A program made the position numbers and the translations under genes. Of a stretch of DNA of 64,000 bases, positions 1-64,000 are shown piece by piece; position 1 is the first letter of the stretch; each line of letters begins with the position of its first letter. The notes under the pieces are model-generated. The model saw only the letters and a program-made list of their open reading frames with translations, was not told the origin of the DNA and made no database searches. The DNA comes from SAR116 cluster bacterium AG-426-I14. Its GTDB lineage: Bacteria; Pseudomonadota; Alphaproteobacteria; Puniceispirillales; Marisalimonadaceae. Location of the stretch: assembly GCA_003210055.1 (NCBI GenBank), contig QCNS01000006.1:1-64000 (forward strand), in the 5' to 3' direction.

Positions 1-212
1 CTAAAAATAGAATAAGACCAATCTTCATGTCTACTCTCACTAGCTTATTTGGGTTAACTCCTTTAGTAGTTTTCCCAGGAGCAGGTTCCGAACTATATAG
101 AGGTATCGGAACAGTAGTTTTTGGTGGTCTTACAATGTCTACTCTTCTTACATTACTTATTATACCACCACTTTTAATGCTTGTTTTAAAATTAAAAAGT
201 TTTAAATCATAA
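1..212 (+). CDS. RND efflux transporter permease, C-terminal end (partial)
   Basis: The reading frame is open from base 3, so the gene enters from the left of the window and only about 69 C-terminal residues are visible. The visible part starts with a basic stretch ending in RPIFMSTLTSLFG, continues into the last transmembrane segments with GAGSELYRGIGTVVFGGL, and ends in a hydrophobic helix and a short basic tail. This arrangement is typical of the C-terminal end of AcrB/HAE1 or heavy-metal RND pumps, inner membrane proton antiporters that work with a periplasmic adaptor and an outer-membrane channel. The internal ATG at 27 is not the true start. The substrate cannot be judged from this fragment. 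Confidence 0.75.
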   Translation, partial: KNRIRPIFMSTLTSLFGLTPLVVFPGAGSELYRGIGTVVFGGLTMSTLLTLLIIPPLLMLVLKLKSFKS

Positions 213-234
213 AAAAAGACTAAAAATCTTTTTT
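212..234. terminator. Candidate bidirectional terminator between the RND gene and mocA
   Basis: An AT-rich inverted repeat AAAAAAGA / TCTTTTTT (212-219 and 227-234) with a seven-base loop lies where the RND gene and the oppositely oriented mocA converge. It would give U-rich ends for transcripts on both strands. The stem is weak because it holds only one G:C pair, so this is a modest call. Confidence 0.35.
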
Positions 235-826
235 AATGTTGCTTTGCTTTTAAAATATCAATCTCTGAGTCAATATCAAAAGTTGTTCCAAAACTTGACT
301 CAATGTATAAAATATCCTTTTCGTCTAAAAAGTTTCTTGCTCCTTCATCATTCTTTAGAGATTTCAATAATTTAAAAAAAGTCTTTGGTAAAATCACAGG
401 GTTTCCATTTTTATTTTTAAATCTGGGGCTTATAATTTTTGTTTTATTATTTTGATAAAAAGCATTAACTAAGTTTTTAAAATCTAACTTAGAAATTAAA
501 GGCATATCACCAGGTAAAATTAGGGCACCATCAAAATCAATTTTATTTTCTTTTATTGCACATGAAATTGAAGTTCCAATTCCAAGAGTATAATTTTTAT
601 TAAAGAAAGATTTAACATTATATTTTTCTATAATTTGTTCAATTTTATTATTTTGATAACCAGTAATTACAATAATTTTATCAGTATTAAAAACTTTTAA
701 AACATTCTCTAGTGTAGTTTCCAAAACTAACTTTTCATTAAAAGTTTCTAATAATTTATTTTTTCTCCCAAATCTTTTACTACTTCCTGCAGCTAAAACA
801 ACTATTAAAAGATGGTGATTAATCAT
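233..826 (-). CDS. mocA: Molybdenum cofactor cytidylyltransferase-like protein (MocA family)
   Basis: A 197-residue nucleotidyltransferase of the MobA/MocA fold. The N-terminal LAAGSSKRFG (residues 11-20) is the nucleotide-binding loop, PGDMP (105-109) carries the metal-binding aspartate, and GNPV (141-144) is the conserved product-side loop. MocA transfers CMP from CTP to molybdopterin, making the cytosine dinucleotide cofactor of xanthine dehydrogenase-type enzymes. The gene overlaps the last xdhC fragment by eight bases, and XdhC proteins mature the same enzymes, which supports MocA rather than MobA or a sugar nucleotidyltransferase. No molybdenum hydroxylase structural gene is in the window; it could lie elsewhere in the genome. 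Substrate choice (CTP or GTP) is inference. Confidence 0.75.
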   Translation of the reverse strand: MINHHLLIVVLAAGSSKRFGRKNKLLETFNEKLVLETTLENVLKVFNTDKIIVITGYQNNKIEQIIEKYNVKSFFNKNYTLGIGTSISCAIKENKIDFDGALILPGDMPLISKLDFKNLVNAFYQNNKTKIISPRFKNKNGNPVILPKTFFKLLKSLKNDEGARNFLDEKDILYIESSFGTTFDIDSEIDILKAKQH

Positions 827-1106
827 AGTTTTTTTTTCTTCTGAATCTTATTAATTCAGCTAAAATGGAAATAGAAATTTCTTGAGGGGTTTTTGAAGAT
901 ATATCTAACCCAACAGGTCCATGAATTTTAGAAATTAATTCATCCTTAAACCCTTGTTTTCTAAGTCTTTCAATTCTTTTTTGATGTGTTTTTGAACTGC
1001 CAAGTGAACCAATATATCCGAATTTTGATTTTAGAGCTACTTCTAGTGCAGGATCATCTATTTTAGGATCATGTGTTAATGTAACTAAATGACATGTTTT
1101 ATTCAA
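819..1106 (-). pseudogene. xdhC: XdhC, C-terminal fragment (frameshifted gene, piece 3 of 3)
   Basis: This frame carries the end of the XdhC Rossmann domain: HLVTLTHDPKIDDPAL, then FGYIGSLGSSKTHQKRIERL and GPVGLDISSKTPQEIS, all typical of XdhC/CoxI proteins. It joins the middle piece across a nine-base T run (1166-1174 on the plus strand). Reading upstream in this frame gives RFPGCNIINDWPDNALKEF, exactly the linker expected between the two halves. One added base in the run (or two removed) therefore restores the frame. The protein normally helps insert or sulfurate the molybdenum cofactor in xanthine dehydrogenase. The ATG at 1106 is unlikely to be a natural start. Confidence 0.7.
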
Positions 1107-1471
1107 TTGAAACTCCTTAAGAGCATTATCTGGCCAATCATTAATGATATTGCATCCAGGAAATCTTTTTTTTTACTCGCAAAATAATCTCTTGGATCAA
1201 TTAAGATAGTTTCATATCCACAATTCTTAGCAATTTCAACTAGTGATTGAGCTATATGAACTGCTCCTATTATAAATAACCTATGTTTCGGTATGATGGA
1301 GTGAAAAAAAATATTTTTTTCTCTATCAAAGTAACTATTTTCAGAAAAGTTTGACTTGTTTTCATGAATAATTGTTCTTGTACCATCATTACAGTTTGTC
1401 ATTAATGTTATTTGCTTTCTTTCCTTAATATTTTTTGCAATTTTAAGAATAATGGTATCTTTTTTTTTCAA
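1103..1471 (-). pseudogene. xdhC: XdhC, middle fragment (frameshifted gene, piece 2 of 3)
   Basis: This frame encodes the linker and the start of the nucleotide-binding XdhC_C domain: HRLFIIGAVHIAQSLVEIA followed by a beta strand ending ILIDPRDYF. It starts at a nine-base T run (1460-1468 plus strand) where the N-terminal piece ends and stops about 20 residues beyond a second nine-base run (1166-1174). The GxGxxA-type loop reads GAVHIA here. After the second run the translation turns into unrelated sequence and terminates. The three pieces total the usual XdhC length of roughly 310-320 residues. Confidence 0.7.
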
Positions 1472-1784
1472 GCGGTTGAATTAAAATCTTTAATTCACCG
1501 CCGCAAGCTAATCCAACCTCCCAAGCCATATTATTTGAAATTCCATAATCTTTAACTCTTAATTTTCTATCTTGAATTGAATCTATTGCTTCTGAAATAA
1601 CAGCATTTTCTACACATCCTCCTGAAACAGACCCAATTATATCTCCTTTATCATTTATTGCCATCTGTCCACCTACTGGTCTAGGGGAACTTCCCCAAGT
1701 AGAAATAACAGTAGCCAAAGCCAAACTTTGATTATTTTTAAGCCACTCAGCTGTTGGTGTAATAATATCATCTAAATCGTTCAT
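1443..1784 (-). pseudogene. xdhC: XdhC, N-terminal CoxI-type fragment (frameshifted gene, piece 1 of 3)
   Basis: The 113-residue piece holds the N-terminal XdhC/CoxI domain: WLKNNQSLALATVISTWGSSPRP at residues 14-36 in two conserved blocks, then GSVSGGCVENAVI (50-62), including the conserved cysteine of the SGGCVE motif, and LACGGELKILIQPLE. After the nine-base A run on the coding strand (plus 1460-1468) the frame changes and ends at once in RYHYS. Removing one base from the run joins it cleanly to the middle piece (EKKDTIILKIAKNIKE). The gene is divergent from bioY across a 110-base gap. Whether the breaks are real or assembly errors is discussed in the findings. Confidence 0.75.
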
Positions 1785-1831
1785 ATTTTATAGCCGAAAA
1801 TTAAATTACTTTAATATTATAAATTAATCAT

Positions 1832-1865
1832 ATATGTTAAAATAAAAAAGTTATGATTAACATAT
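1832..1865. promoter_or_regulatory. Inverted repeat upstream of bioY, possible biotin-responsive operator
   Basis: A perfect nine-base inverted repeat, ATATGTTAA (1832-1840) and TTAACATAT (1857-1865), with a 16-base spacer ends 29 bases before the bioY start, inside the only intergenic space of the divergent xdhC/bioY pair. Its GTTAA...TTAAC core resembles BirA operators of bacterial biotin genes, but the distance between the halves is shorter than in classical sites. I do not see the BioR motif common in alphaproteobacteria. The regulatory role is inference. Confidence 0.35.
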
Positions 1866-1894
1866 TTACATGATTTTTAGGAGCTGAAAAGAAA

Positions 1895-2476
1895 ATGATA
1901 ATTTTAAAACCAAATACTTCAAGTTGGGTAGAAATAATAATTAACAAACTTAATAAAAATAAGGTTTTTAACCTAACAAATTTAAGCACAGTTTTATTTG
2001 GTAGTATTTTGTTAATTATTTCATCAAAAATAAAAATTGATCTTTATCCTGTTCCTATGACCTTACAACCATTAGCAGTTTTGATGATTGCAATGTTATA
2101 TGGTAGAAACCTTGCGACGGCAACAATTGGTGTTTACATTTTACAAGGTTTAATTGGATTGCCTGTTTTCGCCTATGGTGGCGGATTTATGTATCTATTT
2201 GGTCCAACAGGAGGATTTATTATAGGTTTTTTAATTTCTGGGATCGTTTTAGGAGAATTAGCGGATCGAGGGTGGGGAAAAAGATTTATTACTTCAATTG
2301 TTTGTATGCTTTTAGGTTTATTAATTATTTACTTTTTTGGCATCTTACAACTCACTTTTATTAAGGGATTTGAATATGCTATTTTAAAAGGATTTTATCC
2401 TTTTTTGTTAGGAGACCTTTATAAATTATTAATTGCAGGTATATTAGTACCTTATATATGGAAACTTGCAAAATAG
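1895..2476 (+). CDS. bioY: Biotin transporter BioY (ECF S component)
   Basis: A 193-residue integral membrane protein with the BioY pattern: a long first helix, then PVPMTLQ (residues 52-58), GLPVFAYGGG (88-97) and GPTGGFIIGF (103-112), and further hydrophobic helices. BioY binds biotin and brings it across the inner membrane, alone or with the EcfA/EcfT energising module, which is not encoded nearby. A ribosome site AGGAG lies 12 bases upstream of the ATG. The C-terminal end is close to family length. The presence of an importer suggests that the cell scavenges biotin, in line with vitamin dependence in streamlined marine bacteria. The start is supported by the ribosome site and the divergent promoter gap. 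Confidence 0.9.
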   Translation: MIILKPNTSSWVEIIINKLNKNKVFNLTNLSTVLFGSILLIISSKIKIDLYPVPMTLQPLAVLMIAMLYGRNLATATIGVYILQGLIGLPVFAYGGGFMYLFGPTGGFIIGFLISGIVLGELADRGWGKRFITSIVCMLLGLLIIYFFGILQLTFIKGFEYAILKGFYPFLLGDLYKLLIAGILVPYIWKLAK

Positions 2477-2488
2477 AATAAATCTTCT

Positions 2489-2893
2489 ATGTACCCATCA
2501 AATATTCTCTCCAAAGAAGCATTTGAAATACTTCAGTCAGAACAAAAAAGCTATTTAATTGATGTTAGGACTGAATACGAATGGGAAAATATTGGCGTTC
2601 CAGATTTAGAAAAATTAGAAAAATCAGTATTATTTATATCTTGGCCCAAAATTATTGATTTTGTATTTATAAATAATTTAAACAAAATTCTTAAATCAAA
2701 CTTTAAATTTGATGATAAACTATTATTCTTATGTAGGTCTGGTTCAAGATCAAGAGTAGCTTGCGAAATTGCAATTAATAATAATTTTAAATATTGCTAT
2801 AATATTATTGATGGTTTTGAGGGGAGTTTTGGTGAAAATGGAAACGTGGGATGGAAATTACAAAATTTACCATGGGCTTTCAGAAAAAGTTAA
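2489..2893 (+). CDS. Rhodanese-like domain protein
   Basis: A single rhodanese domain of 134 residues. It begins with the substrate-side motif YLIDVRTEYEW (residues 22-32) and carries the active-site loop CRSGSRSR with the persulfide-forming cysteine at about residue 82. The C-terminal end, with GFEG and NVGWKLQNLPW, is found in a widespread group of single-domain rhodaneses that often close with a tryptophan-rich stretch. It follows bioY by only 12 bases on the same strand, so the two are probably cotranscribed. Its sulfur acceptor is not known; links to biotin or iron-sulfur chemistry would be speculation. No signal peptide is visible, so it is probably cytoplasmic. Confidence 0.85.
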   Translation: MYPSNILSKEAFEILQSEQKSYLIDVRTEYEWENIGVPDLEKLEKSVLFISWPKIIDFVFINNLNKILKSNFKFDDKLLFLCRSGSRSRVACEIAINNNFKYCYNIIDGFEGSFGENGNVGWKLQNLPWAFRKS

Positions 2894-3168
2894 GCATCAT
2901 TAATAAAATTATTTGAACTTTTACTAATTGTTAAGTTTTCAGACATACCTTCAATAGCATCTTCGAAAGCCAGGACTTCAATATCAAAATTATTTTCAAT
3001 GTTCTCAATAAAATAGTCTTCGGGATTTATATAAGTTGGATGCTCTATTTTTAGAGCTATAATAGCAGCTATAGTGGATGTTTCAGTTTTTGATTGTTGT
3101 TTATCAAAATAATTTTTAAAATAAACGACATTAGATTTTTCTTTAATATTGTCTATCTTTGCTTTCAT
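2890..3168 (-). CDS. Small hypothetical protein, acidic
   Basis: I do not recognise this 92-residue protein. It has no signal peptide or membrane helix and is acidic toward the C terminus (EDAIEGMSEN). It contains a hydrophobic patch TIAAIIALKIEHPTY followed by INPEDYFIENIENNF. It overlaps the end of the rhodanese gene by four bases on the opposite strand and lies about 100 bases downstream of the repeat protein gene on the same strand, so the two could share a transcript. Codon use looks like its neighbours. It is probably a real lineage-specific gene. Confidence 0.5.
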   Translation of the reverse strand: MKAKIDNIKEKSNVVYFKNYFDKQQSKTETSTIAAIIALKIEHPTYINPEDYFIENIENNFDIEVLAFEDAIEGMSENLTISKSSNNFINDA

Positions 3169-3268
3169 ATAGAGATGTCTCCAATTAAATATAGTTAAAA
3201 TATAGTATCATTATCTAATTATTTCAATCGCATTAAAACAAAATTAATAATAAAAGCACTAAAGTTAA

Positions 3269-4426
3269 TTATTGACCAACTCTTCTTATAATAATTCTAC
3301 CAGATGGTTTGTTGTTAACATTTTCAATTGTTCTTGTAGCTTGACTAAAAAGATTTGTTTCTATACCAAAGTTATCAACTACAGCAACTCTAGCTCTAAT
3401 TTGTGAACCAACTAAAGCTTGATCCAATTTAAGAACAGGGCCACTAAGACTGTTTAGAGCAATCCAATTTCTACCATCCCTAGATTTTTCCCAACTAATA
3501 TTAATTGATGCTATGCCATCCTCGTCTGATAATGAATTTGATATAGCTCTAAGTGTTACACCCTCTTTAGGTTCTCCTATTATAGTAACTTCTCCTTGAA
3601 CAGGATCATCTAAATTATCAATTGTTTCAGAAGGACTTGTATACAAAACCTCTCTAGTTCCGTGAGAGTCTACGTAAGAAACTACAGCTCTAAATGAATA
3701 ATTAACTTGATCTTGAGTCAATCTTAAAACTTCTGACTTTATAGATGGATAAGCTTCCCAATCTGATTTTGAAGAAGATCTTTGCCATGAGATTTCAAAT
3801 CCACCAATACCATCTTCGTCAGAAACACTTGATGTATCAACAACTAGAGCACTATCTTCAACTGAAGCACCTATGAGTCTTGCTGCACCAGTAGGTTTAT
3901 CGTTAACATTTTTTACTGGCGTTGAAGGTGGACTAATAAGAGTTTCTAAATTACCCTGACCATCAACATAAGAAATTACAACTCGAAGTTTTTTACCAAC
4001 ATGAATTTCTCTAGGAGTAAATGATTGACTTGTTTCTCGACTAATATTTGTCCAATTATTTCCATCTTCTGATATTTGCCACTGAACTCCAACTGAACCC
4101 ATCCCATCGGAGTCTACAACTGAAGATAGATCAATAATTAGGGGTTCATCCTCAACTGCCGCAAATCCAGCTGTCTCAACACCACTATCACTATTCTTAC
4201 TATTTGAATTTGATTGATTGGTTTTACTTTTCTTAATTTCTTTTTTATTCGTTTTATATACTTTACTGTGATTATGTTGTTTGATATTTGAATCACTTTT
4301 TTCAATCTTTTTATCTTTCACATTTGGATCACCACCAGCATTTGCTAGATTAACGTTAGTGCTAGCAACTAACATTGAAACTACTGCTGTCGTTAAACTC
4401 CAGATGTTGTCCGGAAAAAAACGCAT
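3269..4426 (-). CDS. Secreted protein with three ~98-residue Ig-like repeats
   Basis: A 385-residue protein. The N terminus looks like a signal peptide (hydrophobic residues about 8-24, then LANA before GG at about 30). A Lys/Ser/Asn-rich linker follows (31-80), then three tandem repeats at about 80-173, 174-271 and 272-370. Each repeat has the pattern E-x3-L-x4-S-x3-D-x-DG-[IM]-x8-W, a region ending in L-x4-V-x5-R, and V-[SV]-Y-V-D-x2-G. Such repeats occur in bacterial surface and RTX-type adhesins. The protein stops 15 residues into what looks like a fourth repeat (NNKPSGRIII). There is no anchor or type I secretion signal. Function is unknown; an extracellular or periplasmic binding role is inference. 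Confidence 0.7.
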   Translation of the reverse strand: MRFFPDNIWSLTTAVVSMLVASTNVNLANAGGDPNVKDKKIEKSDSNIKQHNHSKVYKTNKKEIKKSKTNQSNSNSKNSDSGVETAGFAAVEDEPLIIDLSSVVDSDGMGSVGVQWQISEDGNNWTNISRETSQSFTPREIHVGKKLRVVISYVDGQGNLETLISPPSTPVKNVNDKPTGAARLIGASVEDSALVVDTSSVSDEDGIGGFEISWQRSSSKSDWEAYPSIKSEVLRLTQDQVNYSFRAVVSYVDSHGTREVLYTSPSETIDNLDDPVQGEVTIIGEPKEGVTLRAISNSLSDEDGIASINISWEKSRDGRNWIALNSLSGPVLKLDQALVGSQIRARVAVVDNFGIETNLFSQATRTIENVNNKPSGRIIIRRVGQ

Positions 4427-4546
4427 TTAAACCTCCACAATCTCAAAATGTATAGTATTTATTATTAACACAATATGTGAAAAAATATACTATAATTAAA
4501 CAAAAGTAAATTTTAACTAAAATAAAATATTTTAGGATATAATCAA

Positions 4547-4831
4547 CTAATTATTTTTATTCTCTAAATTTTCTATCAAATGCATCAATATTTCTTGTTG
4601 ATTATTAATATTTGCCTTTAATTGCCTAAGCTTAATAATTATTTCACTATTTGAGAGAAAGTTGGAAGAATTTTCAGAATTATCAATAATTTCAGTCAAA
4701 ACTAGCTTATTATTTTCTTCTTCTTCATATTGTTCAGAGAGATTTAATGATTTGGCATCAACCTTAATTTCATTTAGTTCGTTTTGGATTTGATTAATTT
4801 GATTATTTTTAATATTCATTATAAATAGCAT
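4547..4831 (-). CDS. Small hypothetical protein, coiled-coil-like
   Basis: A 94-residue, Asn/Glu/Leu/Ile-rich polypeptide with no signal peptide. Heptad-like spacing of hydrophobic residues in NQIQNELNEIKV near the N terminus and in IIIKLRQLKANI toward the C terminus suggests a helical, possibly coiled-coil protein. A second in-frame ATG at 4816-4818 would give MNIKNN and is an alternative start; neither has a clear ribosome site. It lies 120 bases upstream of the repeat protein on the same strand and is divergent from psd. I do not recognise a family, and low complexity makes a false ORF possible. Confidence 0.4.
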   Translation of the reverse strand: MLFIMNIKNNQINQIQNELNEIKVDAKSLNLSEQYEEEENNKLVLTEIIDNSENSSNFLSNSEIIIKLRQLKANINNQQEILMHLIENLENKNN

Positions 4832-4890
4832 AAATTATGAAAATATATTATTATATATTCATATTTATAACTATTTCATGGATTTTTTAA

Positions 4891-5601
4891 ATGTCAATTA
4901 TTGATTCGATTAAGTCAAGTTTATTTGTTTCTATTCACCCAGCTGGTACTCCATTTGTAGTAATTTTTTCTTTTGTTACAGTTCTAATTGGATGGATTTG
5001 GCCACCATTGTTTTTTCTTGGGGTTGTACTAACAATTTGGTGTATTTATTTTTTCAGGAACCCAAATCGTTTTCCTCCTGATGATAAAAATAATAGATTA
5101 ATCATTGCGCCCGCAGATGGTAAAATTGTTGAAATAAGTGAATTAGTACCAGATGAAGAGGTTGGGCTAACAAAAACAAAATTTATTAAGGTTGGAATAT
5201 TCATGAATGTTTTTGATGTTCACGTAAATAGGTCTCCAATGAAAGGTAAAATTCTTAGTAAAAATTATATACCGGGTATTTTTTTGAATGCCAGTTTAGA
5301 TAAAGCTTCAAAAGAAAATGAGAGGATGTCTCTGACAATGGATATAGGTAACAATAAAAAGATAGGCTTTGTTCAAATTGCAGGTCTAATTGCTAGAAGA
5401 ATTATTACTAATGTTGACGTTGGCAAAGAGTTAAAGGCCGGTGAAATTTTTGGATTAATAAGGTTTGGAAGTAGAGTAGATGTTTATTTCCCAATAGAGT
5501 CAAAGGTTAAAATTTTAGTTGGCCAGACATCTATAGCTGGAGAAACTGTTCTTGCAGAGTTAGAAGAAAAAAAAAAATTAAAAAAAACGACTAAAAAATG
5601 A
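4891..5601 (+). CDS. psd: Phosphatidylserine decarboxylase proenzyme
   Basis: This is the short alphaproteobacterial form (236 residues). It makes phosphatidylethanolamine from phosphatidylserine at the inner membrane. Two hydrophobic segments (about 20-55) anchor the protein. The conserved FMNVFDVHVNRSP (104-116) precedes the pyruvoyl-forming site FGSR, where self-cleavage between Gly193 and Ser194 creates the alpha chain. The classical LGST of the E. coli enzyme is replaced by FGSR as expected for this subtype. An 11-base A run near the C terminus (coding EEKKKL) leaves the frame intact. The stop overlaps the start of pssA by four bases, so the two are translationally coupled. Confidence 0.95.
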   Translation: MSIIDSIKSSLFVSIHPAGTPFVVIFSFVTVLIGWIWPPLFFLGVVLTIWCIYFFRNPNRFPPDDKNNRLIIAPADGKIVEISELVPDEEVGLTKTKFIKVGIFMNVFDVHVNRSPMKGKILSKNYIPGIFLNASLDKASKENERMSLTMDIGNNKKIGFVQIAGLIARRIITNVDVGKELKAGEIFGLIRFGSRVDVYFPIESKVKILVGQTSIAGETVLAELEEKKKLKKTTKK

Positions 5602-6392
5602 AAATTAAGGGATTAAAACTTGCAAAAAAAGCTTTTGCAGTTAGACCAAGAAGATATTCTATAAAATGGCTATTACCAAACTTTTTGACTATTTGTGCCC
5701 TAATTTTTGGGATGCAAGCAATTTATCAAGCTTTTTTTCAGAATTGGAATTTGGTCATAACTATGTTGATAATTGCTGCACTTTTTGACCTTTTGGATGG
5801 TAGGGTAGCGAGGCTACTAAAATCTACAAGTGACTTCGGTATGCATTTGGACTCATTATCAGACTTTGTTGTTTTTGGTACAGTTCCAGCAGTAACTATT
5901 TATCTTTGGATGGATAAACCAGAAAACTCTTTTTTTTGGATTTGCATTGTTTTATATGTAATTTGTGCTTCTCTAAGATTAGCTAGATATAATTCTGAAT
6001 TATCTGACCGTCCCTCTTATGCAAAAAACTACTTTACTGGAATTCCTACACCTGCAGCCGCTTTTTTAGTTTTATTACCAATTGCTGCAATACCATTATT
6101 TGAGTTAATTTTTTTAAAATCCGAATTATATATCGGTATTTGGTTGATTTTGATTTCTATAGGTATGGTTAGCAATTTACCTACATTTTCTGGTAAGGTC
6201 ATGCAAATACCAAGAACTTTAGTTATTCCTTTTCTTGTAATATTGGGTTTGTTAAGTAACTCAATAATAAGTAATCCAATAAAAGGTTTTACAATATTAG
6301 TAATAATTTATTTGTTAAGTTTACCAGTTTCACCAATCTTTTATTATAGATTAAGAAAAAAAGCCATGGAATTACAAGCTAAAAAGAACTAA
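5598..6392 (+). CDS. pssA: CDP-diacylglycerol--serine O-phosphatidyltransferase
   Basis: A 264-residue membrane enzyme of the CDP-alcohol phosphatidyltransferase family. The signature DG-x2-AR-x8-G-x3-D-x3-D is complete: D67 G68, A71 R72, G81, D85, D89. About six further hydrophobic helices follow. It makes phosphatidylserine, the substrate of the psd product encoded just upstream. The pair, with an ATGA overlap, is the usual route to phosphatidylethanolamine in alphaproteobacteria. The C terminus ends convergently, overlapping the stop of the S58 peptidase gene by four bases. The start is set by the overlap with psd. Confidence 0.95.
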   Translation: MKIKGLKLAKKAFAVRPRRYSIKWLLPNFLTICALIFGMQAIYQAFFQNWNLVITMLIIAALFDLLDGRVARLLKSTSDFGMHLDSLSDFVVFGTVPAVTIYLWMDKPENSFFWICIVLYVICASLRLARYNSELSDRPSYAKNYFTGIPTPAAAFLVLLPIAAIPLFELIFLKSELYIGIWLILISIGMVSNLPTFSGKVMQIPRTLVIPFLVILGLLSNSIISNPIKGFTILVIIYLLSLPVSPIFYYRLRKKAMELQAKKN

Positions 6393-7477
6393 ATTTTAAA
6401 AGTATTTTTCCAATTAGATTTTTCTAATGTTTCATTAGAAGCTTCATAAACCGCTCTGTTACATGATCTAGCAACACAATCACTGCATCTTGAACCTAAA
6501 ATTAATAAGTCATCTTTTGAAAAAACAATTTTTGAATTATCATTTGAAATATTTTTATCAATTGTAATAGCAAAAATCGTATCACCGTCCATTGGTGTAT
6601 GTGAGGGATGAATAGATCTTGCAATACCGTCATGAGACATTATTGCTAGTCTTTTTAGTTGATTTCTGTTCAATGGAGCATCCGTAGCTACAACTCCTAT
6701 TACAGTATTAGATATATTTTCAGACTTATCTTTTATATTTTTCTCCATAGTAATTTGTGATTTATTAAAATCGGTGTTAATTCTCTTAGCTCTTAAAGTA
6801 CCATCAAATTGTTTATTTGAAGTTCCCATTCCACCAAACTCATTGTTTACTTCTAAATGCCCAGATAAAAAGTGAGGTCCATCATTAATAAGCGGATTAC
6901 CAACTGCATTATTTATTACTAATGCGCCAACTGTGTATATCTCACCGTTGGAATATTTTTGTCTCCAAGATGCTGATCCTTGTCCACCCATTAACGTACC
7001 TGTTGTAGCACCATATCCAGCTCCAACTGAACCTAATTGAAATGATGTTCCAAGATTTTTATATGCTTTTCCTCCAAGAACACTCCAAATTGAGTGTGTT
7101 TCTCTCCAATAATTATGATTATGTTTTAAGTCAAAAATTACGGCTGAGGGTACAAGAGGTATAATATTTTTTCCAACTAAATAACCTTTTTTATGTTGTC
7201 TCAATAATTTTTGAACGGATGAGCTGGCATCTAAACCAAATGCAGATCCACCAGATAGAACTATTGCATCGGCCCTACCAACTGAGTTTTCTAAACTTAA
7301 CATATCAGTTTCTCTAGTTCCTGGTCCACCACCTCTAACATCTACAGAAGCCATGAAAGGTTGATTTGAACTAACTACAGTTACACCAGTAAACAATTCT
7401 TTATCTTCTGCAGTTCCTACAAGAATCCCATCAACATCAGTTATTAAGTTTTTCAGATTTGAGTTAAAATCAGGCAT
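6389..7477 (-). CDS. P1 family (S58) self-processing aminopeptidase-like protein
   Basis: A 362-residue member of the DmpA/BapA peptidase family. Recognisable parts are ITDVDGILVGTA at the N terminus, VDVRGGGPGTRETDML (about 46-61), LSGGSAFGLDASSSVQ (74-89), GSVGAGYGATTGT (149-161) and the C-terminal block TVIGVVATDAPL. Family members cleave themselves ahead of a nucleophilic Ser or Thr; N257-T258 just before VIGVV is the expected site. They trim N-terminal residues or beta-amino acid peptides. No signal peptide is evident. It sits 39 bases downstream of moaA on the same strand. The physiological substrate is unknown. Confidence 0.85.
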   Translation of the reverse strand: MPDFNSNLKNLITDVDGILVGTAEDKELFTGVTVVSSNQPFMASVDVRGGGPGTRETDMLSLENSVGRADAIVLSGGSAFGLDASSSVQKLLRQHKKGYLVGKNIIPLVPSAVIFDLKHNHNYWRETHSIWSVLGGKAYKNLGTSFQLGSVGAGYGATTGTLMGGQGSASWRQKYSNGEIYTVGALVINNAVGNPLINDGPHFLSGHLEVNNEFGGMGTSNKQFDGTLRAKRINTDFNKSQITMEKNIKDKSENISNTVIGVVATDAPLNRNQLKRLAIMSHDGIARSIHPSHTPMDGDTIFAITIDKNISNDNSKIVFSKDDLLILGSRCSDCVARSCNRAVYEASNETLEKSNWKNTFKI

Positions 7478-7516
7478 GACGGAAAAAAAATTAATTACAA
7501 AAAATGAATTGTTATT

Positions 7517-8521
7517 TTATCCTCCGGTCATAGACATATGTCTATTAACTGAAATATTTTCTGATTTTCTTGATATTTCGAAGTCGTGTCCTTTTGGTTT
7601 TCTTGCAATTGCTGAATAAAGTTCTTTCTCAAGAGCCAAAGAACCTTTTTCTCTCAAAATAGTTTTTAAATCAGCATTATCATTCTGTCCAAGACACATG
7701 TATAAGATGCCCGTACAAGTAAGTCTTACTCTATTACAGCTTTCACAAAAATTGTGAGTTAATGGCGTTATAAACCCCAAGTCCATATTTTTCTCTGGAA
7801 TTCTAACATATCTTGCTGGTCCCCCAGTTTTTTTTGGAATATCAATTAATTTATATTTATTTTCTATAATTTTTCTGACTTTGGATAAAGGTAAATATTG
7901 ATAAAAACGGTTTTCACTTCCAATATCACCCATTGGCATAACTTCAATTATTGTCATATCATGACCTTCATCGCCGCACCATTCAATCATATCTAATAAA
8001 TGATCTTGATTAAAATTTTGAAGAGCAACTGTATTAATTTTAATTTTAATTCCACATTTTGTTGCTTTCTTAATTCCACTTAAAACTTTGCTTAGGTCTC
8101 CCCATCTTGTAATTTCTCTAAACTTTTTCTCATTTAAATGATCTAATGAAACATTGATTCTTCTAACTCCACAATCATAAAGTTCAGGAGCTGTTTTTTC
8201 CAATTGACTTCCGTTAGTAGTAACTGTTATCTCTTCAAGCCCATTACCAATTTTTTTACCTAAGTTACTTATAAGTTGAAAAACACCCTTTCTGACCAAA
8301 GGTTCTCCTCCTGTTAATCTAATTTTTTTTGTGCCTAAATTAATAAAGCAGTTACAAATATCCTCTATTTCTTCCAGTGTAAGAATATCCTTCTTAGGTA
8401 AGAACTGCATATTTTCTGACATACAATATGTACACCTAAAGTCACATCTATCTGTAACAGAAACTCTGAGGTAATTAACTTCTCTTCCAAAAGGGTCAAT
8501 AAGTTTTTTTTCAATATTCAT
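7517..8521 (-). CDS. moaA: GTP 3',8-cyclase MoaA (molybdenum cofactor step 1)
   Basis: A 334-residue radical SAM enzyme. It has the SAM-cluster cysteines C26-x3-C30-x2-C33 in [22 protein letters not shown] soon after, and the second 4Fe-4S site C-x2-C-x13-C in [15 protein letters not shown] near residue 260. The C terminus ends in the conserved Gly-Gly tail (MSMTGG) that enters the active site. It cyclises GTP to the pterin precursor used by MoaC. No other moa genes are nearby. With mocA and xdhC in the same window it shows that the cell makes molybdenum cofactor. It has about 90 bases of leader, and a weak promoter is likely there. Confidence 0.95.
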
Positions 8522-8629
8522 TTTTTTAATAAATCTAATTAATACTTATTAAATCATAATTTTAAAATTGAAGAAATCTTAAAATGGATTATGTTTTAAT
8601 ATTATTAGACAGTTTTGAAAAGGAAAAAA

Positions 8630-9286
8630 TTGACAAATCAAAGAAATATTCATAGGAAATTACCAGATTTAGGAATAAAACCCAACTATTTGATAATGTT
8701 CATTCATGGTTATGGTGCAGATGGTGCTGATTTATTTGCGCTTCACAATTCTTTTTCAATTGTCAAATCTGATGCTGTTTTTATATCTCCTGATGCTCCT
8801 CATGAATGTGCAATGTCTCCAATGGGTAAAGAGTGGTTTCCAATTGAAAAAATACCAATAGGGGCATTTGATGCCTCTGAACAATTTCTTGAATTTTTAC
8901 AAAAAGAAGCTGAAAATTATTCAATTGATTTAGATAAAGTTATCTTAATAGGCTTTTCTCAGGGAGCGATGCTTAGTCTACAAAGTATTTTGATAAGCCC
9001 AAAAAAAATTGGGGGAGTTATAGCTTATTCAGGTGGGATAAAAAGTGAAAATATTGATAAATGTAAAAACATGATTGTTGATGGAAGACATATCAATTTT
9101 GAAACTCCAATACTTTTAATTCATGGTAAACTTGATGAAATCGTCCCCTTTTCTTCAATGATTACAACAAGTAATTTGTTAAAAAATTTAGGTTTTTCAG
9201 TTAACACGTTAGAATGTCCTATGTTAGGTCACGGTATAGATCAAGAAGGTATAGACGCAGGTATGAAATTTGTAAAAAATGTATAA
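8630..9286 (+). CDS. Alpha/beta hydrolase, phospholipase/carboxylesterase family
   Basis: A protein of about 218 residues of the YpfH/carboxylesterase type. It has the oxyanion-side motif MFIHGYGADGADL, the nucleophile elbow GFSQGAM (catalytic Ser), the acid in LIHGKLDEIVPF and the histidine in MLGHGID, so the triad is complete. It is probably cytoplasmic and acts on short-chain esters or lysophospholipids. The start is uncertain: there is no ATG. TTG at 8630 has AAAAGGA five bases upstream, while an in-frame TTG at 8615 would add five residues with no ribosome site. I prefer 8630. It is divergent from moaA. Confidence 0.85.
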   Translation: MTNQRNIHRKLPDLGIKPNYLIMFIHGYGADGADLFALHNSFSIVKSDAVFISPDAPHECAMSPMGKEWFPIEKIPIGAFDASEQFLEFLQKEAENYSIDLDKVILIGFSQGAMLSLQSILISPKKIGGVIAYSGGIKSENIDKCKNMIVDGRHINFETPILLIHGKLDEIVPFSSMITTSNLLKNLGFSVNTLECPMLGHGIDQEGIDAGMKFVKNV

Positions 9287-9363
9287 TAAATTATAAAAAT
9301 TAAATATCATGGAATTATATGAATTGTTATTTATCGAATATTATTAATTAAGGTTAAATTTTA

Positions 9364-9918
9364 ATGACTGTTTTTTTACCAACTTTGGCCCTTAATGCGG
9401 ACTTTCAACCTTTAAGCTATTACCCATTATCTCTCTGGTCTTGGCAAGATTCTATAAAAGCTGTTTTTTTAGATAGAGTTAACATTTTAGCGGAGTATGA
9501 AGAAACTATTAACTCTCCTTCGATATCAATAAGATTACCAAGTGTAATTGCATTAAAGGAATATAAAATTTCAAAAAAAGAACCAGCTTTCACTAGATTT
9601 AACGTATTTTTAAGAGATAACTTTTCTTGCCAATATTGTGGTAATAAGCAAAAAACTAAAGAACTGACTTTTGACCATATTATTCCAAGATCTCAAGGTG
9701 GAAAAACGAATTGGTCTAATGTTGTTTCTGCTTGTAGGCCATGTAATTTCAAAAAAGGTAATAAATTGCCAAGGAACATAGGTATGTATCCTATCAATAA
9801 AGCCAAAGCTCCTTCAGAGCAAGAATTAAAAAAAAATGGAAGAAAGTTTCCTCCAAATTTTTTACACAAGTCATGGAGAGATTTTCTTTATTGGGATACA
9901 GAACTTTTATCAAACTAG
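9364..9918 (+). CDS. HNH endonuclease family protein
   Basis: A 184-residue protein with a conserved N-terminal domain (PTLALNADFQPLSYYPLSLW) followed by an HNH domain. Zinc-binding pairs C89-x2-C92 and C124-x2-C127 flank LTFDHIIPRSQGG (H105) and WSNVVSACRPCN (N119). Proteins with exactly this architecture are a chromosomal core family in alphaproteobacteria and are not tied to mobile DNA. Nuclease activity is expected from the motif, but the cellular role is not settled. It ends convergently, two bases short of coq7. Full length, with no sign of transfer. Confidence 0.85.
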   Translation: MTVFLPTLALNADFQPLSYYPLSLWSWQDSIKAVFLDRVNILAEYEETINSPSISIRLPSVIALKEYKISKKEPAFTRFNVFLRDNFSCQYCGNKQKTKELTFDHIIPRSQGGKTNWSNVVSACRPCNFKKGNKLPRNIGMYPINKAKAPSEQELKKNGRKFPPNFLHKSWRDFLYWDTELLSN

Positions 9919-9920
9919 TT

Positions 9921-10433
9921 TCAAATTTTCTCTGATAACTTGATAGCTACTCTGCAACCAGACTGTATTACAAATTTCATTAATTTATATCCTGGAGTTT
10001 TTTCGCCATCGTTAGTTGTTGCAATATCTTTATGTTCTAATTCATCATCTCTGAACTTAAGAAGTGTTTTTTTTAATTTTGAATGTTTTTTTTCAGTAAG
10101 ACTCTCAGCTTGGTCATGATAATGTTTACCAATTACTTCTTCCACAGCTATTGTACATGCCATTGCAGCTTTTTTCCCCATCAATGCAGTTACAACACCA
10201 AGTGAATATCCTGCAAAGTTCCATAGTGGCATTAGTGCCGTTGGCCTTGTTTCATGCTTATTAAGTAATTCATGAAATGTATCTAAATGCTCTTGTTCTT
10301 GATCCCTCATATGTTTCAACATGGGACCTACTTCTGTATTTCCTAAAACTTTTATTTGACCTTCATAGATTTTCGAGGCTCCAGTTTCTCCTGCATGATC
10401 AACCCTTAAAATTTTGTCAATTGTACTTTTCAT
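9921..10433 (-). CDS. coq7: Demethoxyubiquinone hydroxylase (Coq7/UbiM-type di-iron)
   Basis: A 170-residue di-iron hydroxylase of ubiquinone synthesis. Iron ligands are visible in order: E16 in DHAGETGA, E46 and H49 in DQEQEHLDTF, E98 or E99 in VEEVIGKHYHDQ, and E131/H134 in DDELEHKD. It adds the C6 hydroxyl of demethoxyubiquinol at the inner membrane. It lies downstream of dsbB with only a few bases between, and DsbB passes its electrons to ubiquinone. The neighbouring genes point to a membrane electron-transfer cluster. The gene is complete. Confidence 0.93.
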   Translation of the reverse strand: MKSTIDKILRVDHAGETGASKIYEGQIKVLGNTEVGPMLKHMRDQEQEHLDTFHELLNKHETRPTALMPLWNFAGYSLGVVTALMGKKAAMACTIAVEEVIGKHYHDQAESLTEKKHSKLKKTLLKFRDDELEHKDIATTNDGEKTPGYKLMKFVIQSGCRVAIKLSEKI

Positions 10434-10437
10434 TTTA

Positions 10438-10923
10438 TTATTTCCTTTTCTTAAATAGATATAATAAAGAAATATAAATTGTAAATAAAATTAGAGAAAC
10501 TAAACTATTCCATCCTGCCAAAGAAATATTAAATATCTCAAATTGTGGATTATCACATCTCAAAGTGTCTGTTGACAGAATATTATTCAAAGTATCCTCG
10601 TTGAAATTTATTTTAGATGTACAACTAGAAAATCCTGACCAAAATTTCTTTTCTATACCAAAATGATAAAAAGCAAAAACTGAACTTGTAAACCAAAGAA
10701 TAATTATTAAAAAATCTAATAGTTTATTAATTTTTTTAAAATTAATACTAATTAAACATATGATTGAAACTAATATTATAAAAAAATGTATTCCTCTTTG
10801 TTGAAGACACAAATCACAAGGAATTAAGTTTAAAAAAAACTCAAGAAAATAAGCGATTGATAATAATGCAATTGCAGATGATAAAGATAAAAAAGGAGGT
10901 AAATATTTGCTATTAAAATTCAT
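10438..10923 (-). CDS. dsbB: Disulfide bond formation protein B
   Basis: A 161-residue inner-membrane protein with four hydrophobic helices. The quinone-proximal CxxC is C36-D-L-C39 in IPCDLCLQQR, matching the family motif with the following glutamine-arginine. The second periplasmic pair is C101 and C123, and the C-terminal helix follows NISLAGWNSL. DsbB reoxidises DsbA and passes electrons to ubiquinone. The gene starts three bases after the DedA-like gene and ends just before coq7, so the three are one transcript. No dsbA is in the window. Confidence 0.92.
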   Translation of the reverse strand: MNFNSKYLPPFLSLSSAIALLSIAYFLEFFLNLIPCDLCLQQRGIHFFIILVSIICLISINFKKINKLLDFLIIILWFTSSVFAFYHFGIEKKFWSGFSSCTSKINFNEDTLNNILSTDTLRCDNPQFEIFNISLAGWNSLVSLILFTIYISLLYLFKKRK

Positions 10924-10925
10924 AA

Positions 10926-11519
10926 TTAAAAATAAAACATTAAAATGATTATTACCCCAATCAAAGTAGTAATTAGAAATAATCTTTCATTTACAAACTT
11001 TATTGCTTGCTCTCCATAGTTTTTGACTAAGATACTAATAATAAAAAATCTCAGGCCTCTACCTATAAATGCAATTATTAAAAAATTAATTAATTCTATT
11101 CCAAAAATTCCACTTGATACACATATAATTTTAAATGGTAAAGGTGTAAAAGCACCTAAAAATACTATTAAGTTACCGTATTCATTATGAGCTGATAATA
11201 CTTCTGAAAACATTTCTTCTGTAATCCATGGTATTAAAATGAATAAATTTTGAATATCATTCCCAAAATAATATCCAATTAACCATCCGATCATGCCTCC
11301 CAACACAGAGCCTAAAGTACATATAATTGTTAAGTTTAAAAATTTTTTCTTTTCTGCTAAAACCATGAAGGCAAGCAGAGGATCTGCTGGTATTGGAAAA
11401 ATGATTGACTCAATTACAGCAAAAAAAAATAAAATATATTTAGCTATTCTTTTTTTTGAATTAGAAAGTGCTTTTTCGTAAGTAAGTTTTATATAATTCT
11501 TAATATTTGAATACATCAT
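10926..11519 (-). CDS. DedA/YqaA-like VTT-domain membrane protein
   Basis: A 197-residue membrane protein of the DedA/VTT superfamily, YqaA subgroup. The conserved core includes FFFAVIESIIFPIPADPLL near the N terminus, GSVLGGMIGWLIGYYFG, and GAFTPLPFKIICVSSGIFG containing the re-entrant loop proline-lysine motif. Family members are linked to lipid scrambling or lipid carrier recycling and to membrane homeostasis; a precise role here is inference. It begins the minus-strand run ending with dsbB and coq7. Two adjacent methionines begin the frame; the first is taken. Confidence 0.85.
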   Translation of the reverse strand: MMYSNIKNYIKLTYEKALSNSKKRIAKYILFFFAVIESIIFPIPADPLLAFMVLAEKKKFLNLTIICTLGSVLGGMIGWLIGYYFGNDIQNLFILIPWITEEMFSEVLSAHNEYGNLIVFLGAFTPLPFKIICVSSGIFGIELINFLIIAFIGRGLRFFIISILVKNYGEQAIKFVNERLFLITTLIGVIIILMFYF

Positions 11520-11579
11520 TATTTATATCAAAAAAATATATACAATAAATAAAGTAATTGATACTTTTTATAAGATATT

Positions 11580-11664
11580 GGGGATATGGTGAAATTGGTA
11601 AACACGCTGGTCTCAAAAACCAGTGCCGCAAGGCTTCCCGGTTCGATTCCGGGTATCCCTACCA
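11580..11664 (+). tRNA. tRNA-Leu (anticodon CAA)
   Basis: An 85-base class II tRNA. The acceptor arm is 11580-11586 with 11654-11660. The anticodon stem CTGGT/ACCAG encloses the loop CTCAAAA, putting anticodon CAA at 11614-11616, which reads UUG. A long variable arm (TGCCGCAAGGCTT) identifies the leucine class. The T arm CCCGG-TTCGATT-CCGGG is perfect, and CCA is encoded. The first acceptor pair is G1:U72 rather than G:C. It stands alone between the DedA-like gene and a lipoprotein gene. Confidence 0.95.
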
Positions 11665-11817
11665 ACTATCAATATCTCTATATAAAATTTATTTATTATT
11701 TTTACATAAAAAACTTGAAATCAGTTTATTTTCATTTTTTTTTATGTATTCATTTTATAATCAGATGAAGTATTAATTGTCATCTAATATAGGGAAAGAG
11801 GTTTTTAAATACTTGCT

Positions 11818-12423
11818 ATGAAATATCAATTAATTTTATTTTTTTTTGTAATTTTCATTCTTAACTCTTGTGCAATTGACAAGGAGGTTGAATCAATTTC
11901 TGAAAAAGTCTCTAATGTTTCTGATAGGGTTATAAACCTAGTTCAAACAGAAGAAGTTGAAAAGCCAAGTAAAAAAGATAAGTTTAAAAAAATTAAAAAT
12001 CAGAAAAAAGAAAAAATCACTTATAAATTTTTTGAATGGAAATGTGTAACATTTTTTAGCTCTTCGCATGTTTTAAACGTTGGATATTTTCCAGATTCTA
12101 AAACAAATAATATTAGTGCAGGAGCTCTGACTTTAGAAACAAATAACGAAATCTATACTATTTTACATGAAATACAGGGAATAGAGGATGTGTTTTCTTG
12201 GGGGGGTAAAAAGTTAAACAAATTTAAATTAATTATAAAACCAAATAATACTGCATATTATTATGATTTCAAAAATGCAAAAAAAGGAGAAAAGATAAAA
12301 TCTAAACAAACTCTAAGATGTTACAAAAATTCTTTTGATCTAAACAGAGTAGAGTTTATAAAATATTGGCGAAGTATTAAAAAGGATGTCGAGAAAATTG
12401 GTATTACAATTGATTTAAACTGA
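11818..12423 (+). CDS. Hypothetical lipoprotein
   Basis: A 201-residue protein with a lipoprotein signal peptide: a hydrophobic core at about residues 5-16 and lipobox LNSC, so the mature protein would start at Cys19 and carry a lipid anchor. A Lys/Glu-rich linker (about 40-65) leads to a mixed alpha/beta region with WKCVTFF and YFKNAKKGE-like stretches. I do not recognise a family. It ends convergently a few bases before the glutathionyl-hydroquinone reductase. An outer-membrane location is inferred because the residue after Cys is Ala rather than Asp. Confidence 0.6.
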   Translation: MKYQLILFFFVIFILNSCAIDKEVESISEKVSNVSDRVINLVQTEEVEKPSKKDKFKKIKNQKKEKITYKFFEWKCVTFFSSSHVLNVGYFPDSKTNNISAGALTLETNNEIYTILHEIQGIEDVFSWGGKKLNKFKLIIKPNNTAYYYDFKNAKKGEKIKSKQTLRCYKNSFDLNRVEFIKYWRSIKKDVEKIGITIDLN

Positions 12424-12426
12424 ATT

Positions 12427-13392
12427 TTATTTATTCAAGTTTTCTCTTCTATGGGGTAAAGATAAATCTATGTTGGGACCTATAGGAACTACCTGCGATG
12501 GGTTTATCTTTTCGTGACTACCATAATAATGTTTTTTGATATGCTTCATATTCACTGTTTCAGAAATACCAGGATATTGATAAAGGTCTCTTAAATATGC
12601 TGATAAATTTGGATAATCAACAATTCTTGAAATATTACATTTGAAATGCCCAACATAAACAGAATCAAATCTTACTAAGGTAGTAAATAATCTCCAATCT
12701 GCCTCAGTAATTTTATCTCCTAAGAGATAACGCTTCTTAGACAGTTTATTTTCAATCCAATTTAATGTATTAAATAAAGGAATTATTGCCTCTTCATAAG
12801 CTTCCTGTGATGTCGCAAATCCAGCCTTATATACACCGTTGTTAACAGTGTTATATATTCTTAAGTTTATACTATCTATTTCTGAACGAAGTTCTTTTGG
12901 ATAATAATTTCCTGGAATGGCTCCGATTTTATCAAACTCAGAATTAAACATTCTTATTATTTCCGATGACTCATTGGAAACAATTGTTTTATTTTTTTTA
13001 TCCCAAAGAACTGGCACAGTAACTCTGCCAGAGTAATCTGGATTTGCTTTAGTATAAACTTGATAAAGAAAATTTGAACCATTTACTAAATCAGGTGTTG
13101 TGTATTCATCTGACTCAAAAGTCCAACCATTTTCTCCCATAAGCCAATGCACGATAGAAACAGAAATTATTTCATCAAGTCCTTTAATTTTACGAAAGAT
13201 AGATGTTCTATGTGCCCATGGACAAGCTAGTGAAATATATAGATGATATCTTCCTTTTTCAGCTTTAAAACCATCTTTGTCATCTGAAGTTATCCAGTTT
13301 CTAAATTGTGGATCTTGCCTAACAAACCTATCATCAGTTTTTTTTGTGTTATACCATTGGTCTACCCATTGACCATTTTTTAGAAATCCCAT
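12427..13392 (-). CDS. Glutathionyl-hydroquinone reductase (Xi-class glutathione transferase)
   Basis: A 321-residue protein of the YqjG/ECM4 family. The N-terminal thioredoxin-fold domain carries the catalytic cysteine in SLACPWAHR (about residues 52-60), followed by IVHWLMGENGWTF, the family marker. The C-terminal helical domain holds ITEADWRLFTTLVRFD. These enzymes reduce glutathionylated hydroquinones and other thioethers using glutathione. It is followed upstream on the same strand by chaC, a glutathione-degrading enzyme, and gshA is present at 42.8 kb. The C-terminal region beyond the GST fold is as long as in the family. Confidence 0.9.
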   Translation of the reverse strand: MGFLKNGQWVDQWYNTKKTDDRFVRQDPQFRNWITSDDKDGFKAEKGRYHLYISLACPWAHRTSIFRKIKGLDEIISVSIVHWLMGENGWTFESDEYTTPDLVNGSNFLYQVYTKANPDYSGRVTVPVLWDKKNKTIVSNESSEIIRMFNSEFDKIGAIPGNYYPKELRSEIDSINLRIYNTVNNGVYKAGFATSQEAYEEAIIPLFNTLNWIENKLSKKRYLLGDKITEADWRLFTTLVRFDSVYVGHFKCNISRIVDYPNLSAYLRDLYQYPGISETVNMKHIKKHYYGSHEKINPSQVVPIGPNIDLSLPHRRENLNK

Positions 13393-13414
13393 TTACTTTA
13401 TAAATATATTAACA

Positions 13415-14023
13415 TTAAATTTTTTTATGTTTTATCAAATTGTAAATATCATTCATTCTTTTGTCGATAATATTTAATTCGGTTAAACTTGAAACTGTAT
13501 AATTTAAATATTCTTCGCAACTTCCTAAAAAACCATGTGCTTTTGAAATTAATTTAGCAGTCTGATAAATGGTAAGATTTGAAACATAATTTTCATGTTT
13601 TTGGTCAACTATAAAAGTTAATGAAGTAACAGTATTACCATTATTCATTTTAGTTTTTACTAGTCTTGGGATATATGTGCCAGTAACCATTTCTCTTTTA
13701 AATAAAAGATCAATTTCTTTGATTTGATTATTGTTTTTTAATTTATAAACAATACCTTTGCATGAACCACCTTTATCTAGACCCAACATCAAACCCGGAT
13801 TTTCAAAACTTCCTCTGCCTAAATTTGTTTTCATACAAAACTTTCTGTGAAATCCATAAATAATTGCTGGAAACTGTTCTTCATACTCAAAGGTTGGATT
13901 CCATAAAAGTGAACCATAAGCAAAAATGTAAATGTCTTTACCAATTCCTTTATCGGGAATAATTTTCCTTCGCATAAAAATAAGCTCTTCATCATCAAGT
14001 GTAATTTTATCTTTTAAAAGCAA
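13415..14023 (-). CDS. chaC: ChaC-type gamma-glutamylcyclotransferase (main fragment, N terminus frameshifted)
   Basis: A 202-residue frame with the ChaC core: glycine-rich IFAYGSLLWNP (about 33-43) and catalytic Glu in FKREMVTGTYIP. It splits glutathione into 5-oxoproline and Cys-Gly. This frame has only a TTG start with no ribosome site. In the adjacent frame an ATG at 14111 reads MKTTKKINTGDLELTAKNIS and runs into a nine-base T run (plus 14029-14037). Removing one base there fuses it to IDLLLKDKITL and gives a 232-residue protein, a normal ChaC length with the usual D-L-x-L-T start. The true gene is probably 13415-14111 with a single-base break. Confidence 0.85.
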   Translation of the reverse strand: MLLKDKITLDDEELIFMRRKIIPDKGIGKDIYIFAYGSLLWNPTFEYEEQFPAIIYGFHRKFCMKTNLGRGSFENPGLMLGLDKGGSCKGIVYKLKNNNQIKEIDLLFKREMVTGTYIPRLVKTKMNNGNTVTSLTFIVDQKHENYVSNLTIYQTAKLISKAHGFLGSCEEYLNYTVSSLTELNIIDKRMNDIYNLIKHKKI

Positions 14024-14111
14024 ATCGATTTTTTTTTCTAATTTCCCCTTTAGAAATATTTTTGGCAGTGAGTTCTAAATCACCAGTATTAATTTTTTTT
14101 GTGGTCTTCAT
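14007..14111 (-). pseudogene. chaC: chaC N-terminal piece in the shifted frame
   Basis: A 34-codon reading frame that begins with ATG three bases after the mscS stop, so its position fits a two-gene transcript. It encodes the N-terminal residues expected in ChaC (GDLELTAKNISKGEIRKK) and then runs out of frame after the T9 run at 14029-14037, ending in NRFAFKR. It is not an independent gene. Confidence 0.55.
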
Positions 14112-14114
14112 ATA

Positions 14115-14957
14115 TTATTTCTTAGTATGAATTACTCTTTGTGGAAATGGTATTTCAATTTTAGCTTTATCGAGAGCTGGCTTTAGACGTTTCATCAAGT
14201 CCGTATAAAGGGCATACCAATTTTTGGTATGAGAATATAATCTTAATCTGACTATTATTGAGCTATCGTCATATTTAACTACCAGAAATTGTGGTTTGGT
14301 TGGTTTGTCTATTACTCTATCGTCTTTAGCAAGATTTAGCAGAGTTTTTGAGACAAGTTCCATATCCGATTCATAGTCAACTCCAATATCAATATCGATC
14401 CTTCTAGTATGGTGATGAGAATGATTAATGATAACGCTATTCCAGATTGTAGAATTTGGAATAGAAATAAATACATTGTCAAATGTATTTATTATAGTTG
14501 TAAATAACCCCACTTCTTTGATTATTCCAGAGATGTCTCCAGTTTCAACCCAGTCTCCAGTATTAAATGGTCTTAATAATAACAACATCACGCCAGCTGC
14601 AACATTTGACAAAGTTCCTTGAAGAGCTAAACCAATTGCTAAACCTGCGGCTCCAAGGACAGCTATAATAGATGTTGTCTGAACTCCAAATTGCCCTAAA
14701 ACTGCAATTAAAGTTAAAATTATTATTCCATATCTAACTATATTCCCAACAATTGGAACAATTAAGGGATCAATTTTCTTGAATTTTTCTAAGTTTTTTC
14801 TTGCTACTCTTCCTAGTTTTCCAGCTAAATAGAAACCTACAATTAGAATTAAAGTAGCCCCAATTATTTGACCAGCATAAGATATAAAAACCTCAATAAA
14901 ATTTGCAACAATATTACTTAAAATTTCTACGTCTAGATCAAATGACTTTTCAATCAA
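14115..14957 (-). CDS. mscS: Small-conductance mechanosensitive channel, MscS family
   Basis: A 280-residue MscS-type channel with three hydrophobic helices. The pore-lining helix holds GAAGLAIGLALQGTLSNVAAG, with the small-residue packing typical of TM3. It is followed by RPFNTGDWVE and FISIPNSTIWN, both hallmark motifs of the cytoplasmic beta domain, and a C-terminal alpha/beta domain ending FPQRVIHTKK. It opens on membrane tension and releases solutes on osmotic downshock. It lies upstream of chaC with a three-base gap. The protein is the short, E. coli MscS-like size. Confidence 0.93.
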   Translation of the reverse strand: MIEKSFDLDVEILSNIVANFIEVFISYAGQIIGATLILIVGFYLAGKLGRVARKNLEKFKKIDPLIVPIVGNIVRYGIIILTLIAVLGQFGVQTTSIIAVLGAAGLAIGLALQGTLSNVAAGVMLLLLRPFNTGDWVETGDISGIIKEVGLFTTIINTFDNVFISIPNSTIWNSVIINHSHHHTRRIDIDIGVDYESDMELVSKTLLNLAKDDRVIDKPTKPQFLVVKYDDSSIIVRLRLYSHTKNWYALYTDLMKRLKPALDKAKIEIPFPQRVIHTKK

Positions 14958-15074
14958 AATTATCCTCCAAAAATATTTTTAAATTTTGAGTTCCAATGAT
15001 ATGAAAATAATTGTATCAAAATGTTTATATATTTTATATACGTTTTAATCAGTTTATAATATAAAAAATGCTTT

Positions 15075-16046
15075 ATGAAAAAGATTTTAGTTAAATACAG
15101 AAAAAATTTTGAAGTTGAAAATCTTGGGAATAGTAAATCTATAGCTGCGATAGGTAATTTTGATGGGCTTCACAAAGGACATCAAAAATTATTAAACTCT
15201 GCAAAAGATGAAGCTAAAAAAGGAAATATACCATTTTCAGTAATCACTTTTGATCCTCATCCGAGAGAGTTTTTTTCAAAAAAAAAAGTTAATTTTAAAA
15301 TATTAGATGATATTGAAAAAGAAAGGCAAATGGCAAATTTTGGTGTCGATTACTACTATATACTTACTTTTGATGAAACACTAAGAAATTTAGAACCTGA
15401 AAATTTTATAGAAATAATATTAAAAAACTTTTTAAAAATTGATCAGCTTTGGGCTGGAGAAAATTTTAGGTTTGGAAAAAATAGAACTGGTTCATTAAAA
15501 GACTCAAATGAAGTTTTCAAAAAATTTAATATTGATCCAAAAATATGTAATTTGAAAAGAAATCAAAATGATGAAATTTATAGTTCTCAAATTATAAGAG
15601 AAACAATTAAAAATAGTGACTTTATTAAGACCTCATCTTTGTTAGGAAGACCTTGGTATATTACAGGGCAGGTTCAGTACGGAAATAAAAATGGAAGAAC
15701 AATTGGTTTTCCTACTGCAAATATTCATATTAATGACATTATAGAGCCAATTTATGGTGTTTATATTAGTAAAACTTTAATCATGTCAGATGATGGTATG
15801 CAAGTTGATTCAAATTTTATACCTTCTATTTCTAACTTTGGCAAAAGGCCAACAATTGGAGGTAGTAAAACCATTTTGGAAACACATTTGTTAAATGATG
15901 ATAGTAATAATTTATATGGAAGGCGTTTATATGTTGAATTTGGAGAATTTTTAAGAACTGAAAAAAAATTTAATTCATTAAATGATTTAAAAGAGCAAAT
16001 AAAAAATGATGTCATATCTGCAAAAAAAAATCATGACATTAAATAA
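15075..16046 (+). CDS. ribF: Bifunctional riboflavin kinase / FMN adenylyltransferase
   Basis: A 323-residue RibF. The N-terminal FAD synthetase domain starts IAAIGNFDGLHKGHQKLL, with the HxGH-type nucleotide-binding motif, and continues ITFDPHPREFF. The C-terminal riboflavin kinase domain has GRTIGFPTANI and YGVYI, then NFGKRPTIGG and ETHLLN. It converts riboflavin to FMN and FAD in the cytoplasm. It is the first gene of a run that continues with ileS, lspA and the bamF-like gene, the common alphaproteobacterial and gammaproteobacterial order ribF-ileS-lspA. Confidence 0.95.
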   Translation: MKKILVKYRKNFEVENLGNSKSIAAIGNFDGLHKGHQKLLNSAKDEAKKGNIPFSVITFDPHPREFFSKKKVNFKILDDIEKERQMANFGVDYYYILTFDETLRNLEPENFIEIILKNFLKIDQLWAGENFRFGKNRTGSLKDSNEVFKKFNIDPKICNLKRNQNDEIYSSQIIRETIKNSDFIKTSSLLGRPWYITGQVQYGNKNGRTIGFPTANIHINDIIEPIYGVYISKTLIMSDDGMQVDSNFIPSISNFGKRPTIGGSKTILETHLLNDDSNNLYGRRLYVEFGEFLRTEKKFNSLNDLKEQIKNDVISAKKNHDIK

Positions 16047-16108
16047 TTAATGAAAAGTATACAAAAAATGTTATTAAGAAATATTATTTTAATTTTTGAG
16101 TTTTCTAA

Positions 16109-18883
16109 ATGACAAATTATAAAGACACTGTTTTTCTTCCACAAACTGAGTTTTCTATGAGAGCTGGTTTACCAAAAAAAGAACCAGAGATTCTTAAAAT
16201 TTGGCAAAAAATTGGTCTTTATAAGTTACTTAGAAATAAAAGAAAAAATCGTGTTCCTTTCATACTTCATGATGGTCCACCATATGCGAATGGAAATTTA
16301 CATATTGGGCATGCTTTAAATAAAATTTTAAAAGATATAATTAATAGATCTCAGTCGATGCTAGGCAAAGACGCAAATTATGTCCCAGGGTGGGATTGCC
16401 ATGGATTACCTATAGAATGGAAAATTGAAGAAAATTACAGAAAGAAGAAAAAAAATAAAGATGAAGTTCCTTTAATAGAATTTAGAGCTGAATGCAGAGA
16501 ATTTGCATCTAAATGGATGAAAATTCAATCTGAAGAATTTGAAAGATTAGGAGTTTGTGGGGATTGGGAAAACCCTTACTCAACGATGAAGTTTGAGTCA
16601 GAGGCTACTATAATGTCTGAATTAGGTAAATTTTTATTGAATGGTGGCTTGTACAGAGGCGTTAAACCGGTCATGTGGTCAACAGTAGAAAAAACTGCTC
16701 TTGCAGAAGCTGAAATTGAATACCATGACCATACTAGCACAACTATTTATGCAAAGTTTCCAATTAAACAAGCTAGTAATGATAGTTTAATAAATTGCAA
16801 TGTTGTGATTTGGACAACTACTCCGTGGACTATGCCAGGAAATAGGGCAGTAGCATATGGAAAACATTTTGAATATTCTTTGATTCAAGTAAAATCAGTA
16901 TCAGAAGATTCATTAGCTATTGTTAATGACAAAATTATAATAGCAAGTGATTTAATAGAAACTTTTGTAAGCGAAACAAAAGTTATAGATTTTGAACTTG
17001 TATCAAAAATTTCATTAAAAGACTTTGAAGGACTAGTTTTAAGACATCCTTTGTATGAGTTGGGTTATGATTTTGAAGTTCCTTTGCTTGAAGCTGACTT
17101 TGTCACTACCGAACAAGGGACAGGTTTTGTTCATATTGCTCCAGGTCATGGTTCTGATGATTTTGACTTAGGAGTTAAAAATTCTTTGCCAGTAATTGAA
17201 ACTGTTGAAGACGATGGTTACTTGAAAAATAATCTTCCATTATTTGGAGGGATGCATGTTCTCAGAGATAATGAAAAAATTGCAGATTTGATGGTGGAAC
17301 ATAAAGCACTGATAGGAAGAGGTAGTCTAGTCCACTCTTATCCTCATAGCTGGCGTTCGAAGGCTCCATTAATTTTTAGAACTACCCCACAATGGTTTAT
17401 ATCAATGGAAAAAAATGATCTTAGGAAATTGGCTTTAAAAGGGATAAATGATACGAAATTTTTTCCTGACCAAGGCGCAAACAGATTATATAGCATGATA
17501 AAGGATAGACCTGATTGGTGCGTTTCAAGACAAAGAGCCTGGGGCGTTCCTATAGCTATATTTTATCATAAAGAAACTTTAGAACCATTGAGAGATGAAA
17601 AAGTATTAAATAGAGTAGTTGCGGCGTTCAGGAAAGAGGGAGCTGATGCTTGGTTTTCTAAACCAGAAAAATATTTCTTAGGTGATGATTATAATCCAGA
17701 AGATTACATTAAAGTAAATGATATTGCAGATGTTTGGTTTGACTCAGGTTCTACTCACTCATATGTTTTAGAAGACAGAGAAGATTTAACTTGGCCAGCA
17801 TCAATGTATCTAGAAGGAACTGATCAGCACAGAGGTTGGTTTCATTCATCGTTATTAGAATCCTGTGGAACAAGGGGTAAAGCACCTTTTAACGCTGTTC
17901 TGACTCACGGTTTTGTCTTAGATGAACAGGGTAGAAAAATGTCCAAGTCATTAGGAAACATTACATCTCCTCAAGAAGTTCTTAAGGATTTTGGAGCTGA
18001 TATTTTAAGATTATGGGTAGTCGGTTCTGATTATTATGACGATTTAAGAATAGGAAAAGAAATTCTTGTTCGTCATGCAGATCATTATAGAAGATTAAGA
18101 AACACCCTAAGATATTTGTTAGGTGCATTAAAGGATTTTAATGAAAAAGAAATAGTCGAATTTACTGAAATGCCAGAGATCGAAAAATGGGTTTTAAATA
18201 GAGTTGCTCAATTATATGAAAAGATAAAAGATGATAGTGAAAATTTTCGTTTAAATGACATATACAAAGATATACATAATTTTTGTAACACTGATCTATC
18301 TGCATTTTATTTTGATATAAGAAAAGATACACTTTATTGTGCATCCATAGACAGTATAGAAAGAAGGTCATATAGAACTGTTTTAGATATCTTATTCAAT
18401 TCTTTAACTACATGGCTAGCGCCCATTTTATGTTTTACATCTGAAGAAGCATGGCAAACTCGCTACAATGACCCAAAGAACTCAGTTCATATCCAAGATT
18501 ACTTTTACATAAATAAAGATTTGATAGATCTAAATCTTTCTCAAAAATGGGACAAAATTCGTGATTTTAGACTTCAAGTAACTAATGCGTTGGAAGAAAA
18601 AAGGAAAACTAATGAAATTGGATCAAGTCTCGATGCAAAAATTACATTAAATGTAAATGAAGAGACTGGCACTATATTAGAAAATTTAGATTTATCAGAA
18701 ATTTTCATATGTTCTGAAGTTGTTTTAAACATTAAATCTAACAAAAATAAAGATGATATAGAGATTTTCACAGAAAAAGCAGAAGGTATGAAATGTGAGA
18801 GATGTTGGAAGATTTCAACTTCTGTTGATACTCAAAGTAAATTATGTCCTAGATGTAAGGTCGTTTTTGATTCAAAAAGTTAA
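16109..18883 (+). CDS. ileS: Isoleucyl-tRNA synthetase
   Basis: A 924-residue class I synthetase. The HIGH motif is at residues 65-68 (NLHIGHAL) and KMSKS at about 610-614 (GRKMSKSLGN). The editing (CP1) domain is present with TTPWTMPGNRAVA. The C terminus has a zinc finger formed by C-x2-C pairs near 896/899 (CERCW) and 913/916 (CPRC). It charges tRNA-Ile. The gene is full length for the bacterial (IleS1) type. It is followed directly by lspA with no gap. The ATG at 16109 begins the conserved MTNYKDTVFLPQTEF. Confidence 0.97.
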   Translation: MTNYKDTVFLPQTEFSMRAGLPKKEPEILKIWQKIGLYKLLRNKRKNRVPFILHDGPPYANGNLHIGHALNKILKDIINRSQSMLGKDANYVPGWDCHGLPIEWKIEENYRKKKKNKDEVPLIEFRAECREFASKWMKIQSEEFERLGVCGDWENPYSTMKFESEATIMSELGKFLLNGGLYRGVKPVMWSTVEKTALAEAEIEYHDHTSTTIYAKFPIKQASNDSLINCNVVIWTTTPWTMPGNRAVAYGKHFEYSLIQVKSVSEDSLAIVNDKIIIASDLIETFVSETKVIDFELVSKISLKDFEGLVLRHPLYELGYDFEVPLLEADFVTTEQGTGFVHIAPGHGSDDFDLGVKNSLPVIETVEDDGYLKNNLPLFGGMHVLRDNEKIADLMVEHKALIGRGSLVHSYPHSWRSKAPLIFRTTPQWFISMEKNDLRKLALKGINDTKFFPDQGANRLYSMIKDRPDWCVSRQRAWGVPIAIFYHKETLEPLRDEKVLNRVVAAFRKEGADAWFSKPEKYFLGDDYNPEDYIKVNDIADVWFDSGSTHSYVLEDREDLTWPASMYLEGTDQHRGWFHSSLLESCGTRGKAPFNAVLTHGFVLDEQGRKMSKSLGNITSPQEVLKDFGADILRLWVVGSDYYDDLRIGKEILVRHADHYRRLRNTLRYLLGALKDFNEKEIVEFTEMPEIEKWVLNRVAQLYEKIKDDSENFRLNDIYKDIHNFCNTDLSAFYFDIRKDTLYCASIDSIERRSYRTVLDILFNSLTTWLAPILCFTSEEAWQTRYNDPKNSVHIQDYFYINKDLIDLNLSQKWDKIRDFRLQVTNALEEKRKTNEIGSSLDAKITLNVNEETGTILENLDLSEIFICSEVVLNIKSNKNKDDIEIFTEKAEGMKCERCWKISTSVDTQSKLCPRCKVVFDSKS

Positions 18884-19372
18884 ATGAAAAATAATTTAAC
18901 ATTATTTAAATCACTATTTCTCTTGATAACAATTGTTTTTTTAGATCAATTGACAAAAATTTTTGCTTTTAAATATTTGTTTTTAAAAAATCAATATTTT
19001 GAAATAAACAGATTCTTATCATTCACACCGGTTTGGAATGATGGAATTTCTTTTGGAATGTTACAAAACCTTGGTACACCTGGTAGATATTTTTTTACGA
19101 TTTTTGCTTTTTTGATTAGTTTTTGTTTAATTTGGTATTCTAGAAAGTTGCCAAATATGAGTGCAATGGGTTATATATTAATTGCAGGTGGAGCTATTGG
19201 AAATGCGTTAGATAGAATTATTCATGGGAAAGTTATTGATTTCATTGATGTTCATTATTTAAATTGGCATTGGCCTACATTTAATATTGCTGATAGTGTC
19301 ATTTTTGTAGGTGTGATATTATATCTGTATAATGAGATATTTTTAATTAAAGGAAAAAAAAATGAGCTTTAA
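18884..19372 (+). CDS. lspA: Lipoprotein signal peptidase (signal peptidase II)
   Basis: A 162-residue inner-membrane aspartyl protease with four hydrophobic helices. Conserved blocks are FLDQLTK (19-25), NDGISFGML (52-60), GGAIGNALDRI (102-112), KVIDFIDVHY (116-125) and FNIADS (133-138); the last two contain the catalytic aspartates. It removes signal peptides from diacylated prolipoproteins; the window encodes several candidate substrates (11.8, 19.4 and 59.8 kb). It starts immediately after the ileS stop, and its end overlaps the next gene by 11 bases. Confidence 0.95.
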   Translation: MKNNLTLFKSLFLLITIVFLDQLTKIFAFKYLFLKNQYFEINRFLSFTPVWNDGISFGMLQNLGTPGRYFFTIFAFLISFCLIWYSRKLPNMSAMGYILIAGGAIGNALDRIIHGKVIDFIDVHYLNWHWPTFNIADSVIFVGVILYLYNEIFLIKGKKNEL

Positions 19373-19886
19373 AATTTTATTTAACGTTAGAAACTTTTTT
19401 TCAATCTTTATTTTAATTTCACTTTTTATTACCAACTCTGCATGTACCGATTTGAGACAAGCTTTAGGTAAAGAAAAATATGTTCCTGATGAATACTCTG
19501 TAATGAAAACTCCTTCTCTAATTGTTCCCCCGGGATTTGGGATTGATGCTGACTCTTTTAAAAAACAGGAAAATTCTAGAAAAGAAGAAACTTTAATTAT
19601 AGAAAGTAAAAATGCTGAAAACAAAGATTTAGAGGAACTGTTTGATAACTCTGATGTTCCAAAAAACATCAGAGCTCTGGTTGATGAAGAGACATTAGGT
19701 ATCAGTTTAGGTGAAAGAACAGGTATAGATATACTTCTTGGACAAACACCTAAGACTGGAGTAGTTGTTGATGATAAAAAAGAGTCACAAAGGTTAAGAA
19801 ATAATGAAAAACAAATGAAATCTTACCTAACTGGTTCAACGCCATCAATAAACATTATAGAGAATAAAAAAATTAATGTTGAATAA
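19362..19886 (+). CDS. DUF3035 lipoprotein, BamF-like outer-membrane assembly subunit
   Basis: A 174-residue lipoprotein. It has a signal peptide with the cysteine at about residue 28 in TNSACTDLRQALG. It is followed by the DUF3035 signature of an Asp/Pro-rich segment PDEYSVMKTPSLIVPPGF, which is how alphaproteobacterial BamF-type subunits begin. In Caulobacter this lipoprotein belongs to the Bam complex. The C-terminal half is charged and probably disordered. Position between lspA and mutL and overlap with lspA fit the alphaproteobacterial pattern. Calling it BamF is by family knowledge; no function is proven by this sequence. Confidence 0.75.
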   Translation: MSFKILFNVRNFFSIFILISLFITNSACTDLRQALGKEKYVPDEYSVMKTPSLIVPPGFGIDADSFKKQENSRKEETLIIESKNAENKDLEELFDNSDVPKNIRALVDEETLGISLGERTGIDILLGQTPKTGVVVDDKKESQRLRNNEKQMKSYLTGSTPSINIIENKKINVE

Positions 19887-19892
19887 AATAGA

Positions 19893-21665
19893 ATGGGGAT
19901 AAGAAAACTTCCAGAAAATCTAATAAATCAAATAGCAGCTGGAGAGGTAATAGAAAAACCCTCTTTTGTGATTAAAGAATTAATAGAAAATTCTATTGAT
20001 GCTAATTCATCAGAAATTCACATAAATATAAATAATGCAGGCAAATCTGAGATTTTAATCTCCGACGACGGTGAGGGTATTGCTAAGAATGATCTTAAAA
20101 AAAGTGTCGAAAGACATGCAACATCAAAGTTAACTGATGATGATTTATTTAATTTAAACTTTCTTGGATTTAGGGGGGAGGCCTTACCATCTATTGCCTC
20201 TGTAAGTGAGCTTGTCATAGAGAGTAATAAAAAAAATCAAAATGAATCATGGGGAATAAAATGTATAGAATCTGAAATCAAAGAAATTTTCCCTTCATCA
20301 AGAAACAAGGGTACTAAAGTTCTTGTTCTTAATTTATTCTCTGCAGTCCCAGCAAGACTTAAATTTCTCAAATCAAATAATGGAGAAAATTCTCAATCCC
20401 TTCAAATTATCAGAAGATTATCAATAATTAATTTTCACATAGAGTTTAAAGTAAAAATTGATAATAAAGAGATATTATACTTACCTAAAGAAAATAGAAA
20501 CAAAGAAGGATTTAAAAATAGGTTAAAAAATTTATTTGGTGATGATTATTTACAAAATACGATTGAACTATCTAGCAAAAAACTTTTGTACAATGACAAA
20601 ATTTCTCTTACTGGAGTAATAGGTTTTCCTACTTTCAATTTTGCTAATCAAACTAAGCAATTTATTTTTGTAAATGGAAGAGCTGTTCAAGATAGAGGTA
20701 TTTCAAGTATCATTAGACTTTCTTACAAGGAAACGCTTCCGAGAGGAAGACACCCAGTTTATTGTCTGTTTATAAATGTACCAAATCACTTTGTAGATGT
20801 TAATGTTCATCCTACAAAAATGGAAGTAAGATTTAAAGATTATAAATTTGTAAAAAGTTTTATTATTTCTTCAATATCCTCAACTTTAAATAAAGAATCT
20901 AAAATAAATCTAAATCAGTTTCCAAATATGTATGACAAACAATTTCAATCGGTTAATCAACATTTATATAAAAAAAATACTTTTGAACATCAAAACGTTT
21001 TTGGGGAATTAAATTTAGAACCAATGGTGAAAAAAAACTTTGGTATAGAAAATAATGATAATAATTTATCAGAAAAGGACAAAGATTTCCCGTTAGGATA
21101 TGCATTATATCAGTTTCAAAGAAATTATATAATATCCATTTCTTCAAATGGTATAATTTTAATAGACCAACACGCAGCTCACGAAAGAATTGTTTTTGAG
21201 AAATATAAATCTATTCTAGAAAATCAAACAATCCAAAAAGAATATTTATTAATTCCTATTGTGGTAGATTTACACCTAGAACAATTTGATTTGATTTTAA
21301 AAAATACAGAACTTCTGAAGCAATTAGGTTTTTCAATTGAAGAATTCGGTAACAATTCTATTTTGGTAAGAGAGATCCCATCATTATTAAAAAAGTATGA
21401 TATTAAAAATGTTATAATTGACTTGATTGATGATATTTTAATTACGGGTCTTCCAATTGACTATCAAGAAAAAATGAATCTGATTATGGGTAATATCTGT
21501 TGTCATAGATCAGTTCGATCTGGAAGATCATTAACTTTGGAAGAGATGAATGGATTACTAAGAGAAATGGAAAAAACACCTAATTTTGGTCAGTGCAATC
21601 ATGGTAGGCCTACCTATATTTCATTAACTATTAATCAATTAGAAAAAATGTTTCAAAGACAATGA
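19893..21665 (+). CDS. mutL: DNA mismatch repair protein MutL (endonuclease type)
   Basis: A 590-residue protein. The GHKL ATPase motifs are present: VIKELIENSIDAN, DDGEGI and GFRGEALPSIASV. VHPTKMEVRF closes the N-terminal domain. The C-terminal domain carries DQHAAHERIVFE, matching DQHA-x2-E-x4-E, the metal-binding site of nicking MutL proteins in bacteria that lack MutH, and CCHRSVRSG and GQCNHGRPT complete the site. It therefore should cut the unrepaired strand itself. It starts six bases after the bamF-like gene. Full length. Confidence 0.96.
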   Translation: MGIRKLPENLINQIAAGEVIEKPSFVIKELIENSIDANSSEIHININNAGKSEILISDDGEGIAKNDLKKSVERHATSKLTDDDLFNLNFLGFRGEALPSIASVSELVIESNKKNQNESWGIKCIESEIKEIFPSSRNKGTKVLVLNLFSAVPARLKFLKSNNGENSQSLQIIRRLSIINFHIEFKVKIDNKEILYLPKENRNKEGFKNRLKNLFGDDYLQNTIELSSKKLLYNDKISLTGVIGFPTFNFANQTKQFIFVNGRAVQDRGISSIIRLSYKETLPRGRHPVYCLFINVPNHFVDVNVHPTKMEVRFKDYKFVKSFIISSISSTLNKESKINLNQFPNMYDKQFQSVNQHLYKKNTFEHQNVFGELNLEPMVKKNFGIENNDNNLSEKDKDFPLGYALYQFQRNYIISISSNGIILIDQHAAHERIVFEKYKSILENQTIQKEYLLIPIVVDLHLEQFDLILKNTELLKQLGFSIEEFGNNSILVREIPSLLKKYDIKNVIIDLIDDILITGLPIDYQEKMNLIMGNICCHRSVRSGRSLTLEEMNGLLREMEKTPNFGQCNHGRPTYISLTINQLEKMFQRQ

Positions 21666-22229
21666 AGAATTGGTTTTAAAATGTGTAAGAAAGAAACACC
21701 ATAGTTTTTTGTTGCTAGTATTTTAAAATCTTTATGAAAAAAATTAAAATTTTTATCAGTTTCTAAAAATATCAGAGTGCCAGAATTTAAATTTTTTATT
21801 TTTAATCAAACTCCCTAAAATTTTATTGAAGTAATTTGTTTTATAGGGTGGATCAATATAAATAAAATCAAATACAGGTAATGAAATATTATTTAAATTC
21901 AAAACATTTGTTTTCAATAAAAATAATTTTTTCTCTAAAAGATTAAATAAGTTTAATTTAATAATATTTTTTTTTGAAAGTTCGATAGATTGTGGATTTT
22001 TATCGATAAAATAAACTGTATCTGCTCCTCTAGAAAAAGCTTCTAATCCTATTGACCCTGTTCCAGTAAATAAATCTAAAAATAATTTACCCTCAATGCA
22101 ATTAGAATACTTTTGTGACTCTATAATTGAGAAAATAGATTCTTTTAATTTTTCTGAAGTTGGTCTAATTTGAAAATTCTTTGGTGAATTAATTTTGAAA
22201 CCTCCATATTTTCCTCCAACAATTCTCAT
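21653..22229 (-). pseudogene. rsmD: 16S rRNA m2G966 methyltransferase RsmD, frameshifted near the C terminus
   Basis: The N-terminal frame (from 22229, MRIVGGKYGG; a longer start at 22244 is possible) has the SAM domain with LFLDLFTGTGSIGLEAFSRGA and the catalytic DFIYIDPPY. It ends early at 21756 in an unlikely tail HSDIFRN. One base less around plus 21792-21803 moves into a frame that continues NSGTLIFLETDKNFN, then KILATKNYGVSF, and stops at 21653, restoring the usual RsmD ending and about 190 residues. The full gene would overlap the end of mutL by 13 bases. Whether the break is real or a sequence error cannot be decided here. Confidence 0.8.
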
Positions 22230-22248
22230 AACATTCAATACCAAAATA

Positions 22249-22962
22249 TCAGATTAAATTTTTAATTTTATTTTGTTTTAATTCTACTACTTCTCCAGGT
22301 TTTATATTTTTTAAGTAAAAAGGACCAAAGGAGATTCTAATTAACCTATTAACCTTATAACCTAAATGCAAAAAAACTTTCCTAATTTCTCTATTTTTAC
22401 CTTCTTTTAATAAAACATCTAACCAAGTATTATTTTTATTTTGCTTAATAATTTTTGATATTATTGAACCATAATTTATTTTGTTAATTTTAATTCCATC
22501 TTTAAGAGAATCTAATTTACCTTTCTCGACTACGCCTCTAACTTTTACTTTATATCTTCTTAAATAACCTGAGGTAGGTAACTCTAACTTTCGAGCTATA
22601 TCCCCATTATTAGTTAAAATTAATAAACCTTCAGAGTTTAAATCTAATCTACCTACAGAAATAAATTTGATATTTATTTTATGTTTAAGATCTTCGAAGA
22701 TAGTTAGCCTTTTAAGAGGATCCTTATTGGTCACTAAGTAACCTTTTTTTTTATGATACAGCCATATTCTTATTTTGTCAGTCACCTTAATAATTTTGTT
22801 ATCTACTTTTACAATATCATCCAATGAAATTTTCATAGAAAGAGACTTTATAACTTCATTATTCACTTTGACTCTACCTGACAAAATTATTTTTTCAGCA
22901 TCTCTTCTTGAGCAAAAGCCAGAGTTAGATAATTTTTTTGAAATTCTAATTAAATTTGTCAA
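22249..22962 (-). CDS. rRNA pseudouridine synthase, RsuA/RluB family
   Basis: A 237-residue protein with an N-terminal S4 RNA-binding domain (about 3-60, ISKKLSNSGFCSRRDAEK) and a pseudouridine synthase domain whose catalytic aspartate D107 lies in SVGRLDLNSEGLL. GYLRRYKVKVRG and GKNREIRKVFLHLGY complete the RsuA/RluB pattern. The RluB subgroup, modifying 23S rRNA at the peptidyl transferase region, is the likeliest, but RluE/F-type targets cannot be excluded. It is upstream of rsmD with a 19-base gap; both act on rRNA. Confidence 0.88.
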   Translation of the reverse strand: MTNLIRISKKLSNSGFCSRRDAEKIILSGRVKVNNEVIKSLSMKISLDDIVKVDNKIIKVTDKIRIWLYHKKKGYLVTNKDPLKRLTIFEDLKHKINIKFISVGRLDLNSEGLLILTNNGDIARKLELPTSGYLRRYKVKVRGVVEKGKLDSLKDGIKINKINYGSIISKIIKQNKNNTWLDVLLKEGKNREIRKVFLHLGYKVNRLIRISFGPFYLKNIKPGEVVELKQNKIKNLI

Positions 22963-23022
22963 TGTTAACCTTTTGCTAAATAATTTTTGTCTAAGTTTTA
23001 AAATATATTGTAGGATGAATAT

Positions 23023-23472
23023 ATGTTAAAAGAATTTATGAATCTAGCAATAAGAGAAGCTCTTATTGCATATAAAAAAAATGAAGTACCTGTTGGTGCA
23101 GTAATTATTGATGAAAACAATAAGGTGATTTCAAAAGCACATAATTTAGTAGAAACTTATAATAACCCCACATTTCATGCAGAGGTTTTAGCTATTGATA
23201 AAGCTTTAAAGACAACTGGAAGAAGATACTTAAATAATTGCAGTATATGGGTAACTCTTGAACCATGTGTGATGTGCTCAGGTTATATTTTACAAAGCAG
23301 GTTAAATTATCTTTATTTTGGTTTAGAAGATAAAAAAATGGGATCTGTAGAAAATGGTTTAAAGGTTTTTTATAATGAGAATGTAAAAACTGACTTAGAA
23401 ATTTTTTTTGGTTTTCAAGAAAAAAGAATAAATCGAATAATGCAAAAATTTTTTGCTAATATCAGGAAATAG
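23023..23472 (+). CDS. tadA: tRNA-specific adenosine deaminase TadA
   Basis: A 149-residue deaminase. The zinc site is H52-A-E54 in FHAEVLAID and P81-C82-x2-C85 in LEPCVMCSG, and VPVGAVIID starts the fold. TadA converts the wobble adenosine of tRNA-Arg(ACG) to inosine and is essential in most bacteria. It is divergent from the pseudouridine synthase gene and converges on purD with an 11-base overlap. Full length. Confidence 0.94.
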   Translation: MLKEFMNLAIREALIAYKKNEVPVGAVIIDENNKVISKAHNLVETYNNPTFHAEVLAIDKALKTTGRRYLNNCSIWVTLEPCVMCSGYILQSRLNYLYFGLEDKKMGSVENGLKVFYNENVKTDLEIFFGFQEKRINRIMQKFFANIRK

Positions 23473-24745
23473 TTTTTTTATCTATAATTTTACCTATATC
23501 TTTTCGAAAAAACCCATGAGGCCAATTCATTGTTTCTAGAACTCTATATACTCTCTTTCTACAATCTTTTACGTTATCACCAAGTGCAGTTACTGAAAAT
23601 ATTCTGCCTCCATTAGAAATGATTTTATTATTAGACAATTTTGTTCCAGAGTGAAAAATTTTGATTTTCTTATCTTTTTTATATTTTTTTAGATTTGGCA
23701 AAACAAAACCTTTTTCAAAATGTCCAGGGTATCCTCTACTTGCCATAACAACTGTTATAGCAATTTCTGGTGAAAGAAGTTTGATGTTATTATCAATCTT
23801 TTTATTTTTCATTAGAGATAAAATTAGTTTCAAAAAATCAAATTTAAATCTTGGTAAAATTACTTGAGCTTCTGGATCACCAAGTCTACAATTAAACTCT
23901 ATTAGCTTTGGTCCAGATTTTGTTATCATTATACCCGCATATAAAACCCCTTCATAAGGAGTGTTTTCTTTGATCATACCATTTATTGTTGGTTTAATTA
24001 CCTTTTTAACTATTTTATCTAAAATCTGATTATTTATTGATGGAGCTGGTGAAATAGCTCCCATTCCACCAGTATTAGGTCCTTTATCATTTTCAAATGC
24101 CCTTTTATGATCTTGAGCTGTACCAATCAGAATGAATTGTTTGCCATTAGATAACGCAAATACACTTGCCTCGACACCCTCTAATCTTTCTTCAACAAGA
24201 ATTTTATCTCCAGCTTTAGAAAAAATTTTATCGATCAAAATTGACTTTGCGGCTTCAGTAGCATCTGCTTGGTTATCACATACAATTACTCCTTTACCTG
24301 AAGCTAAACCATCGGCCTTAATTACACAAAATCCTTTAAAAAACTTTATAGCTTTTTTTGCAGTATGAATATCCTTACATTCAAAGTAATGTGGTTGAGG
24401 AATTTTATATTTTTTACAAAAATTTCTAGAAAATATTTTTGATCCCTCAAGTCTAGCAGCTTCTAAAGTTGGACCAAATGTTTTAATACTGAGAATATCA
24501 AGCTTATTTTTTAATCCCATTACTAATGGTAATTCTGGTCCAATAAAAACTAGATCTGCTTTTATTTCGATTGATAACTTGACCAATCCATCTAAATCAT
24601 CAACAGGTATATTTCTACATTCAGCAATTTCTTTAATACCGGGATTACCTGGCGATACCACAACTCTTTTAACAAGTGGGGATCTTATAAAAGTAGATGC
24701 AATAACGTGTTCTCTACCACCTGAACCTACAATTAATATATTCAT
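23462..24745 (-). CDS. purD: Phosphoribosylamine--glycine ligase
   Basis: A 427-residue ATP-grasp enzyme of purine synthesis that forms GAR. The N terminus reads MNILIVGSGGREH, the central ATP-grasp region contains VIKADGLASGKGV and FNDKGPNTGGMGA-type loop residues (DKGPNTGGMG), and LIEFNCRLGDPEAQV marks the metal site. The C-terminal domain follows. It is divergent from xseA and overlaps the end of tadA. Complete. Confidence 0.96.
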   Translation of the reverse strand: MNILIVGSGGREHVIASTFIRSPLVKRVVVSPGNPGIKEIAECRNIPVDDLDGLVKLSIEIKADLVFIGPELPLVMGLKNKLDILSIKTFGPTLEAARLEGSKIFSRNFCKKYKIPQPHYFECKDIHTAKKAIKFFKGFCVIKADGLASGKGVIVCDNQADATEAAKSILIDKIFSKAGDKILVEERLEGVEASVFALSNGKQFILIGTAQDHKRAFENDKGPNTGGMGAISPAPSINNQILDKIVKKVIKPTINGMIKENTPYEGVLYAGIMITKSGPKLIEFNCRLGDPEAQVILPRFKFDFLKLILSLMKNKKIDNNIKLLSPEIAITVVMASRGYPGHFEKGFVLPNLKKYKKDKKIKIFHSGTKLSNNKIISNGGRIFSVTALGDNVKDCRKRVYRVLETMNWPHGFFRKDIGKIIDKKTIS

Positions 24746-24826
24746 ATTTATTTCTTTCTTTAATTTTTTTATTAATCAAAATATGTCATAATAAAATTTA
24801 TTACAATTTGAACCAGCATATATTAT

Positions 24827-26161
24827 ATGGATATAATTAAAAATGCTAAAATATATACAGTTAGCGAGTTTTCAAATTCAATAAAAAAAATTGTAGAAGA
24901 AAATTTTCAATATATACAAATTAAAGGTGAAATATCTCGTCCATCTTTCCCACAATCTGGTCATATTTATTTTAATTTAAAAGATCAAAATGGATATATT
25001 TCTGCTATTATTTGGAAATACAATTCTTTTCATTCACCTATAAAACCTGAGGAGGGTTTGGAGGTTATTTGCTCAGGGAAAATTACAACTTTCTCTGGTC
25101 AATCAAAATATCAAATAATTGTAGATAAGATTGAATTAGAAGGTCAAGGTGCTCTTTTAAAATTATTAGAAGAAAGAAAAAAAAAGTTAACATCCAGAGG
25201 TTTTTTTGATGAAAAGTTCAAAAAACATATCCCATTTCTTCCTAGAAATATTGGAGTAATAACAAGTCCATCAGGAGCAGTCATTGAAGACATTTTGTAC
25301 ATTTTAAAAGAAAGATTTCCTATTAATGTTTACATTTGGCCCGTTTCAGTTCAAGGAGAGTATGCATCAAATGAAATTTCAAATGCTATTCAAGGTTTTA
25401 ACAGCGCTAATTTTAAAAATAATTATTGCAAGCCAGATGTAATAATAATTGCAAGGGGTGGAGGAAGTTTGGAAGACCTATGGTGTTTTAATGACGAAAA
25501 AATTGTTATATCTATCTTTGAGAGTGAAATACCAATAATTTCAGCTATTGGCCATGAAACTGATACAACATTGACTGATTTGGTCGCAGATTATAGAGCA
25601 CCTACACCATCAGCGGCTGCAGAAAAATCTGTTCCAGTTTTCAAGGATTTGAAATTTAAAATAGAAAATTTATCCTCTCGATTAAATTATGCAATAAGCA
25701 ATAAACTTAATTCAAATAATAAATCTTTAAAAACATTCAAACCCTTGCTATCACACTTAGAACAATTGATGGTTTTAAAAAGTCAAATGTTAGACATAAT
25801 TACTAAAGATTTTAATTTGAATTTTAGAGATCTCATATATGAAAAAAACAATGAATTAAATAAATTGTTACAGAAAATCATTAAACCTGAAAAACAAATT
25901 TTGAAAGTTGAAAATGAATTGAAATTAAAATCTAATAAACTTAAATCATTAATGCAATTTTATACTAAACAATTGTCAGAACATTTAAATGCAAAAACTA
26001 GACTTCTTAATGCTAATAGTTATGAAAAAATATTAGAAAGAGGTTTTACTATAAATTATGATTTGGACAACAAAATAATTACTTCAAAACGTCAGGCAAA
26101 GTCTAAGGAAAAGTTTAAAATTATTTTTAAAGATGGTAAAAAATTCGCAATATTTGAGTGA
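24827..26161 (+). CDS. xseA: Exodeoxyribonuclease VII large subunit
   Basis: A 444-residue XseA. The N-terminal OB domain starts YTVSEFSNSIKKIVEENF and includes IKGEISRPSFPQSGHIYF. The catalytic region has GVITSPSGAVIEDI, IIARGGGSLEDLWCFND and SAIGHETDTTLTDLVAD-type motifs, followed by the long coiled coil (about 275-400) that binds XseB. It degrades single-stranded DNA. xseB is not next to it. purD lies divergent 82 bases upstream, a frequent alphaproteobacterial neighbour. Confidence 0.95.
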   Translation: MDIIKNAKIYTVSEFSNSIKKIVEENFQYIQIKGEISRPSFPQSGHIYFNLKDQNGYISAIIWKYNSFHSPIKPEEGLEVICSGKITTFSGQSKYQIIVDKIELEGQGALLKLLEERKKKLTSRGFFDEKFKKHIPFLPRNIGVITSPSGAVIEDILYILKERFPINVYIWPVSVQGEYASNEISNAIQGFNSANFKNNYCKPDVIIIARGGGSLEDLWCFNDEKIVISIFESEIPIISAIGHETDTTLTDLVADYRAPTPSAAAEKSVPVFKDLKFKIENLSSRLNYAISNKLNSNNKSLKTFKPLLSHLEQLMVLKSQMLDIITKDFNLNFRDLIYEKNNELNKLLQKIIKPEKQILKVENELKLKSNKLKSLMQFYTKQLSEHLNAKTRLLNANSYEKILERGFTINYDLDNKIITSKRQAKSKEKFKIIFKDGKKFAIFE

Positions 26162-26166
26162 ACTTT

Positions 26167-27054
26167 TTATTTACCCCATCTTCTATGAGCCCACAACCAT
26201 TGTTCAGGGTTTTCGATAATCCACTCTTCAATTCTCTTAGAAATTGCTCTAGTAATGTTATAGACGTTTTCTTCATTTTCTTTCGAAAGTTTTATCTTTA
26301 ACTGATCTTCAATAGTCATTTTAAACCTAATTCCTTTCAACCTTTGTATTCTTACCATATAAATTGGAACATTTAACTTTATAGACATTAGAGCGGCAGC
26401 ATGCGGTGTAGGTGTTTTAATTCCAAAAAAAGGTACATTTATACCTTCTCTTAAAAGTTGATCATTGGTAAGGCCTATTATCTCATTATTTTTTAATTTT
26501 TTTGACATTCCTAACGCGGCAAGTCTTCCTTTTTTATAAAAATCAGCGTTCGCTTCTTTATTTCTATAAATTTGTATTTTGTTTAATATCCAATTGTTTA
26601 TTGGTCTAAAAACATAACCCGCCTTTCTTCCTGCTAAATCAGCAACTCTTAGAAGAAATTCCCAATTTCCAATATGAGCTCCGACTAAAATAGCTGGACC
26701 ATTTTTAATTTTTTCTAAACCAAAAGTTTCAAGTCGTTTTAATTTTATTAATTTTGTTATGTGAGGCATTTCACCTATTATTTGTCCGAAAACGAACCAA
26801 TGTTTTTTTGCTAAAGAATTTATTTCAACATCATTAAGTTTAGGAAATGCGATTTTTAGATGTTTTATAACTCTTGCATTATATTTGGTCATCGGTGCAA
26901 AAAATTGAACAAGTATACCACATAGATAAGACGAAAGCTTATAAGGTAATAGCTTTAAAAAAAGAAAAAAAGGGAGAACAATTAATGCTACGATTGGGTC
27001 ATGAATGTAACGATCATATTTTTTTTTCAGTAAAAATATATAATATTTATGCAT
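26167..27054 (-). CDS. Lipid A late acyltransferase (LpxL/HtrB family)
   Basis: A 295-residue membrane-anchored acyltransferase. A hydrophobic N-terminal segment (about 20-36) precedes the catalytic HIGNWE (H127-x4-E132) in VGAHIGNWEF. GRLAALGMSKKLKNNEIIGLTND and the C-terminal NPEQWLWAHRRW are typical of LpxL/LpxM proteins. It adds a secondary acyl chain to Kdo2-lipid IVA at the inner membrane. It is the last gene of the minus-strand block DUF374-waaA-lpxK-lpxL, overlapping lpxK by eight bases. LpxL or LpxM cannot be separated by eye. Confidence 0.9.
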   Translation of the reverse strand: MHKYYIFLLKKKYDRYIHDPIVALIVLPFFLFLKLLPYKLSSYLCGILVQFFAPMTKYNARVIKHLKIAFPKLNDVEINSLAKKHWFVFGQIIGEMPHITKLIKLKRLETFGLEKIKNGPAILVGAHIGNWEFLLRVADLAGRKAGYVFRPINNWILNKIQIYRNKEANADFYKKGRLAALGMSKKLKNNEIIGLTNDQLLREGINVPFFGIKTPTPHAAALMSIKLNVPIYMVRIQRLKGIRFKMTIEDQLKIKLSKENEENVYNITRAISKRIEEWIIENPEQWLWAHRRWGK

Positions 27055-28027
27055 TAATTCGATTATTAATAAACAATTTAAACTTTTTTAATTCACTTAC
27101 GGACATTTTAATTTCAATAGGTAATATGTCTATATATTTATGAAATTTAACGTTTATTTTCACTATATCTTTTTCTGTTGTAATTAATTTTAAATTTGAT
27201 TTTGATGCATCATTTATCATATTGATTATGTCATTTTCTTCGTATTTAAAATGGTCTGGAAAACTACGAAAATTCTTAATATTGAAATTCATTAACTTAA
27301 GTGTATCAATAAACTTTTCAGGATTAGCTATTGCACAAAATGCATAATACCTTTGGTAAGGATGTTTGTTTTTTTTGGCAGAGATAAATGTATCAAAACT
27401 AGTTTTGTTGAATGTAGGTTTATGTTCATTCTTGTTACCTGTTAAGATAATCGCATCAATTCTGTTAAGGCATGAATTTAAAGTTTCTCTCAATGGACCT
27501 GCAGGTAAGCAAAATCCATTTCCAAATAAAAATTTTTTATCAACAGCAAGTAAATTTATATTTTTGTAGACTTGATGATTCTGCAATCCATCATCCATCA
27601 AAACCAAGTCATATTTTTTTTTAAATTTTTCTATATATTTAATACCAAGAAAACGATTTTTTGAAATTAAAGTAGGTCCTGTTTTTGCTAAAATTAGATC
27701 TTCATCACCAAAAATATTCTCTTCTGAGTTAATTTTTACCATCATAGGTCCAGGGGTTTTTGCTTTATATCCACCAGTTAAAAAAATAGGCTTATATCCC
27801 AATTCTTTTAACCATTTAAAAATACTAATCGATAAAGGGGTTTTACCAGAGCCACCAACAGTTGCGTTTCCAATGCAAATAACCATGAGGTTTGACTTGT
27901 AAGGATTTGAAAGATTTTTTTTTATTTTAAAAATTAATATCCATAATAATGAGAAAGGATATAAGATAATTGAAAAAAAAAGAGAAATTTTATTTCTTTT
28001 ATACCAAAATTTAGGAGCAATTATCAT
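27047..28027 (-). CDS. lpxK: Tetraacyldisaccharide 4'-kinase
   Basis: A 326-residue kinase of lipid A synthesis. A short N-terminal membrane segment (about 15-34) is followed by the P-loop GNATVGGSGKTPLS (54-67), LTGGYK, and DDGLQNHQ with the catalytic acidic residues. The region from GNGFCLPAGPLRE and ITTEKDIVKI close to the C terminus complete the LpxK pattern. It phosphorylates the 4' position of the lipid A disaccharide, before Kdo addition by the upstream waaA product. It overlaps both neighbours by four to eight bases. Confidence 0.95.
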   Translation of the reverse strand: MIIAPKFWYKRNKISLFFSIILYPFSLLWILIFKIKKNLSNPYKSNLMVICIGNATVGGSGKTPLSISIFKWLKELGYKPIFLTGGYKAKTPGPMMVKINSEENIFGDEDLILAKTGPTLISKNRFLGIKYIEKFKKKYDLVLMDDGLQNHQVYKNINLLAVDKKFLFGNGFCLPAGPLRETLNSCLNRIDAIILTGNKNEHKPTFNKTSFDTFISAKKNKHPYQRYYAFCAIANPEKFIDTLKLMNFNIKNFRSFPDHFKYEENDIINMINDASKSNLKLITTEKDIVKINVKFHKYIDILPIEIKMSVSELKKFKLFINNRINA

Positions 28028-29334
28028 TTAGCTTTATTCTTATTCATGATAGCAAGAAGATATTCACTAGCCTCGTCTGCTCTCAATTGGGCATACCCCG
28101 ACGCCTCTATTGCATTTTTACCCATATCTTCTAATCTAAGAGGCTCATTTATGAGCTCATTTACTTTATTAACAAAATTTTTTTTAAAAAACTTATTTTT
28201 TTCGATTTTTATTGCACCACCTGACCATACCAGATCGTTTATTTGTGCATTACATTTTTCTGTATAAGGGCCCATTATTACACATTTACCAAAGTGTGCT
28301 GCTTCTGCAGGGTTATGTCCTCCCGCTGGAACGAGAGATCCAGCAACAAAAACTAAGTTTGAAACTTCTATTAATGAACCCATTTCACCCATTGTATCAG
28401 CTAGATAGAAATAATCATTATTTTCTGGATATTCATTTTTGCTTCTACATTTAATATCATAACCTGCGTTTTTAATTAAATTTTGAATTGATTGACTTCT
28501 TTTAACATGTCTTGGAACAATAATTATAATAGTATTATTATATCCTTTTTTTCTGAAAGAATTAGCAAGTTGAATTAATACTTCTTCTTCACCTTGATGC
28601 GTTGAGGCAGCCAATATTATTTTTTTATTAGATAAATTTTTTTTTAATCTTTTTACATATTTAACATTTATTGACGGTTTTTCTGCAATAGATTTTAGGC
28701 TAGTTAAACTCCTTATTTCTTTTGCTCCTAAATTTTCAAATAGTTTCGCATGTTGTGGATCAACTGCTAAGACTAGATCCACATTTTTAAAAATTTTTTT
28801 TGCTAACATTTTGCCAATTCCTCTCCAAAATCTTGCAGATTTTTTAGACATTTGAGATGATGCTAATATAGTTGGAATTTTATTTAGTGTAGGAAGATAA
28901 ATCAAATTTGGCCAAAAATCAGACTCTAAAAAAACTGCCATATCAGGTTTCCAGTTTTTCAAAAACTTTTTAACAAATTCATGATAATCATATGGATGAT
29001 ATTGATGAATACCAGGAAAACCTTGTTTTATTTTGTTGATAACATATTTGGCTGAAGTGACAGTATTTGTAGTAATTAGAAACTTCGTATCTTTTTTTAA
29101 ACAAGAATCATTTTTTATCATTGAATTTGCTAATGCTATTGCTGCTACTGACTCACCAACACTTGATCCATGAAGCCAAATGATTTTTTTTGAATTTCTT
29201 TTTCTAGAAGATACTCCATACCTCTCATTAATTCTGCTTTTTTCTTCTTTTCCTTTATTGACTCTATAATTCAGATAATTAGGTATAAAGCTTTTCAGAA
29301 GTTTCCAAAAAAAATTGTATATTAATAGTGTCAT
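28024..29334 (-). CDS. waaA: 3-deoxy-D-manno-octulosonic acid transferase
   Basis: A 436-residue GT30 glycosyltransferase that transfers Kdo to lipid IVA. Marks of the family are an N-terminal membrane anchor, IWLHGSSVGES, LITTNTVTSA, the WKPDMAVFLESDFWPNL block, and the C-terminal donor-binding region FVAGSLVPAGGHNPAEAAHFG. The stop overlaps the start of lpxK by four bases. Together with lpxK and the LpxL-like gene it shows that this organism makes Kdo-lipid A, so the outer membrane carries LPS. Confidence 0.95.
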   Translation of the reverse strand: MTLLIYNFFWKLLKSFIPNYLNYRVNKGKEEKSRINERYGVSSRKRNSKKIIWLHGSSVGESVAAIALANSMIKNDSCLKKDTKFLITTNTVTSAKYVINKIKQGFPGIHQYHPYDYHEFVKKFLKNWKPDMAVFLESDFWPNLIYLPTLNKIPTILASSQMSKKSARFWRGIGKMLAKKIFKNVDLVLAVDPQHAKLFENLGAKEIRSLTSLKSIAEKPSINVKYVKRLKKNLSNKKIILAASTHQGEEEVLIQLANSFRKKGYNNTIIIIVPRHVKRSQSIQNLIKNAGYDIKCRSKNEYPENNDYFYLADTMGEMGSLIEVSNLVFVAGSLVPAGGHNPAEAAHFGKCVIMGPYTEKCNAQINDLVWSGGAIKIEKNKFFKKNFVNKVNELINEPLRLEDMGKNAIEASGYAQLRADEASEYLLAIMNKNKAK

Positions 29335-29341
29335 ATTATAC

Positions 29342-30013
29342 TTATTTATATTTTTTTTCTGACAATAAAGTTAATTTTTTTAAGGTGTTTTCAACCTTCT
29401 GTTTTTTTGCCTCAAATTGATTCTCACTCAATTTTCGTTCTATAAATATAGCTTTACCAAATATATACGATCCTTTTGAAAAAGGATAAGGAATCACAAA
29501 TTTATCCCAAGAATCTAATATCTTATATTTTTCAGTATTCCATACTAATGGTATTATTGGTGCTCCAGTGACTTGAGCAAGTTTTATAATTCCTTCTTTA
29601 ACTTTTTCTCTTGGACCTCTGGGACCATCAGGAGTGATAGAGACACATTCACCCTCTCTAATTGATTTAACCAGTTTTAAAAATGCTTTTGTTCCACCCT
29701 TCATGCTTGAACCAAAAACAATTTTAAGTTTAAGCAATTTTAAAAGTATTACAGTAACTAATGCATCAGAGTGACCAGAAATAAGTACGTTGTGAGTTAA
29801 ATGTTTAGGTAAAAAATGAGGCCCTAAAAACAACTTATTGTGCCAACAACAAAAAATATAAGTTTTTTTACTTTTAAATATTAAATTTTTATTATTTAAA
29901 TCCAAACAATTCCATCTTATAGAATAAAATATAAACTTTGTTATAACAAAAATAAAAAACCCAAGGATTTTTTGTCCAATTGAGCTTTTATTTATTCTTT
30001 TAATTAATTTCAT
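29342..30013 (-). CDS. DUF374 lysophospholipid acyltransferase-like protein
   Basis: A 223-residue protein of the DUF374 family with a hydrophobic N-terminal segment. It has ISGHSDALVTVILL (about 79-92), GSSMKGGTKAFL, and VSITPDGPRGPREKVKEG, the acyl-acceptor side motif. It lies directly upstream of waaA in the order DUF374-waaA-lpxK, standard for alphaproteobacteria, where this family is tied to lipid A or outer-membrane lipid acylation (the LpxL-like secondary acyl transfer is one proposal). The precise substrate is unknown. Confidence 0.82.
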   Translation of the reverse strand: MKLIKRINKSSIGQKILGFFIFVITKFIFYSIRWNCLDLNNKNLIFKSKKTYIFCCWHNKLFLGPHFLPKHLTHNVLISGHSDALVTVILLKLLKLKIVFGSSMKGGTKAFLKLVKSIREGECVSITPDGPRGPREKVKEGIIKLAQVTGAPIIPLVWNTEKYKILDSWDKFVIPYPFSKGSYIFGKAIFIERKLSENQFEAKKQKVENTLKKLTLLSEKKYK

Positions 30014-30076
30014 TATTTTTTTTAATTTTATTTAATTAAGTTTTTTATACATTATTTGATATAATAGATAATTAAA

Positions 30077-31816
30077 ATGAATAAAAAAAAAAACATAAAT
30101 AAACTGATTTTAAAAAAACTATACAATAATTTTGTAATTTTTTATAAATTTGACATTTTATTTGCTTTTATTCTTCTTATTTTAGTTAGCATAACAGCAT
30201 CTACTTATCCCTATTTAATACAAATTATATTTGATGGATTAATTAATAAAAATAGCAATTGGATGTTTATACCATTTTTAATTGCTGTGCTGGCTTTATT
30301 TAGAGGAATTGTTATGTATTTGCAAATCAAACATGTTGCAAAAATTTCTCTAAAAATTGGAAGAGATATTCAAAAAAAGTTATCAAATCATATTCTTTTT
30401 TCAGATGTAGCTGTTATTTCCAATATTTCTTCTGGAAATCATATATCTAGAGTAATGAATGATGTTCATTTAATTAGGGAGGGATTAGAAAAATCAATTA
30501 ATAATTTGATTAAAGACTTTTTAACAATTATTTTTCTTTTCTGCTATCTGTTTTGGTTAGATTGGATTTTATCTATAATCGTAATTTTGATTTATCCATT
30601 GGCTTTAAAACCAATTATATCAATTGGAAAAAAACAGAGATTCTATGCAAAGTCTTTACAAGAACATTTAGAGGGACTTACTTCCTTTTTATCTGAAATT
30701 TTTAGAAGTGTGTCTATGATAAAATCTTATTCTATAGAAAATAAAGAGCGAGATAGAATAAATAATTCCTTAAATTTATTGTTTGAAAAAATGTATAACT
30801 TAGTTAAAGGCAGAGCCAAAATTTTACCAATTTTAGAAGTTTTAGGTGGTTTAGCTGTGGCTATAGTAATTTATGTAGCTAGTTTCAGAGTTATGAGTGG
30901 TGACTTGTCTCCCGGAAGTGTTATTGGTTTTGTAACAGCTTTACTTATGTTAGCTCAGCCAGCTAGGGCTCTGGGTACTTTTAATACAGTTGCTCAAGAG
31001 GGTTTGAGCGCATTAGAAAGAATTTTTAATCAATTAGAAATAAAACCAAAAATTGAAGGGATAATTTCAAAAAAAGACTTTAAGTTAAATATGTCTATTG
31101 GCCCAAAAATAGAATTTAATAATGTTTCATTTATGCATTCGAAAGATGAAATGATTTTAAAAAATGTTTCATTAAAAATAAAATCTTGTGAAAAAATTGC
31201 AATTATAGGACCAAGTGGTTCTGGGAAAACAACGATCTTAAAACTGCTAAGTAGATTTTTTGATCCTACTTCGGGAAGAATATTAATAAATAATAATGAA
31301 TTAAATAAATGTGATTTATCATCTCTTAGGCAAACGATAAGTTTGGTAAGCCAAGATGTAATTATATATAATGATACATTTTATAATAATATATTGTTGG
31401 GTGATTTAAATGCGTCTCCAGAAAAAGTAAAAAATGCATCAAAAAAAGCAAAAATCCATGATTATATAATGAGTCTAACTGATGGTTATGATACAATAAT
31501 TGGTGAGGGTGGTAATACACTTTCAGGAGGTCAAAAGCAGAGAATCTCCATAGCGAGAGCTTTTTTAAAAAACTCTCCAATATTACTTCTAGATGAAATT
31601 ACAAGTTCGCTCGACAAAATGACATCTAAGTCTATTAAAAACTCATTTCATGACCTTTCAAAGAACAAAACTTGTATAACAATAACTCATAAGTTAGAAG
31701 ATTTAAAAAGTTTTGATAGAATTATTTTAATTGATAATGGAAAACTTATAGTTGAGGGTAACCATAAAACGTTATCTAAAGAATCAAAAATCTATCAAAA
31801 TTTAATTAAAAATTAA
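30077..31816 (+). CDS. ABC transporter, fused permease/ATPase (MsbA-like)
   Basis: A 579-residue half-transporter with an N-terminal six-helix membrane domain (about 25-310) and a C-terminal ATPase. Walker A is GPSGSGKTT, the Q loop follows, the signature is LSGGQKQR and Walker B is ILLLDEITSSLD. It resembles MsbA-type lipid flippases. Its location opposite the waaA-lpxK block and the absence of another exporter nearby suggest lipid A core flipping, but multidrug or other lipid export is possible. The gene is divergent from DUF374 across about 60 bases. Confidence 0.85.
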   Translation: MNKKKNINKLILKKLYNNFVIFYKFDILFAFILLILVSITASTYPYLIQIIFDGLINKNSNWMFIPFLIAVLALFRGIVMYLQIKHVAKISLKIGRDIQKKLSNHILFSDVAVISNISSGNHISRVMNDVHLIREGLEKSINNLIKDFLTIIFLFCYLFWLDWILSIIVILIYPLALKPIISIGKKQRFYAKSLQEHLEGLTSFLSEIFRSVSMIKSYSIENKERDRINNSLNLLFEKMYNLVKGRAKILPILEVLGGLAVAIVIYVASFRVMSGDLSPGSVIGFVTALLMLAQPARALGTFNTVAQEGLSALERIFNQLEIKPKIEGIISKKDFKLNMSIGPKIEFNNVSFMHSKDEMILKNVSLKIKSCEKIAIIGPSGSGKTTILKLLSRFFDPTSGRILINNNELNKCDLSSLRQTISLVSQDVIIYNDTFYNNILLGDLNASPEKVKNASKKAKIHDYIMSLTDGYDTIIGEGGNTLSGGQKQRISIARAFLKNSPILLLDEITSSLDKMTSKSIKNSFHDLSKNKTCITITHKLEDLKSFDRIILIDNGKLIVEGNHKTLSKESKIYQNLIKN

Positions 31817-31817
31817 G

Positions 31818-32477
31818 TTATTCTCTTCTGAGAATTTTAAACAAAAAATTATTAAGTAAATTGCTTGAACGAAATTCTTTTTCTAGTTTATTGGGGTCAT
31901 AAACGGTCTCAACCCAATCAAGAAAATGAAAATTTTTATTTTTTTTTATAAATTCTTCATACTCTTCAATAAATTTATCTAGAATACCAGTTTTGGCATA
32001 CTTTATATGCAAAAATTTTAATGATAATTGTTTTTTTGCTTGACTTGGAACTTCTTCACAATACAAGATCTTATATAAAGCAGCCACTATCCCTGCTCTG
32101 TCAGCTCCTGATTTACAGTGTATCAAAGCTGGATATTTTATTTTTTTAAACACCTTATTAGCTCTTATGATAAGTTCTTTATCTGGAGCAGCTCTAGACC
32201 TGGCATTTAGGTTTATTAATTCAATACCATATTTCTCACATGCTTCATTTTCTAAGAGCCAACCTCCATCTCTTTTAGTACCTCTACAATTTATTATAGT
32301 TTTTATTCCAAGAACATTTTTATACTTTCTTATTCTTTGAGGAGTAGGCATATTACATCTGTAGATATTATCATCTATTTTAAAGAAATTATGATATAGA
32401 AGTCTCAGGAAGCCATGATCTGATATCATCATTTCAAACCAAGCCGAAAGTCTATTAAAATTTTTTCTTTTTACCAA
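31818..32477 (-). CDS. Cys-X5-Arg (tyrosine/dual-specificity type) phosphatase
   Basis: A 219-residue protein with the phosphatase loop HCKSGADRAG, giving Cys121 and Arg127 (C-x5-R). Upstream are NCRGTKRDGGWL and the predicted general acid region LNARSRAAP. There is no signal peptide or clear membrane helix. It is convergent with the MsbA-like gene and just downstream of pmbA. In Caulobacter a phosphatase of this superfamily (CtpA) acts in lipid A modification; the neighbourhood here makes a similar role plausible, but protein or nucleotide substrates are also possible. Confidence 0.8.
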   Translation of the reverse strand: MVKRKNFNRLSAWFEMMISDHGFLRLLYHNFFKIDDNIYRCNMPTPQRIRKYKNVLGIKTIINCRGTKRDGGWLLENEACEKYGIELINLNARSRAAPDKELIIRANKVFKKIKYPALIHCKSGADRAGIVAALYKILYCEEVPSQAKKQLSLKFLHIKYAKTGILDKFIEEYEEFIKKNKNFHFLDWVETVYDPNKLEKEFRSSNLLNNFLFKILRRE

Positions 32478-32484
32478 ATCTAAT

Positions 32485-33855
32485 TCAGCTCCCAGCTACA
32501 ACCATATTTTTTATCATAAGAGTAGGGCAAACCATTGAAAAAGAATAATCAACATCATTAGCAGCAATCATATCTTTAAACATATCTATTAAGTTACCAG
32601 CAATTGTGGCCTCAGAAATTGGATGTGAAATTTTACCATTTTTAATCCAAAATCCACTTGCTCCTCTACTATAATCTCCAGTGATCAGAGAAACACTGGA
32701 GCCAATTAACTCTGTAATTAAAAATCCTTCTTTAATATCTGCAACTAAATCTTCAGGACTACTTTTACCAGGTTCTAGAATAAAATTACTTATCCCAGGT
32801 GAAGGTGAACCATTTAATCCTCTGACAGCATTACCATTTGTAGACAAATTTAATTGTAAACTTGAACCTATATCTAATAGCCAATTATCTAATACTCCAT
32901 TATTAACAAAGATTGTTTTTCTTGTACCAATTCCTTCACCATCAAATAATCTAGAGCCAGGACCTTTTTTTATTAGAGGATTATCTAAAATATTTAAGTC
33001 TTTGGGAAATACTTGTTTTTTATAAAACTCTTTTAAAAAACTTGTACCTCTTACTATTGATGATCCATTTATAGCTGATGCAATATGACCCAAAATAGAT
33101 CTCGCGACCCTTGGATCAAAAATAATTGGATAATTACCTGTTTTAGGTTTGATTGAACCAATTTTCGATAATGCTCTGTTTGCGGCTTTTTCACCTATTT
33201 CCTTTGGGCTAAGTAAATCATTTAAAAAAACTTTTGAAGAAAAGTCGTAATCTCTCTCCATTTTATTATTTTTTTCTGCGATCATGACTGCTGAAATTGA
33301 ATTAACAGAACTTTTTTTTCTTCCAAAAAATCCATTACTGGTTATAAGATTAATCTCATTATGACCCCATGATGATTCTGCACCATCACTCTTTAAATTT
33401 TTTGATAACTTGAGGGCATATTCTTCTACCTCGCAAGCATTATTAATTAGATCAAAAATTTCTGTCTCTGTTTTATCAAAAGATTCAATATCCAAAGATG
33501 ATTTTACAGGGTTCATTTTAAGCATTTCTTTAGTTGCAATTGTAGAATATTTATCTTCTGGAGCTATTTTTGCCATTTCAACAGCTTTTTGAGAAATCTT
33601 GATTAAGTTATCTTTTGTGATCAAGTTGGAAGAAATGCTACTATTTTTTTTTCCTACAAAGGCTCTTAGTCCAATATCAAAACTGTCATATCTTTCTATG
33701 GTTTCTTCTTTTCCATATCTTATGGATGCTGATAGACCCTTACTTTTAGACATTATTACATCAACATCTGTAGCACCCTGTTTTTTTGCTTCTTTTACTA
33801 TAAGTTCTAAAGCTTCTTTATCATTTAATGATATTTGTTTTTTATTTTTTTCCAT
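32485..33855 (-). CDS. pmbA: TldE/PmbA, metalloprotease partner subunit
   Basis: A 456-residue PmbA (TldE). Family blocks are GLSASIRYGKEETIERYDS, the central PIIFDPRVARSILGHIASAINGS, GTRKTIFVNNGVLDNWLLD, and the C-terminal GDYSRGASGFWIKNGKI. It lacks the HExxxH site, as expected of the E subunit, which pairs with TldD. TldD is also encoded in this window (44.2-45.7 kb), so the TldDE protease is complete. The complex degrades unfolded peptides and matures some ribosomal peptides in other bacteria. It is 71 bases from the divergent argC. Confidence 0.93.
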   Translation of the reverse strand: MEKNKKQISLNDKEALELIVKEAKKQGATDVDVIMSKSKGLSASIRYGKEETIERYDSFDIGLRAFVGKKNSSISSNLITKDNLIKISQKAVEMAKIAPEDKYSTIATKEMLKMNPVKSSLDIESFDKTETEIFDLINNACEVEEYALKLSKNLKSDGAESSWGHNEINLITSNGFFGRKKSSVNSISAVMIAEKNNKMERDYDFSSKVFLNDLLSPKEIGEKAANRALSKIGSIKPKTGNYPIIFDPRVARSILGHIASAINGSSIVRGTSFLKEFYKKQVFPKDLNILDNPLIKKGPGSRLFDGEGIGTRKTIFVNNGVLDNWLLDIGSSLQLNLSTNGNAVRGLNGSPSPGISNFILEPGKSSPEDLVADIKEGFLITELIGSSVSLITGDYSRGASGFWIKNGKISHPISEATIAGNLIDMFKDMIAANDVDYSFSMVCPTLMIKNMVVAGS

Positions 33856-33926
33856 GTTTTAAATATGTGTACTATTTTTAATTAATATAATGTTATATTA
33901 CTTTCAATAATTAAAAGGTTTTAATT

Positions 33927-34886
33927 TTGATGAAAAAAAAAATATTCATTGATGGTGAAGAGGGTACAACAGGTCTTCAAATATCAGAAAAGCTTCTAAA
34001 ACACCCAAAAATTGATATTTTAAAAATTGATCGAACCAATAGAAAAAATCCCATCGAAAGAAGAAAATTGATGGAATCTTCTGATTTAACTTTTTTTTGT
34101 TTGCCGGATGATGCTGCAAAAGAGGCTTTAACAATTGCAAAATCACTAACTTCTAAAAAACCAATCATAATTGATGCATCTACTGCACATAGAATAAGTC
34201 CAGATTGGGTTTATGGTTTACCAGAACTTAACTCAAGACAAAAGGAGCTAATTGCCAATTCAAAACAAATATCAGTTCCTGGATGTTATGCAAGTGGTGC
34301 AACATTATTAATTAATCCATTAATTAGAAATTCAATTATTTCAAAGGATTTAACTCTGTGTATCAATGCTGTTAGTGGATATAGTGGAGGTGGTAAAAAG
34401 TTAATAGAGCATTTTGATAAAAATAATAATCAAGATCTTGAACCATTTTTTTATTATGGTCTAAACTTAAATCATAAACACATACCAGAAATAATGTTTC
34501 ATAATAAGTTAGATAAAAAGCCAATCTTCCTTCCGTCAGTTGCAGATTATTTTCAAGGCATGATAGTTAATTTACCGTTACATAAAGAATGGATTAATCA
34601 AGCATTTGATTTTCAGGATATTATAAATATTTTCAAAAAAGAATATGAACATTTTCATTTCGTTAAAATGTTTTCATATAAAAATTCTATGTCAAAAAAC
34701 AAATTTTATAGACCTGATAAAGTGGTTAATTCTAATTTTATACATATTGATTTTTATTTTGATGAGACTAAAGAACAAATGATTTTGTCATCCAATTTCG
34801 ATAATTTGGGTAAGGGTGCATCAGGAGCGGCCATACAATGTATGAATTTAGTTTTTGGTTTTCCTGAAAACTTAAGTTTAGAGTAG
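33927..34886 (+). CDS. argC: N-acetyl-gamma-glutamyl-phosphate reductase, short type
   Basis: A 319-residue ArgC of the second (short) type. The NADP-binding start is KIFIDGEEGTTGLQI, the catalytic cysteine is C120 in SVPGCYASGATLL, and GYSGGGKKLIE follows. It makes N-acetylglutamate semialdehyde for arginine synthesis. It is followed with no gap by the uncharacterised 258-residue gene, whose ATG touches its stop. A single ATG start (MMKKKI) follows TTTTGATG; an alternative is the second Met. Confidence 0.93.
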   Translation: MMKKKIFIDGEEGTTGLQISEKLLKHPKIDILKIDRTNRKNPIERRKLMESSDLTFFCLPDDAAKEALTIAKSLTSKKPIIIDASTAHRISPDWVYGLPELNSRQKELIANSKQISVPGCYASGATLLINPLIRNSIISKDLTLCINAVSGYSGGGKKLIEHFDKNNNQDLEPFFYYGLNLNHKHIPEIMFHNKLDKKPIFLPSVADYFQGMIVNLPLHKEWINQAFDFQDIINIFKKEYEHFHFVKMFSYKNSMSKNKFYRPDKVVNSNFIHIDFYFDETKEQMILSSNFDNLGKGASGAAIQCMNLVFGFPENLSLE

Positions 34887-35663
34887 ATGAGAACTAAATT
34901 GATCCAATTGTCTGAGATTTATTTTCCTAGTTTAGATTATTACCAAAGAGCAATTAACTATCCGTATGCTGCACCAACAAAAGCTTTCTCTTTTATCAAT
35001 GGGAAATGCTTAGTAGGAGTTCATTTAAAAACAAGCGATAGAGTTCCCATATTATCTGTAGGTTCTAATAGATCTCCTTTTCAATTAAGAAATAAATTTT
35101 CATTAAATGAAGATCTGTGTGTTATGCCTGCAATTTTATATGATTGTGATGTAGTATATTCAGCTTCTATCTCACATTATGGCTCAATACCAGCGACACA
35201 ATGGCCATCAAAAGGGACTAGGGTGAAGTTAAATGTACTTTGGTTAAACAAAAAGCAATTAGAAATTATGCATTTAACTGAGGGTGTTGGAATTGCATAT
35301 AATTTTGTTAAATTGAAAAAAGGTTCTGTCTCAATTGAAGGAATTGATTATTCAGGACCTGTTTATGGATATGTATCAGTTAGTGGGATATATGACTTTC
35401 ATGAAGGTAGTCCAAAAAGATTGAAGTATTTAAGGGCTATTAATCCAACTTTAGAGGACTTCTCAGAGTTACAATCACTGTTTTTTTTAAAAAAAAAAAT
35501 AAATATTAGAAATATAAATTTAAAAGAATGGTTAAAAAAAATAATTCTAGATAAATCTTATCGTTTAGGATTAATTGAAAAAATGCAAATAAATTGCGTT
35601 TTACCCAAAAATCCACCGTGGGAAATAGTAAGAGTAAATGTAAAAGGGAATAATATTTATTAA
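34887..35663 (+). CDS. Uncharacterised conserved protein next to argC (GGCT-like motif)
   Basis: I know no function for this 258-residue protein. It has an N-terminal LSVGSNRSPFQL at about 57-68, reminiscent of the YGSN loop that starts gamma-glutamylcyclotransferase-type folds. A strongly conserved-looking block, DVVYSASISHYGSIPATQW, follows at about 88-106, then GTRVKLNVLWL and MHLTEGVGIAY with an acidic residue that could be the catalytic Glu. There is no signal peptide. Its start codon abuts the argC stop, so the two are cotranscribed. A role in amino acid or glutamyl metabolism is inference. The C terminus ends in IVRVNVKGNNIY. Confidence 0.6.
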   Translation: MRTKLIQLSEIYFPSLDYYQRAINYPYAAPTKAFSFINGKCLVGVHLKTSDRVPILSVGSNRSPFQLRNKFSLNEDLCVMPAILYDCDVVYSASISHYGSIPATQWPSKGTRVKLNVLWLNKKQLEIMHLTEGVGIAYNFVKLKKGSVSIEGIDYSGPVYGYVSVSGIYDFHEGSPKRLKYLRAINPTLEDFSELQSLFFLKKKINIRNINLKEWLKKIILDKSYRLGLIEKMQINCVLPKNPPWEIVRVNVKGNNIY

Positions 35664-35712
35664 GGACAAAATTTTTGATAAAGCAAATTATAATCATTCA
35701 AAAAAATGACGT

Positions 35713-35728
35713 AAAATTGATCAATTTT
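35713..35728. promoter_or_regulatory. Perfect 16-base palindrome in the proteorhodopsin upstream gap
   Basis: AAAATTGATCAATTTT is a perfect palindrome 50 bases after the argC-partner gene and 223 bases before proteorhodopsin. It is followed by a further T. It could end the argC transcript weakly as a hairpin with a four-base loop, or act as an operator. In DNA this rich in A/T, chance is a real alternative. Confidence 0.3.
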
Positions 35729-35844
35729 TGAGATTATTTCATATATTGTCAAATTTATTACTTTCATTTGAAACTAAATAAATCATTATATTCAGTTATT
35801 TATTTTTTTTTTTACAATAAAGTCCTAAAAATTGTTTTTATTTG

Positions 35845-35873
35845 TTGATTAACACCTATTAAAATTTTATTCT
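35845..35873 (+). promoter_or_regulatory. Candidate sigma70-type promoter for proteorhodopsin
   Basis: TTGATT (35845-35850) and TATTCT (35868-35873) lie 17 bases apart, each matching four of six consensus bases, and would start transcription about 70 bases before the proteorhodopsin start. The 288-base gap between the argC partner and the opsin is the longest without a gene in the window, so a promoter must lie within it; this choice is one of several possible. Confidence 0.3.
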
Positions 35874-35910
35874 TTCGAAGATTTATGAGTTTACTACATT
35901 TAAACTTTTA

Positions 35911-35929
35911 AATTCGAATAGAGCGAATT
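35911..35929 (+). promoter_or_regulatory. Inverted repeat in the proteorhodopsin leader
   Basis: AATTCG (35911-35916) and CGAATT (35924-35929) form a perfect six-base inverted repeat around AATAGAG, ending ten bases before the ribosome site. It could form a small leader hairpin or be a protein-binding site. The regulatory meaning is inference. Confidence 0.3.
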
Positions 35930-35938
35930 ATAAATTAT

Positions 35939-35946
35939 GGGGAGGT
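35939..35946 (+). promoter_or_regulatory. Very strong ribosome binding site for proteorhodopsin
   Basis: GGGGAGGT lies five bases before the ATG at 35952. It is close to a full anti-Shine-Dalgarno match and stands out in a genome where most genes here have weak or no such sites. It fits high opsin expression. Confidence 0.75.
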
Positions 35947-35951
35947 CCTAA

Positions 35952-36725
35952 ATGTCGTTCAAAAACTTTTTAAAATATTTAATTCCAGTTGCTTTCTTAG
36001 CTGGATTACCAACATTAGGTCTAGCTGATGGCCATGCTGGTGCATTAGATCCAAAAGATGCAGTAGGTATATCTTTTTGGATCATTTCAATTGCAATGGT
36101 TGCTGCTACTGCATTTTTCTTCTTAGAGTCACTTAGATTTAGTGGAAAATGGAGAACATCAATGGTTGTTGGTGGCTTAGTAACACTTGTTGCTGCAGTT
36201 CATTATTTTTACATGAGAGAAATTTGGGCGGCTACTGAAGCCTCACCAACTGTTTTTAGATATGTAGATTGGATAGTAACAGTTCCATTACAAATGGTTG
36301 AGTTTTATCTAATATTAGCTGCATGTACCGCTGTTGCTGGTGGTGTGTTCTGGAGACTATTCATTGGTTCACTAGTAATGTTAATCGGTGGATATCTTGG
36401 CGAAGCAGGAATGATTAATGCAACTATAGGTTTCGTAGTAGGTATGGCGGGATGGATATACATTCTGTATGAGATATTTGCTGGTGAAGCTGGTAAAGTT
36501 AGTGCTGCTGACGCTCCTGCATCAGTTCAGTCTGCATTTAATACAATGCGTTGGATTGTAACTATTGGATGGGCAATATATCCATTAGGTTATTTCTTAG
36601 GTTACCTTGCTGGTGGAACAGATGATGCCACAATGAACCTTATCTATAACATCGCAGATGTATTAAACAAAATTGGTTTTTGTTTAGCTGTATGGGCTTG
36701 TGCTTCAGCAGAAAGTAAAGCTTAA
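35952..36725 (+). CDS. Proteorhodopsin, proton-pumping, blue-tuned
   Basis: A 257-residue seven-helix opsin with an N-terminal signal sequence (about 1-25, ending LGLADG). The retinal lysine is K240 in VLNKIGF. Helix C reads RYVDWIVTVPLQMVEFYL: D106 (Schiff base counterion), T110 and E117 (proton donor) give the DTE pattern of outward proton pumps, and Q114 at the spectral switch predicts blue absorption. H84 matches the histidine that pairs with the counterion. It makes a light-driven proton gradient in the inner membrane. It is followed by a terminator and then the genes for retinal synthesis. Confidence 0.98.
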   Translation: MSFKNFLKYLIPVAFLAGLPTLGLADGHAGALDPKDAVGISFWIISIAMVAATAFFFLESLRFSGKWRTSMVVGGLVTLVAAVHYFYMREIWAATEASPTVFRYVDWIVTVPLQMVEFYLILAACTAVAGGVFWRLFIGSLVMLIGGYLGEAGMINATIGFVVGMAGWIYILYEIFAGEAGKVSAADAPASVQSAFNTMRWIVTIGWAIYPLGYFLGYLAGGTDDATMNLIYNIADVLNKIGFCLAVWACASAESKA

Positions 36726-36751
36726 TACATTATATAACCAACTTATTTATA

Positions 36752-36782
36752 AACCAGCCTGGTAACAGGCTGGTTTTTTTTT
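36752..36782 (+). terminator. Rho-independent terminator after proteorhodopsin
   Basis: A perfect ten-base-pair stem AACCAGCCTG/CAGGCTGGTT with a GTAA loop (36752-36775) is followed directly by a run of T to 36782. It is the clearest terminator in the window. It lies 26 bases after the opsin stop and 37 before crtI, so opsin and carotenoid genes are likely uncoupled, with readthrough or a second promoter for crtI. Confidence 0.92.
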
Positions 36783-36818
36783 GTTAAAATCAACTTTTAA
36801 ATCATATATAACTAAATA

Positions 36819-38306
36819 ATGTCACCTAAAAAACAATTAGAAGTCATAGTTGTAGGATCTGGTTTTGGTGGAATAGCCTCTGCTTTAAGAATGAGAGCAT
36901 TAGGTTATAAAGTAACCTTACTAGAAAAGCTAAATAAAATAGGAGGGAGGGCTCAAGTTTTTAACATGAATGGATTTAAACATGACGCAGGTCCAACAGT
37001 TATAACAGCTCCATTCATGTTTGATGAATTATTTAAACTTTTTAATGAAGATAGAAAAAAATATTTAAATTTTGTATCGTTAGATCCATGGTATAGGTTT
37101 TACTTTCATGATAATACATCTTTTGACTATTGTCGTAAAATCAGTGATACAAAAAAAGAAATTTCCAAATTTTCTGAATTAGATGCTGAAAGGTATGAAG
37201 AATTATTAAAAGTATCCAAAAATATTTTTGATGTGGGGTTTACAAAATTATCTGATAAACCCTTTAGTTCATTTTTTTTTATGTTAAAGCAGATTCCAAG
37301 TTTATTTAAGCTAAAAAGTTATTTAACAGTCTCACAATTGGTTCAGAAATATTTTAAAAACCCAAAAATTCAATCTGCTTTTTCAATACATCCCCTTTTA
37401 GTTGGTGGAAATCCATTCGATACAACATCCATTTATGCTCTTATTCACTTTTTAGAGAGAAATTGGGGTGTTCATTTTTGTATTGGAGGAACAGGAAAAA
37501 TCATAGAAGAATTGAAGCAATTGATGATTCGAAATGATGTAAAAATAAGATTAAATGTTGATATAATTAAGGTGAATTTAGATAAAAAGAGTATAATTTC
37601 AGTTGAGGATCAGTATGGAAAAAACTACAAATGTGATAAATTAATTTTCAATGGAGATCCTCCAACTTTTTATGATGAGATTTTAAGAAAAAGAAAATTT
37701 TTTCAGAGAAAAAAATTCATGCCTGAATTTTTAACAAAATACTCTATGGGAATGTTTGTCTTTTATTTTGGTACAAAAAAAAGATATCCGTCTGTTGCAC
37801 ATCATACAATTTGGATGGGTAAAAGATTTAAAGGATTGTTGAAAGATATTTTTGATAAAAAAATTTTAACAGATGATTTTTCTTTATATATTCATAGACC
37901 AACTGCTACTGATAAAAGTTTTGCACCAAAAAATTGTGATAGTTTTTACGTCTTATGTCCTGTTCCAAATCTTCAAGGTAAAGTAAATTGGAGTGAAGAG
38001 GCTCTTAAACTGAAAAATAGAATTATTAATGCTTTAGATAGCACTATTTTACCAAATTTAAAATATAAAATATGTAATGAGTTTTGGATGACACCTGAAG
38101 ATTTTAAAAACAATTATAGGTCTAAACATGGTGCTGGATTTTCTATAGCACCAATTTTCTCTCAATCAGCTTGGTTTAGATACCATAATAAAGATCCACA
38201 TTTGAAAAATTTATATTTTGCAGCTTCAGGTTCTCACCCTGGTGCAGGTATTCCTGGTGTATTATCATCTGCAAAAGTAGTAGAAAATATAATTAAAAAT
38301 GAATGA
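36819..38306 (+). CDS. crtI: Phytoene desaturase
   Basis: A 495-residue FAD-dependent desaturase. The N-terminal dinucleotide fold reads VVGSGFGGIASALRM (about residues 11-25), then IGGRAQVF and HDAGPTVITAP. The C-terminal signature is FAASGSHPGAGIPGVL. It introduces four double bonds into phytoene to give lycopene, the precursor of beta-carotene and retinal. The start follows the proteorhodopsin terminator by 37 bases with no strong ribosome site. The stop overlaps the start of crtB (ATGA). Confidence 0.97.
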   Translation: MSPKKQLEVIVVGSGFGGIASALRMRALGYKVTLLEKLNKIGGRAQVFNMNGFKHDAGPTVITAPFMFDELFKLFNEDRKKYLNFVSLDPWYRFYFHDNTSFDYCRKISDTKKEISKFSELDAERYEELLKVSKNIFDVGFTKLSDKPFSSFFFMLKQIPSLFKLKSYLTVSQLVQKYFKNPKIQSAFSIHPLLVGGNPFDTTSIYALIHFLERNWGVHFCIGGTGKIIEELKQLMIRNDVKIRLNVDIIKVNLDKKSIISVEDQYGKNYKCDKLIFNGDPPTFYDEILRKRKFFQRKKFMPEFLTKYSMGMFVFYFGTKKRYPSVAHHTIWMGKRFKGLLKDIFDKKILTDDFSLYIHRPTATDKSFAPKNCDSFYVLCPVPNLQGKVNWSEEALKLKNRIINALDSTILPNLKYKICNEFWMTPEDFKNNYRSKHGAGFSIAPIFSQSAWFRYHNKDPHLKNLYFAASGSHPGAGIPGVLSSAKVVENIIKNE

Positions 38307-39208
38307 TTCAATTAAGTCTCTTCAAAAAAAACGGAAAAAGTTTTTTTTGGGCTGGAAAAATTTTACCAGATTATTATCTCAATAGGGCTGCTGACCTATA
38401 CTTATTTTGCAGAAAACTAGATGATATTGCTGATCAAGAAATCAAACCAATTGCTTTAAAAAAGCTTACTTCTATTAAAAATTTAATCACTAAAGAAGAT
38501 TACAAAAGTTTGAATAGATTTAAAATTAATATGCCAGAGTATTTAAAAAACAACTGTATGGCAAAAATTGCAATAATAGATTTGTTAGATGGTTTAATTT
38601 TTGATCAAGGAACAGTAAACATTAATGATAACAATCAATTAATTCAATATTGCTACAGAGTTGCTGGTACCGTAGGTGTTTTGATGTGTATTGCTCTAGA
38701 ATGTAAAGAAAAAAATGCAAGAAAATTTGCTATAGATTTGGGTATTGCAATGCAATTAACAAATATTGCTAGAGATGTTTTAGAGGATGCAAAAATAGGT
38801 AGAAGATATTTACCGGTATCGAAAACTTCAAACCTTTCAGCTAAAGAAATTAGAGATGTTGCCGAAAATAAAAAATTAAATTTTAAAAAAAATAAAATCA
38901 TTATTCAAAAGATAAAAGAAATTATCTTGCTTTCTGATCAATACTACTCCAGTGGTAAAAAAGGCTTATATTTTTTGCCATTCAAAATAAGAATTGCTAT
39001 AGCAGTCGCATCAAACGTTTATAGAGAAATAGCTGTTGTTTTAGAGAGAAAATCTTTTAGTTGGTATGATGGTAGAGTGTATACCTCTGTATTAAAAAAA
39101 ATAAAGGTTACAATTTTTACAATTTGTGAAGAGCTTATTTATAAAAGGTCTGAAATGCCAATTCATAATAAAAATTTGCATTGTCATTTAAAAGAAATTA
39201 AAAAATGA
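38303..39208 (+). CDS. crtB: Phytoene synthase
   Basis: A 301-residue squalene/phytoene synthase. The first aspartate-rich motif is in FCRKLDDIADQ and the second in IARDVLEDAKIGRRYLP; SFFWAGKILP opens the domain. It joins two geranylgeranyl diphosphates into phytoene. It is coupled to crtI and to crtY by four-base overlaps. The substrate supplier crtE is absent from the cassette. Confidence 0.96.
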   Translation: MIQLSLFKKNGKSFFWAGKILPDYYLNRAADLYLFCRKLDDIADQEIKPIALKKLTSIKNLITKEDYKSLNRFKINMPEYLKNNCMAKIAIIDLLDGLIFDQGTVNINDNNQLIQYCYRVAGTVGVLMCIALECKEKNARKFAIDLGIAMQLTNIARDVLEDAKIGRRYLPVSKTSNLSAKEIRDVAENKKLNFKKNKIIIQKIKEIILLSDQYYSSGKKGLYFLPFKIRIAIAVASNVYREIAVVLERKSFSWYDGRVYTSVLKKIKVTIFTICEELIYKRSEMPIHNKNLHCHLKEIKK

Positions 39209-40299
39209 AAAATGTGATAGATATTGTTGGTGGAGGTTGTGCAGGATTATCATTAGCAAAGCAAGCCAAAAATTTAAAAAATTATACTATTAATTTATAC
39301 ACTTTAATTGAAGATAAAAAAAATGATCATTATTGGGGATTTTGGAAAAGTGAAGAAATTGAAAAATCATCAAATAAGACTGTTAAAACATGGTATAATT
39401 GGAAAATTATTAATCATCATAATGAAAATATATTTCATTCTAAAAAATACCCATACTGTGTCATTAGAAAAAACAATTGGTTAAAAGAATCTAAATCCAT
39501 TGCAGAAAAATTAAAAGTTAATGTATTTCATAACAAAGTTATCGAAAAAGAGAACAGCTATTATGTAAAGGGAAAAAAGTTAAGTGGCGAATATATTTTC
39601 GATAGTAGGCCACCTATTTTCGATAATAATATTTTATTACAACATTTTCATGGCATTGAAATTGAATGTGATGAGGATAAATTTGATTTTAAAACAGCTA
39701 TTTTAATGGATTTTAGGTGTGATCAGTCCAAAGGTATACATTTTATTTATTTTTTACCTTTTTCAAAAAAAAGAGCATTAGTTGAATCAACTTTATTTTC
39801 AAATAAAGTAGAGAATAAGTCATTTTATATAAAAGAAATTAAAAAATATTTAAAAAATATTTTAAAAGTTAATAATTACATAATTATACACCAGGAAACA
39901 GGTGTAATTCCTATGAGTTATATTTGTTTGCAAAATAAGAATTCAATAAATATTGGAACCAGAGGAGGTGCAACAAAGCCATCTTCAGGATATACTTTTA
40001 ACTTTATTCAATACCAAATAAATAAAATTGTTAACCAAATAAAATCAAAAAAAGAGATCACGAATGAAATACATAATAAATTTGACTTATATATGGACAA
40101 AATATTTATTGATGTTTTGAACAAAAAACAAATATCAATTCCAAATTTATTTATAGATTTAACAAAAAATTTGAGTGGAGATGAGATGGCTAGGTTTATG
40201 TCTGGAAAATCAGACTTTAAGATATGGTTAAAAGTTATAAAAAAATTACCAAAAGTTGTCTTTTTAATTTCGTTAATTAAAGTTAGTTTATATGGCTGA
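39205..40299 (+). CDS. crtY: Lycopene beta-cyclase
   Basis: A 364-residue CrtY-type cyclase. The N-terminal nucleotide-binding site is DIVGGGCAGLSLAK, the DHYWGFWK region follows, and GTRGGATKPSSGYTFNFIQ near residue 250 is the conserved block of the family. FMSGKSDFKIWLKVI lies close to the C terminus. It cyclises both ends of lycopene to beta-carotene. The sequence is more divergent than crtI and crtB but the blocks are in order. It overlaps blh by eight bases. Confidence 0.93.
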   Translation: MKNVIDIVGGGCAGLSLAKQAKNLKNYTINLYTLIEDKKNDHYWGFWKSEEIEKSSNKTVKTWYNWKIINHHNENIFHSKKYPYCVIRKNNWLKESKSIAEKLKVNVFHNKVIEKENSYYVKGKKLSGEYIFDSRPPIFDNNILLQHFHGIEIECDEDKFDFKTAILMDFRCDQSKGIHFIYFLPFSKKRALVESTLFSNKVENKSFYIKEIKKYLKNILKVNNYIIIHQETGVIPMSYICLQNKNSINIGTRGGATKPSSGYTFNFIQYQINKIVNQIKSKKEITNEIHNKFDLYMDKIFIDVLNKKQISIPNLFIDLTKNLSGDEMARFMSGKSDFKIWLKVIKKLPKVVFLISLIKVSLYG

Positions 40300-41116
40300 T
40301 ATATTATTCACATTTGAATGGTGGGATTATCTATCAATTTTATTAATTTTGATTATTGGATTACCACACGGTGCACTAGATACTGCTGTTGGGATGTCAG
40401 TCGGTATTTATAACAGTAATAAAAGTAAATTTATTTTTTTGTCCTCTTATTTATCAATGTCAATTTTAGTTGTTATTTTTTGGTATTACTATCCTCAAAT
40501 TGCCTTATCTCTTTTTTTGTTAATAAGCACTTTTCATTTTGGTTTAGGAGACTCAAAATGGAATAAAAAATTTACATATTATTTAAGTGGATATTTTAAC
40601 GGTGGAATAATTATTTATGGCTTGAGTTACTGCAATATGTCCGAAGTAAACGCAATATATAAAGTTTTAGTGGGTAATAACTCAGATCAAGTATGGGAGT
40701 TTTTAGAAATAGGGATGTGGCTTTGGGTATTTTCATGTCCATTACATATTTACTTTAATTGGAAAAGTTTTGATAAAAATTATATTATGATTTACATATT
40801 TATTATATCCATTATTTACTTTCTGCCTACGCTAGTAGCATTTGCCATTTATTTTTCTCTAATTCACAGCACAAATCACATAAAAAGAATAATCCCAGCA
40901 CTACAAAAAAAATTATCAAAATTATCTATTTTGAAATTATTTTTAATCTTTACTATTAGTAGTTGGTTAATTGGATTAATTATTCTCTTTTTATTAATTC
41001 AAACTAATTCAATTACAGATGCTACATTAAAATTAACTTTTATAGGTTTGGCAGCTTTAACTTTTCCTCACATGATTTTAGTAGATTTATTTTTTAGACC
41101 AAAGGTACAATTATAG
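40292..41116 (+). CDS. blh: Beta-carotene 15,15'-dioxygenase (Blh/Brp family)
   Basis: A 274-residue multi-helix membrane protein. LIIGLPHGALDTAVG near the N terminus, STFHFGLGDSKW, YFSLIHSTNHIKR and LTFPHMILVD supply the iron-binding histidines expected in Blh/Brp. It cleaves beta-carotene into two retinal molecules, giving the chromophore for the proteorhodopsin upstream. It ends convergently with ubiA, overlapping by six bases. Complete. Confidence 0.95.
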   Translation: MADILFTFEWWDYLSILLILIIGLPHGALDTAVGMSVGIYNSNKSKFIFLSSYLSMSILVVIFWYYYPQIALSLFLLISTFHFGLGDSKWNKKFTYYLSGYFNGGIIIYGLSYCNMSEVNAIYKVLVGNNSDQVWEFLEIGMWLWVFSCPLHIYFNWKSFDKNYIMIYIFIISIIYFLPTLVAFAIYFSLIHSTNHIKRIIPALQKKLSKLSILKLFLIFTISSWLIGLIILFLLIQTNSITDATLKLTFIGLAALTFPHMILVDLFFRPKVQL

Positions 41117-42013
41117 AAATTTACTTATAGATCCTACTGCTAGAAATAAGCCTGCAATTTTATTTGATTGAAAGATTTTCAAAGACAAATTTCTGTTTAT
41201 TGCGGTTAGTTTAAGAGTTTGGAGAAATAAGTGTATTGCCATAAATAAAACACCTACAAACCAGCCAAAATGAAGTTTTAAATAAATGCCAGCAAACAAA
41301 AAAAATAATATAGAAATAAAATAAGTTATTTTTACAAAATTAGCTAAATATTTTTCCATTGTAATTGCTGTATTATTGACTCCAAAAAGTTTGTCTTCAT
41401 ATCTATCCTGACAGCCATAAATAGTATCGTAGCCAATCACCCAAAAAACAGTACCTAAGTAGATAAAAAAAACACCTAGATTCCATTGACCACCAGTTGC
41501 TACCCATGCTGTTGGAACTCCCCAACTAAAAGCAATTCCTAAGACTATTTGAGGCCATCTTGTAAATCTCTTAGCTAGGGGATAAATAATTATTATAGGA
41601 ATTGATAATAGGGCAACAATCCATGTTGCTTTATTTAAATTTAATAAACAAATTAACCCTAAAATGAGCAAAACACCTAAAAATATAATAGCATTAATTA
41701 CCGAGATTTCACCATTAGCTATTGGTCTGTTTTTAGTCCTAGATATTTTTTTATCAATATCTTTATCCCATAAATCGTTAATAACACATCCAGAGGCACG
41801 CATTATGAAAGATCCAAGAAAAAAAATACAAAATAAATATAGAACTTCTTTTATTTTAAGACTTGATAGTGGTAAGGTCCAAATACAAGGCAAAAGAAGT
41901 AACCAGCTTCCTATAGGTCTATCAAATCTTCCCAATCTAACCCATTTATGACTAGAGGCTGGTAAAATATCCCACCAACCATTGATTGGCATATCTGAAT
42001 TTTTTGATTTCAT
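41111..42013 (-). CDS. ubiA: 4-hydroxybenzoate polyprenyltransferase
   Basis: A 300-residue membrane prenyltransferase. The first aspartate motif is NDLWDKDIDKKISRTKNRP and the second is YGCQDRYEDKLFG, and about eight hydrophobic helices are present. It attaches the polyprenyl tail to 4-hydroxybenzoate in ubiquinone synthesis. It is a paralogue of ctaB (48.3 kb), which shares the same fold. It is divergent from rsmE with about 60 bases between. Confidence 0.95.
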   Translation of the reverse strand: MKSKNSDMPINGWWDILPASSHKWVRLGRFDRPIGSWLLLLPCIWTLPLSSLKIKEVLYLFCIFFLGSFIMRASGCVINDLWDKDIDKKISRTKNRPIANGEISVINAIIFLGVLLILGLICLLNLNKATWIVALLSIPIIIIYPLAKRFTRWPQIVLGIAFSWGVPTAWVATGGQWNLGVFFIYLGTVFWVIGYDTIYGCQDRYEDKLFGVNNTAITMEKYLANFVKITYFISILFFLFAGIYLKLHFGWFVGVLFMAIHLFLQTLKLTAINRNLSLKIFQSNKIAGLFLAVGSISKFL

Positions 42014-42073
42014 AATTTTAAAAATAATGCAAAATTCAACTTTAAACTAAACTAATAATATAAAAATTAATCT

Positions 42074-42805
42074 ATGGATCAAACTTATAAAAAAAAAATA
42101 AGATTATATTATAAAGATAAACTAGAATTGAATAGTTTAATTTCTTTAAACTTCAAAGATACTCATTATCTGAAAGACGTTATGAGATGCAAAATTGATG
42201 ACGTTATAAACATTTTTAATGAAACTGATGGAGAGTTTGAGTGTAAAATTATTAATTATGAAAAAAAGTTATTTATTGTAAAACCACTTAAAGCCTTTAA
42301 AAGGATTGAAGATAAATTTGATTTAAATCTTATTTTTGCTCCTGTTAAAAAAGATAAAACTGAATATATAATTCAAAAAGGAACGGAGCTTGGTGTCTCA
42401 AAATTTTGTCCGGTTCTTACTGAAAGAACAATTGTTAGGAGATTAAATATTGACAGATTAAATCTCATTTCTAAAGAGGCTACTGAACAAAGTGAGAGAT
42501 TAACTATTCCAAAAATTAGCACCCCTGTGACATTAGAAAGTTTAATTAATAACTGGAATAATAAAGCTAATATATTATATGCAGATGAAACCTTAAAAAC
42601 AAAAGTAGATCTTAACGAGATAAAATCTAAATTTAATTGTACAAGATCTATTTTGGTTGGCCCTGAGGGAGGGTTTTCGAAAAGTGAGATTAATTTTTTA
42701 AAATCTAAAAATTTTGTGATACCAATAAGCTTTGGTTCAAGAGTTTTAAGATGCGATACAGCTATAGTGGTGGCATTAAGTTATTGGCATTTTTTGAATT
42801 ATTAA
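42074..42805 (+). CDS. rsmE: 16S rRNA m3U1498 methyltransferase
   Basis: A 243-residue SPOUT methyltransferase. KKDKTEYIIQKGTELGVSKF and ERTIVRR mark the family; the SAM knot has ILVGPEGGFSKSEINF and GSRVLRCDTAIVVAL. It methylates U1498 of 16S rRNA. It is 41 bases upstream of gshA on the same strand; rsmE and gshA are neighbours in many alphaproteobacteria, often with ubiA. Confidence 0.95.
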   Translation: MDQTYKKKIRLYYKDKLELNSLISLNFKDTHYLKDVMRCKIDDVINIFNETDGEFECKIINYEKKLFIVKPLKAFKRIEDKFDLNLIFAPVKKDKTEYIIQKGTELGVSKFCPVLTERTIVRRLNIDRLNLISKEATEQSERLTIPKISTPVTLESLINNWNNKANILYADETLKTKVDLNEIKSKFNCTRSILVGPEGGFSKSEINFLKSKNFVIPISFGSRVLRCDTAIVVALSYWHFLNY

Positions 42806-42846
42806 TTAATACTTATTAAGTAAAATAACATACTATTGTATTTCAT

Positions 42847-44205
42847 ATGTCAGACAATAAAAAAAAATTAGAATTTGATCAAATTATAGACTGGTTTAAA
42901 TCTGGTGAGAAGAAAAAAAATGATTGGTTAATTGGAACTGAGCATGAGAAATTTATTTTTAATAAAGATAATTATGAGAGAACAGATTATAATGGACAAT
43001 TTGGTATAGGAAAGATCTTGGATCAGATTTCACTCAATGATAATTGGAGTGAAATTAGAGAGGGAGATAACTTAATAGGATTAAAGCATGTGTCAGGCTC
43101 CTCTATTTCACTAGAACCAGGTGGTCAATTTGAACTTTCTGGAGCACCTTTAAAAAACTTACATCAAACATGCAAAGAAGCTGGATTACATCTTCAGTTA
43201 ATGAAAAAAATAGCAGATCATTTTGAACTATTAATTTTAGGTTTGGGTCATGATCCAAAATCGTCTAGAAATGATATAAAATGGATGCCCAAACAAAGAT
43301 ATAAAATTATGAGAGAATACATGCCAAAAGTTGGTAAATTAGGTCTAGATATGATGTTAAGGACTTGCACTATTCAAGTTAATTTAGATTATAGTAGTGA
43401 AGCAGATATGATAAAAAAATTTCAAACTTCAATTGCACTTCAATCTGTTTCTACAGCATTATTTGCTAATTCACCTTTTTTAGATGGTAAACCTGGCAAG
43501 TTTTTGTCTCAAAGAGCTTTTGTATGGACAGACACAGATAAGGATAGAACAGGAGTACCAAATAATATTTTTATGGATAATTTTGGTTATAAATCTTGGT
43601 CTAAATATTTAATGTCTGTCCCAATGTACTTTGTATATAGAGATGGTAAATATATTGATGTTTCTGGACAGAGCTTTTCTGACTTTATGTTAGGTAAATT
43701 AGATGGATTAGAAGGTGAATTTCCAACTTTAAGTGATTGGCAAAATCATTCAACTGTAGCTTTTCCTGAAGTTAGGTTAAAACAATATTTAGAAATGAGA
43801 GGAGCCGATGGAGGTCCATGGAGTCGTATATGTGCTTTACCAGCATTATGGGTAGGTCTTCTTTACGATGAAAAATCTTTAAATGATGCTTATAATTTAT
43901 CAAAAGATTTCATGCAAGTTAATATTTTAGAAAAAGCGAGACTTTCTGCAGCTAAAGAAGGTTTGAATGGTTTTATTGGTAAAGTTCAAATAAAAGAAAT
44001 AGCCAAAGAAATATTAAATATTTCATATCAAGGATTAAAAAGACGAAACAACCTAGATGAAAAGGGCATTTCAGAAACTCAATATTTAGACCCTCTTTTA
44101 AACATAATAGATAATGACAAAACATCTGCAGAAGAGTTGTTAGAGAGATATAATAACGTTTGGTCAGGTAATATTAATAAAATATTTGAAAAAGAAGTTT
44201 TTTAA
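42847..44205 (+). CDS. gshA: Glutamate--cysteine ligase
   Basis: A 452-residue ligase of the plant/alphaproteobacterial type (not E. coli GshA-like). WLIGTEHEKFIF at the N terminus, LEPGGQFELSGAPL, and MLRTCTIQVNLDYSSEADM are the family blocks, and RLKQYLEMRGADGGPW follows. It makes gamma-glutamylcysteine, the first step to glutathione. This supplies the substrate for chaC and for the glutathionyl-hydroquinone reductase. It converges on tldD with a four-base overlap. Confidence 0.95.
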   Translation: MSDNKKKLEFDQIIDWFKSGEKKKNDWLIGTEHEKFIFNKDNYERTDYNGQFGIGKILDQISLNDNWSEIREGDNLIGLKHVSGSSISLEPGGQFELSGAPLKNLHQTCKEAGLHLQLMKKIADHFELLILGLGHDPKSSRNDIKWMPKQRYKIMREYMPKVGKLGLDMMLRTCTIQVNLDYSSEADMIKKFQTSIALQSVSTALFANSPFLDGKPGKFLSQRAFVWTDTDKDRTGVPNNIFMDNFGYKSWSKYLMSVPMYFVYRDGKYIDVSGQSFSDFMLGKLDGLEGEFPTLSDWQNHSTVAFPEVRLKQYLEMRGADGGPWSRICALPALWVGLLYDEKSLNDAYNLSKDFMQVNILEKARLSAAKEGLNGFIGKVQIKEIAKEILNISYQGLKRRNNLDEKGISETQYLDPLLNIIDNDKTSAEELLERYNNVWSGNINKIFEKEVF

Positions 44206-45650
44206 CTTGTTTCTGTACCACCTATTGTAATGCCCTCCATAAGTAAAGATGGTTGTCCCACTCCAACTGGAACACCTTGACCATTTTTACCACATGTCCC
44301 AATTCCTTCATCAAGTTTTAAATCATTTCCAATCATTTTAATTTTGTTCATAGCATCCGGACCATTACCTATCAATGTAGCACCTTTTAGTGGGTAAATG
44401 ATTTTTCCATCTTCAATAAAATAAGCTTCAGATGCAGAAAAAACAAACTTTCCACTTGTGATGTCAACTTGACCTCCAGAGAAATTGACGGCATAAACAC
44501 CTTTTTTAACACTAGATATAATTTCTTCTGGTTCGTATTTCCCATTAGCCATGAAAGTATTTGTCATTCTTGGCATTGGATAATGAGAATAAGATTCTCT
44601 TCTTCCATTCCCAGTTGGCTTCATATTCATAAGTCTAGCATTCTGTTTGTCTTGCATATAATTTTTCAGAATACCATTTTCTATCAAAATATTTTTTCCT
44701 GAGGGTGTACCTTCATCATCAATTGTGATTGAACCTCTTCTATTTTTCATAGTTCCGTCATCAATAACGGTTACACCTTCAGAAGCAACCTTTTCTCCGA
44801 TTTTGTTTGAAAAAACTGAAGAACCTTTTCTATTAAAATCACCCTCAAGTCCATGGCCAACAGCTTCATGTAACATCACTCCAGGCCACCCTGAGCCAAG
44901 TACTACTGGTATTTCACCAGCTGGTGCAGGTTTTGACTCTAAGTTAAGTGTAGCAATTCTTAACGCTTCAATAACTTGTTTTTTCCAATTCTCCTCTTTT
45001 AGCCAATGATCATACAATGTTCTTCCACCATAACCAGAACTACCAGACTCCCTTCTTCCTTTATGTTGAACTACTATTTGAATATTCAATCTTACTAGAG
45101 GTCTCAAGTCTGCAGTTGATAAATTTTCTGATTGTAAAATTTGAATAGCCTTATAGGAACCAGATAATGAAGTTGAAACTTGAATCACTCTACTATCTAA
45201 GTTTCTTGCAAATTTATCTATATTTTCTAAAGTTTTTATTTTTCTTGAGAATTCAGTGTTTTGAAGAGGATTTTGAGAAGTATACAACGGTTCGTTTCTA
45301 TGCATATTATTTAAAGACAAATTATTATTGTAACTATCTTTTGAAATTGATTTAATTGTTTCTATTGCTTTAAAGATGTTTTTTTCAGAAATTTCGGAAG
45401 AATGAGCATACCCTCTTATTTCTCCGGCAATTGACCTAACTCCAAAACCTTGAGAATTATTAAAAGAAACATTTTTCATTCTACCGTCATCGTATAGAAA
45501 TGTTTCATTATGAGAGTCTTCTAAATATAACTCACCATCGTCAAAATTCAAAAGCGATTCATTTAGCATTTTGGATATTTTATCTTTTGAAATATCATTA
45601 TTTTCAAAAAATAATTTATCAGTAATTTCTAAGTTTTTATTTTTTTTCAT
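44202..45650 (-). CDS. tldD: Metalloprotease TldD
   Basis: A 482-residue TldD. The zinc site HEAVGHGLEGD is at about residues 261-271, followed by DDGTMKNRRGSITIDDEG and, near the C terminus, GTCGKNGQGVPVGVGQPS with the third ligand cysteine. GFGVRSIAG near the N terminus is also typical. It forms the active complex with PmbA/TldE (32.5 kb). It is divergent from the oxidase operon with a 180-base gap. Confidence 0.95.
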   Translation of the reverse strand: MKKNKNLEITDKLFFENNDISKDKISKMLNESLLNFDDGELYLEDSHNETFLYDDGRMKNVSFNNSQGFGVRSIAGEIRGYAHSSEISEKNIFKAIETIKSISKDSYNNNLSLNNMHRNEPLYTSQNPLQNTEFSRKIKTLENIDKFARNLDSRVIQVSTSLSGSYKAIQILQSENLSTADLRPLVRLNIQIVVQHKGRRESGSSGYGGRTLYDHWLKEENWKKQVIEALRIATLNLESKPAPAGEIPVVLGSGWPGVMLHEAVGHGLEGDFNRKGSSVFSNKIGEKVASEGVTVIDDGTMKNRRGSITIDDEGTPSGKNILIENGILKNYMQDKQNARLMNMKPTGNGRRESYSHYPMPRMTNTFMANGKYEPEEIISSVKKGVYAVNFSGGQVDITSGKFVFSASEAYFIEDGKIIYPLKGATLIGNGPDAMNKIKMIGNDLKLDEGIGTCGKNGQGVPVGVGQPSLLMEGITIGGTETS

Positions 45651-45831
45651 AATTGTTCCATTTTGTATTTACTCAATCTTTCGTTATTATTTAATCAGAG
45701 ATATTTTACTATATAGGTTATTCAAACTTATTATAAATATAAAACATAAAAAAATTGTTATTTTCTCTGGCATTTTCCTTTAAAAAGTATAATAAAAGAA
45801 TATATTATATTAATAACAGAACAAACAACAA

Positions 45832-46662
45832 TTGTGGCATATGATTAGAAAATTATTTTATTTGATTTTACCAGTTTTAACTATTTACCCTTCGATAGTT
45901 TTTTCAAGTGAACCAAAACCCTGGCAGTTAAATCTTCAAGAGCCTGCTGGAATAATTGCTGAACTTTCGACTGATTTACATGATTTTTTACTGATTGTAA
46001 TAACTTTAATATCTCTGTTTGTTTTAGGATTGCTAATTTATGTTTGCATTAGATTTAGAGAAAATAAAAATCCGAAGCCTTCTAAAACATCTCATAATAC
46101 AATTATAGAAATTTTATGGACTGTGATACCAGTTATTATTTTAGTAGTTATAGCAGTTCCATCTTTTAAACTTTTATATATTCAAGAAACAGATAAAGAG
46201 TTTGATATGGTTGTGAAAGTAACTGGAAATCAATGGTATTGGAATTACGAATATCCAGATGAAAAGTTAGCATTTGATTCTTATATGATACCTGAAAATG
46301 AAATTAAAGGTGATCAAAAAAGAATGTTGGATGTTGATTATCCTTTAGTTGTTCCAGAAGGTACCAAAATCAAATTTCTCATAGCAGGAAATGATGTAAT
46401 GCATTCGTTCTTTGTTCCTTCTCTGGCGCTTCAAACATACTCCTTTGCTGGAAGAATAAATGAAATTTGGACTGAGATTCCTATGGGAGAAAAAAAATAT
46501 TATGGACAGTGTAATCAAATTTGTGGAGTAAATCATGCTTACATGCCAATTGTAATAAAAGCTGTAAATAAAAGTGAATATGATAAATGGTTGAAGAAAG
46601 CTAAACAAAAGTTTGCTAAACACGATATTCAAAAAAATAAGTTAGTAATGAATAATAATTAG
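45832..46662 (+). CDS. ctaC: Cytochrome c oxidase subunit II
   Basis: A 276-residue precursor. A signal peptide (about 1-24) is followed by two transmembrane helices and a periplasmic cupredoxin domain. The CuA site consists of HSFFVPSLAL and YGQCNQICGVNHAYM, with two cysteines, His and Met in order. NQWYWNYEYPD carries the aromatic residues for electron entry. There is no fused cytochrome c domain, so it accepts electrons from a separate cytochrome c. It opens the cta operon. Confidence 0.97.
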   Translation: MWHMIRKLFYLILPVLTIYPSIVFSSEPKPWQLNLQEPAGIIAELSTDLHDFLLIVITLISLFVLGLLIYVCIRFRENKNPKPSKTSHNTIIEILWTVIPVIILVVIAVPSFKLLYIQETDKEFDMVVKVTGNQWYWNYEYPDEKLAFDSYMIPENEIKGDQKRMLDVDYPLVVPEGTKIKFLIAGNDVMHSFFVPSLALQTYSFAGRINEIWTEIPMGEKKYYGQCNQICGVNHAYMPIVIKAVNKSEYDKWLKKAKQKFAKHDIQKNKLVMNNN

Positions 46663-46675
46663 TTTAAATGGTTAA

Positions 46676-48289
<1,614 letters not shown>

Positions 48290-48300
48290 AAATTGACTAA

Positions 48301-49221
48301 ATGTTAAATATAATTGCTCAACAAAAGGATAAGGTAATTGCAATTGAATTAGCTTCTCCTAAAGATTTTTTTGATTTGATGAAGCCAAGAGTGATGTCTT
48401 TAGTAGTTTTTACATCTTTAGTTGGCTATGTATGTGGATATTTTTCTATTTATGATAAAATCAACCCTTTACTCTCGATAATTGGTATTTTTGCAATTGC
48501 AATTGGCGCTGGTTCCTCTGGTGTTTTAAACCAATGGTATGATCGTGATATTGATAAATTAATGTTAAGAACTAAAAATAGACCAATCCCAAAAGGTAAA
48601 ATTCTGCCATCTGATGCTCTTGGTTTTGGAATTCTTGGCTCTATTTTATCTATTACAATTATAGGTTTAGCAATAAATTGGTTAGCAGGATTCTTTTTAG
48701 CATTTACTATTATATTTTATTCAGTGGTTTATACGGTTTTTTTGAAAAGAAGTACTTCTCAAAATATAGTAATTGGGGGAGCTGCAGGTGCATTCCCTCC
48801 CTTAATTGGTTACATTTGTTCAACAGGAAATTTATCACTTGAGCCGTTCATATTATTTGGGATAATTTTTTTATGGACACCTCCTCATTTCTGGGCTTTA
48901 GCAATTTTAAAGAAAGATGAGTATTTTTTCGCAAATATTCCAATGATGCCAATAGTAGCGGGGATTAAAAGTACAAAAAAACAAATTTTTTTATACGCAT
49001 TAGTATTATTTTTTTTCTCACTCTTGCCTTTTTTTCTTGGATTTAATGGTCAGATATATTTAGTTTTTTCACTTGTTTTAGGTTTAGAGTTTCTTAGAAG
49101 ATCCTGGAAATTTTTAAAAAGTTCAAATAGCATGGGTCATAATTTATTTGTTTATTCTATAATATATCTATTTGTTTTATTTTTGGTTATTCCATTAGAT
49201 AAGATGTATTTTAATCTTTAA
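48301..49221 (+). CDS. ctaB: Protoheme IX farnesyltransferase (heme O synthase)
   Basis: A 306-residue UbiA-family enzyme. The first motif is NQWYDRDIDKLMLRTKNRP; VVYTVFLKRSTSQNIVIGG and WTPPHFWALAI are also typical of heme O synthases. It adds a farnesyl group to heme b to make heme o, the precursor of the heme a used by CtaD. It is 12 bases after ctaD. Hydrophobic throughout. Confidence 0.96.
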   Translation: MLNIIAQQKDKVIAIELASPKDFFDLMKPRVMSLVVFTSLVGYVCGYFSIYDKINPLLSIIGIFAIAIGAGSSGVLNQWYDRDIDKLMLRTKNRPIPKGKILPSDALGFGILGSILSITIIGLAINWLAGFFLAFTIIFYSVVYTVFLKRSTSQNIVIGGAAGAFPPLIGYICSTGNLSLEPFILFGIIFLWTPPHFWALAILKKDEYFFANIPMMPIVAGIKSTKKQIFLYALVLFFFSLLPFFLGFNGQIYLVFSLVLGLEFLRRSWKFLKSSNSMGHNLFVYSIIYLFVLFLVIPLDKMYFNL

Positions 49222-49227
49222 ATTATT

Positions 49228-49371
49228 ATGAATAAAAATCTAGATCCAAATTATATAGCAAAATTTTATAAAAATAGAAAAAATAAAAACTTAATAATTT
49301 TATTTTTAATACTATTTTTTGTTTTACTATTTTTTTTGATTACAATTTTAAGGATGAATGTTGGTAAATGA
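49228..49371 (+). CDS. Small membrane protein of the oxidase operon (CoxF-like, 47 aa)
   Basis: An ATG at 49228 opens a 47-residue frame ending at 49371. It has a short charged N-terminal part (YKNRKNKN) followed by one transmembrane helix and the ending LLFFLITILRMNVG. It starts seven bases after the ctaB stop, and its stop overlaps the ctaG start (ATGA). A short single-helix protein with a basic N terminus and an (V/I)T(I/L)(V/L)R end is found at this position in many alphaproteobacterial cta operons and is annotated as CoxF. Its role in oxidase assembly is inferred from position. Confidence 0.7.
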   Translation: MNKNLDPNYIAKFYKNRKNKNLIILFLILFFVLLFFLITILRMNVGK

Positions 49372-49931
49372 GAAATAGTTCATTAAACTTTAAAAATAAA
49401 AATTCAATTATATTATTATCATTTCTGGTTTTGGGAATGTTAATTTTATCTTTTGCATCTGTACCTCTTTATGATCTTTTTTGTAGAGTTACTGGTTATG
49501 GTGGAACTGTTCAAAGAGCTAGTATAGCCCCAGGCTCTAATGGTGATCTGCCTAAAATTCAGATTAGATTTGATGCAAATGTATCAAGAGATTTGAAATG
49601 GAAATTTGAAGCGCCAGAAGAAAAAATCTTGATAGAACCAGGGATTCAAAAAGTTATTTATTATAAAGCAAAAAATTTATCTAATAAGTCAATTATTGGA
49701 ACAGCATCATTTAACGTTTCACCTCCTAAAGCTGGATCAATTTTTATGAAAGTTGATTGTTTTTGTTTTGAAGAACAATTGTTAAAACCTGGAGAAGAGG
49801 TAAAAATGCCTGTAGCTTTCTATATTGATCCTAAAATTTACGAACAGAAAAATACTAAAAATATCAAAGAAATAACACTTTCATATACTTTTTTTAAAGT
49901 AAATTTGAAATCTGAAGATAAAAATGTTTAA
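49368..49931 (+). CDS. ctaG: Cytochrome c oxidase assembly protein CtaG (Cox11 family)
   Basis: A 187-residue CtaG/Cox11. One N-terminal helix (about 14-32) is followed by FASVPLYDLFCRVTGYGGT. The copper-binding CFCFEEQ motif sits at about 128-134 in VDCFCFEEQLLKPGEEV, and MPVAFYIDP follows. It delivers copper to the CuB site of CtaD. It is coupled to the small upstream protein by a four-base overlap. Confidence 0.96.
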   Translation: MRNSSLNFKNKNSIILLSFLVLGMLILSFASVPLYDLFCRVTGYGGTVQRASIAPGSNGDLPKIQIRFDANVSRDLKWKFEAPEEKILIEPGIQKVIYYKAKNLSNKSIIGTASFNVSPPKAGSIFMKVDCFCFEEQLLKPGEEVKMPVAFYIDPKIYEQKNTKNIKEITLSYTFFKVNLKSEDKNV

Positions 49932-49998
49932 ACTTAATTTATTAATATTATTTTTTTATTTTTTGTTGTATTTTAAAATTAAAATGGTGAACTAAATT

Positions 49999-50784
49999 AT
50001 GAGTGGAGATCAAAAACATCAATTTCATCTAGTTGAACCAAGTCCATGGCCAGCAATAGGTTCTGCAGCAGGTTTTACTCTTGCTTTAGGCGGAGCGATG
50101 TACATGCATGATTATCTTTACAGTGGATATATTCTTATTGCTGGGTTCTTAATGCTTTTAACAGTAATGTTTTTCTGGTGGAGAGATGTTATTAGAGAAG
50201 CTGAGTTCCAAGGACATCATACACCTATTGTTCAAATTGGAATGAGATATGGAATGATACTCTTCATATCATCAGAGGTTATGTTTTTTGTTGCCTTTTT
50301 TTGGGCATTTTTTGATTCAAGTTTGTATCCTGATACCGGAGTTTGGCCACCAGCAGACATAGTCACTTTTGATCCGTTTGATTTACCTTTGATAAACACA
50401 ATGATATTATTACTTTCAGGATGTACAGTGACTTGGTCTCATCACGCCTTACAACTTGATAACAGAAAAGATTTTCTTTTGGGTTTGTTTTTGACAATTC
50501 TTTTGGGTATTAGTTTTACTGCACTTCAGGCATATGAGTATACACATGCTGCATTTAGTTTTACAGATGGCATATATGCTTCTACTTTTTATATGGCAAC
50601 TGGATTTCATGGATTTCATGTGATTGTTGGAACATTGTTTTTAATTGTTTGCTATTTTAGAGGGCTTAAGGGGCATTATACCTCCGATCATCACTTTGGA
50701 TTTGAGGCCGCTGCATGGTACTGGCATTTTGTTGATGTTGTTTGGTTATTTTTATTTGTATGTATTTATTGGTGGGGTGCATAG
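49999..50784 (+). CDS. ctaE: Cytochrome c oxidase subunit III
   Basis: A 261-residue subunit with seven hydrophobic helices. HQFHLVEPSPWPAIGS begins the family domain. FISSEVMFFVAFFWAFF, WPPADI, YEYTHAAF and TGFHGFHVIVGTLFL follow, with WHFVDVVWLFLF near the C terminus. It stabilises the oxidase core and supports its proton uptake. It lies about 70 bases after ctaG, a gap that holds only a 23-codon frame. Confidence 0.97.
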   Translation: MSGDQKHQFHLVEPSPWPAIGSAAGFTLALGGAMYMHDYLYSGYILIAGFLMLLTVMFFWWRDVIREAEFQGHHTPIVQIGMRYGMILFISSEVMFFVAFFWAFFDSSLYPDTGVWPPADIVTFDPFDLPLINTMILLLSGCTVTWSHHALQLDNRKDFLLGLFLTILLGISFTALQAYEYTHAAFSFTDGIYASTFYMATGFHGFHVIVGTLFLIVCYFRGLKGHYTSDHHFGFEAAAWYWHFVDVVWLFLFVCIYWWGA

Positions 50785-50809
50785 ATAGCTAATGATTACA
50801 TTTTAAAAA

Positions 50810-51562
50810 ATGTCTTTTAATTTTTTGAATACAAAAATAATTTTTAAACCATTATTTTTCCCTACCCTTTTTTTGTTAATAGTTTTTCCAATTTTAATTT
50901 TGCTCGGAAGTTGGCAGGTGTACAGACTAATCTGGAAAGAAAATTTAATAGAATATTATCAAAATCAGTCTTCCAGTAAATTGCTTGACTTATCAAAAAA
51001 TATTTCTAATAACGAGAATTTAGAATTTAGAAAGGTAAAATTTAGAGGTACTTTTTTAAATGCTAAAGAAATTTATATATCTGGTAAAACATATGAGGGT
51101 AATATTGGTTTTCATGTAGTTACACCCTTCAGAATGCAAAATAATAAAATTGTTTTTATTAATAGAGGTTGGGTTTCTGAAGGTTATAGAAATCCTGAAA
51201 AAAGAAAATTCAGCTTGTTAAAAAATGAAATTCAAATTAATGGTATAGTGCGTTTTCCTCAAAAAAAAGGATATTTTGTACCAGAAAATGAACCAAATAA
51301 AGGATTTTGGTTTACAATAAACCCAAATGAACTAATCAATTTTTTAAAATTTAAAAAAATAGATACTATTAGTGAATATTATGTTGATGCAATAAGGGAT
51401 GAAGGTAAAATAAAAATACCAATAGGGGCTAATGGAAAGCCAAATTTAAGAAATCAACATTTATCATATGCTATAACATGGTACAGTTTGGCATTAGTGC
51501 TTTTAATTATTTACATACTTTTTCATCGCTCAGTAGATAGACTTTTTTTTAAGAAACTTTGA
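50810..51562 (+). CDS. surf1: SURF1-family oxidase assembly protein
   Basis: A 250-residue protein with the two-helix SURF1 arrangement: an N-terminal helix (about 15-37, ending GSWQVYRL), a soluble domain with FRKVKFRGTF and FINRGWV, and a C-terminal helix after NLRNQHLSYAITWYSLAL. It binds heme a and passes it to CtaD. It follows ctaE closely and precedes thrC by one base, as in many alphaproteobacteria. Confidence 0.93.
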   Translation: MSFNFLNTKIIFKPLFFPTLFLLIVFPILILLGSWQVYRLIWKENLIEYYQNQSSSKLLDLSKNISNNENLEFRKVKFRGTFLNAKEIYISGKTYEGNIGFHVVTPFRMQNNKIVFINRGWVSEGYRNPEKRKFSLLKNEIQINGIVRFPQKKGYFVPENEPNKGFWFTINPNELINFLKFKKIDTISEYYVDAIRDEGKIKIPIGANGKPNLRNQHLSYAITWYSLALVLLIIYILFHRSVDRLFFKKL

Positions 51563-51563
51563 G

Positions 51564-52979
51564 ATGGCTGATTCAATAAAATATACAAGTACAAGAGGTG
51601 GTGAACAAAACTTATCGTTTGATGATGTTTTGCTTACTGGTTTGGCTAGAGATGGAGGCTTATATATGCCTGAAAGTTGGCCAAGTTTTTCTTACAAAAA
51701 ATTACTTCAAATGAAAAATCTAGATTACCCTAATTTAGCATCAGAGATAATTAAACAATTTGTAGGTAAAAATTTAGAAAAAAAAATAGATTTTATAAGT
51801 AAGTCAGTATATTCCAGTTTTGACAATGAAGAGGTAGCACCAATTGTTAAATTAAAAGAAAACTTATATTTGATGGAATTATTTCATGGACCCACTCTAG
51901 CTTTCAAAGATTATGCTATGATGTATCTATCAAAGTTATTTGATGAGGTTTTAAAAGAGAAAAAAAAGAAAATTGTAATTTTAGGAGCTACAAGTGGAGA
52001 TACAGGATCAGCTGCATTACAAGCTTTTCAATTAAAAAAAAATATCGATATATTTATTTTTTTCCCACATAAAAGAGTTTCTAATGTCCAAAAAAAACAA
52101 ATGACTACGATTTATGGACCAGGAACTGAGTCAATTGCATTAAAATCAGATTTTGATGGATGTCAAACTTTAGTTAAATCTATGTTTAATGATATTGAAT
52201 TTAGAGATGAGTTTTCATTATCTGCTATAAATTCTATTAACTGGGCTAGGTTAATACCTCAAATAGTATATTATTTTTATGGTGCTTTTAGGGTGGGGGC
52301 TCCAGAAAAAGAGGTTATTTTTTCTGTTCCCACTGGTAACTTTGGTAATATTCTTGCCGGATGGATAGCATTAAAAATGGGTTTACCAATAAGAAAATTA
52401 ATTTGTGGTTCAAATAGAAATGATGTTCTTACAAGATTATTTAATAATGGTATTATGAAAAAAACAGATGTTATCCCATCATTAAGTCCTAGTATGGATA
52501 TACAAGTTTCAAGTAATTTTGAGAGATTTTTATTTGAACTGCTTGACAGAAATCCAGATAAATTAAATTTTTTAATGAACAATTTTGAAGATAATAATTA
52601 CTACGAGTTAGATAAGCAACAATTAGAAAAGGCTTCAAAATATTTTGAATCATTTAGTGTTAGTGATAATGAAATTTTGCAGACAATAAAATATATTCAT
52701 AAGGAATACAAATATATAATAGACCCTCATACTGCTGTCGGTATAAAATCAATTTTCTTAGCTCAACAAGAAAAAAAACTTAAAAACAACTTACCTATTA
52801 TTTCATTAGCGTGTGCTCATCCATCGAAATTTCCGAATACTATTTTTAAAAGTTTAACTTTTTATCCAGAAATTCCACAAAGATTAGGTGATGTTTTAAA
52901 AAAAGAAGAAAAATTTAAAATTATTGATAATAATATATCAAAAGTTAAAAATTATTTAATTAATCAAATGAGAAAATGA
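51564..52979 (+). CDS. thrC: Threonine synthase
   Basis: A 471-residue PLP enzyme. The PLP lysine is K115 in PTLAFKDYAM. YTSTRGGEQNLSFDDVLL at the N terminus, GATSGDTGSAALQ, and SVPTGNFGNILAGW (phosphate cup) are characteristic. It makes threonine from O-phosphohomoserine; the kinase gene thrB is at 57.7 kb in this window. It sits one base after surf1 and overlaps the M16 peptidase by four. Confidence 0.96.
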   Translation: MADSIKYTSTRGGEQNLSFDDVLLTGLARDGGLYMPESWPSFSYKKLLQMKNLDYPNLASEIIKQFVGKNLEKKIDFISKSVYSSFDNEEVAPIVKLKENLYLMELFHGPTLAFKDYAMMYLSKLFDEVLKEKKKKIVILGATSGDTGSAALQAFQLKKNIDIFIFFPHKRVSNVQKKQMTTIYGPGTESIALKSDFDGCQTLVKSMFNDIEFRDEFSLSAINSINWARLIPQIVYYFYGAFRVGAPEKEVIFSVPTGNFGNILAGWIALKMGLPIRKLICGSNRNDVLTRLFNNGIMKKTDVIPSLSPSMDIQVSSNFERFLFELLDRNPDKLNFLMNNFEDNNYYELDKQQLEKASKYFESFSVSDNEILQTIKYIHKEYKYIIDPHTAVGIKSIFLAQQEKKLKNNLPIISLACAHPSKFPNTIFKSLTFYPEIPQRLGDVLKKEEKFKIIDNNISKVKNYLINQMRK

Positions 52980-54232
52980 TGACTATTAGTTTAAAAAAAT
53001 TAAATTCAGGAATTACAATTTTATCTGATCAATTTAAATCCAAAACAGTATCATTAGGATTATGGCTTGATGTAGGAAGTGTAAGTGAAAAAAAAAATCA
53101 AGTTGGTATTGCACACATGCTTGAGCACATGGCTTTTAAAGGCACAAAAGCAAGAACTGCATATCAAATAGCACGTGAAATTGAAGATGTCGGCGGTGAT
53201 ATAAACGCTTATACGGGTAAAGAAAGAACTGCTTACTACGTAAGATTACTCCCTGAAAATTTAAATTTAGGTGTAGATATTCTCTCTGATATTCTAATTA
53301 ATTCAACTTTCCCCGAAGATGAAATTGAGCGTGAAAGAGGAGTTATAATTTCTGAAATTGGTCAATATAATGATATGCCTGATGAAAAAGTTTATGAAAA
53401 TTTTATGTCAACTTCTTTTAAAGGTCAATCACTTGGAAAATCAATTTTGGGAACAGAAAAGTCCGTAAAATCATTTAACAAAAATGATTTAACAACGTTC
53501 TCCAGTGAATTTTACAATAATTCAAATTTGATAGTTGGAATATGTGGTAATTTTAATAAAGAGCAGTTTGAAAAACATGTAAGTAAAAAATTTTTAGGAT
53601 TAAGAAACGGGTTGAAGACTAAAAAACCTATTTATAAATGGCAATCAGGAAAATTTTTAGAGGAAAAAGATCTTGAACAAACAAATATTATGTTTGGCTT
53701 AGAAGGATTGAGTAATTCTGATAAAGATAGATTTGCTTTGAGAGCATTAACAATAATTTTTGGTTATGGAATGTCATCAAAATTATTCCAAGAAATAAGA
53801 GAAAAAAGAGGTTTATGCTACAGTATTTATGGATTTTGTTCTCAGTATTCTTCTTCGGGGACTTTTGGATTTAGCTCTGGATGTTCTCCAGAAAATGTTG
53901 AGAAACTTTTAGAGTGTTCGATTAGAGAATTAATAAAAATGAAAGGAAATATAAAAGAAAAAGATTTAATCAGAGCAAAAGCACAATTAAAATCAGGCTT
54001 ATTAATGAACCAAGAAAGGTCAATGAGTAGATTAGAAACAAATGTGCATAGTATTTTCACATTTAATAAAGTTATTACTGATAAAGAGGCTTTAAATATG
54101 ATAGAAAAATTGGAATTATCTCAGTTAGAACGGGCTTTAGAAAGAGTATTAGAAAATAAAAAACCTGTCTTATCAATTATTGGACCTAATAGTAACTTGT
54201 TTACAAAACAAGAGTTGAAAAATTATTTTTAA
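52976..54232 (+). CDS. M16 family zinc peptidase (processing-peptidase-like)
   Basis: A 418-residue M16B protein. The inverted zinc motif HMLEH (47-51) lies in GIAHMLEHMAFKGT, the downstream glutamate is in ERERGVIISEI, and KRGLCYSIYGF belongs to the second half-domain. It is related to mitochondrial processing peptidase beta. Gene order thrC-M16 is common in alphaproteobacteria. No signal peptide is seen, so it acts in the cytoplasm; its substrate is unknown. It starts ATGATG, overlapping the thrC stop; either Met could be used. Confidence 0.93.
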   Translation: MMTISLKKLNSGITILSDQFKSKTVSLGLWLDVGSVSEKKNQVGIAHMLEHMAFKGTKARTAYQIAREIEDVGGDINAYTGKERTAYYVRLLPENLNLGVDILSDILINSTFPEDEIERERGVIISEIGQYNDMPDEKVYENFMSTSFKGQSLGKSILGTEKSVKSFNKNDLTTFSSEFYNNSNLIVGICGNFNKEQFEKHVSKKFLGLRNGLKTKKPIYKWQSGKFLEEKDLEQTNIMFGLEGLSNSDKDRFALRALTIIFGYGMSSKLFQEIREKRGLCYSIYGFCSQYSSSGTFGFSSGCSPENVEKLLECSIRELIKMKGNIKEKDLIRAKAQLKSGLLMNQERSMSRLETNVHSIFTFNKVITDKEALNMIEKLELSQLERALERVLENKKPVLSIIGPNSNLFTKQELKNYF

Positions 54233-54795
54233 GCTTTACCAGAAAAAGAGACTAAGTTTTCACTCTTGATACCTAACTCTGACATACAAGACTCCCAAAA
54301 AAAAGGTTGATTTGACGAGTTTTTAAAAATTATTTGTTCTTTTGCATCAATTGTTAACCAAGAGTTTTCTAAGATTTCTCTATGAAATTGGTCATACCCC
54401 CAAACTGAACAACCAAGGAAAATTTTTTTTGACAAAGGTCCTTTATTTAATCCAAAATCATCTAAAATTTCTATTGAAGTTGTAAGACAAACATTCTGTA
54501 AAATTTTTTCAGTAGTGTTATAAAGCTTTTCATTTGAATGTAATATAAATCCTTGTTTAGTATGAACAGGTCCACCGGAAAAAATAGCTTCATTGAAACA
54601 ATTATTTTTTGAATTTTCATTTTTTTTATAATCTAAAATTTCTCCAAGTGTTAGGTTATAAATTTGTTTATTTAAAATTAAACCCATAACAGCAGTTTTT
54701 GAATATTCACAGATTAAGATAACTGTTTTTTGAAACCTAGGATCTTGTAATCCAGGCATGGCGATTAAGAATTGACCAATCAGATTATCATTCAT
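54229..54795 (-). CDS. YqgE/AlgH family protein
   Basis: A 188-residue DUF179 protein. Family blocks are LIGQFLIAMPGLQDPRF at the N terminus, AVMGLILNK, IFSGGPVHTKQGFILHS, and LGCSVWGYDQFHREI with ENSWL. The biochemical function of the family is not established; in some bacteria it affects transcription of virulence or alginate genes. It converges on the M16 gene with a four-base overlap and is divergent from the DsbD-like gene. Confidence 0.93.
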   Translation of the reverse strand: MNDNLIGQFLIAMPGLQDPRFQKTVILICEYSKTAVMGLILNKQIYNLTLGEILDYKKNENSKNNCFNEAIFSGGPVHTKQGFILHSNEKLYNTTEKILQNVCLTTSIEILDDFGLNKGPLSKKIFLGCSVWGYDQFHREILENSWLTIDAKEQIIFKNSSNQPFFWESCMSELGIKSENLVSFSGKA

Positions 54796-54886
54796 AATAC
54801 TATTCTATACTAAAAGAATAATAAAAAAAAAAAAAATTAAGTATTTCTTGAAAAGTTCATAAGTTTATCTAATAAAATAATAAATT

Positions 54887-56782
54887 ATGATTAGAGTTTT
54901 ATTATCAGTTTTTTTTATTATTTTTTCTTTAAACGCAAATTGCGAAAATCGTAAAAATTTGGATCTAAGTTTAAATAATAGTTCAATAGACCCATATAAA
55001 ATAGAGTTTAAGGTTTCAAATTATAATTCAGAAAAAAAAATATTTTTGGCAGGAATATTTGTCGAATTGGAAAAGGATTGGAAGATATATTGGGAAAATC
55101 CTGGAATGGCAGGTTTACCTCCTAAGTTAAATTGGAACAATGTATCAAATATAAATAAGGTTAGTTTATTATTCCCAGCACCAATGAAATTTGAATTTTT
55201 TGATATAAAAACTTTTGGATATAAAAATAAAGTTATTTTTCCTGTTGAAATTGAGGTAACAGATGAAAAAAAACCTATTAAAGGAACTCTTAAATTTGAT
55301 GCACAAGTATGCAATAAAATTTGTATTCCAGTTGAAAAAGAATTCTATGTGAATTTTTCATCAAAAACTAAATTTGATAATATTAAAGAAGATAAAATTA
55401 AAAGTTTTCTCTCAACAGTTCCTTCTAAAAGTAATTTTATAAACAAAGCTTTTTTAAAAGAGAAAAGATTAATTATTGAATTGAAAAATAAATTTTCATT
55501 AACCGATGAAACATTGATGATTATTGAAAATAAAGATTTTCAATTTTTTCCAAAAGCAGAGTTGAATTACTCAAAAAATAAGTTTTTTATTACTTTTAAT
55601 CTGGATAAATTAGGGAACAAAATTTTAAATAGCAATAACTATAAATTAAGTATATTTAGTAAAAAGTTTAATATTTATCAAAACTTTGAAGTTTTAAATA
55701 AAGAGATATATAACTTTAATTTGACAAATATTATAATTATATCATTTTTAGCTGGTCTGGTTTTAAATTTTATGCCTTGTGTATTGCCTGTTCTATCTTT
55801 GAAACTTACTAGTTTAGTTTCATTGGCTCATAACAAAAAATCATATATAAGAAAAAGTATTTTTTTTCAGATTTCTGGGATTTTTTGTTCATTTTTTTTA
55901 TTGTCTTTGTTAACTATTTCTTTTAAATTTGCCGGTTATCAAATTGGTTGGGGGTTTCAGTTTCAAAATCAATACTTTTTAATTTTTTTAACAATACTAG
56001 TTTTTTCTTTCGGCTTAAGTATGCTTGGTGTTTTTGAGATTAGGTTACCTGGTTCTATATTATTTTATATTAATAAATTTTCTACGAATAATTTAAGAGA
56101 TTTCTCTTCTGGATTTTTGATGACTTTACTAGCAACCCCTTGCACTGCTCCATTTGTTGGTACAGCTGTTTCATTAGCTTTGTCAGGTGATTATTTTAAC
56201 ATACTTTTAGTTTTTCAGATTATGTCTTTGGGGCTTTCAGCTCCACTTATATTATTTTATTTTTTTCCTCAATTTATAGGAATTTTCCCCAAAAGTGGCA
56301 AATGGTTAAATACTTTTAAAAAGTTTATGGCAACTCTTTTCCTTTTAACAGGTATATGGTTATTTTCAATTTTATTACAAAATTTTAATTTTGAAAGTTT
56401 AAATTCTAATTCTACTAGTAAAGTAAATTGGATAAATTGGGACATAAAAAAACAACCAAATCTAATTAAAGAGTTACTTTCTAAAAATAAAATTATATTT
56501 TTGGATATTACTGCAGAATGGTGTATTACATGTAAATATAACAAGTTATTTGTTTTAGATAACGAAAGAATAGTCAAAATATTTAATGACATGGAAATAA
56601 TTCCCTTACAACTTGATTGGACAAAGAAAAATTATCAAATAGAAGATTTTTTATTCTCTAAAGGTAGATATGGTATACCATTTAATGAATTTTACAGTAA
56701 TAAATATAAAAATGGTCACATATTACCTGAGTTGTTAAATCAAAAAGTTTTAATCAATGCTATTAATAAAATGAAATATTAG
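54887..56782 (+). CDS. DsbD/ScsB-type thiol:disulfide interchange protein
   Basis: A 631-residue three-part membrane protein. It has a signal peptide (about 1-19), a periplasmic N-terminal domain with a cysteine pair in AQVCNKICIPVEKEF (about 141-155), then an eight-helix CcdA-like domain with NFMPCVLPVLSLK and LLATPCTAPFVG holding the membrane cysteine pair. A C-terminal thioredoxin domain has the CxxC in AEWCITCKYN (about 544). It moves electrons from cytoplasmic thioredoxin to periplasmic proteins. All three pairs are intact. The large N-terminal domain looks like the ScsB/DipZ-type subgroup. Confidence 0.88.
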   Translation: MIRVLLSVFFIIFSLNANCENRKNLDLSLNNSSIDPYKIEFKVSNYNSEKKIFLAGIFVELEKDWKIYWENPGMAGLPPKLNWNNVSNINKVSLLFPAPMKFEFFDIKTFGYKNKVIFPVEIEVTDEKKPIKGTLKFDAQVCNKICIPVEKEFYVNFSSKTKFDNIKEDKIKSFLSTVPSKSNFINKAFLKEKRLIIELKNKFSLTDETLMIIENKDFQFFPKAELNYSKNKFFITFNLDKLGNKILNSNNYKLSIFSKKFNIYQNFEVLNKEIYNFNLTNIIIISFLAGLVLNFMPCVLPVLSLKLTSLVSLAHNKKSYIRKSIFFQISGIFCSFFLLSLLTISFKFAGYQIGWGFQFQNQYFLIFLTILVFSFGLSMLGVFEIRLPGSILFYINKFSTNNLRDFSSGFLMTLLATPCTAPFVGTAVSLALSGDYFNILLVFQIMSLGLSAPLILFYFFPQFIGIFPKSGKWLNTFKKFMATLFLLTGIWLFSILLQNFNFESLNSNSTSKVNWINWDIKKQPNLIKELLSKNKIIFLDITAEWCITCKYNKLFVLDNERIVKIFNDMEIIPLQLDWTKKNYQIEDFLFSKGRYGIPFNEFYSNKYKNGHILPELLNQKVLINAINKMKY

Positions 56783-56793
56783 GAAGTTAAAAA

Positions 56794-57267
56794 ATGATAA
56801 AAATTGGAGATAAAATACCAAAATCTATTTTAAGAATTAAAAATGAAAAAATTGAGGAAATTACAACTGAAAATATTTTTTCTAACTGTAAAACTATTTT
56901 ATTTGCTGTTCCAGGTGCGTTTACACCAACATGCTCGGCAAAGCATTTACCAAGTTACCTTGAACTTTACGAAAAAATTATAAATAAGGGTGTCCAAAAA
57001 ATTTTTTGCTTAGCAGTGAATGATCCTCATGTGATGAAAGAGTGGGGGAAATACAATAATGTTTCAAATAAAATCATAATGTTGTCAGATAGTGATTGTA
57101 GCTTTTCAAAAAAAATAGGTTTAGATCATGATTATGGTATGATTTTAGGACATAGATCGCTTAGATTTGCAATGTTGATTGAAGATAATATTTTAGTGAA
57201 ACTTTTTGTGGATAAAGTAGGATTTTATAAAAATTCTAGTGCAGAAAATTTATTATTAAATATATAA
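56794..57267 (+). CDS. Peroxiredoxin, Prx5 (type II) family
   Basis: A 157-residue peroxiredoxin. The peroxidatic cysteine is in AVPGAFTPTCSAKHLPSYLE, the family signature, and GHRSLRFAMLIED closes the active site. It reduces hydrogen peroxide and organic peroxides, probably with glutathione or glutaredoxin as reductant. It starts 11 bases after the DsbD-like gene, so the two share a transcript. Unlike most marine homologues I can recall, no glutaredoxin domain is fused. It converges on rnhA. Confidence 0.92.
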   Translation: MIKIGDKIPKSILRIKNEKIEEITTENIFSNCKTILFAVPGAFTPTCSAKHLPSYLELYEKIINKGVQKIFCLAVNDPHVMKEWGKYNNVSNKIIMLSDSDCSFSKKIGLDHDYGMILGHRSLRFAMLIEDNILVKLFVDKVGFYKNSSAENLLLNI

Positions 57268-57270
57268 GTT

Positions 57271-57741
57271 TTAACTTTTAAGATTAATAGCACCTCTTTG
57301 ATTCATGGCTAATACTGCATATTTATCTGCTTCTTCATTATATTTATTATTGTTATGACCTTTTATCCAAATCCATTCAATTTCATGCTGATTGTTAAGA
57401 TGATCTAACTCTTTCCATAAGTCTTGGTTTAAAACATTTTTTTTTGAAGAATTTTTCCAATTATTTTTTTTCCAATTATGTATCCATTCTGTAATACCAT
57501 TTTTTAAATAAACTGAGTCTGTATATATTTTAATTTTAGATTTAATTTTTATTTCTAAAATACCATTTATTGCTGCTAACATTTCCATTCTATTATTTGT
57601 AGTATTGTTATCAAACCCGGCTATTATCTCTTTTTGATTTTTATTATATAAAATAATTGCTGACCAACCTCCTGGACCCGGATTTCCTGAACAAGCACCA
57701 TCAGTATAAATTTGTATTACTTTGTCAAATCTCTCATGCAT
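57271..57741 (-). CDS. rnhA: Ribonuclease HI
   Basis: A 156-residue RNase HI. Catalytic residues are D14 in IYTDGACSGNPGPGGW, the Glu in NNRMEMLAAI and the Asp in IKIYTDSVYLKNGI; the His loop region is WIKGHNNNKYNEEAD, with Asp near the end. It removes RNA from RNA-DNA hybrids. The order ispH-thrB-rnhA on this strand is characteristic of alphaproteobacteria. It converges with the peroxiredoxin gene. Confidence 0.95.
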   Translation of the reverse strand: MHERFDKVIQIYTDGACSGNPGPGGWSAIILYNKNQKEIIAGFDNNTTNNRMEMLAAINGILEIKIKSKIKIYTDSVYLKNGITEWIHNWKKNNWKNSSKKNVLNQDLWKELDHLNNQHEIEWIWIKGHNNNKYNEEADKYAVLAMNQRGAINLKS

Positions 57742-57748
57742 ATTGCTA

Positions 57749-58726
57749 TTAACTCTTCAGTAATTCATTTTCAAAGTTATTATCTCTAAAGAATCTTAAT
57801 TTATTCAAATATTCTAAAGGATTTTTTTTATTCAAAATTGCTTCATCTGGGGTGTTAAACCAATCATAAAGTCTAGTTAAAAGAAAACGTAATGCAGCAC
57901 CTTGAGATAAGATAGATATAGCTTTCAATTCTCTCTTAGATATTTTCTTTTTGGAGTTATAACCTTTTACAAGACTCTGTGCCTTTTTTAAATTAAATTT
58001 TTTATCATTATCAAAACACCACGCATTTAAAGCAATTGCAATTTCATATATTAAAAAATCAGTACAAGAAAAATAAAAATCTATGATCCCACATATTTTA
58101 TCATTTTTAAAAAAAACATTATCAGGAAAAATATCTCCATGTATAAAACCTTTAGGGAGATTTTCTGGCCAATTTCCATGACAAAAATTTAATCTATCTT
58201 CCATATCGAATAATAAAAGTTTGTCTAATTTGTTTATTTCAACTTTTGAGATGTCTTTGCAAGATTTTTTAAAAAGAAGTTTCCAACCATCAACTGATAA
58301 ACTATTATTTCTGATTTTTCTAAAACTTTTTGTTTTATTGTGCATATCAGCTAGAGTTATTCCAAGAGAAAGACAATCTTTCACGGTTGGATTTATCTTA
58401 CCTTTACCTTCTATAAAACTAACAATTATATATTTTTTTTTGTTTATTTCATTTATTAAATTTCCATTAATATCTTTAATCGGGTTAGGACAAAAGAATT
58501 GATTTTTATAGAGATATTTCATTACGTTTACAAAAAATGGTATATCTATTTCGTTAACTCTTTTTTCAAAAATAGTTAAAATATATTTACCTTTAGATGT
58601 TATAAGAAGGTAATTTGTATTTTCAATTCCTTCTTCGATACCTTGAAATGTCTCTAAATCACCTAAAATATAATTTTTAGTTATATCAGAAATTTCATTA
58701 ATACTTAGTTTTGTATATACTGCCAA
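57749..58726 (-). CDS. thrB: Homoserine kinase (type II, APH fold)
   Basis: A 325-residue kinase of the aminoglycoside-phosphotransferase-like fold, the alphaproteobacterial type unrelated to the GHMP ThrB of E. coli. It starts MAVYTKLSINEISDI; ENTNYLLITSKGKYILTIFE gives the nucleotide-binding half, and GFIHGDIFPDNVFF with CGIIDFYFSC is the catalytic loop and metal Asp. Together with thrC at 51.6 kb it provides the last two steps to threonine. It sits eight bases before rnhA. Confidence 0.94.
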   Translation of the reverse strand: MAVYTKLSINEISDITKNYILGDLETFQGIEEGIENTNYLLITSKGKYILTIFEKRVNEIDIPFFVNVMKYLYKNQFFCPNPIKDINGNLINEINKKKYIIVSFIEGKGKINPTVKDCLSLGITLADMHNKTKSFRKIRNNSLSVDGWKLLFKKSCKDISKVEINKLDKLLLFDMEDRLNFCHGNWPENLPKGFIHGDIFPDNVFFKNDKICGIIDFYFSCTDFLIYEIAIALNAWCFDNDKKFNLKKAQSLVKGYNSKKKISKRELKAISILSQGAALRFLLTRLYDWFNTPDEAILNKKNPLEYLNKLRFFRDNNFENELLKS

Positions 58727-58737
58727 TTTATTATCTT

Positions 58738-59691
58738 TTATCTGAGAGATTTGGGTAGATTAAAAAAAATATTTTCTTTCGTTACTTCATGTTCAATTAA
58801 ATTTACTTCAAAATCTTTTTTTAATTTACTAATCAAAACTTGAACTAATGTCTCTGGGGCTGAAGCACCAGCTGTTAAACCAATATTAGGACTTTTTTTA
58901 CAGTTATATTTTTTTAAAAATTTGTTCAAATCATCTTCATCTGATATTAAAAAAGAGTTTTTTACCCCATTTACTTTTGCAACTTCAACAAGTCTAATAG
59001 AGTTTGAAGAATTTGTTGCGCCAATAACTAAAATATTATCACAAAATTTTGTCATAGACTTAACGGCAATTTGTCTATTAGTAGTTGCATAACAGATATC
59101 ATTTGTTGTAGGACCTTTAATATTTGGAAATCTTTCTTTTAAAATATTTAAAATTATTTGTGTGTCATCTACTGAAAGAGTCGTTTGAGTTGTATAAGCA
59201 ATCTTATCTTTATCGGGAACATTAATTCTTTTTGCGTCACTTTCATTTTCTATAAGTGTAACAGCTTCTTTTGGAATCTGTCCCATAGTTCCAATTACTT
59301 CAGGATGATTTTTATGTCCTATTAACAATATGTGTCTTCCTAGAGCATAATGTTTTTGTGCCTCATTATGAACCTTACTTACTAATGGGCAGGTTGCATC
59401 AATATATATCATATTTCTTTTTTTTGCTTCACTATATACTTGTTTAGGAACTCCATGAGCAGAAAAGATTATGGTTGAATTTTCGGGTGCTTCTGATACC
59501 TCCTCAACAAATATTGCACCTAAGTTAGCTAAGGAATTGACCACCTCTTTGTTATGAACGATTTCATGTCTTACGTATATCGGTGGACCATATTTCTTTA
59601 TTGCTTCTTCAACAATTTTTACAGCCCTGTCAACTCCTGCACAAAATCCCCTTGGTGCAGCCAAATATAAATTTATATTTTCTTTCTTCAT
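58738..59691 (-). CDS. ispH: 4-hydroxy-3-methylbut-2-enyl diphosphate reductase
   Basis: A 317-residue iron-sulfur enzyme of the MEP pathway. Cluster cysteines lie in APRGFCAGVDRAV (C17), DATCPLVSKVH and TNDICYATTNRQ. It makes isopentenyl and dimethylallyl diphosphate, precursors of ubiquinone, heme O and the carotenoids made in the proteorhodopsin cassette. It is followed closely by thrB and rnhA. Complete. Confidence 0.96.
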   Translation of the reverse strand: MKKENINLYLAAPRGFCAGVDRAVKIVEEAIKKYGPPIYVRHEIVHNKEVVNSLANLGAIFVEEVSEAPENSTIIFSAHGVPKQVYSEAKKRNMIYIDATCPLVSKVHNEAQKHYALGRHILLIGHKNHPEVIGTMGQIPKEAVTLIENESDAKRINVPDKDKIAYTTQTTLSVDDTQIILNILKERFPNIKGPTTNDICYATTNRQIAVKSMTKFCDNILVIGATNSSNSIRLVEVAKVNGVKNSFLISDEDDLNKFLKKYNCKKSPNIGLTAGASAPETLVQVLISKLKKDFEVNLIEHEVTKENIFFNLPKSLR

Positions 59692-59752
59692 ATATTTTTT
59701 CTGGTATATTATCCAATTAAATTAGATTAATTAACAATTTTCGGGTAAAATA

Positions 59753-60196
59753 ATGAAAAAAATTATTCTTTTTTTATTTCTTATACTTTCAAACTGTTCA
59801 TCCTTTGATAATACAAGTAAAGTTGTAATTTGTCCAAAATTAACATCTCCAAAAGGATCTGAAGAAATTCTTTTAATGTCAAAAAATAATGTTGAAACTT
59901 ATATTGGTTTTAGAGGTATAAAATCTATTTGCTATAAAATGAATAATGATGAGATAAAGATGAGGTTAGAAGTTAATTTAAGAACAATTAGAAAAAATAC
60001 TAAATTAGATGATTATCTACCTGTCACTCTAGCGCTGGTATCTATAAATGATAAAAAAATTGAGTCAGATAGAGATGAAATTTCTTTTGAGTTTTATTTA
60101 AGATCTAATAGAAAGTTGATAGAGCGTAAAACTCTTATGGAAGTTCTCATTCCAAAAAAAGGACAAGCTTTACTGGGTTTAATAAAAAATAATTAG
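59753..60196 (+). CDS. Hypothetical lipoprotein
   Basis: A 147-residue protein with a lipoprotein signal: a hydrophobic stretch at about 4-12 and a lipobox LSNC, giving a mature start at about residue 15. The mature part is beta-rich (MRLEVNLRTIRKNTKLDDYLPV) and ends LIPKKGQALLGLI. I do not recognise a family. It is divergent from ispH and converges on atpF with a four-base overlap. The location could be the outer membrane. Confidence 0.6.
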   Translation: MKKIILFLFLILSNCSSFDNTSKVVICPKLTSPKGSEEILLMSKNNVETYIGFRGIKSICYKMNNDEIKMRLEVNLRTIRKNTKLDDYLPVTLALVSINDKKIESDRDEISFEFYLRSNRKLIERKTLMEVLIPKKGQALLGLIKNN

Positions 60197-60672
60197 ATTT
60201 TTTTTGAAATTTCAATAGCCGAATTGTCAAAATTTTTTTCAATAGATTTTTGGTCCATATTTTCTTTAATATACAATTCAGAAGATAAAACAGCTACTTT
60301 AGTACCAATTTCTCTAATTTGATTAATTACTTCTATTTGAACAGCATTTATTTTGTCTTTGGCTTGTAATTCTCTTCTCTTAATTAAAAGTTCAGACTTT
60401 TTTTCAGCTTCAATTTTTATTTTTGAAGAGGCCTCCTTTGCTTCATTAAGAATTTTTTCTATTTCGATTGAAATCTCTTTTTGTTTTTTTAAACTAGCAT
60501 TTAATTCAACTTGAGCTTGCTCTCTCAAACTTTTTGCTTGAGCCAGCTCTTCTTCAATACTTTTTTTTCTTGAATCTAAACTTTCTACAATAAATTTATA
60601 ACCTTTTTTACCAATCAAAATAAAGAATAATATAAAAGCAATGGCAACCCAAGATGACTGGCTAATTTCCAT
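60193..60672 (-). CDS. atpF: ATP synthase F0 subunit b
   Basis: A 159-residue b subunit. One N-terminal helix (about 6-24) is followed by a long charged coiled coil (about 35-130). It links F1 to the membrane rotor as part of the stator. It is the last gene of the F0 operon, overlapping the b' subunit by 11 bases. The assignment of b and b' is by order. Confidence 0.9.
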   Translation of the reverse strand: MEISQSSWVAIAFILFFILIGKKGYKFIVESLDSRKKSIEEELAQAKSLREQAQVELNASLKKQKEISIEIEKILNEAKEASSKIKIEAEKKSELLIKRRELQAKDKINAVQIEVINQIREIGTKVAVLSSELYIKENMDQKSIEKNFDNSAIEISKKI

Positions 60673-61252
60673 AAATTTTATCCTTATAAACTAAAGATGA
60701 TGCTTCCTTCACAACTTTGTTAAGCTCTTTTTTGTCCACTTGCAGATCAATAACCTTATTAATTATTTTTTCAGCAACTGAAGAAGAATTATCAAGTAAT
60801 TCAGAAATATTTTTTGATCTTTCCTGATTAATTTCTTTAATTGTATCATTAATTTTTTTATTAATATTTTTAGAAATTTCCTCACCTTTTTTTTCTATAA
60901 GTGCTTTATTTGCTGCTATTGAACTTTCAATCATTTTTCTTGCTTCACTTCTTGCATTATCTTGTTCAATTTTAATTTTATCAATTATAATGTCAGCTTC
61001 TTCTTTTAATGACTTTGCTTTCAGCAAATTATTCTGAATATTTTGTTCTCTATAATTCAAAATTTCAGAAAGTTTTGGCGTAACAAGTCTGGACACTAAT
61101 AAATATAACGTTATTAAAGATAAGATACTCCAGAAAATCAAGGATGGATATGTCTCAAAATTTAGTTGTGGTAATCCAGCTTGATTGGCTAATGATGTTT
61201 TCATCATTAATGTATTGAGAATTAAGAAATACATGAAAGTTTTATAATGCAT
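60662..61252 (-). CDS. atpF': ATP synthase F0 subunit b'
   Basis: A 196-residue b-type subunit. A hydrophobic start, perhaps a cleaved leader (about 4-21), precedes GLPQLNFETYPSLIFWSILSL, typical of b' subunits, then a long coiled coil. Paired b and b' stator chains are usual in alphaproteobacteria and cyanobacteria. It is 43 bases downstream of atpE. Confidence 0.88.
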   Translation of the reverse strand: MHYKTFMYFLILNTLMMKTSLANQAGLPQLNFETYPSLIFWSILSLITLYLLVSRLVTPKLSEILNYREQNIQNNLLKAKSLKEEADIIIDKIKIEQDNARSEARKMIESSIAANKALIEKKGEEISKNINKKINDTIKEINQERSKNISELLDNSSSVAEKIINKVIDLQVDKKELNKVVKEASSLVYKDKIYGN

Positions 61253-61295
61253 AATTTTCTATAAAAATTACTTTATGTTTCTGGATTATTTTAAA

Positions 61296-61523
61296 TTAAA
61301 ATGTATAAAGTAAAAGCAATGCTATAACTAAAGCAAATAAAGCTACAGCTTCAGTTAATGCGAAGCCAAGTATACCAATTCCAAAAACTTCATTCTTTGC
61401 ACTAGGATTTCTTCCAATCGCATTAACTAATGCGGCAAAAATATTTCCTATTCCAACCCCAACTCCAGCTAAAGCAATCACAGCCAATCCGGCACCAATA
61501 AGTTTTGCAGCTTCCATTTCCAT
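61296..61523 (-). CDS. atpE: ATP synthase F0 subunit c
   Basis: A 75-residue hairpin of two hydrophobic helices joined by the polar loop [10 protein letters not shown]. The proton-binding glutamate is E58 in [12 protein letters not shown]. The sodium-site pattern is not present, so it should conduct protons, which fits the proton-pumping rhodopsin. A clear ribosome site AAGGAG is seven bases before the ATG, as expected for a subunit made in many copies. Confidence 0.96.
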
Positions 61524-61545
61524 ATTATTCTCCTTTTATAAATAA

Positions 61546-62289
61546 TTAATGTAGATGTAATGCATCATGCAAATACATACAAGTTAAAATACTAAAAACA
61601 TATGCTTGCAATACAGCAACTAAAAACTCTAAACCTGTTAAACCAATAACAGCTATTAGAGGCAATAATGCTCCAATTTTAAAAATTCCACTTGCAGATG
61701 TCATCATAATAATTAAACCAGCAAAAACTTTCATCATTGTATGGCCAGCCAGCATATTAGCAAAAAGTCTGACAGATAAACTGATTGGTCTCATAAAATA
61801 AGAGATAATTTCAATAGGAATCAGTAACGGAGCTAGACCAATAGGCACTCCCGCAGGAAAAAAGTAAGTAAAAAACTTTAATTTATGTTTTACAATGGCA
61901 ATGATAGTAACACCAACAAAAATAATTAGAGCAAGTGTTAAAGTAACAATGATTTGTGACGTGAAAGTATAGCTATATGGAATCATGCCTAACAGATTAC
62001 CCATTAAAATAAACATGAATAAGCTAAAGATAAATGGAAAATAATTTTTACCACCTTTTCCAACATTCTCTTTAACCATATCTGCTATAAACAGGTATAA
62101 AATTTCAACAGAATTTTGAAATCTATCAGGTACTAAGTGCTTCTTTCTAATCCCTAAGTATAAAAAGCTTGTGGATATTATAACTGATAAAATCATAAAT
62201 AATGAAGCATTTGTAAATGAGATATCATACCCAAATAACTCTATAGGAATAATATTTTTTATAGTAAATTGTTCTACTGGTGATTGCAT
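61546..62289 (-). CDS. atpB: ATP synthase F0 subunit a
   Basis: A 247-residue membrane subunit. The essential arginine is in ISLSVRLFANMLAGH near residue 175, and LEFLVAVLQAYVFSILTCMYLHDALHLH ends the protein (in two blocks) as in the family. It forms the proton half-channels next to the c ring. It is two bases after atpI and 22 before atpE. Confidence 0.96.
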   Translation of the reverse strand: MQSPVEQFTIKNIIPIELFGYDISFTNASLFMILSVIISTSFLYLGIRKKHLVPDRFQNSVEILYLFIADMVKENVGKGGKNYFPFIFSLFMFILMGNLLGMIPYSYTFTSQIIVTLTLALIIFVGVTIIAIVKHKLKFFTYFFPAGVPIGLAPLLIPIEIISYFMRPISLSVRLFANMLAGHTMMKVFAGLIIMMTSASGIFKIGALLPLIAVIGLTGLEFLVAVLQAYVFSILTCMYLHDALHLH

Positions 62290-62290
62290 C

Positions 62291-62617
62291 TTAATCTTTC
62301 TTTATATTGTTAAAATAACCAATTTTCAAGCCATGTCCAGCAACTTGTCTCCACAAATTGTAAATTCCGGCAAATCCACCAATTAAAAAGCAAATTATAA
62401 GAAAAAGTGGTTTAGTGTCCATCCAATTATCTAACATAATACCAAGTCCTGCTCCAACAATCAAACCTGCAAGTAATTCAGTAGCTATTCTTGATAAAGC
62501 ACTTGAAAAACTTTTGTCAATCACTTTTTTTTTATCATTAATATTTTTTGTTTTTGATATTGCCGAATCAATTTTTTTTTTTAAGTCATCGGTATTATTA
62601 AATAATTTTTTATTCAT
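62291..62617 (-). CDS. atpI: ATP synthase protein I
   Basis: A 108-residue protein with two helices: ELLAGLIVGAGLGIMLDNW and LFLIICFLIGGFAGIYNLWR. The short N-terminal part is polar and Lys-rich. AtpI aids assembly of the c ring. It opens the F0 operon, 6 bases from the smc stop. An 11-base T run within it (near 62572-62582) does not disturb the frame. Confidence 0.9.
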   Translation of the reverse strand: MNKKLFNNTDDLKKKIDSAISKTKNINDKKKVIDKSFSSALSRIATELLAGLIVGAGLGIMLDNWMDTKPLFLIICFLIGGFAGIYNLWRQVAGHGLKIGYFNNIKKD

Positions 62618-62623
62618 TTTAAT

Positions 62624-64000
62624 TTAACTGGCTTCACGCATTTCAACTGCTTTTTCTAAATCTACGGACAAAATTTTACTTATTCCTCTTTCTTGCATTG
62701 TTACCCCAAGCAATCTATTCATTTTGGCCATCGTTAGTCTGTGATGTGTTACAATTATAAAATTTATTTTATTTTCTTCAACTAGCTCATTTAATAATTC
62801 ACAAAAAAGATTAACATTTGTGTCATCTAAAGCTGCATCAACTTCATCTAATATACATAACGGTGATGGATTGCACAAAAAAACAGAAAAGATTAGTGAT
62901 ATTGAAGTAAGTGCTTGTTCTCCTCCAGAGAGTAGAGACAAATTTTGCATTTTTTTACCAGGTGGACTGGCATATATTTCAAGTCCAGATTGAAGTGGGT
63001 CTTCTGAGCCAACCAATTTTAATTCAGCATTACCTCCGTTAAATAATTTTTTAAATAGATATTTAAAATTCATATTAACTTTATTAAAACTTTTCTCAAG
63101 TCTTTGCCTCCCTTCTTTATTAAGTTCTACAATAGCTTTGTTTAACTTTTCTATAGCTTTATTTAGATCATCACGCTCAGATTTCATTTCTAGCAATTTT
63201 TTGCTAGATTCCTCAATTTCTATCTCTGCCCTTAAATTTACAGCACCAATATTTTCTCTTTCATTTAATAATTTATTTAATTTAATTTGTAATGATTCAA
63301 TATTATCTGAACTCAAGTCTAGTTGATCAATATTTTGTGATTCTATTATATTATGAAAGTTTTCAATCTTAACTCCAAGTTTTTCATTAAGTCTTTCTTC
63401 AAGGTTTTTAAACTTTAATTGGACTGCTTCGATTAGCGATTCTGCCCTAACTTTTTCTTCCCTATGATGTATTAAGTTAGATTCCTCTAATTTTTGATGT
63501 TTTTCAATTTCTCTTAATTCATTTTCTTTCAAAACTAAATTATCACTAGATTTCTTAAATTCATCTAATGCTATCTCTAATTTACTTTCAATAACCTTTA
63601 TTTTTTTTTGTAAGTCACTAGGTTGTTTATCAACATCTTTTAATTGATCATTAATTATATTTAGTTTTTTATTTATAATTTGTAATCTTGATAAACTATT
63701 TTTCTTTCTTTCTTCCCAATTTTTTATTTGCACTAGCATTTGGTCCATGTTTTTCTTTCTATACTCTTCCTGAGAATTAAGATGTTTTTCATGTGAAAGA
63801 GCTTCTTCAAATTCATTTTTTATAATCTCAAAACTATTTCTTATCTTTAATTCTTCAGCTTGAAGTGATGGAAGGTTATTAAAATCATCTGAATGTAATT
63901 CTAATAATTTTAATTTGTTAATAATTTCTTTCTTTGATCTCTCAAGTTCTGTTAATAAAATTTTATTAGAATTAAGCCTTGATTCTATAACTGACAAATC
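62624..64000 (-). CDS. smc: Chromosome segregation protein SMC, C-terminal part (partial)
   Basis: About 458 residues of the C-terminal half; the frame is open to the end of the window, so the N-terminal head and hinge lie beyond it. The visible part is a long coiled coil (to about 300) followed by the C-terminal ATPase head with LSLLSGGEQALTSISLIF (signature) and LCILDEVDAALDDTNV (Walker B and D loop), then FIIVTHHRLTMAKM. SMC compacts and separates chromosomes with ScpAB. It directly precedes the F0 operon on the same strand. Confidence 0.93.
   Translation of the reverse strand, partial: DLSVIESRLNSNKILLTELERSKKEIINKLKLLELHSDDFNNLPSLQAEELKIRNSFEIIKNEFEEALSHEKHLNSQEEYRKKNMDQMLVQIKNWEERKKNSLSRLQIINKKLNIINDQLKDVDKQPSDLQKKIKVIESKLEIALDEFKKSSDNLVLKENELREIEKHQKLEESNLIHHREEKVRAESLIEAVQLKFKNLEERLNEKLGVKIENFHNIIESQNIDQLDLSSDNIESLQIKLNKLLNERENIGAVNLRAEIEIEESSKKLLEMKSERDDLNKAIEKLNKAIVELNKEGRQRLEKSFNKVNMNFKYLFKKLFNGGNAELKLVGSEDPLQSGLEIYASPPGKKMQNLSLLSGGEQALTSISLIFSVFLCNPSPLCILDEVDAALDDTNVNLFCELLNELVEENKINFIIVTHHRLTMAKMNRLLGVTMQERGISKILSVDLEKAVEMREAS

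Follow-up and report, generated by a model that had tools for sequence, protein, structure and literature searches.

In the window, by which we mean the whole 64,000-nucleotide stretch of SAR116 contig sequence analysed here, xdhC is a genuine gene, and the deposited sequence does break it twice, beyond what chance would give. The breaks themselves are probably indels of assembly or amplification, so that it is likelier that they are no real feature of the genome, and the xdhC of the living cell would then be an ordinary gene for full-length XdhC.

One xdhC gene in three reading frames

The gene runs on the minus strand from 819 to 1784, and it changes frame inside two homopolymers of nine bases, at 1460-1468 and at 1166-1174, each T9 on the plus strand and A9 on the coding strand (Table 1). 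An earlier note on this DNA had read the three frames over this interval as successive parts of one XdhC protein broken at nine-base T runs; the runs lie exactly at those positions, and the three frames match PF02625, PF13478 positions 1-37 and PF13478 positions 46-125 in turn. Its further expectation, that restoring the frames gives continuous XdhC, is borne out by the joined reading, which matches both domains at full length (PF13478 1-125 at 9e-40; PF02625 1-68 at 6e-23). Only in that reading is the PF13478 match complete; it is split in the deposited frames, and the two frame changes leave the deposited sequence with no single intact xdhC open reading frame. Pieces 1 and 3 are in the same frame, and the two shifts therefore compensate, in agreement with the opposite signs that the note had assigned to them.

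The A9 at 1460 sits right behind the N-terminal domain, and the frame of piece 1 continues to a stop 14 bases beyond it, while the homologous frame of piece 3 is already open just before the A9 at 1166. Other than at the two run-length breaks, the pieces hold no stop, deletion or further lesion; a third A9, in frame near the stop codon, is harmless and breaks nothing. Separate encoding of the XdhC domains was considered and is ruled out, since the second break falls inside the Rossmann domain. The start codon of the adjoining mocA-like gene comes shortly before the stop codon of xdhC, and both this gene and moaA are intact open frames, as had been read earlier. On its contig (C6) xdhC occupies bases 819-1784, at most 1.8 kb from the contig end.

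Table 1. Positions of the xdhC pieces, the neighbouring genes and the homopolymer frameshifts elsewhere in the assembly
Feature	Contig	Positions	Strand	Domain match or run
xdhC piece 1 (XdhC_CoxI domain)	C6	1443..1784	-	PF02625, 1e-23, model positions 1-68
A9 at first xdhC frame break	C6	1460..1468	-	A9
xdhC piece 2 (linker and Rossmann domain start)	C6	1103..1471	-	PF13478 positions 1-37
A9 at second xdhC frame break, within Rossmann domain	C6	1166..1174	-	A9
xdhC piece 3 (remaining Rossmann domain)	C6	819..1106	-	PF13478 positions 46-125
Third A9 in xdhC, in frame, near stop codon	C6	829..837	-	A9
mocA/mobA-like nucleotidyltransferase, intact	C6	233..826	-	PF12804, 1e-28
moaA, intact	C6	7517..8521
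DUF3576 gene frameshift	C12	43871..43877		A7
parB frameshift	C12	48489..48497		A9
rsmG frameshift	C12	50471..50477		T7
aroE-like gene frameshift	C5	71445..71454		A10

The break sites in relatives

The closest named matches are SAR116 cluster bacteria, mostly single-cell genomes named AG- or AH-. The comparison of the locus with related genomes, which the earlier note had suggested, found xdhC intact in 49 of the 50 distinct homologous coding sequences. Not one of these 50 distinct relatives has an A run longer than seven at either break site: at the first there is no notable A run at all, and the second has at most seven A; there is therefore no conserved slippage signal. Gap-free alignment with the relatives gives a native A8 at 1460 and A7 at 1166, and on that alignment appears to favour one base too many at 1460 and two too many at 1166 over a single base missing at 1166, although a native A10 at the latter site, with one extra Lys, also fits the relatives. 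Of the break sizes proposed in the note, the one extra base at 1460-1468 thus stands, and of the two that it left side by side for 1166-1174 the two-base excess is preferred to the missing base.

The one exception among the 50 is AH-287-L13 (L086/L279, G019:C13), whose xdhC is frameshifted at a different A run, one base shorter than that of its relatives, so that the frame shifts near the C terminus; the contig bearing it begins inside the gene. In several SAR116 assemblies (L012, L026, L029, L030, L086, L087 and L280) xdhC is found on or near the edge of its contig, a placement that may be commoner than expected. In two genomes of the same genus, of 59% and 51% completeness, neither xdhC nor the neighbouring BioY had a match, and mocA matched only weakly; these genomes are uninformative on conservation at the species level.

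Constraint on the pieces and the question of decay

Against twelve relatives, differences by codon position were 0.20/0.07/0.51 for the N-terminal piece, 0.34/0.31/0.51 for the middle piece and 0.30/0.19/0.51 for the C-terminal piece, that is, a third-position excess in all three, strong in the first and third and weaker in the middle. Identities of the pieces to same-family genomes were about 78, 50 and 64%, with xdhC overall above the genome-wide ortholog median (58% against the relative G032). Relative-rate counts gave no acceleration in pieces 1 and 3, and in the middle piece a mild lineage excess of changes (9-15 versus 3-11 in the comparisons made).

The assembly encodes eight molybdenum-hydroxylase large subunits with intact open frames (contigs C4, C7, C13, C20 and C41; L245-L252). 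A second XdhC was sought in the same assembly, which is 78% complete, and none was found. In R. capsulatus lacking XdhC, xanthine dehydrogenase lacks its molybdenum cofactor (PMC2997495). The ratio of eight hydroxylase large subunits to one xdhC suggests that a single chaperone may serve many enzymes.

An old pseudogene is unlikely because the gene has no other lesion, its pieces are constrained, and the eight client enzymes are intact with this as the sole XdhC found; we therefore rejected long-standing decay as the leading reading. The breaks could instead be recent, with real slippage mutations in hypermutable A runs having inactivated xdhC, as early gene loss or a short-lived population variant. 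We rank such recent mutation, perhaps partly rescued by transcriptional slippage, second after sequence error, as a tentative explanation with roughly one chance in its favour for three against. In AT-rich genomes the first lesion is usually slippage at a homopolymer, as described for Blochmannia (PMC3017870). Once one hit had inactivated the gene, selection on it would be relaxed and a second could follow, which would explain the pair with no local sequence error, and the mild excess of changes falls just in the segment between the breaks, the flanking pieces having none. However, the gene is otherwise undamaged, the third-position excess extends to all three pieces at above-median identity, the clients remain intact beside no second XdhC, and the cluster of breaks in parB, rsmG and the DUF3576 gene, to which we now turn, would be left unexplained.

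Other homopolymer frameshifts in the assembly

We read 1.57 of the 1.88 Mb of the assembly for frameshifts. Comparison with the proteins of G032 yielded breaks only in xdhC and in a DUF3576 gene, besides one weak join; parB (A9, confirmed by wider comparison), rsmG (T7) and an aroE-like gene (A10) came from scanning long homopolymers by composition and then inspecting the candidates and checking them against Pfam. In each of these four genes the shift is readable as one extra base in the run. Of the candidate phase changes from the homopolymer scan, many were ordinary gene boundaries with a nearby start codon, and the scan for frame changes lacking a start codon was too noisy for a clean count.

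The breaks in the DUF3576 gene, parB and rsmG all fall within 6.6 kb on one contig, and the two in xdhC are at most 300 bp apart. When six events were distributed over coding runs at rates that depend on run length, simulation gave a pair within 300 bp with p of about 0.01, a triple within 6.7 kb with p of about 0.002 and both together with p of about 0.0004, values that are indicative only, since the same data supplied the rates and the cluster sizes were chosen after the clusters had been seen. The grouping of breaks in genes that are unrelated, among them the widely conserved parB and rsmG, points to a locally poor consensus.

The genome is near 70% A+T, and runs of nine or more are present in 122 of 480 ortholog-supported genes. 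Almost all of the approximately 190 coding A9/T9 runs scanned are in frame, and a pervasively error-ridden assembly, such as one of unpolished long reads, was rejected on that ground. Of the controls, G032 was free of convincing frameshifts over about 473 kb of matched sequence, and over about 281 kb of G006 there were a few candidates, some of them at runs of seven and eight; frameshift rates thus differ between assemblies. Two stretches of this second SAR116 single-cell genome (G006:C2 20532-20597 and 37369-37428; L270) hold candidate homopolymer-associated frame changes.

Sequence error as the preferred explanation

Homopolymer error, decay and polymerase slippage had been offered unranked in the earlier note. 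We place homopolymer error first because of the other clustered homopolymer frameshifts, core genes included, and the position of xdhC near a contig end; long-standing decay is disfavoured as above, and slippage finds no conserved signal. Run-length errors in homopolymers would enter at amplification, sequencing or assembly and be fixed in the consensus where, as we infer, local coverage was probably poor. The source assembly appears, from its kin and from contig numbers that run from longest to shortest, to be a single-cell (or similar) draft, and the titles of many same-family relatives mark them as SCGC single-cell assemblies. For the workflow that produced many such relatives, the benchmark rate is 3.0 indels per 100 kb (PMC9771814, PMC6122165, PMC11247762). 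By extrapolation, that rate would give tens of indels per genome of such size, and it is high enough to explain the xdhC breaks.

In favour of sequence error there is also the frameshifted xdhC of AH-287-L13, likewise at an A run and at a contig start, and the presence of eight intact client enzymes, yet no other XdhC. Against it, the assembly is not generally poor, with nearly all its long coding runs in frame, and in control G032 the roughly 0.47 Mb compared contained no convincing frameshift. Genuine mutations likewise arise in long homopolymers and depend on run length in the same way.

Transcriptional slippage and programmed control

The breaks might also be real frameshifts that the cell tolerates, with RNA polymerase slippage on A9 correcting both frames in a minority of transcripts and yielding some full-length XdhC, an account that we consider improbable. 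In bacteria, slippage is efficient on stretches of nine A or T, and for endosymbiont genes frameshifted at poly(A) (Buchnera, Blochmannia) the reported share of corrected transcripts is 12-50% (PMC5009743, PMC3017870). The placement of both xdhC breaks inside runs of nine is in keeping with such rescue, as are the conserved pieces and the intact client enzymes. Two things count against it, namely that at neither site does any of the 50 relatives exceed A7, and that corrections of opposite sign are both needed in each transcript, so that two minority frequencies would have to be multiplied to give the yield. Rescue by slippage is possible biochemically at A9, but it is not needed. The fullest version of this account, in which the only XdhC found carries two real and opposite poly(A) frameshifts and double transcriptional slippage suffices for eight molybdenum hydroxylases in a free-living AT-rich marine bacterium, is less probable again, and we regard it as quite unlikely.

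Two long runs with opposite shifts in one gene, the first directly after the N-terminal domain, could also be seen as a programmed or phase-variable switch by which the A runs turn XdhC on and off. The absence of conservation in relatives argues against a programmed device, the runs being missing at both sites in all 50; moreover, the second break bisects the Rossmann domain, and runs of this length are commonplace at such an A+T content. We give such a switch almost no credence, the least of any explanation considered.

Relation to known systems and significance

Joined, the gene resembles the XdhC / CoxI / PaoD chaperones for the molybdenum cofactor (PF02625 with PF13478), having both domains at full length, whereas the deposited SAR116 frame is interrupted twice. 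Some XdhC homologues are directly followed by a mocA-like gene (PMC2997495), the same arrangement as at the SAR116 locus. With the genes of Buchnera and Blochmannia that are frameshifted at poly(A) and rescued by transcriptional slippage (PMC3017870, PMC5009743) it shares an AT-rich genome, a frameshift at A9 and a gene otherwise undamaged, but it differs from them in having two compensating breaks, unseen in relatives, and in belonging to a free-living marine lineage. To the indel errors of single-cell drafts the likeness is in breaks that are confined to homopolymers, clustered and near a contig end, with a published SCGC indel rate that is sufficient.

If the breaks are errors, as is likelier, split genes in AT-rich drafts should be checked for homopolymer errors before they are called pseudogenes. 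If they are real, a common ocean lineage would have eight molybdenum enzymes held back by a single broken chaperone or, alternatively, rescue by slippage would extend from insect endosymbionts to free-living bacteria.
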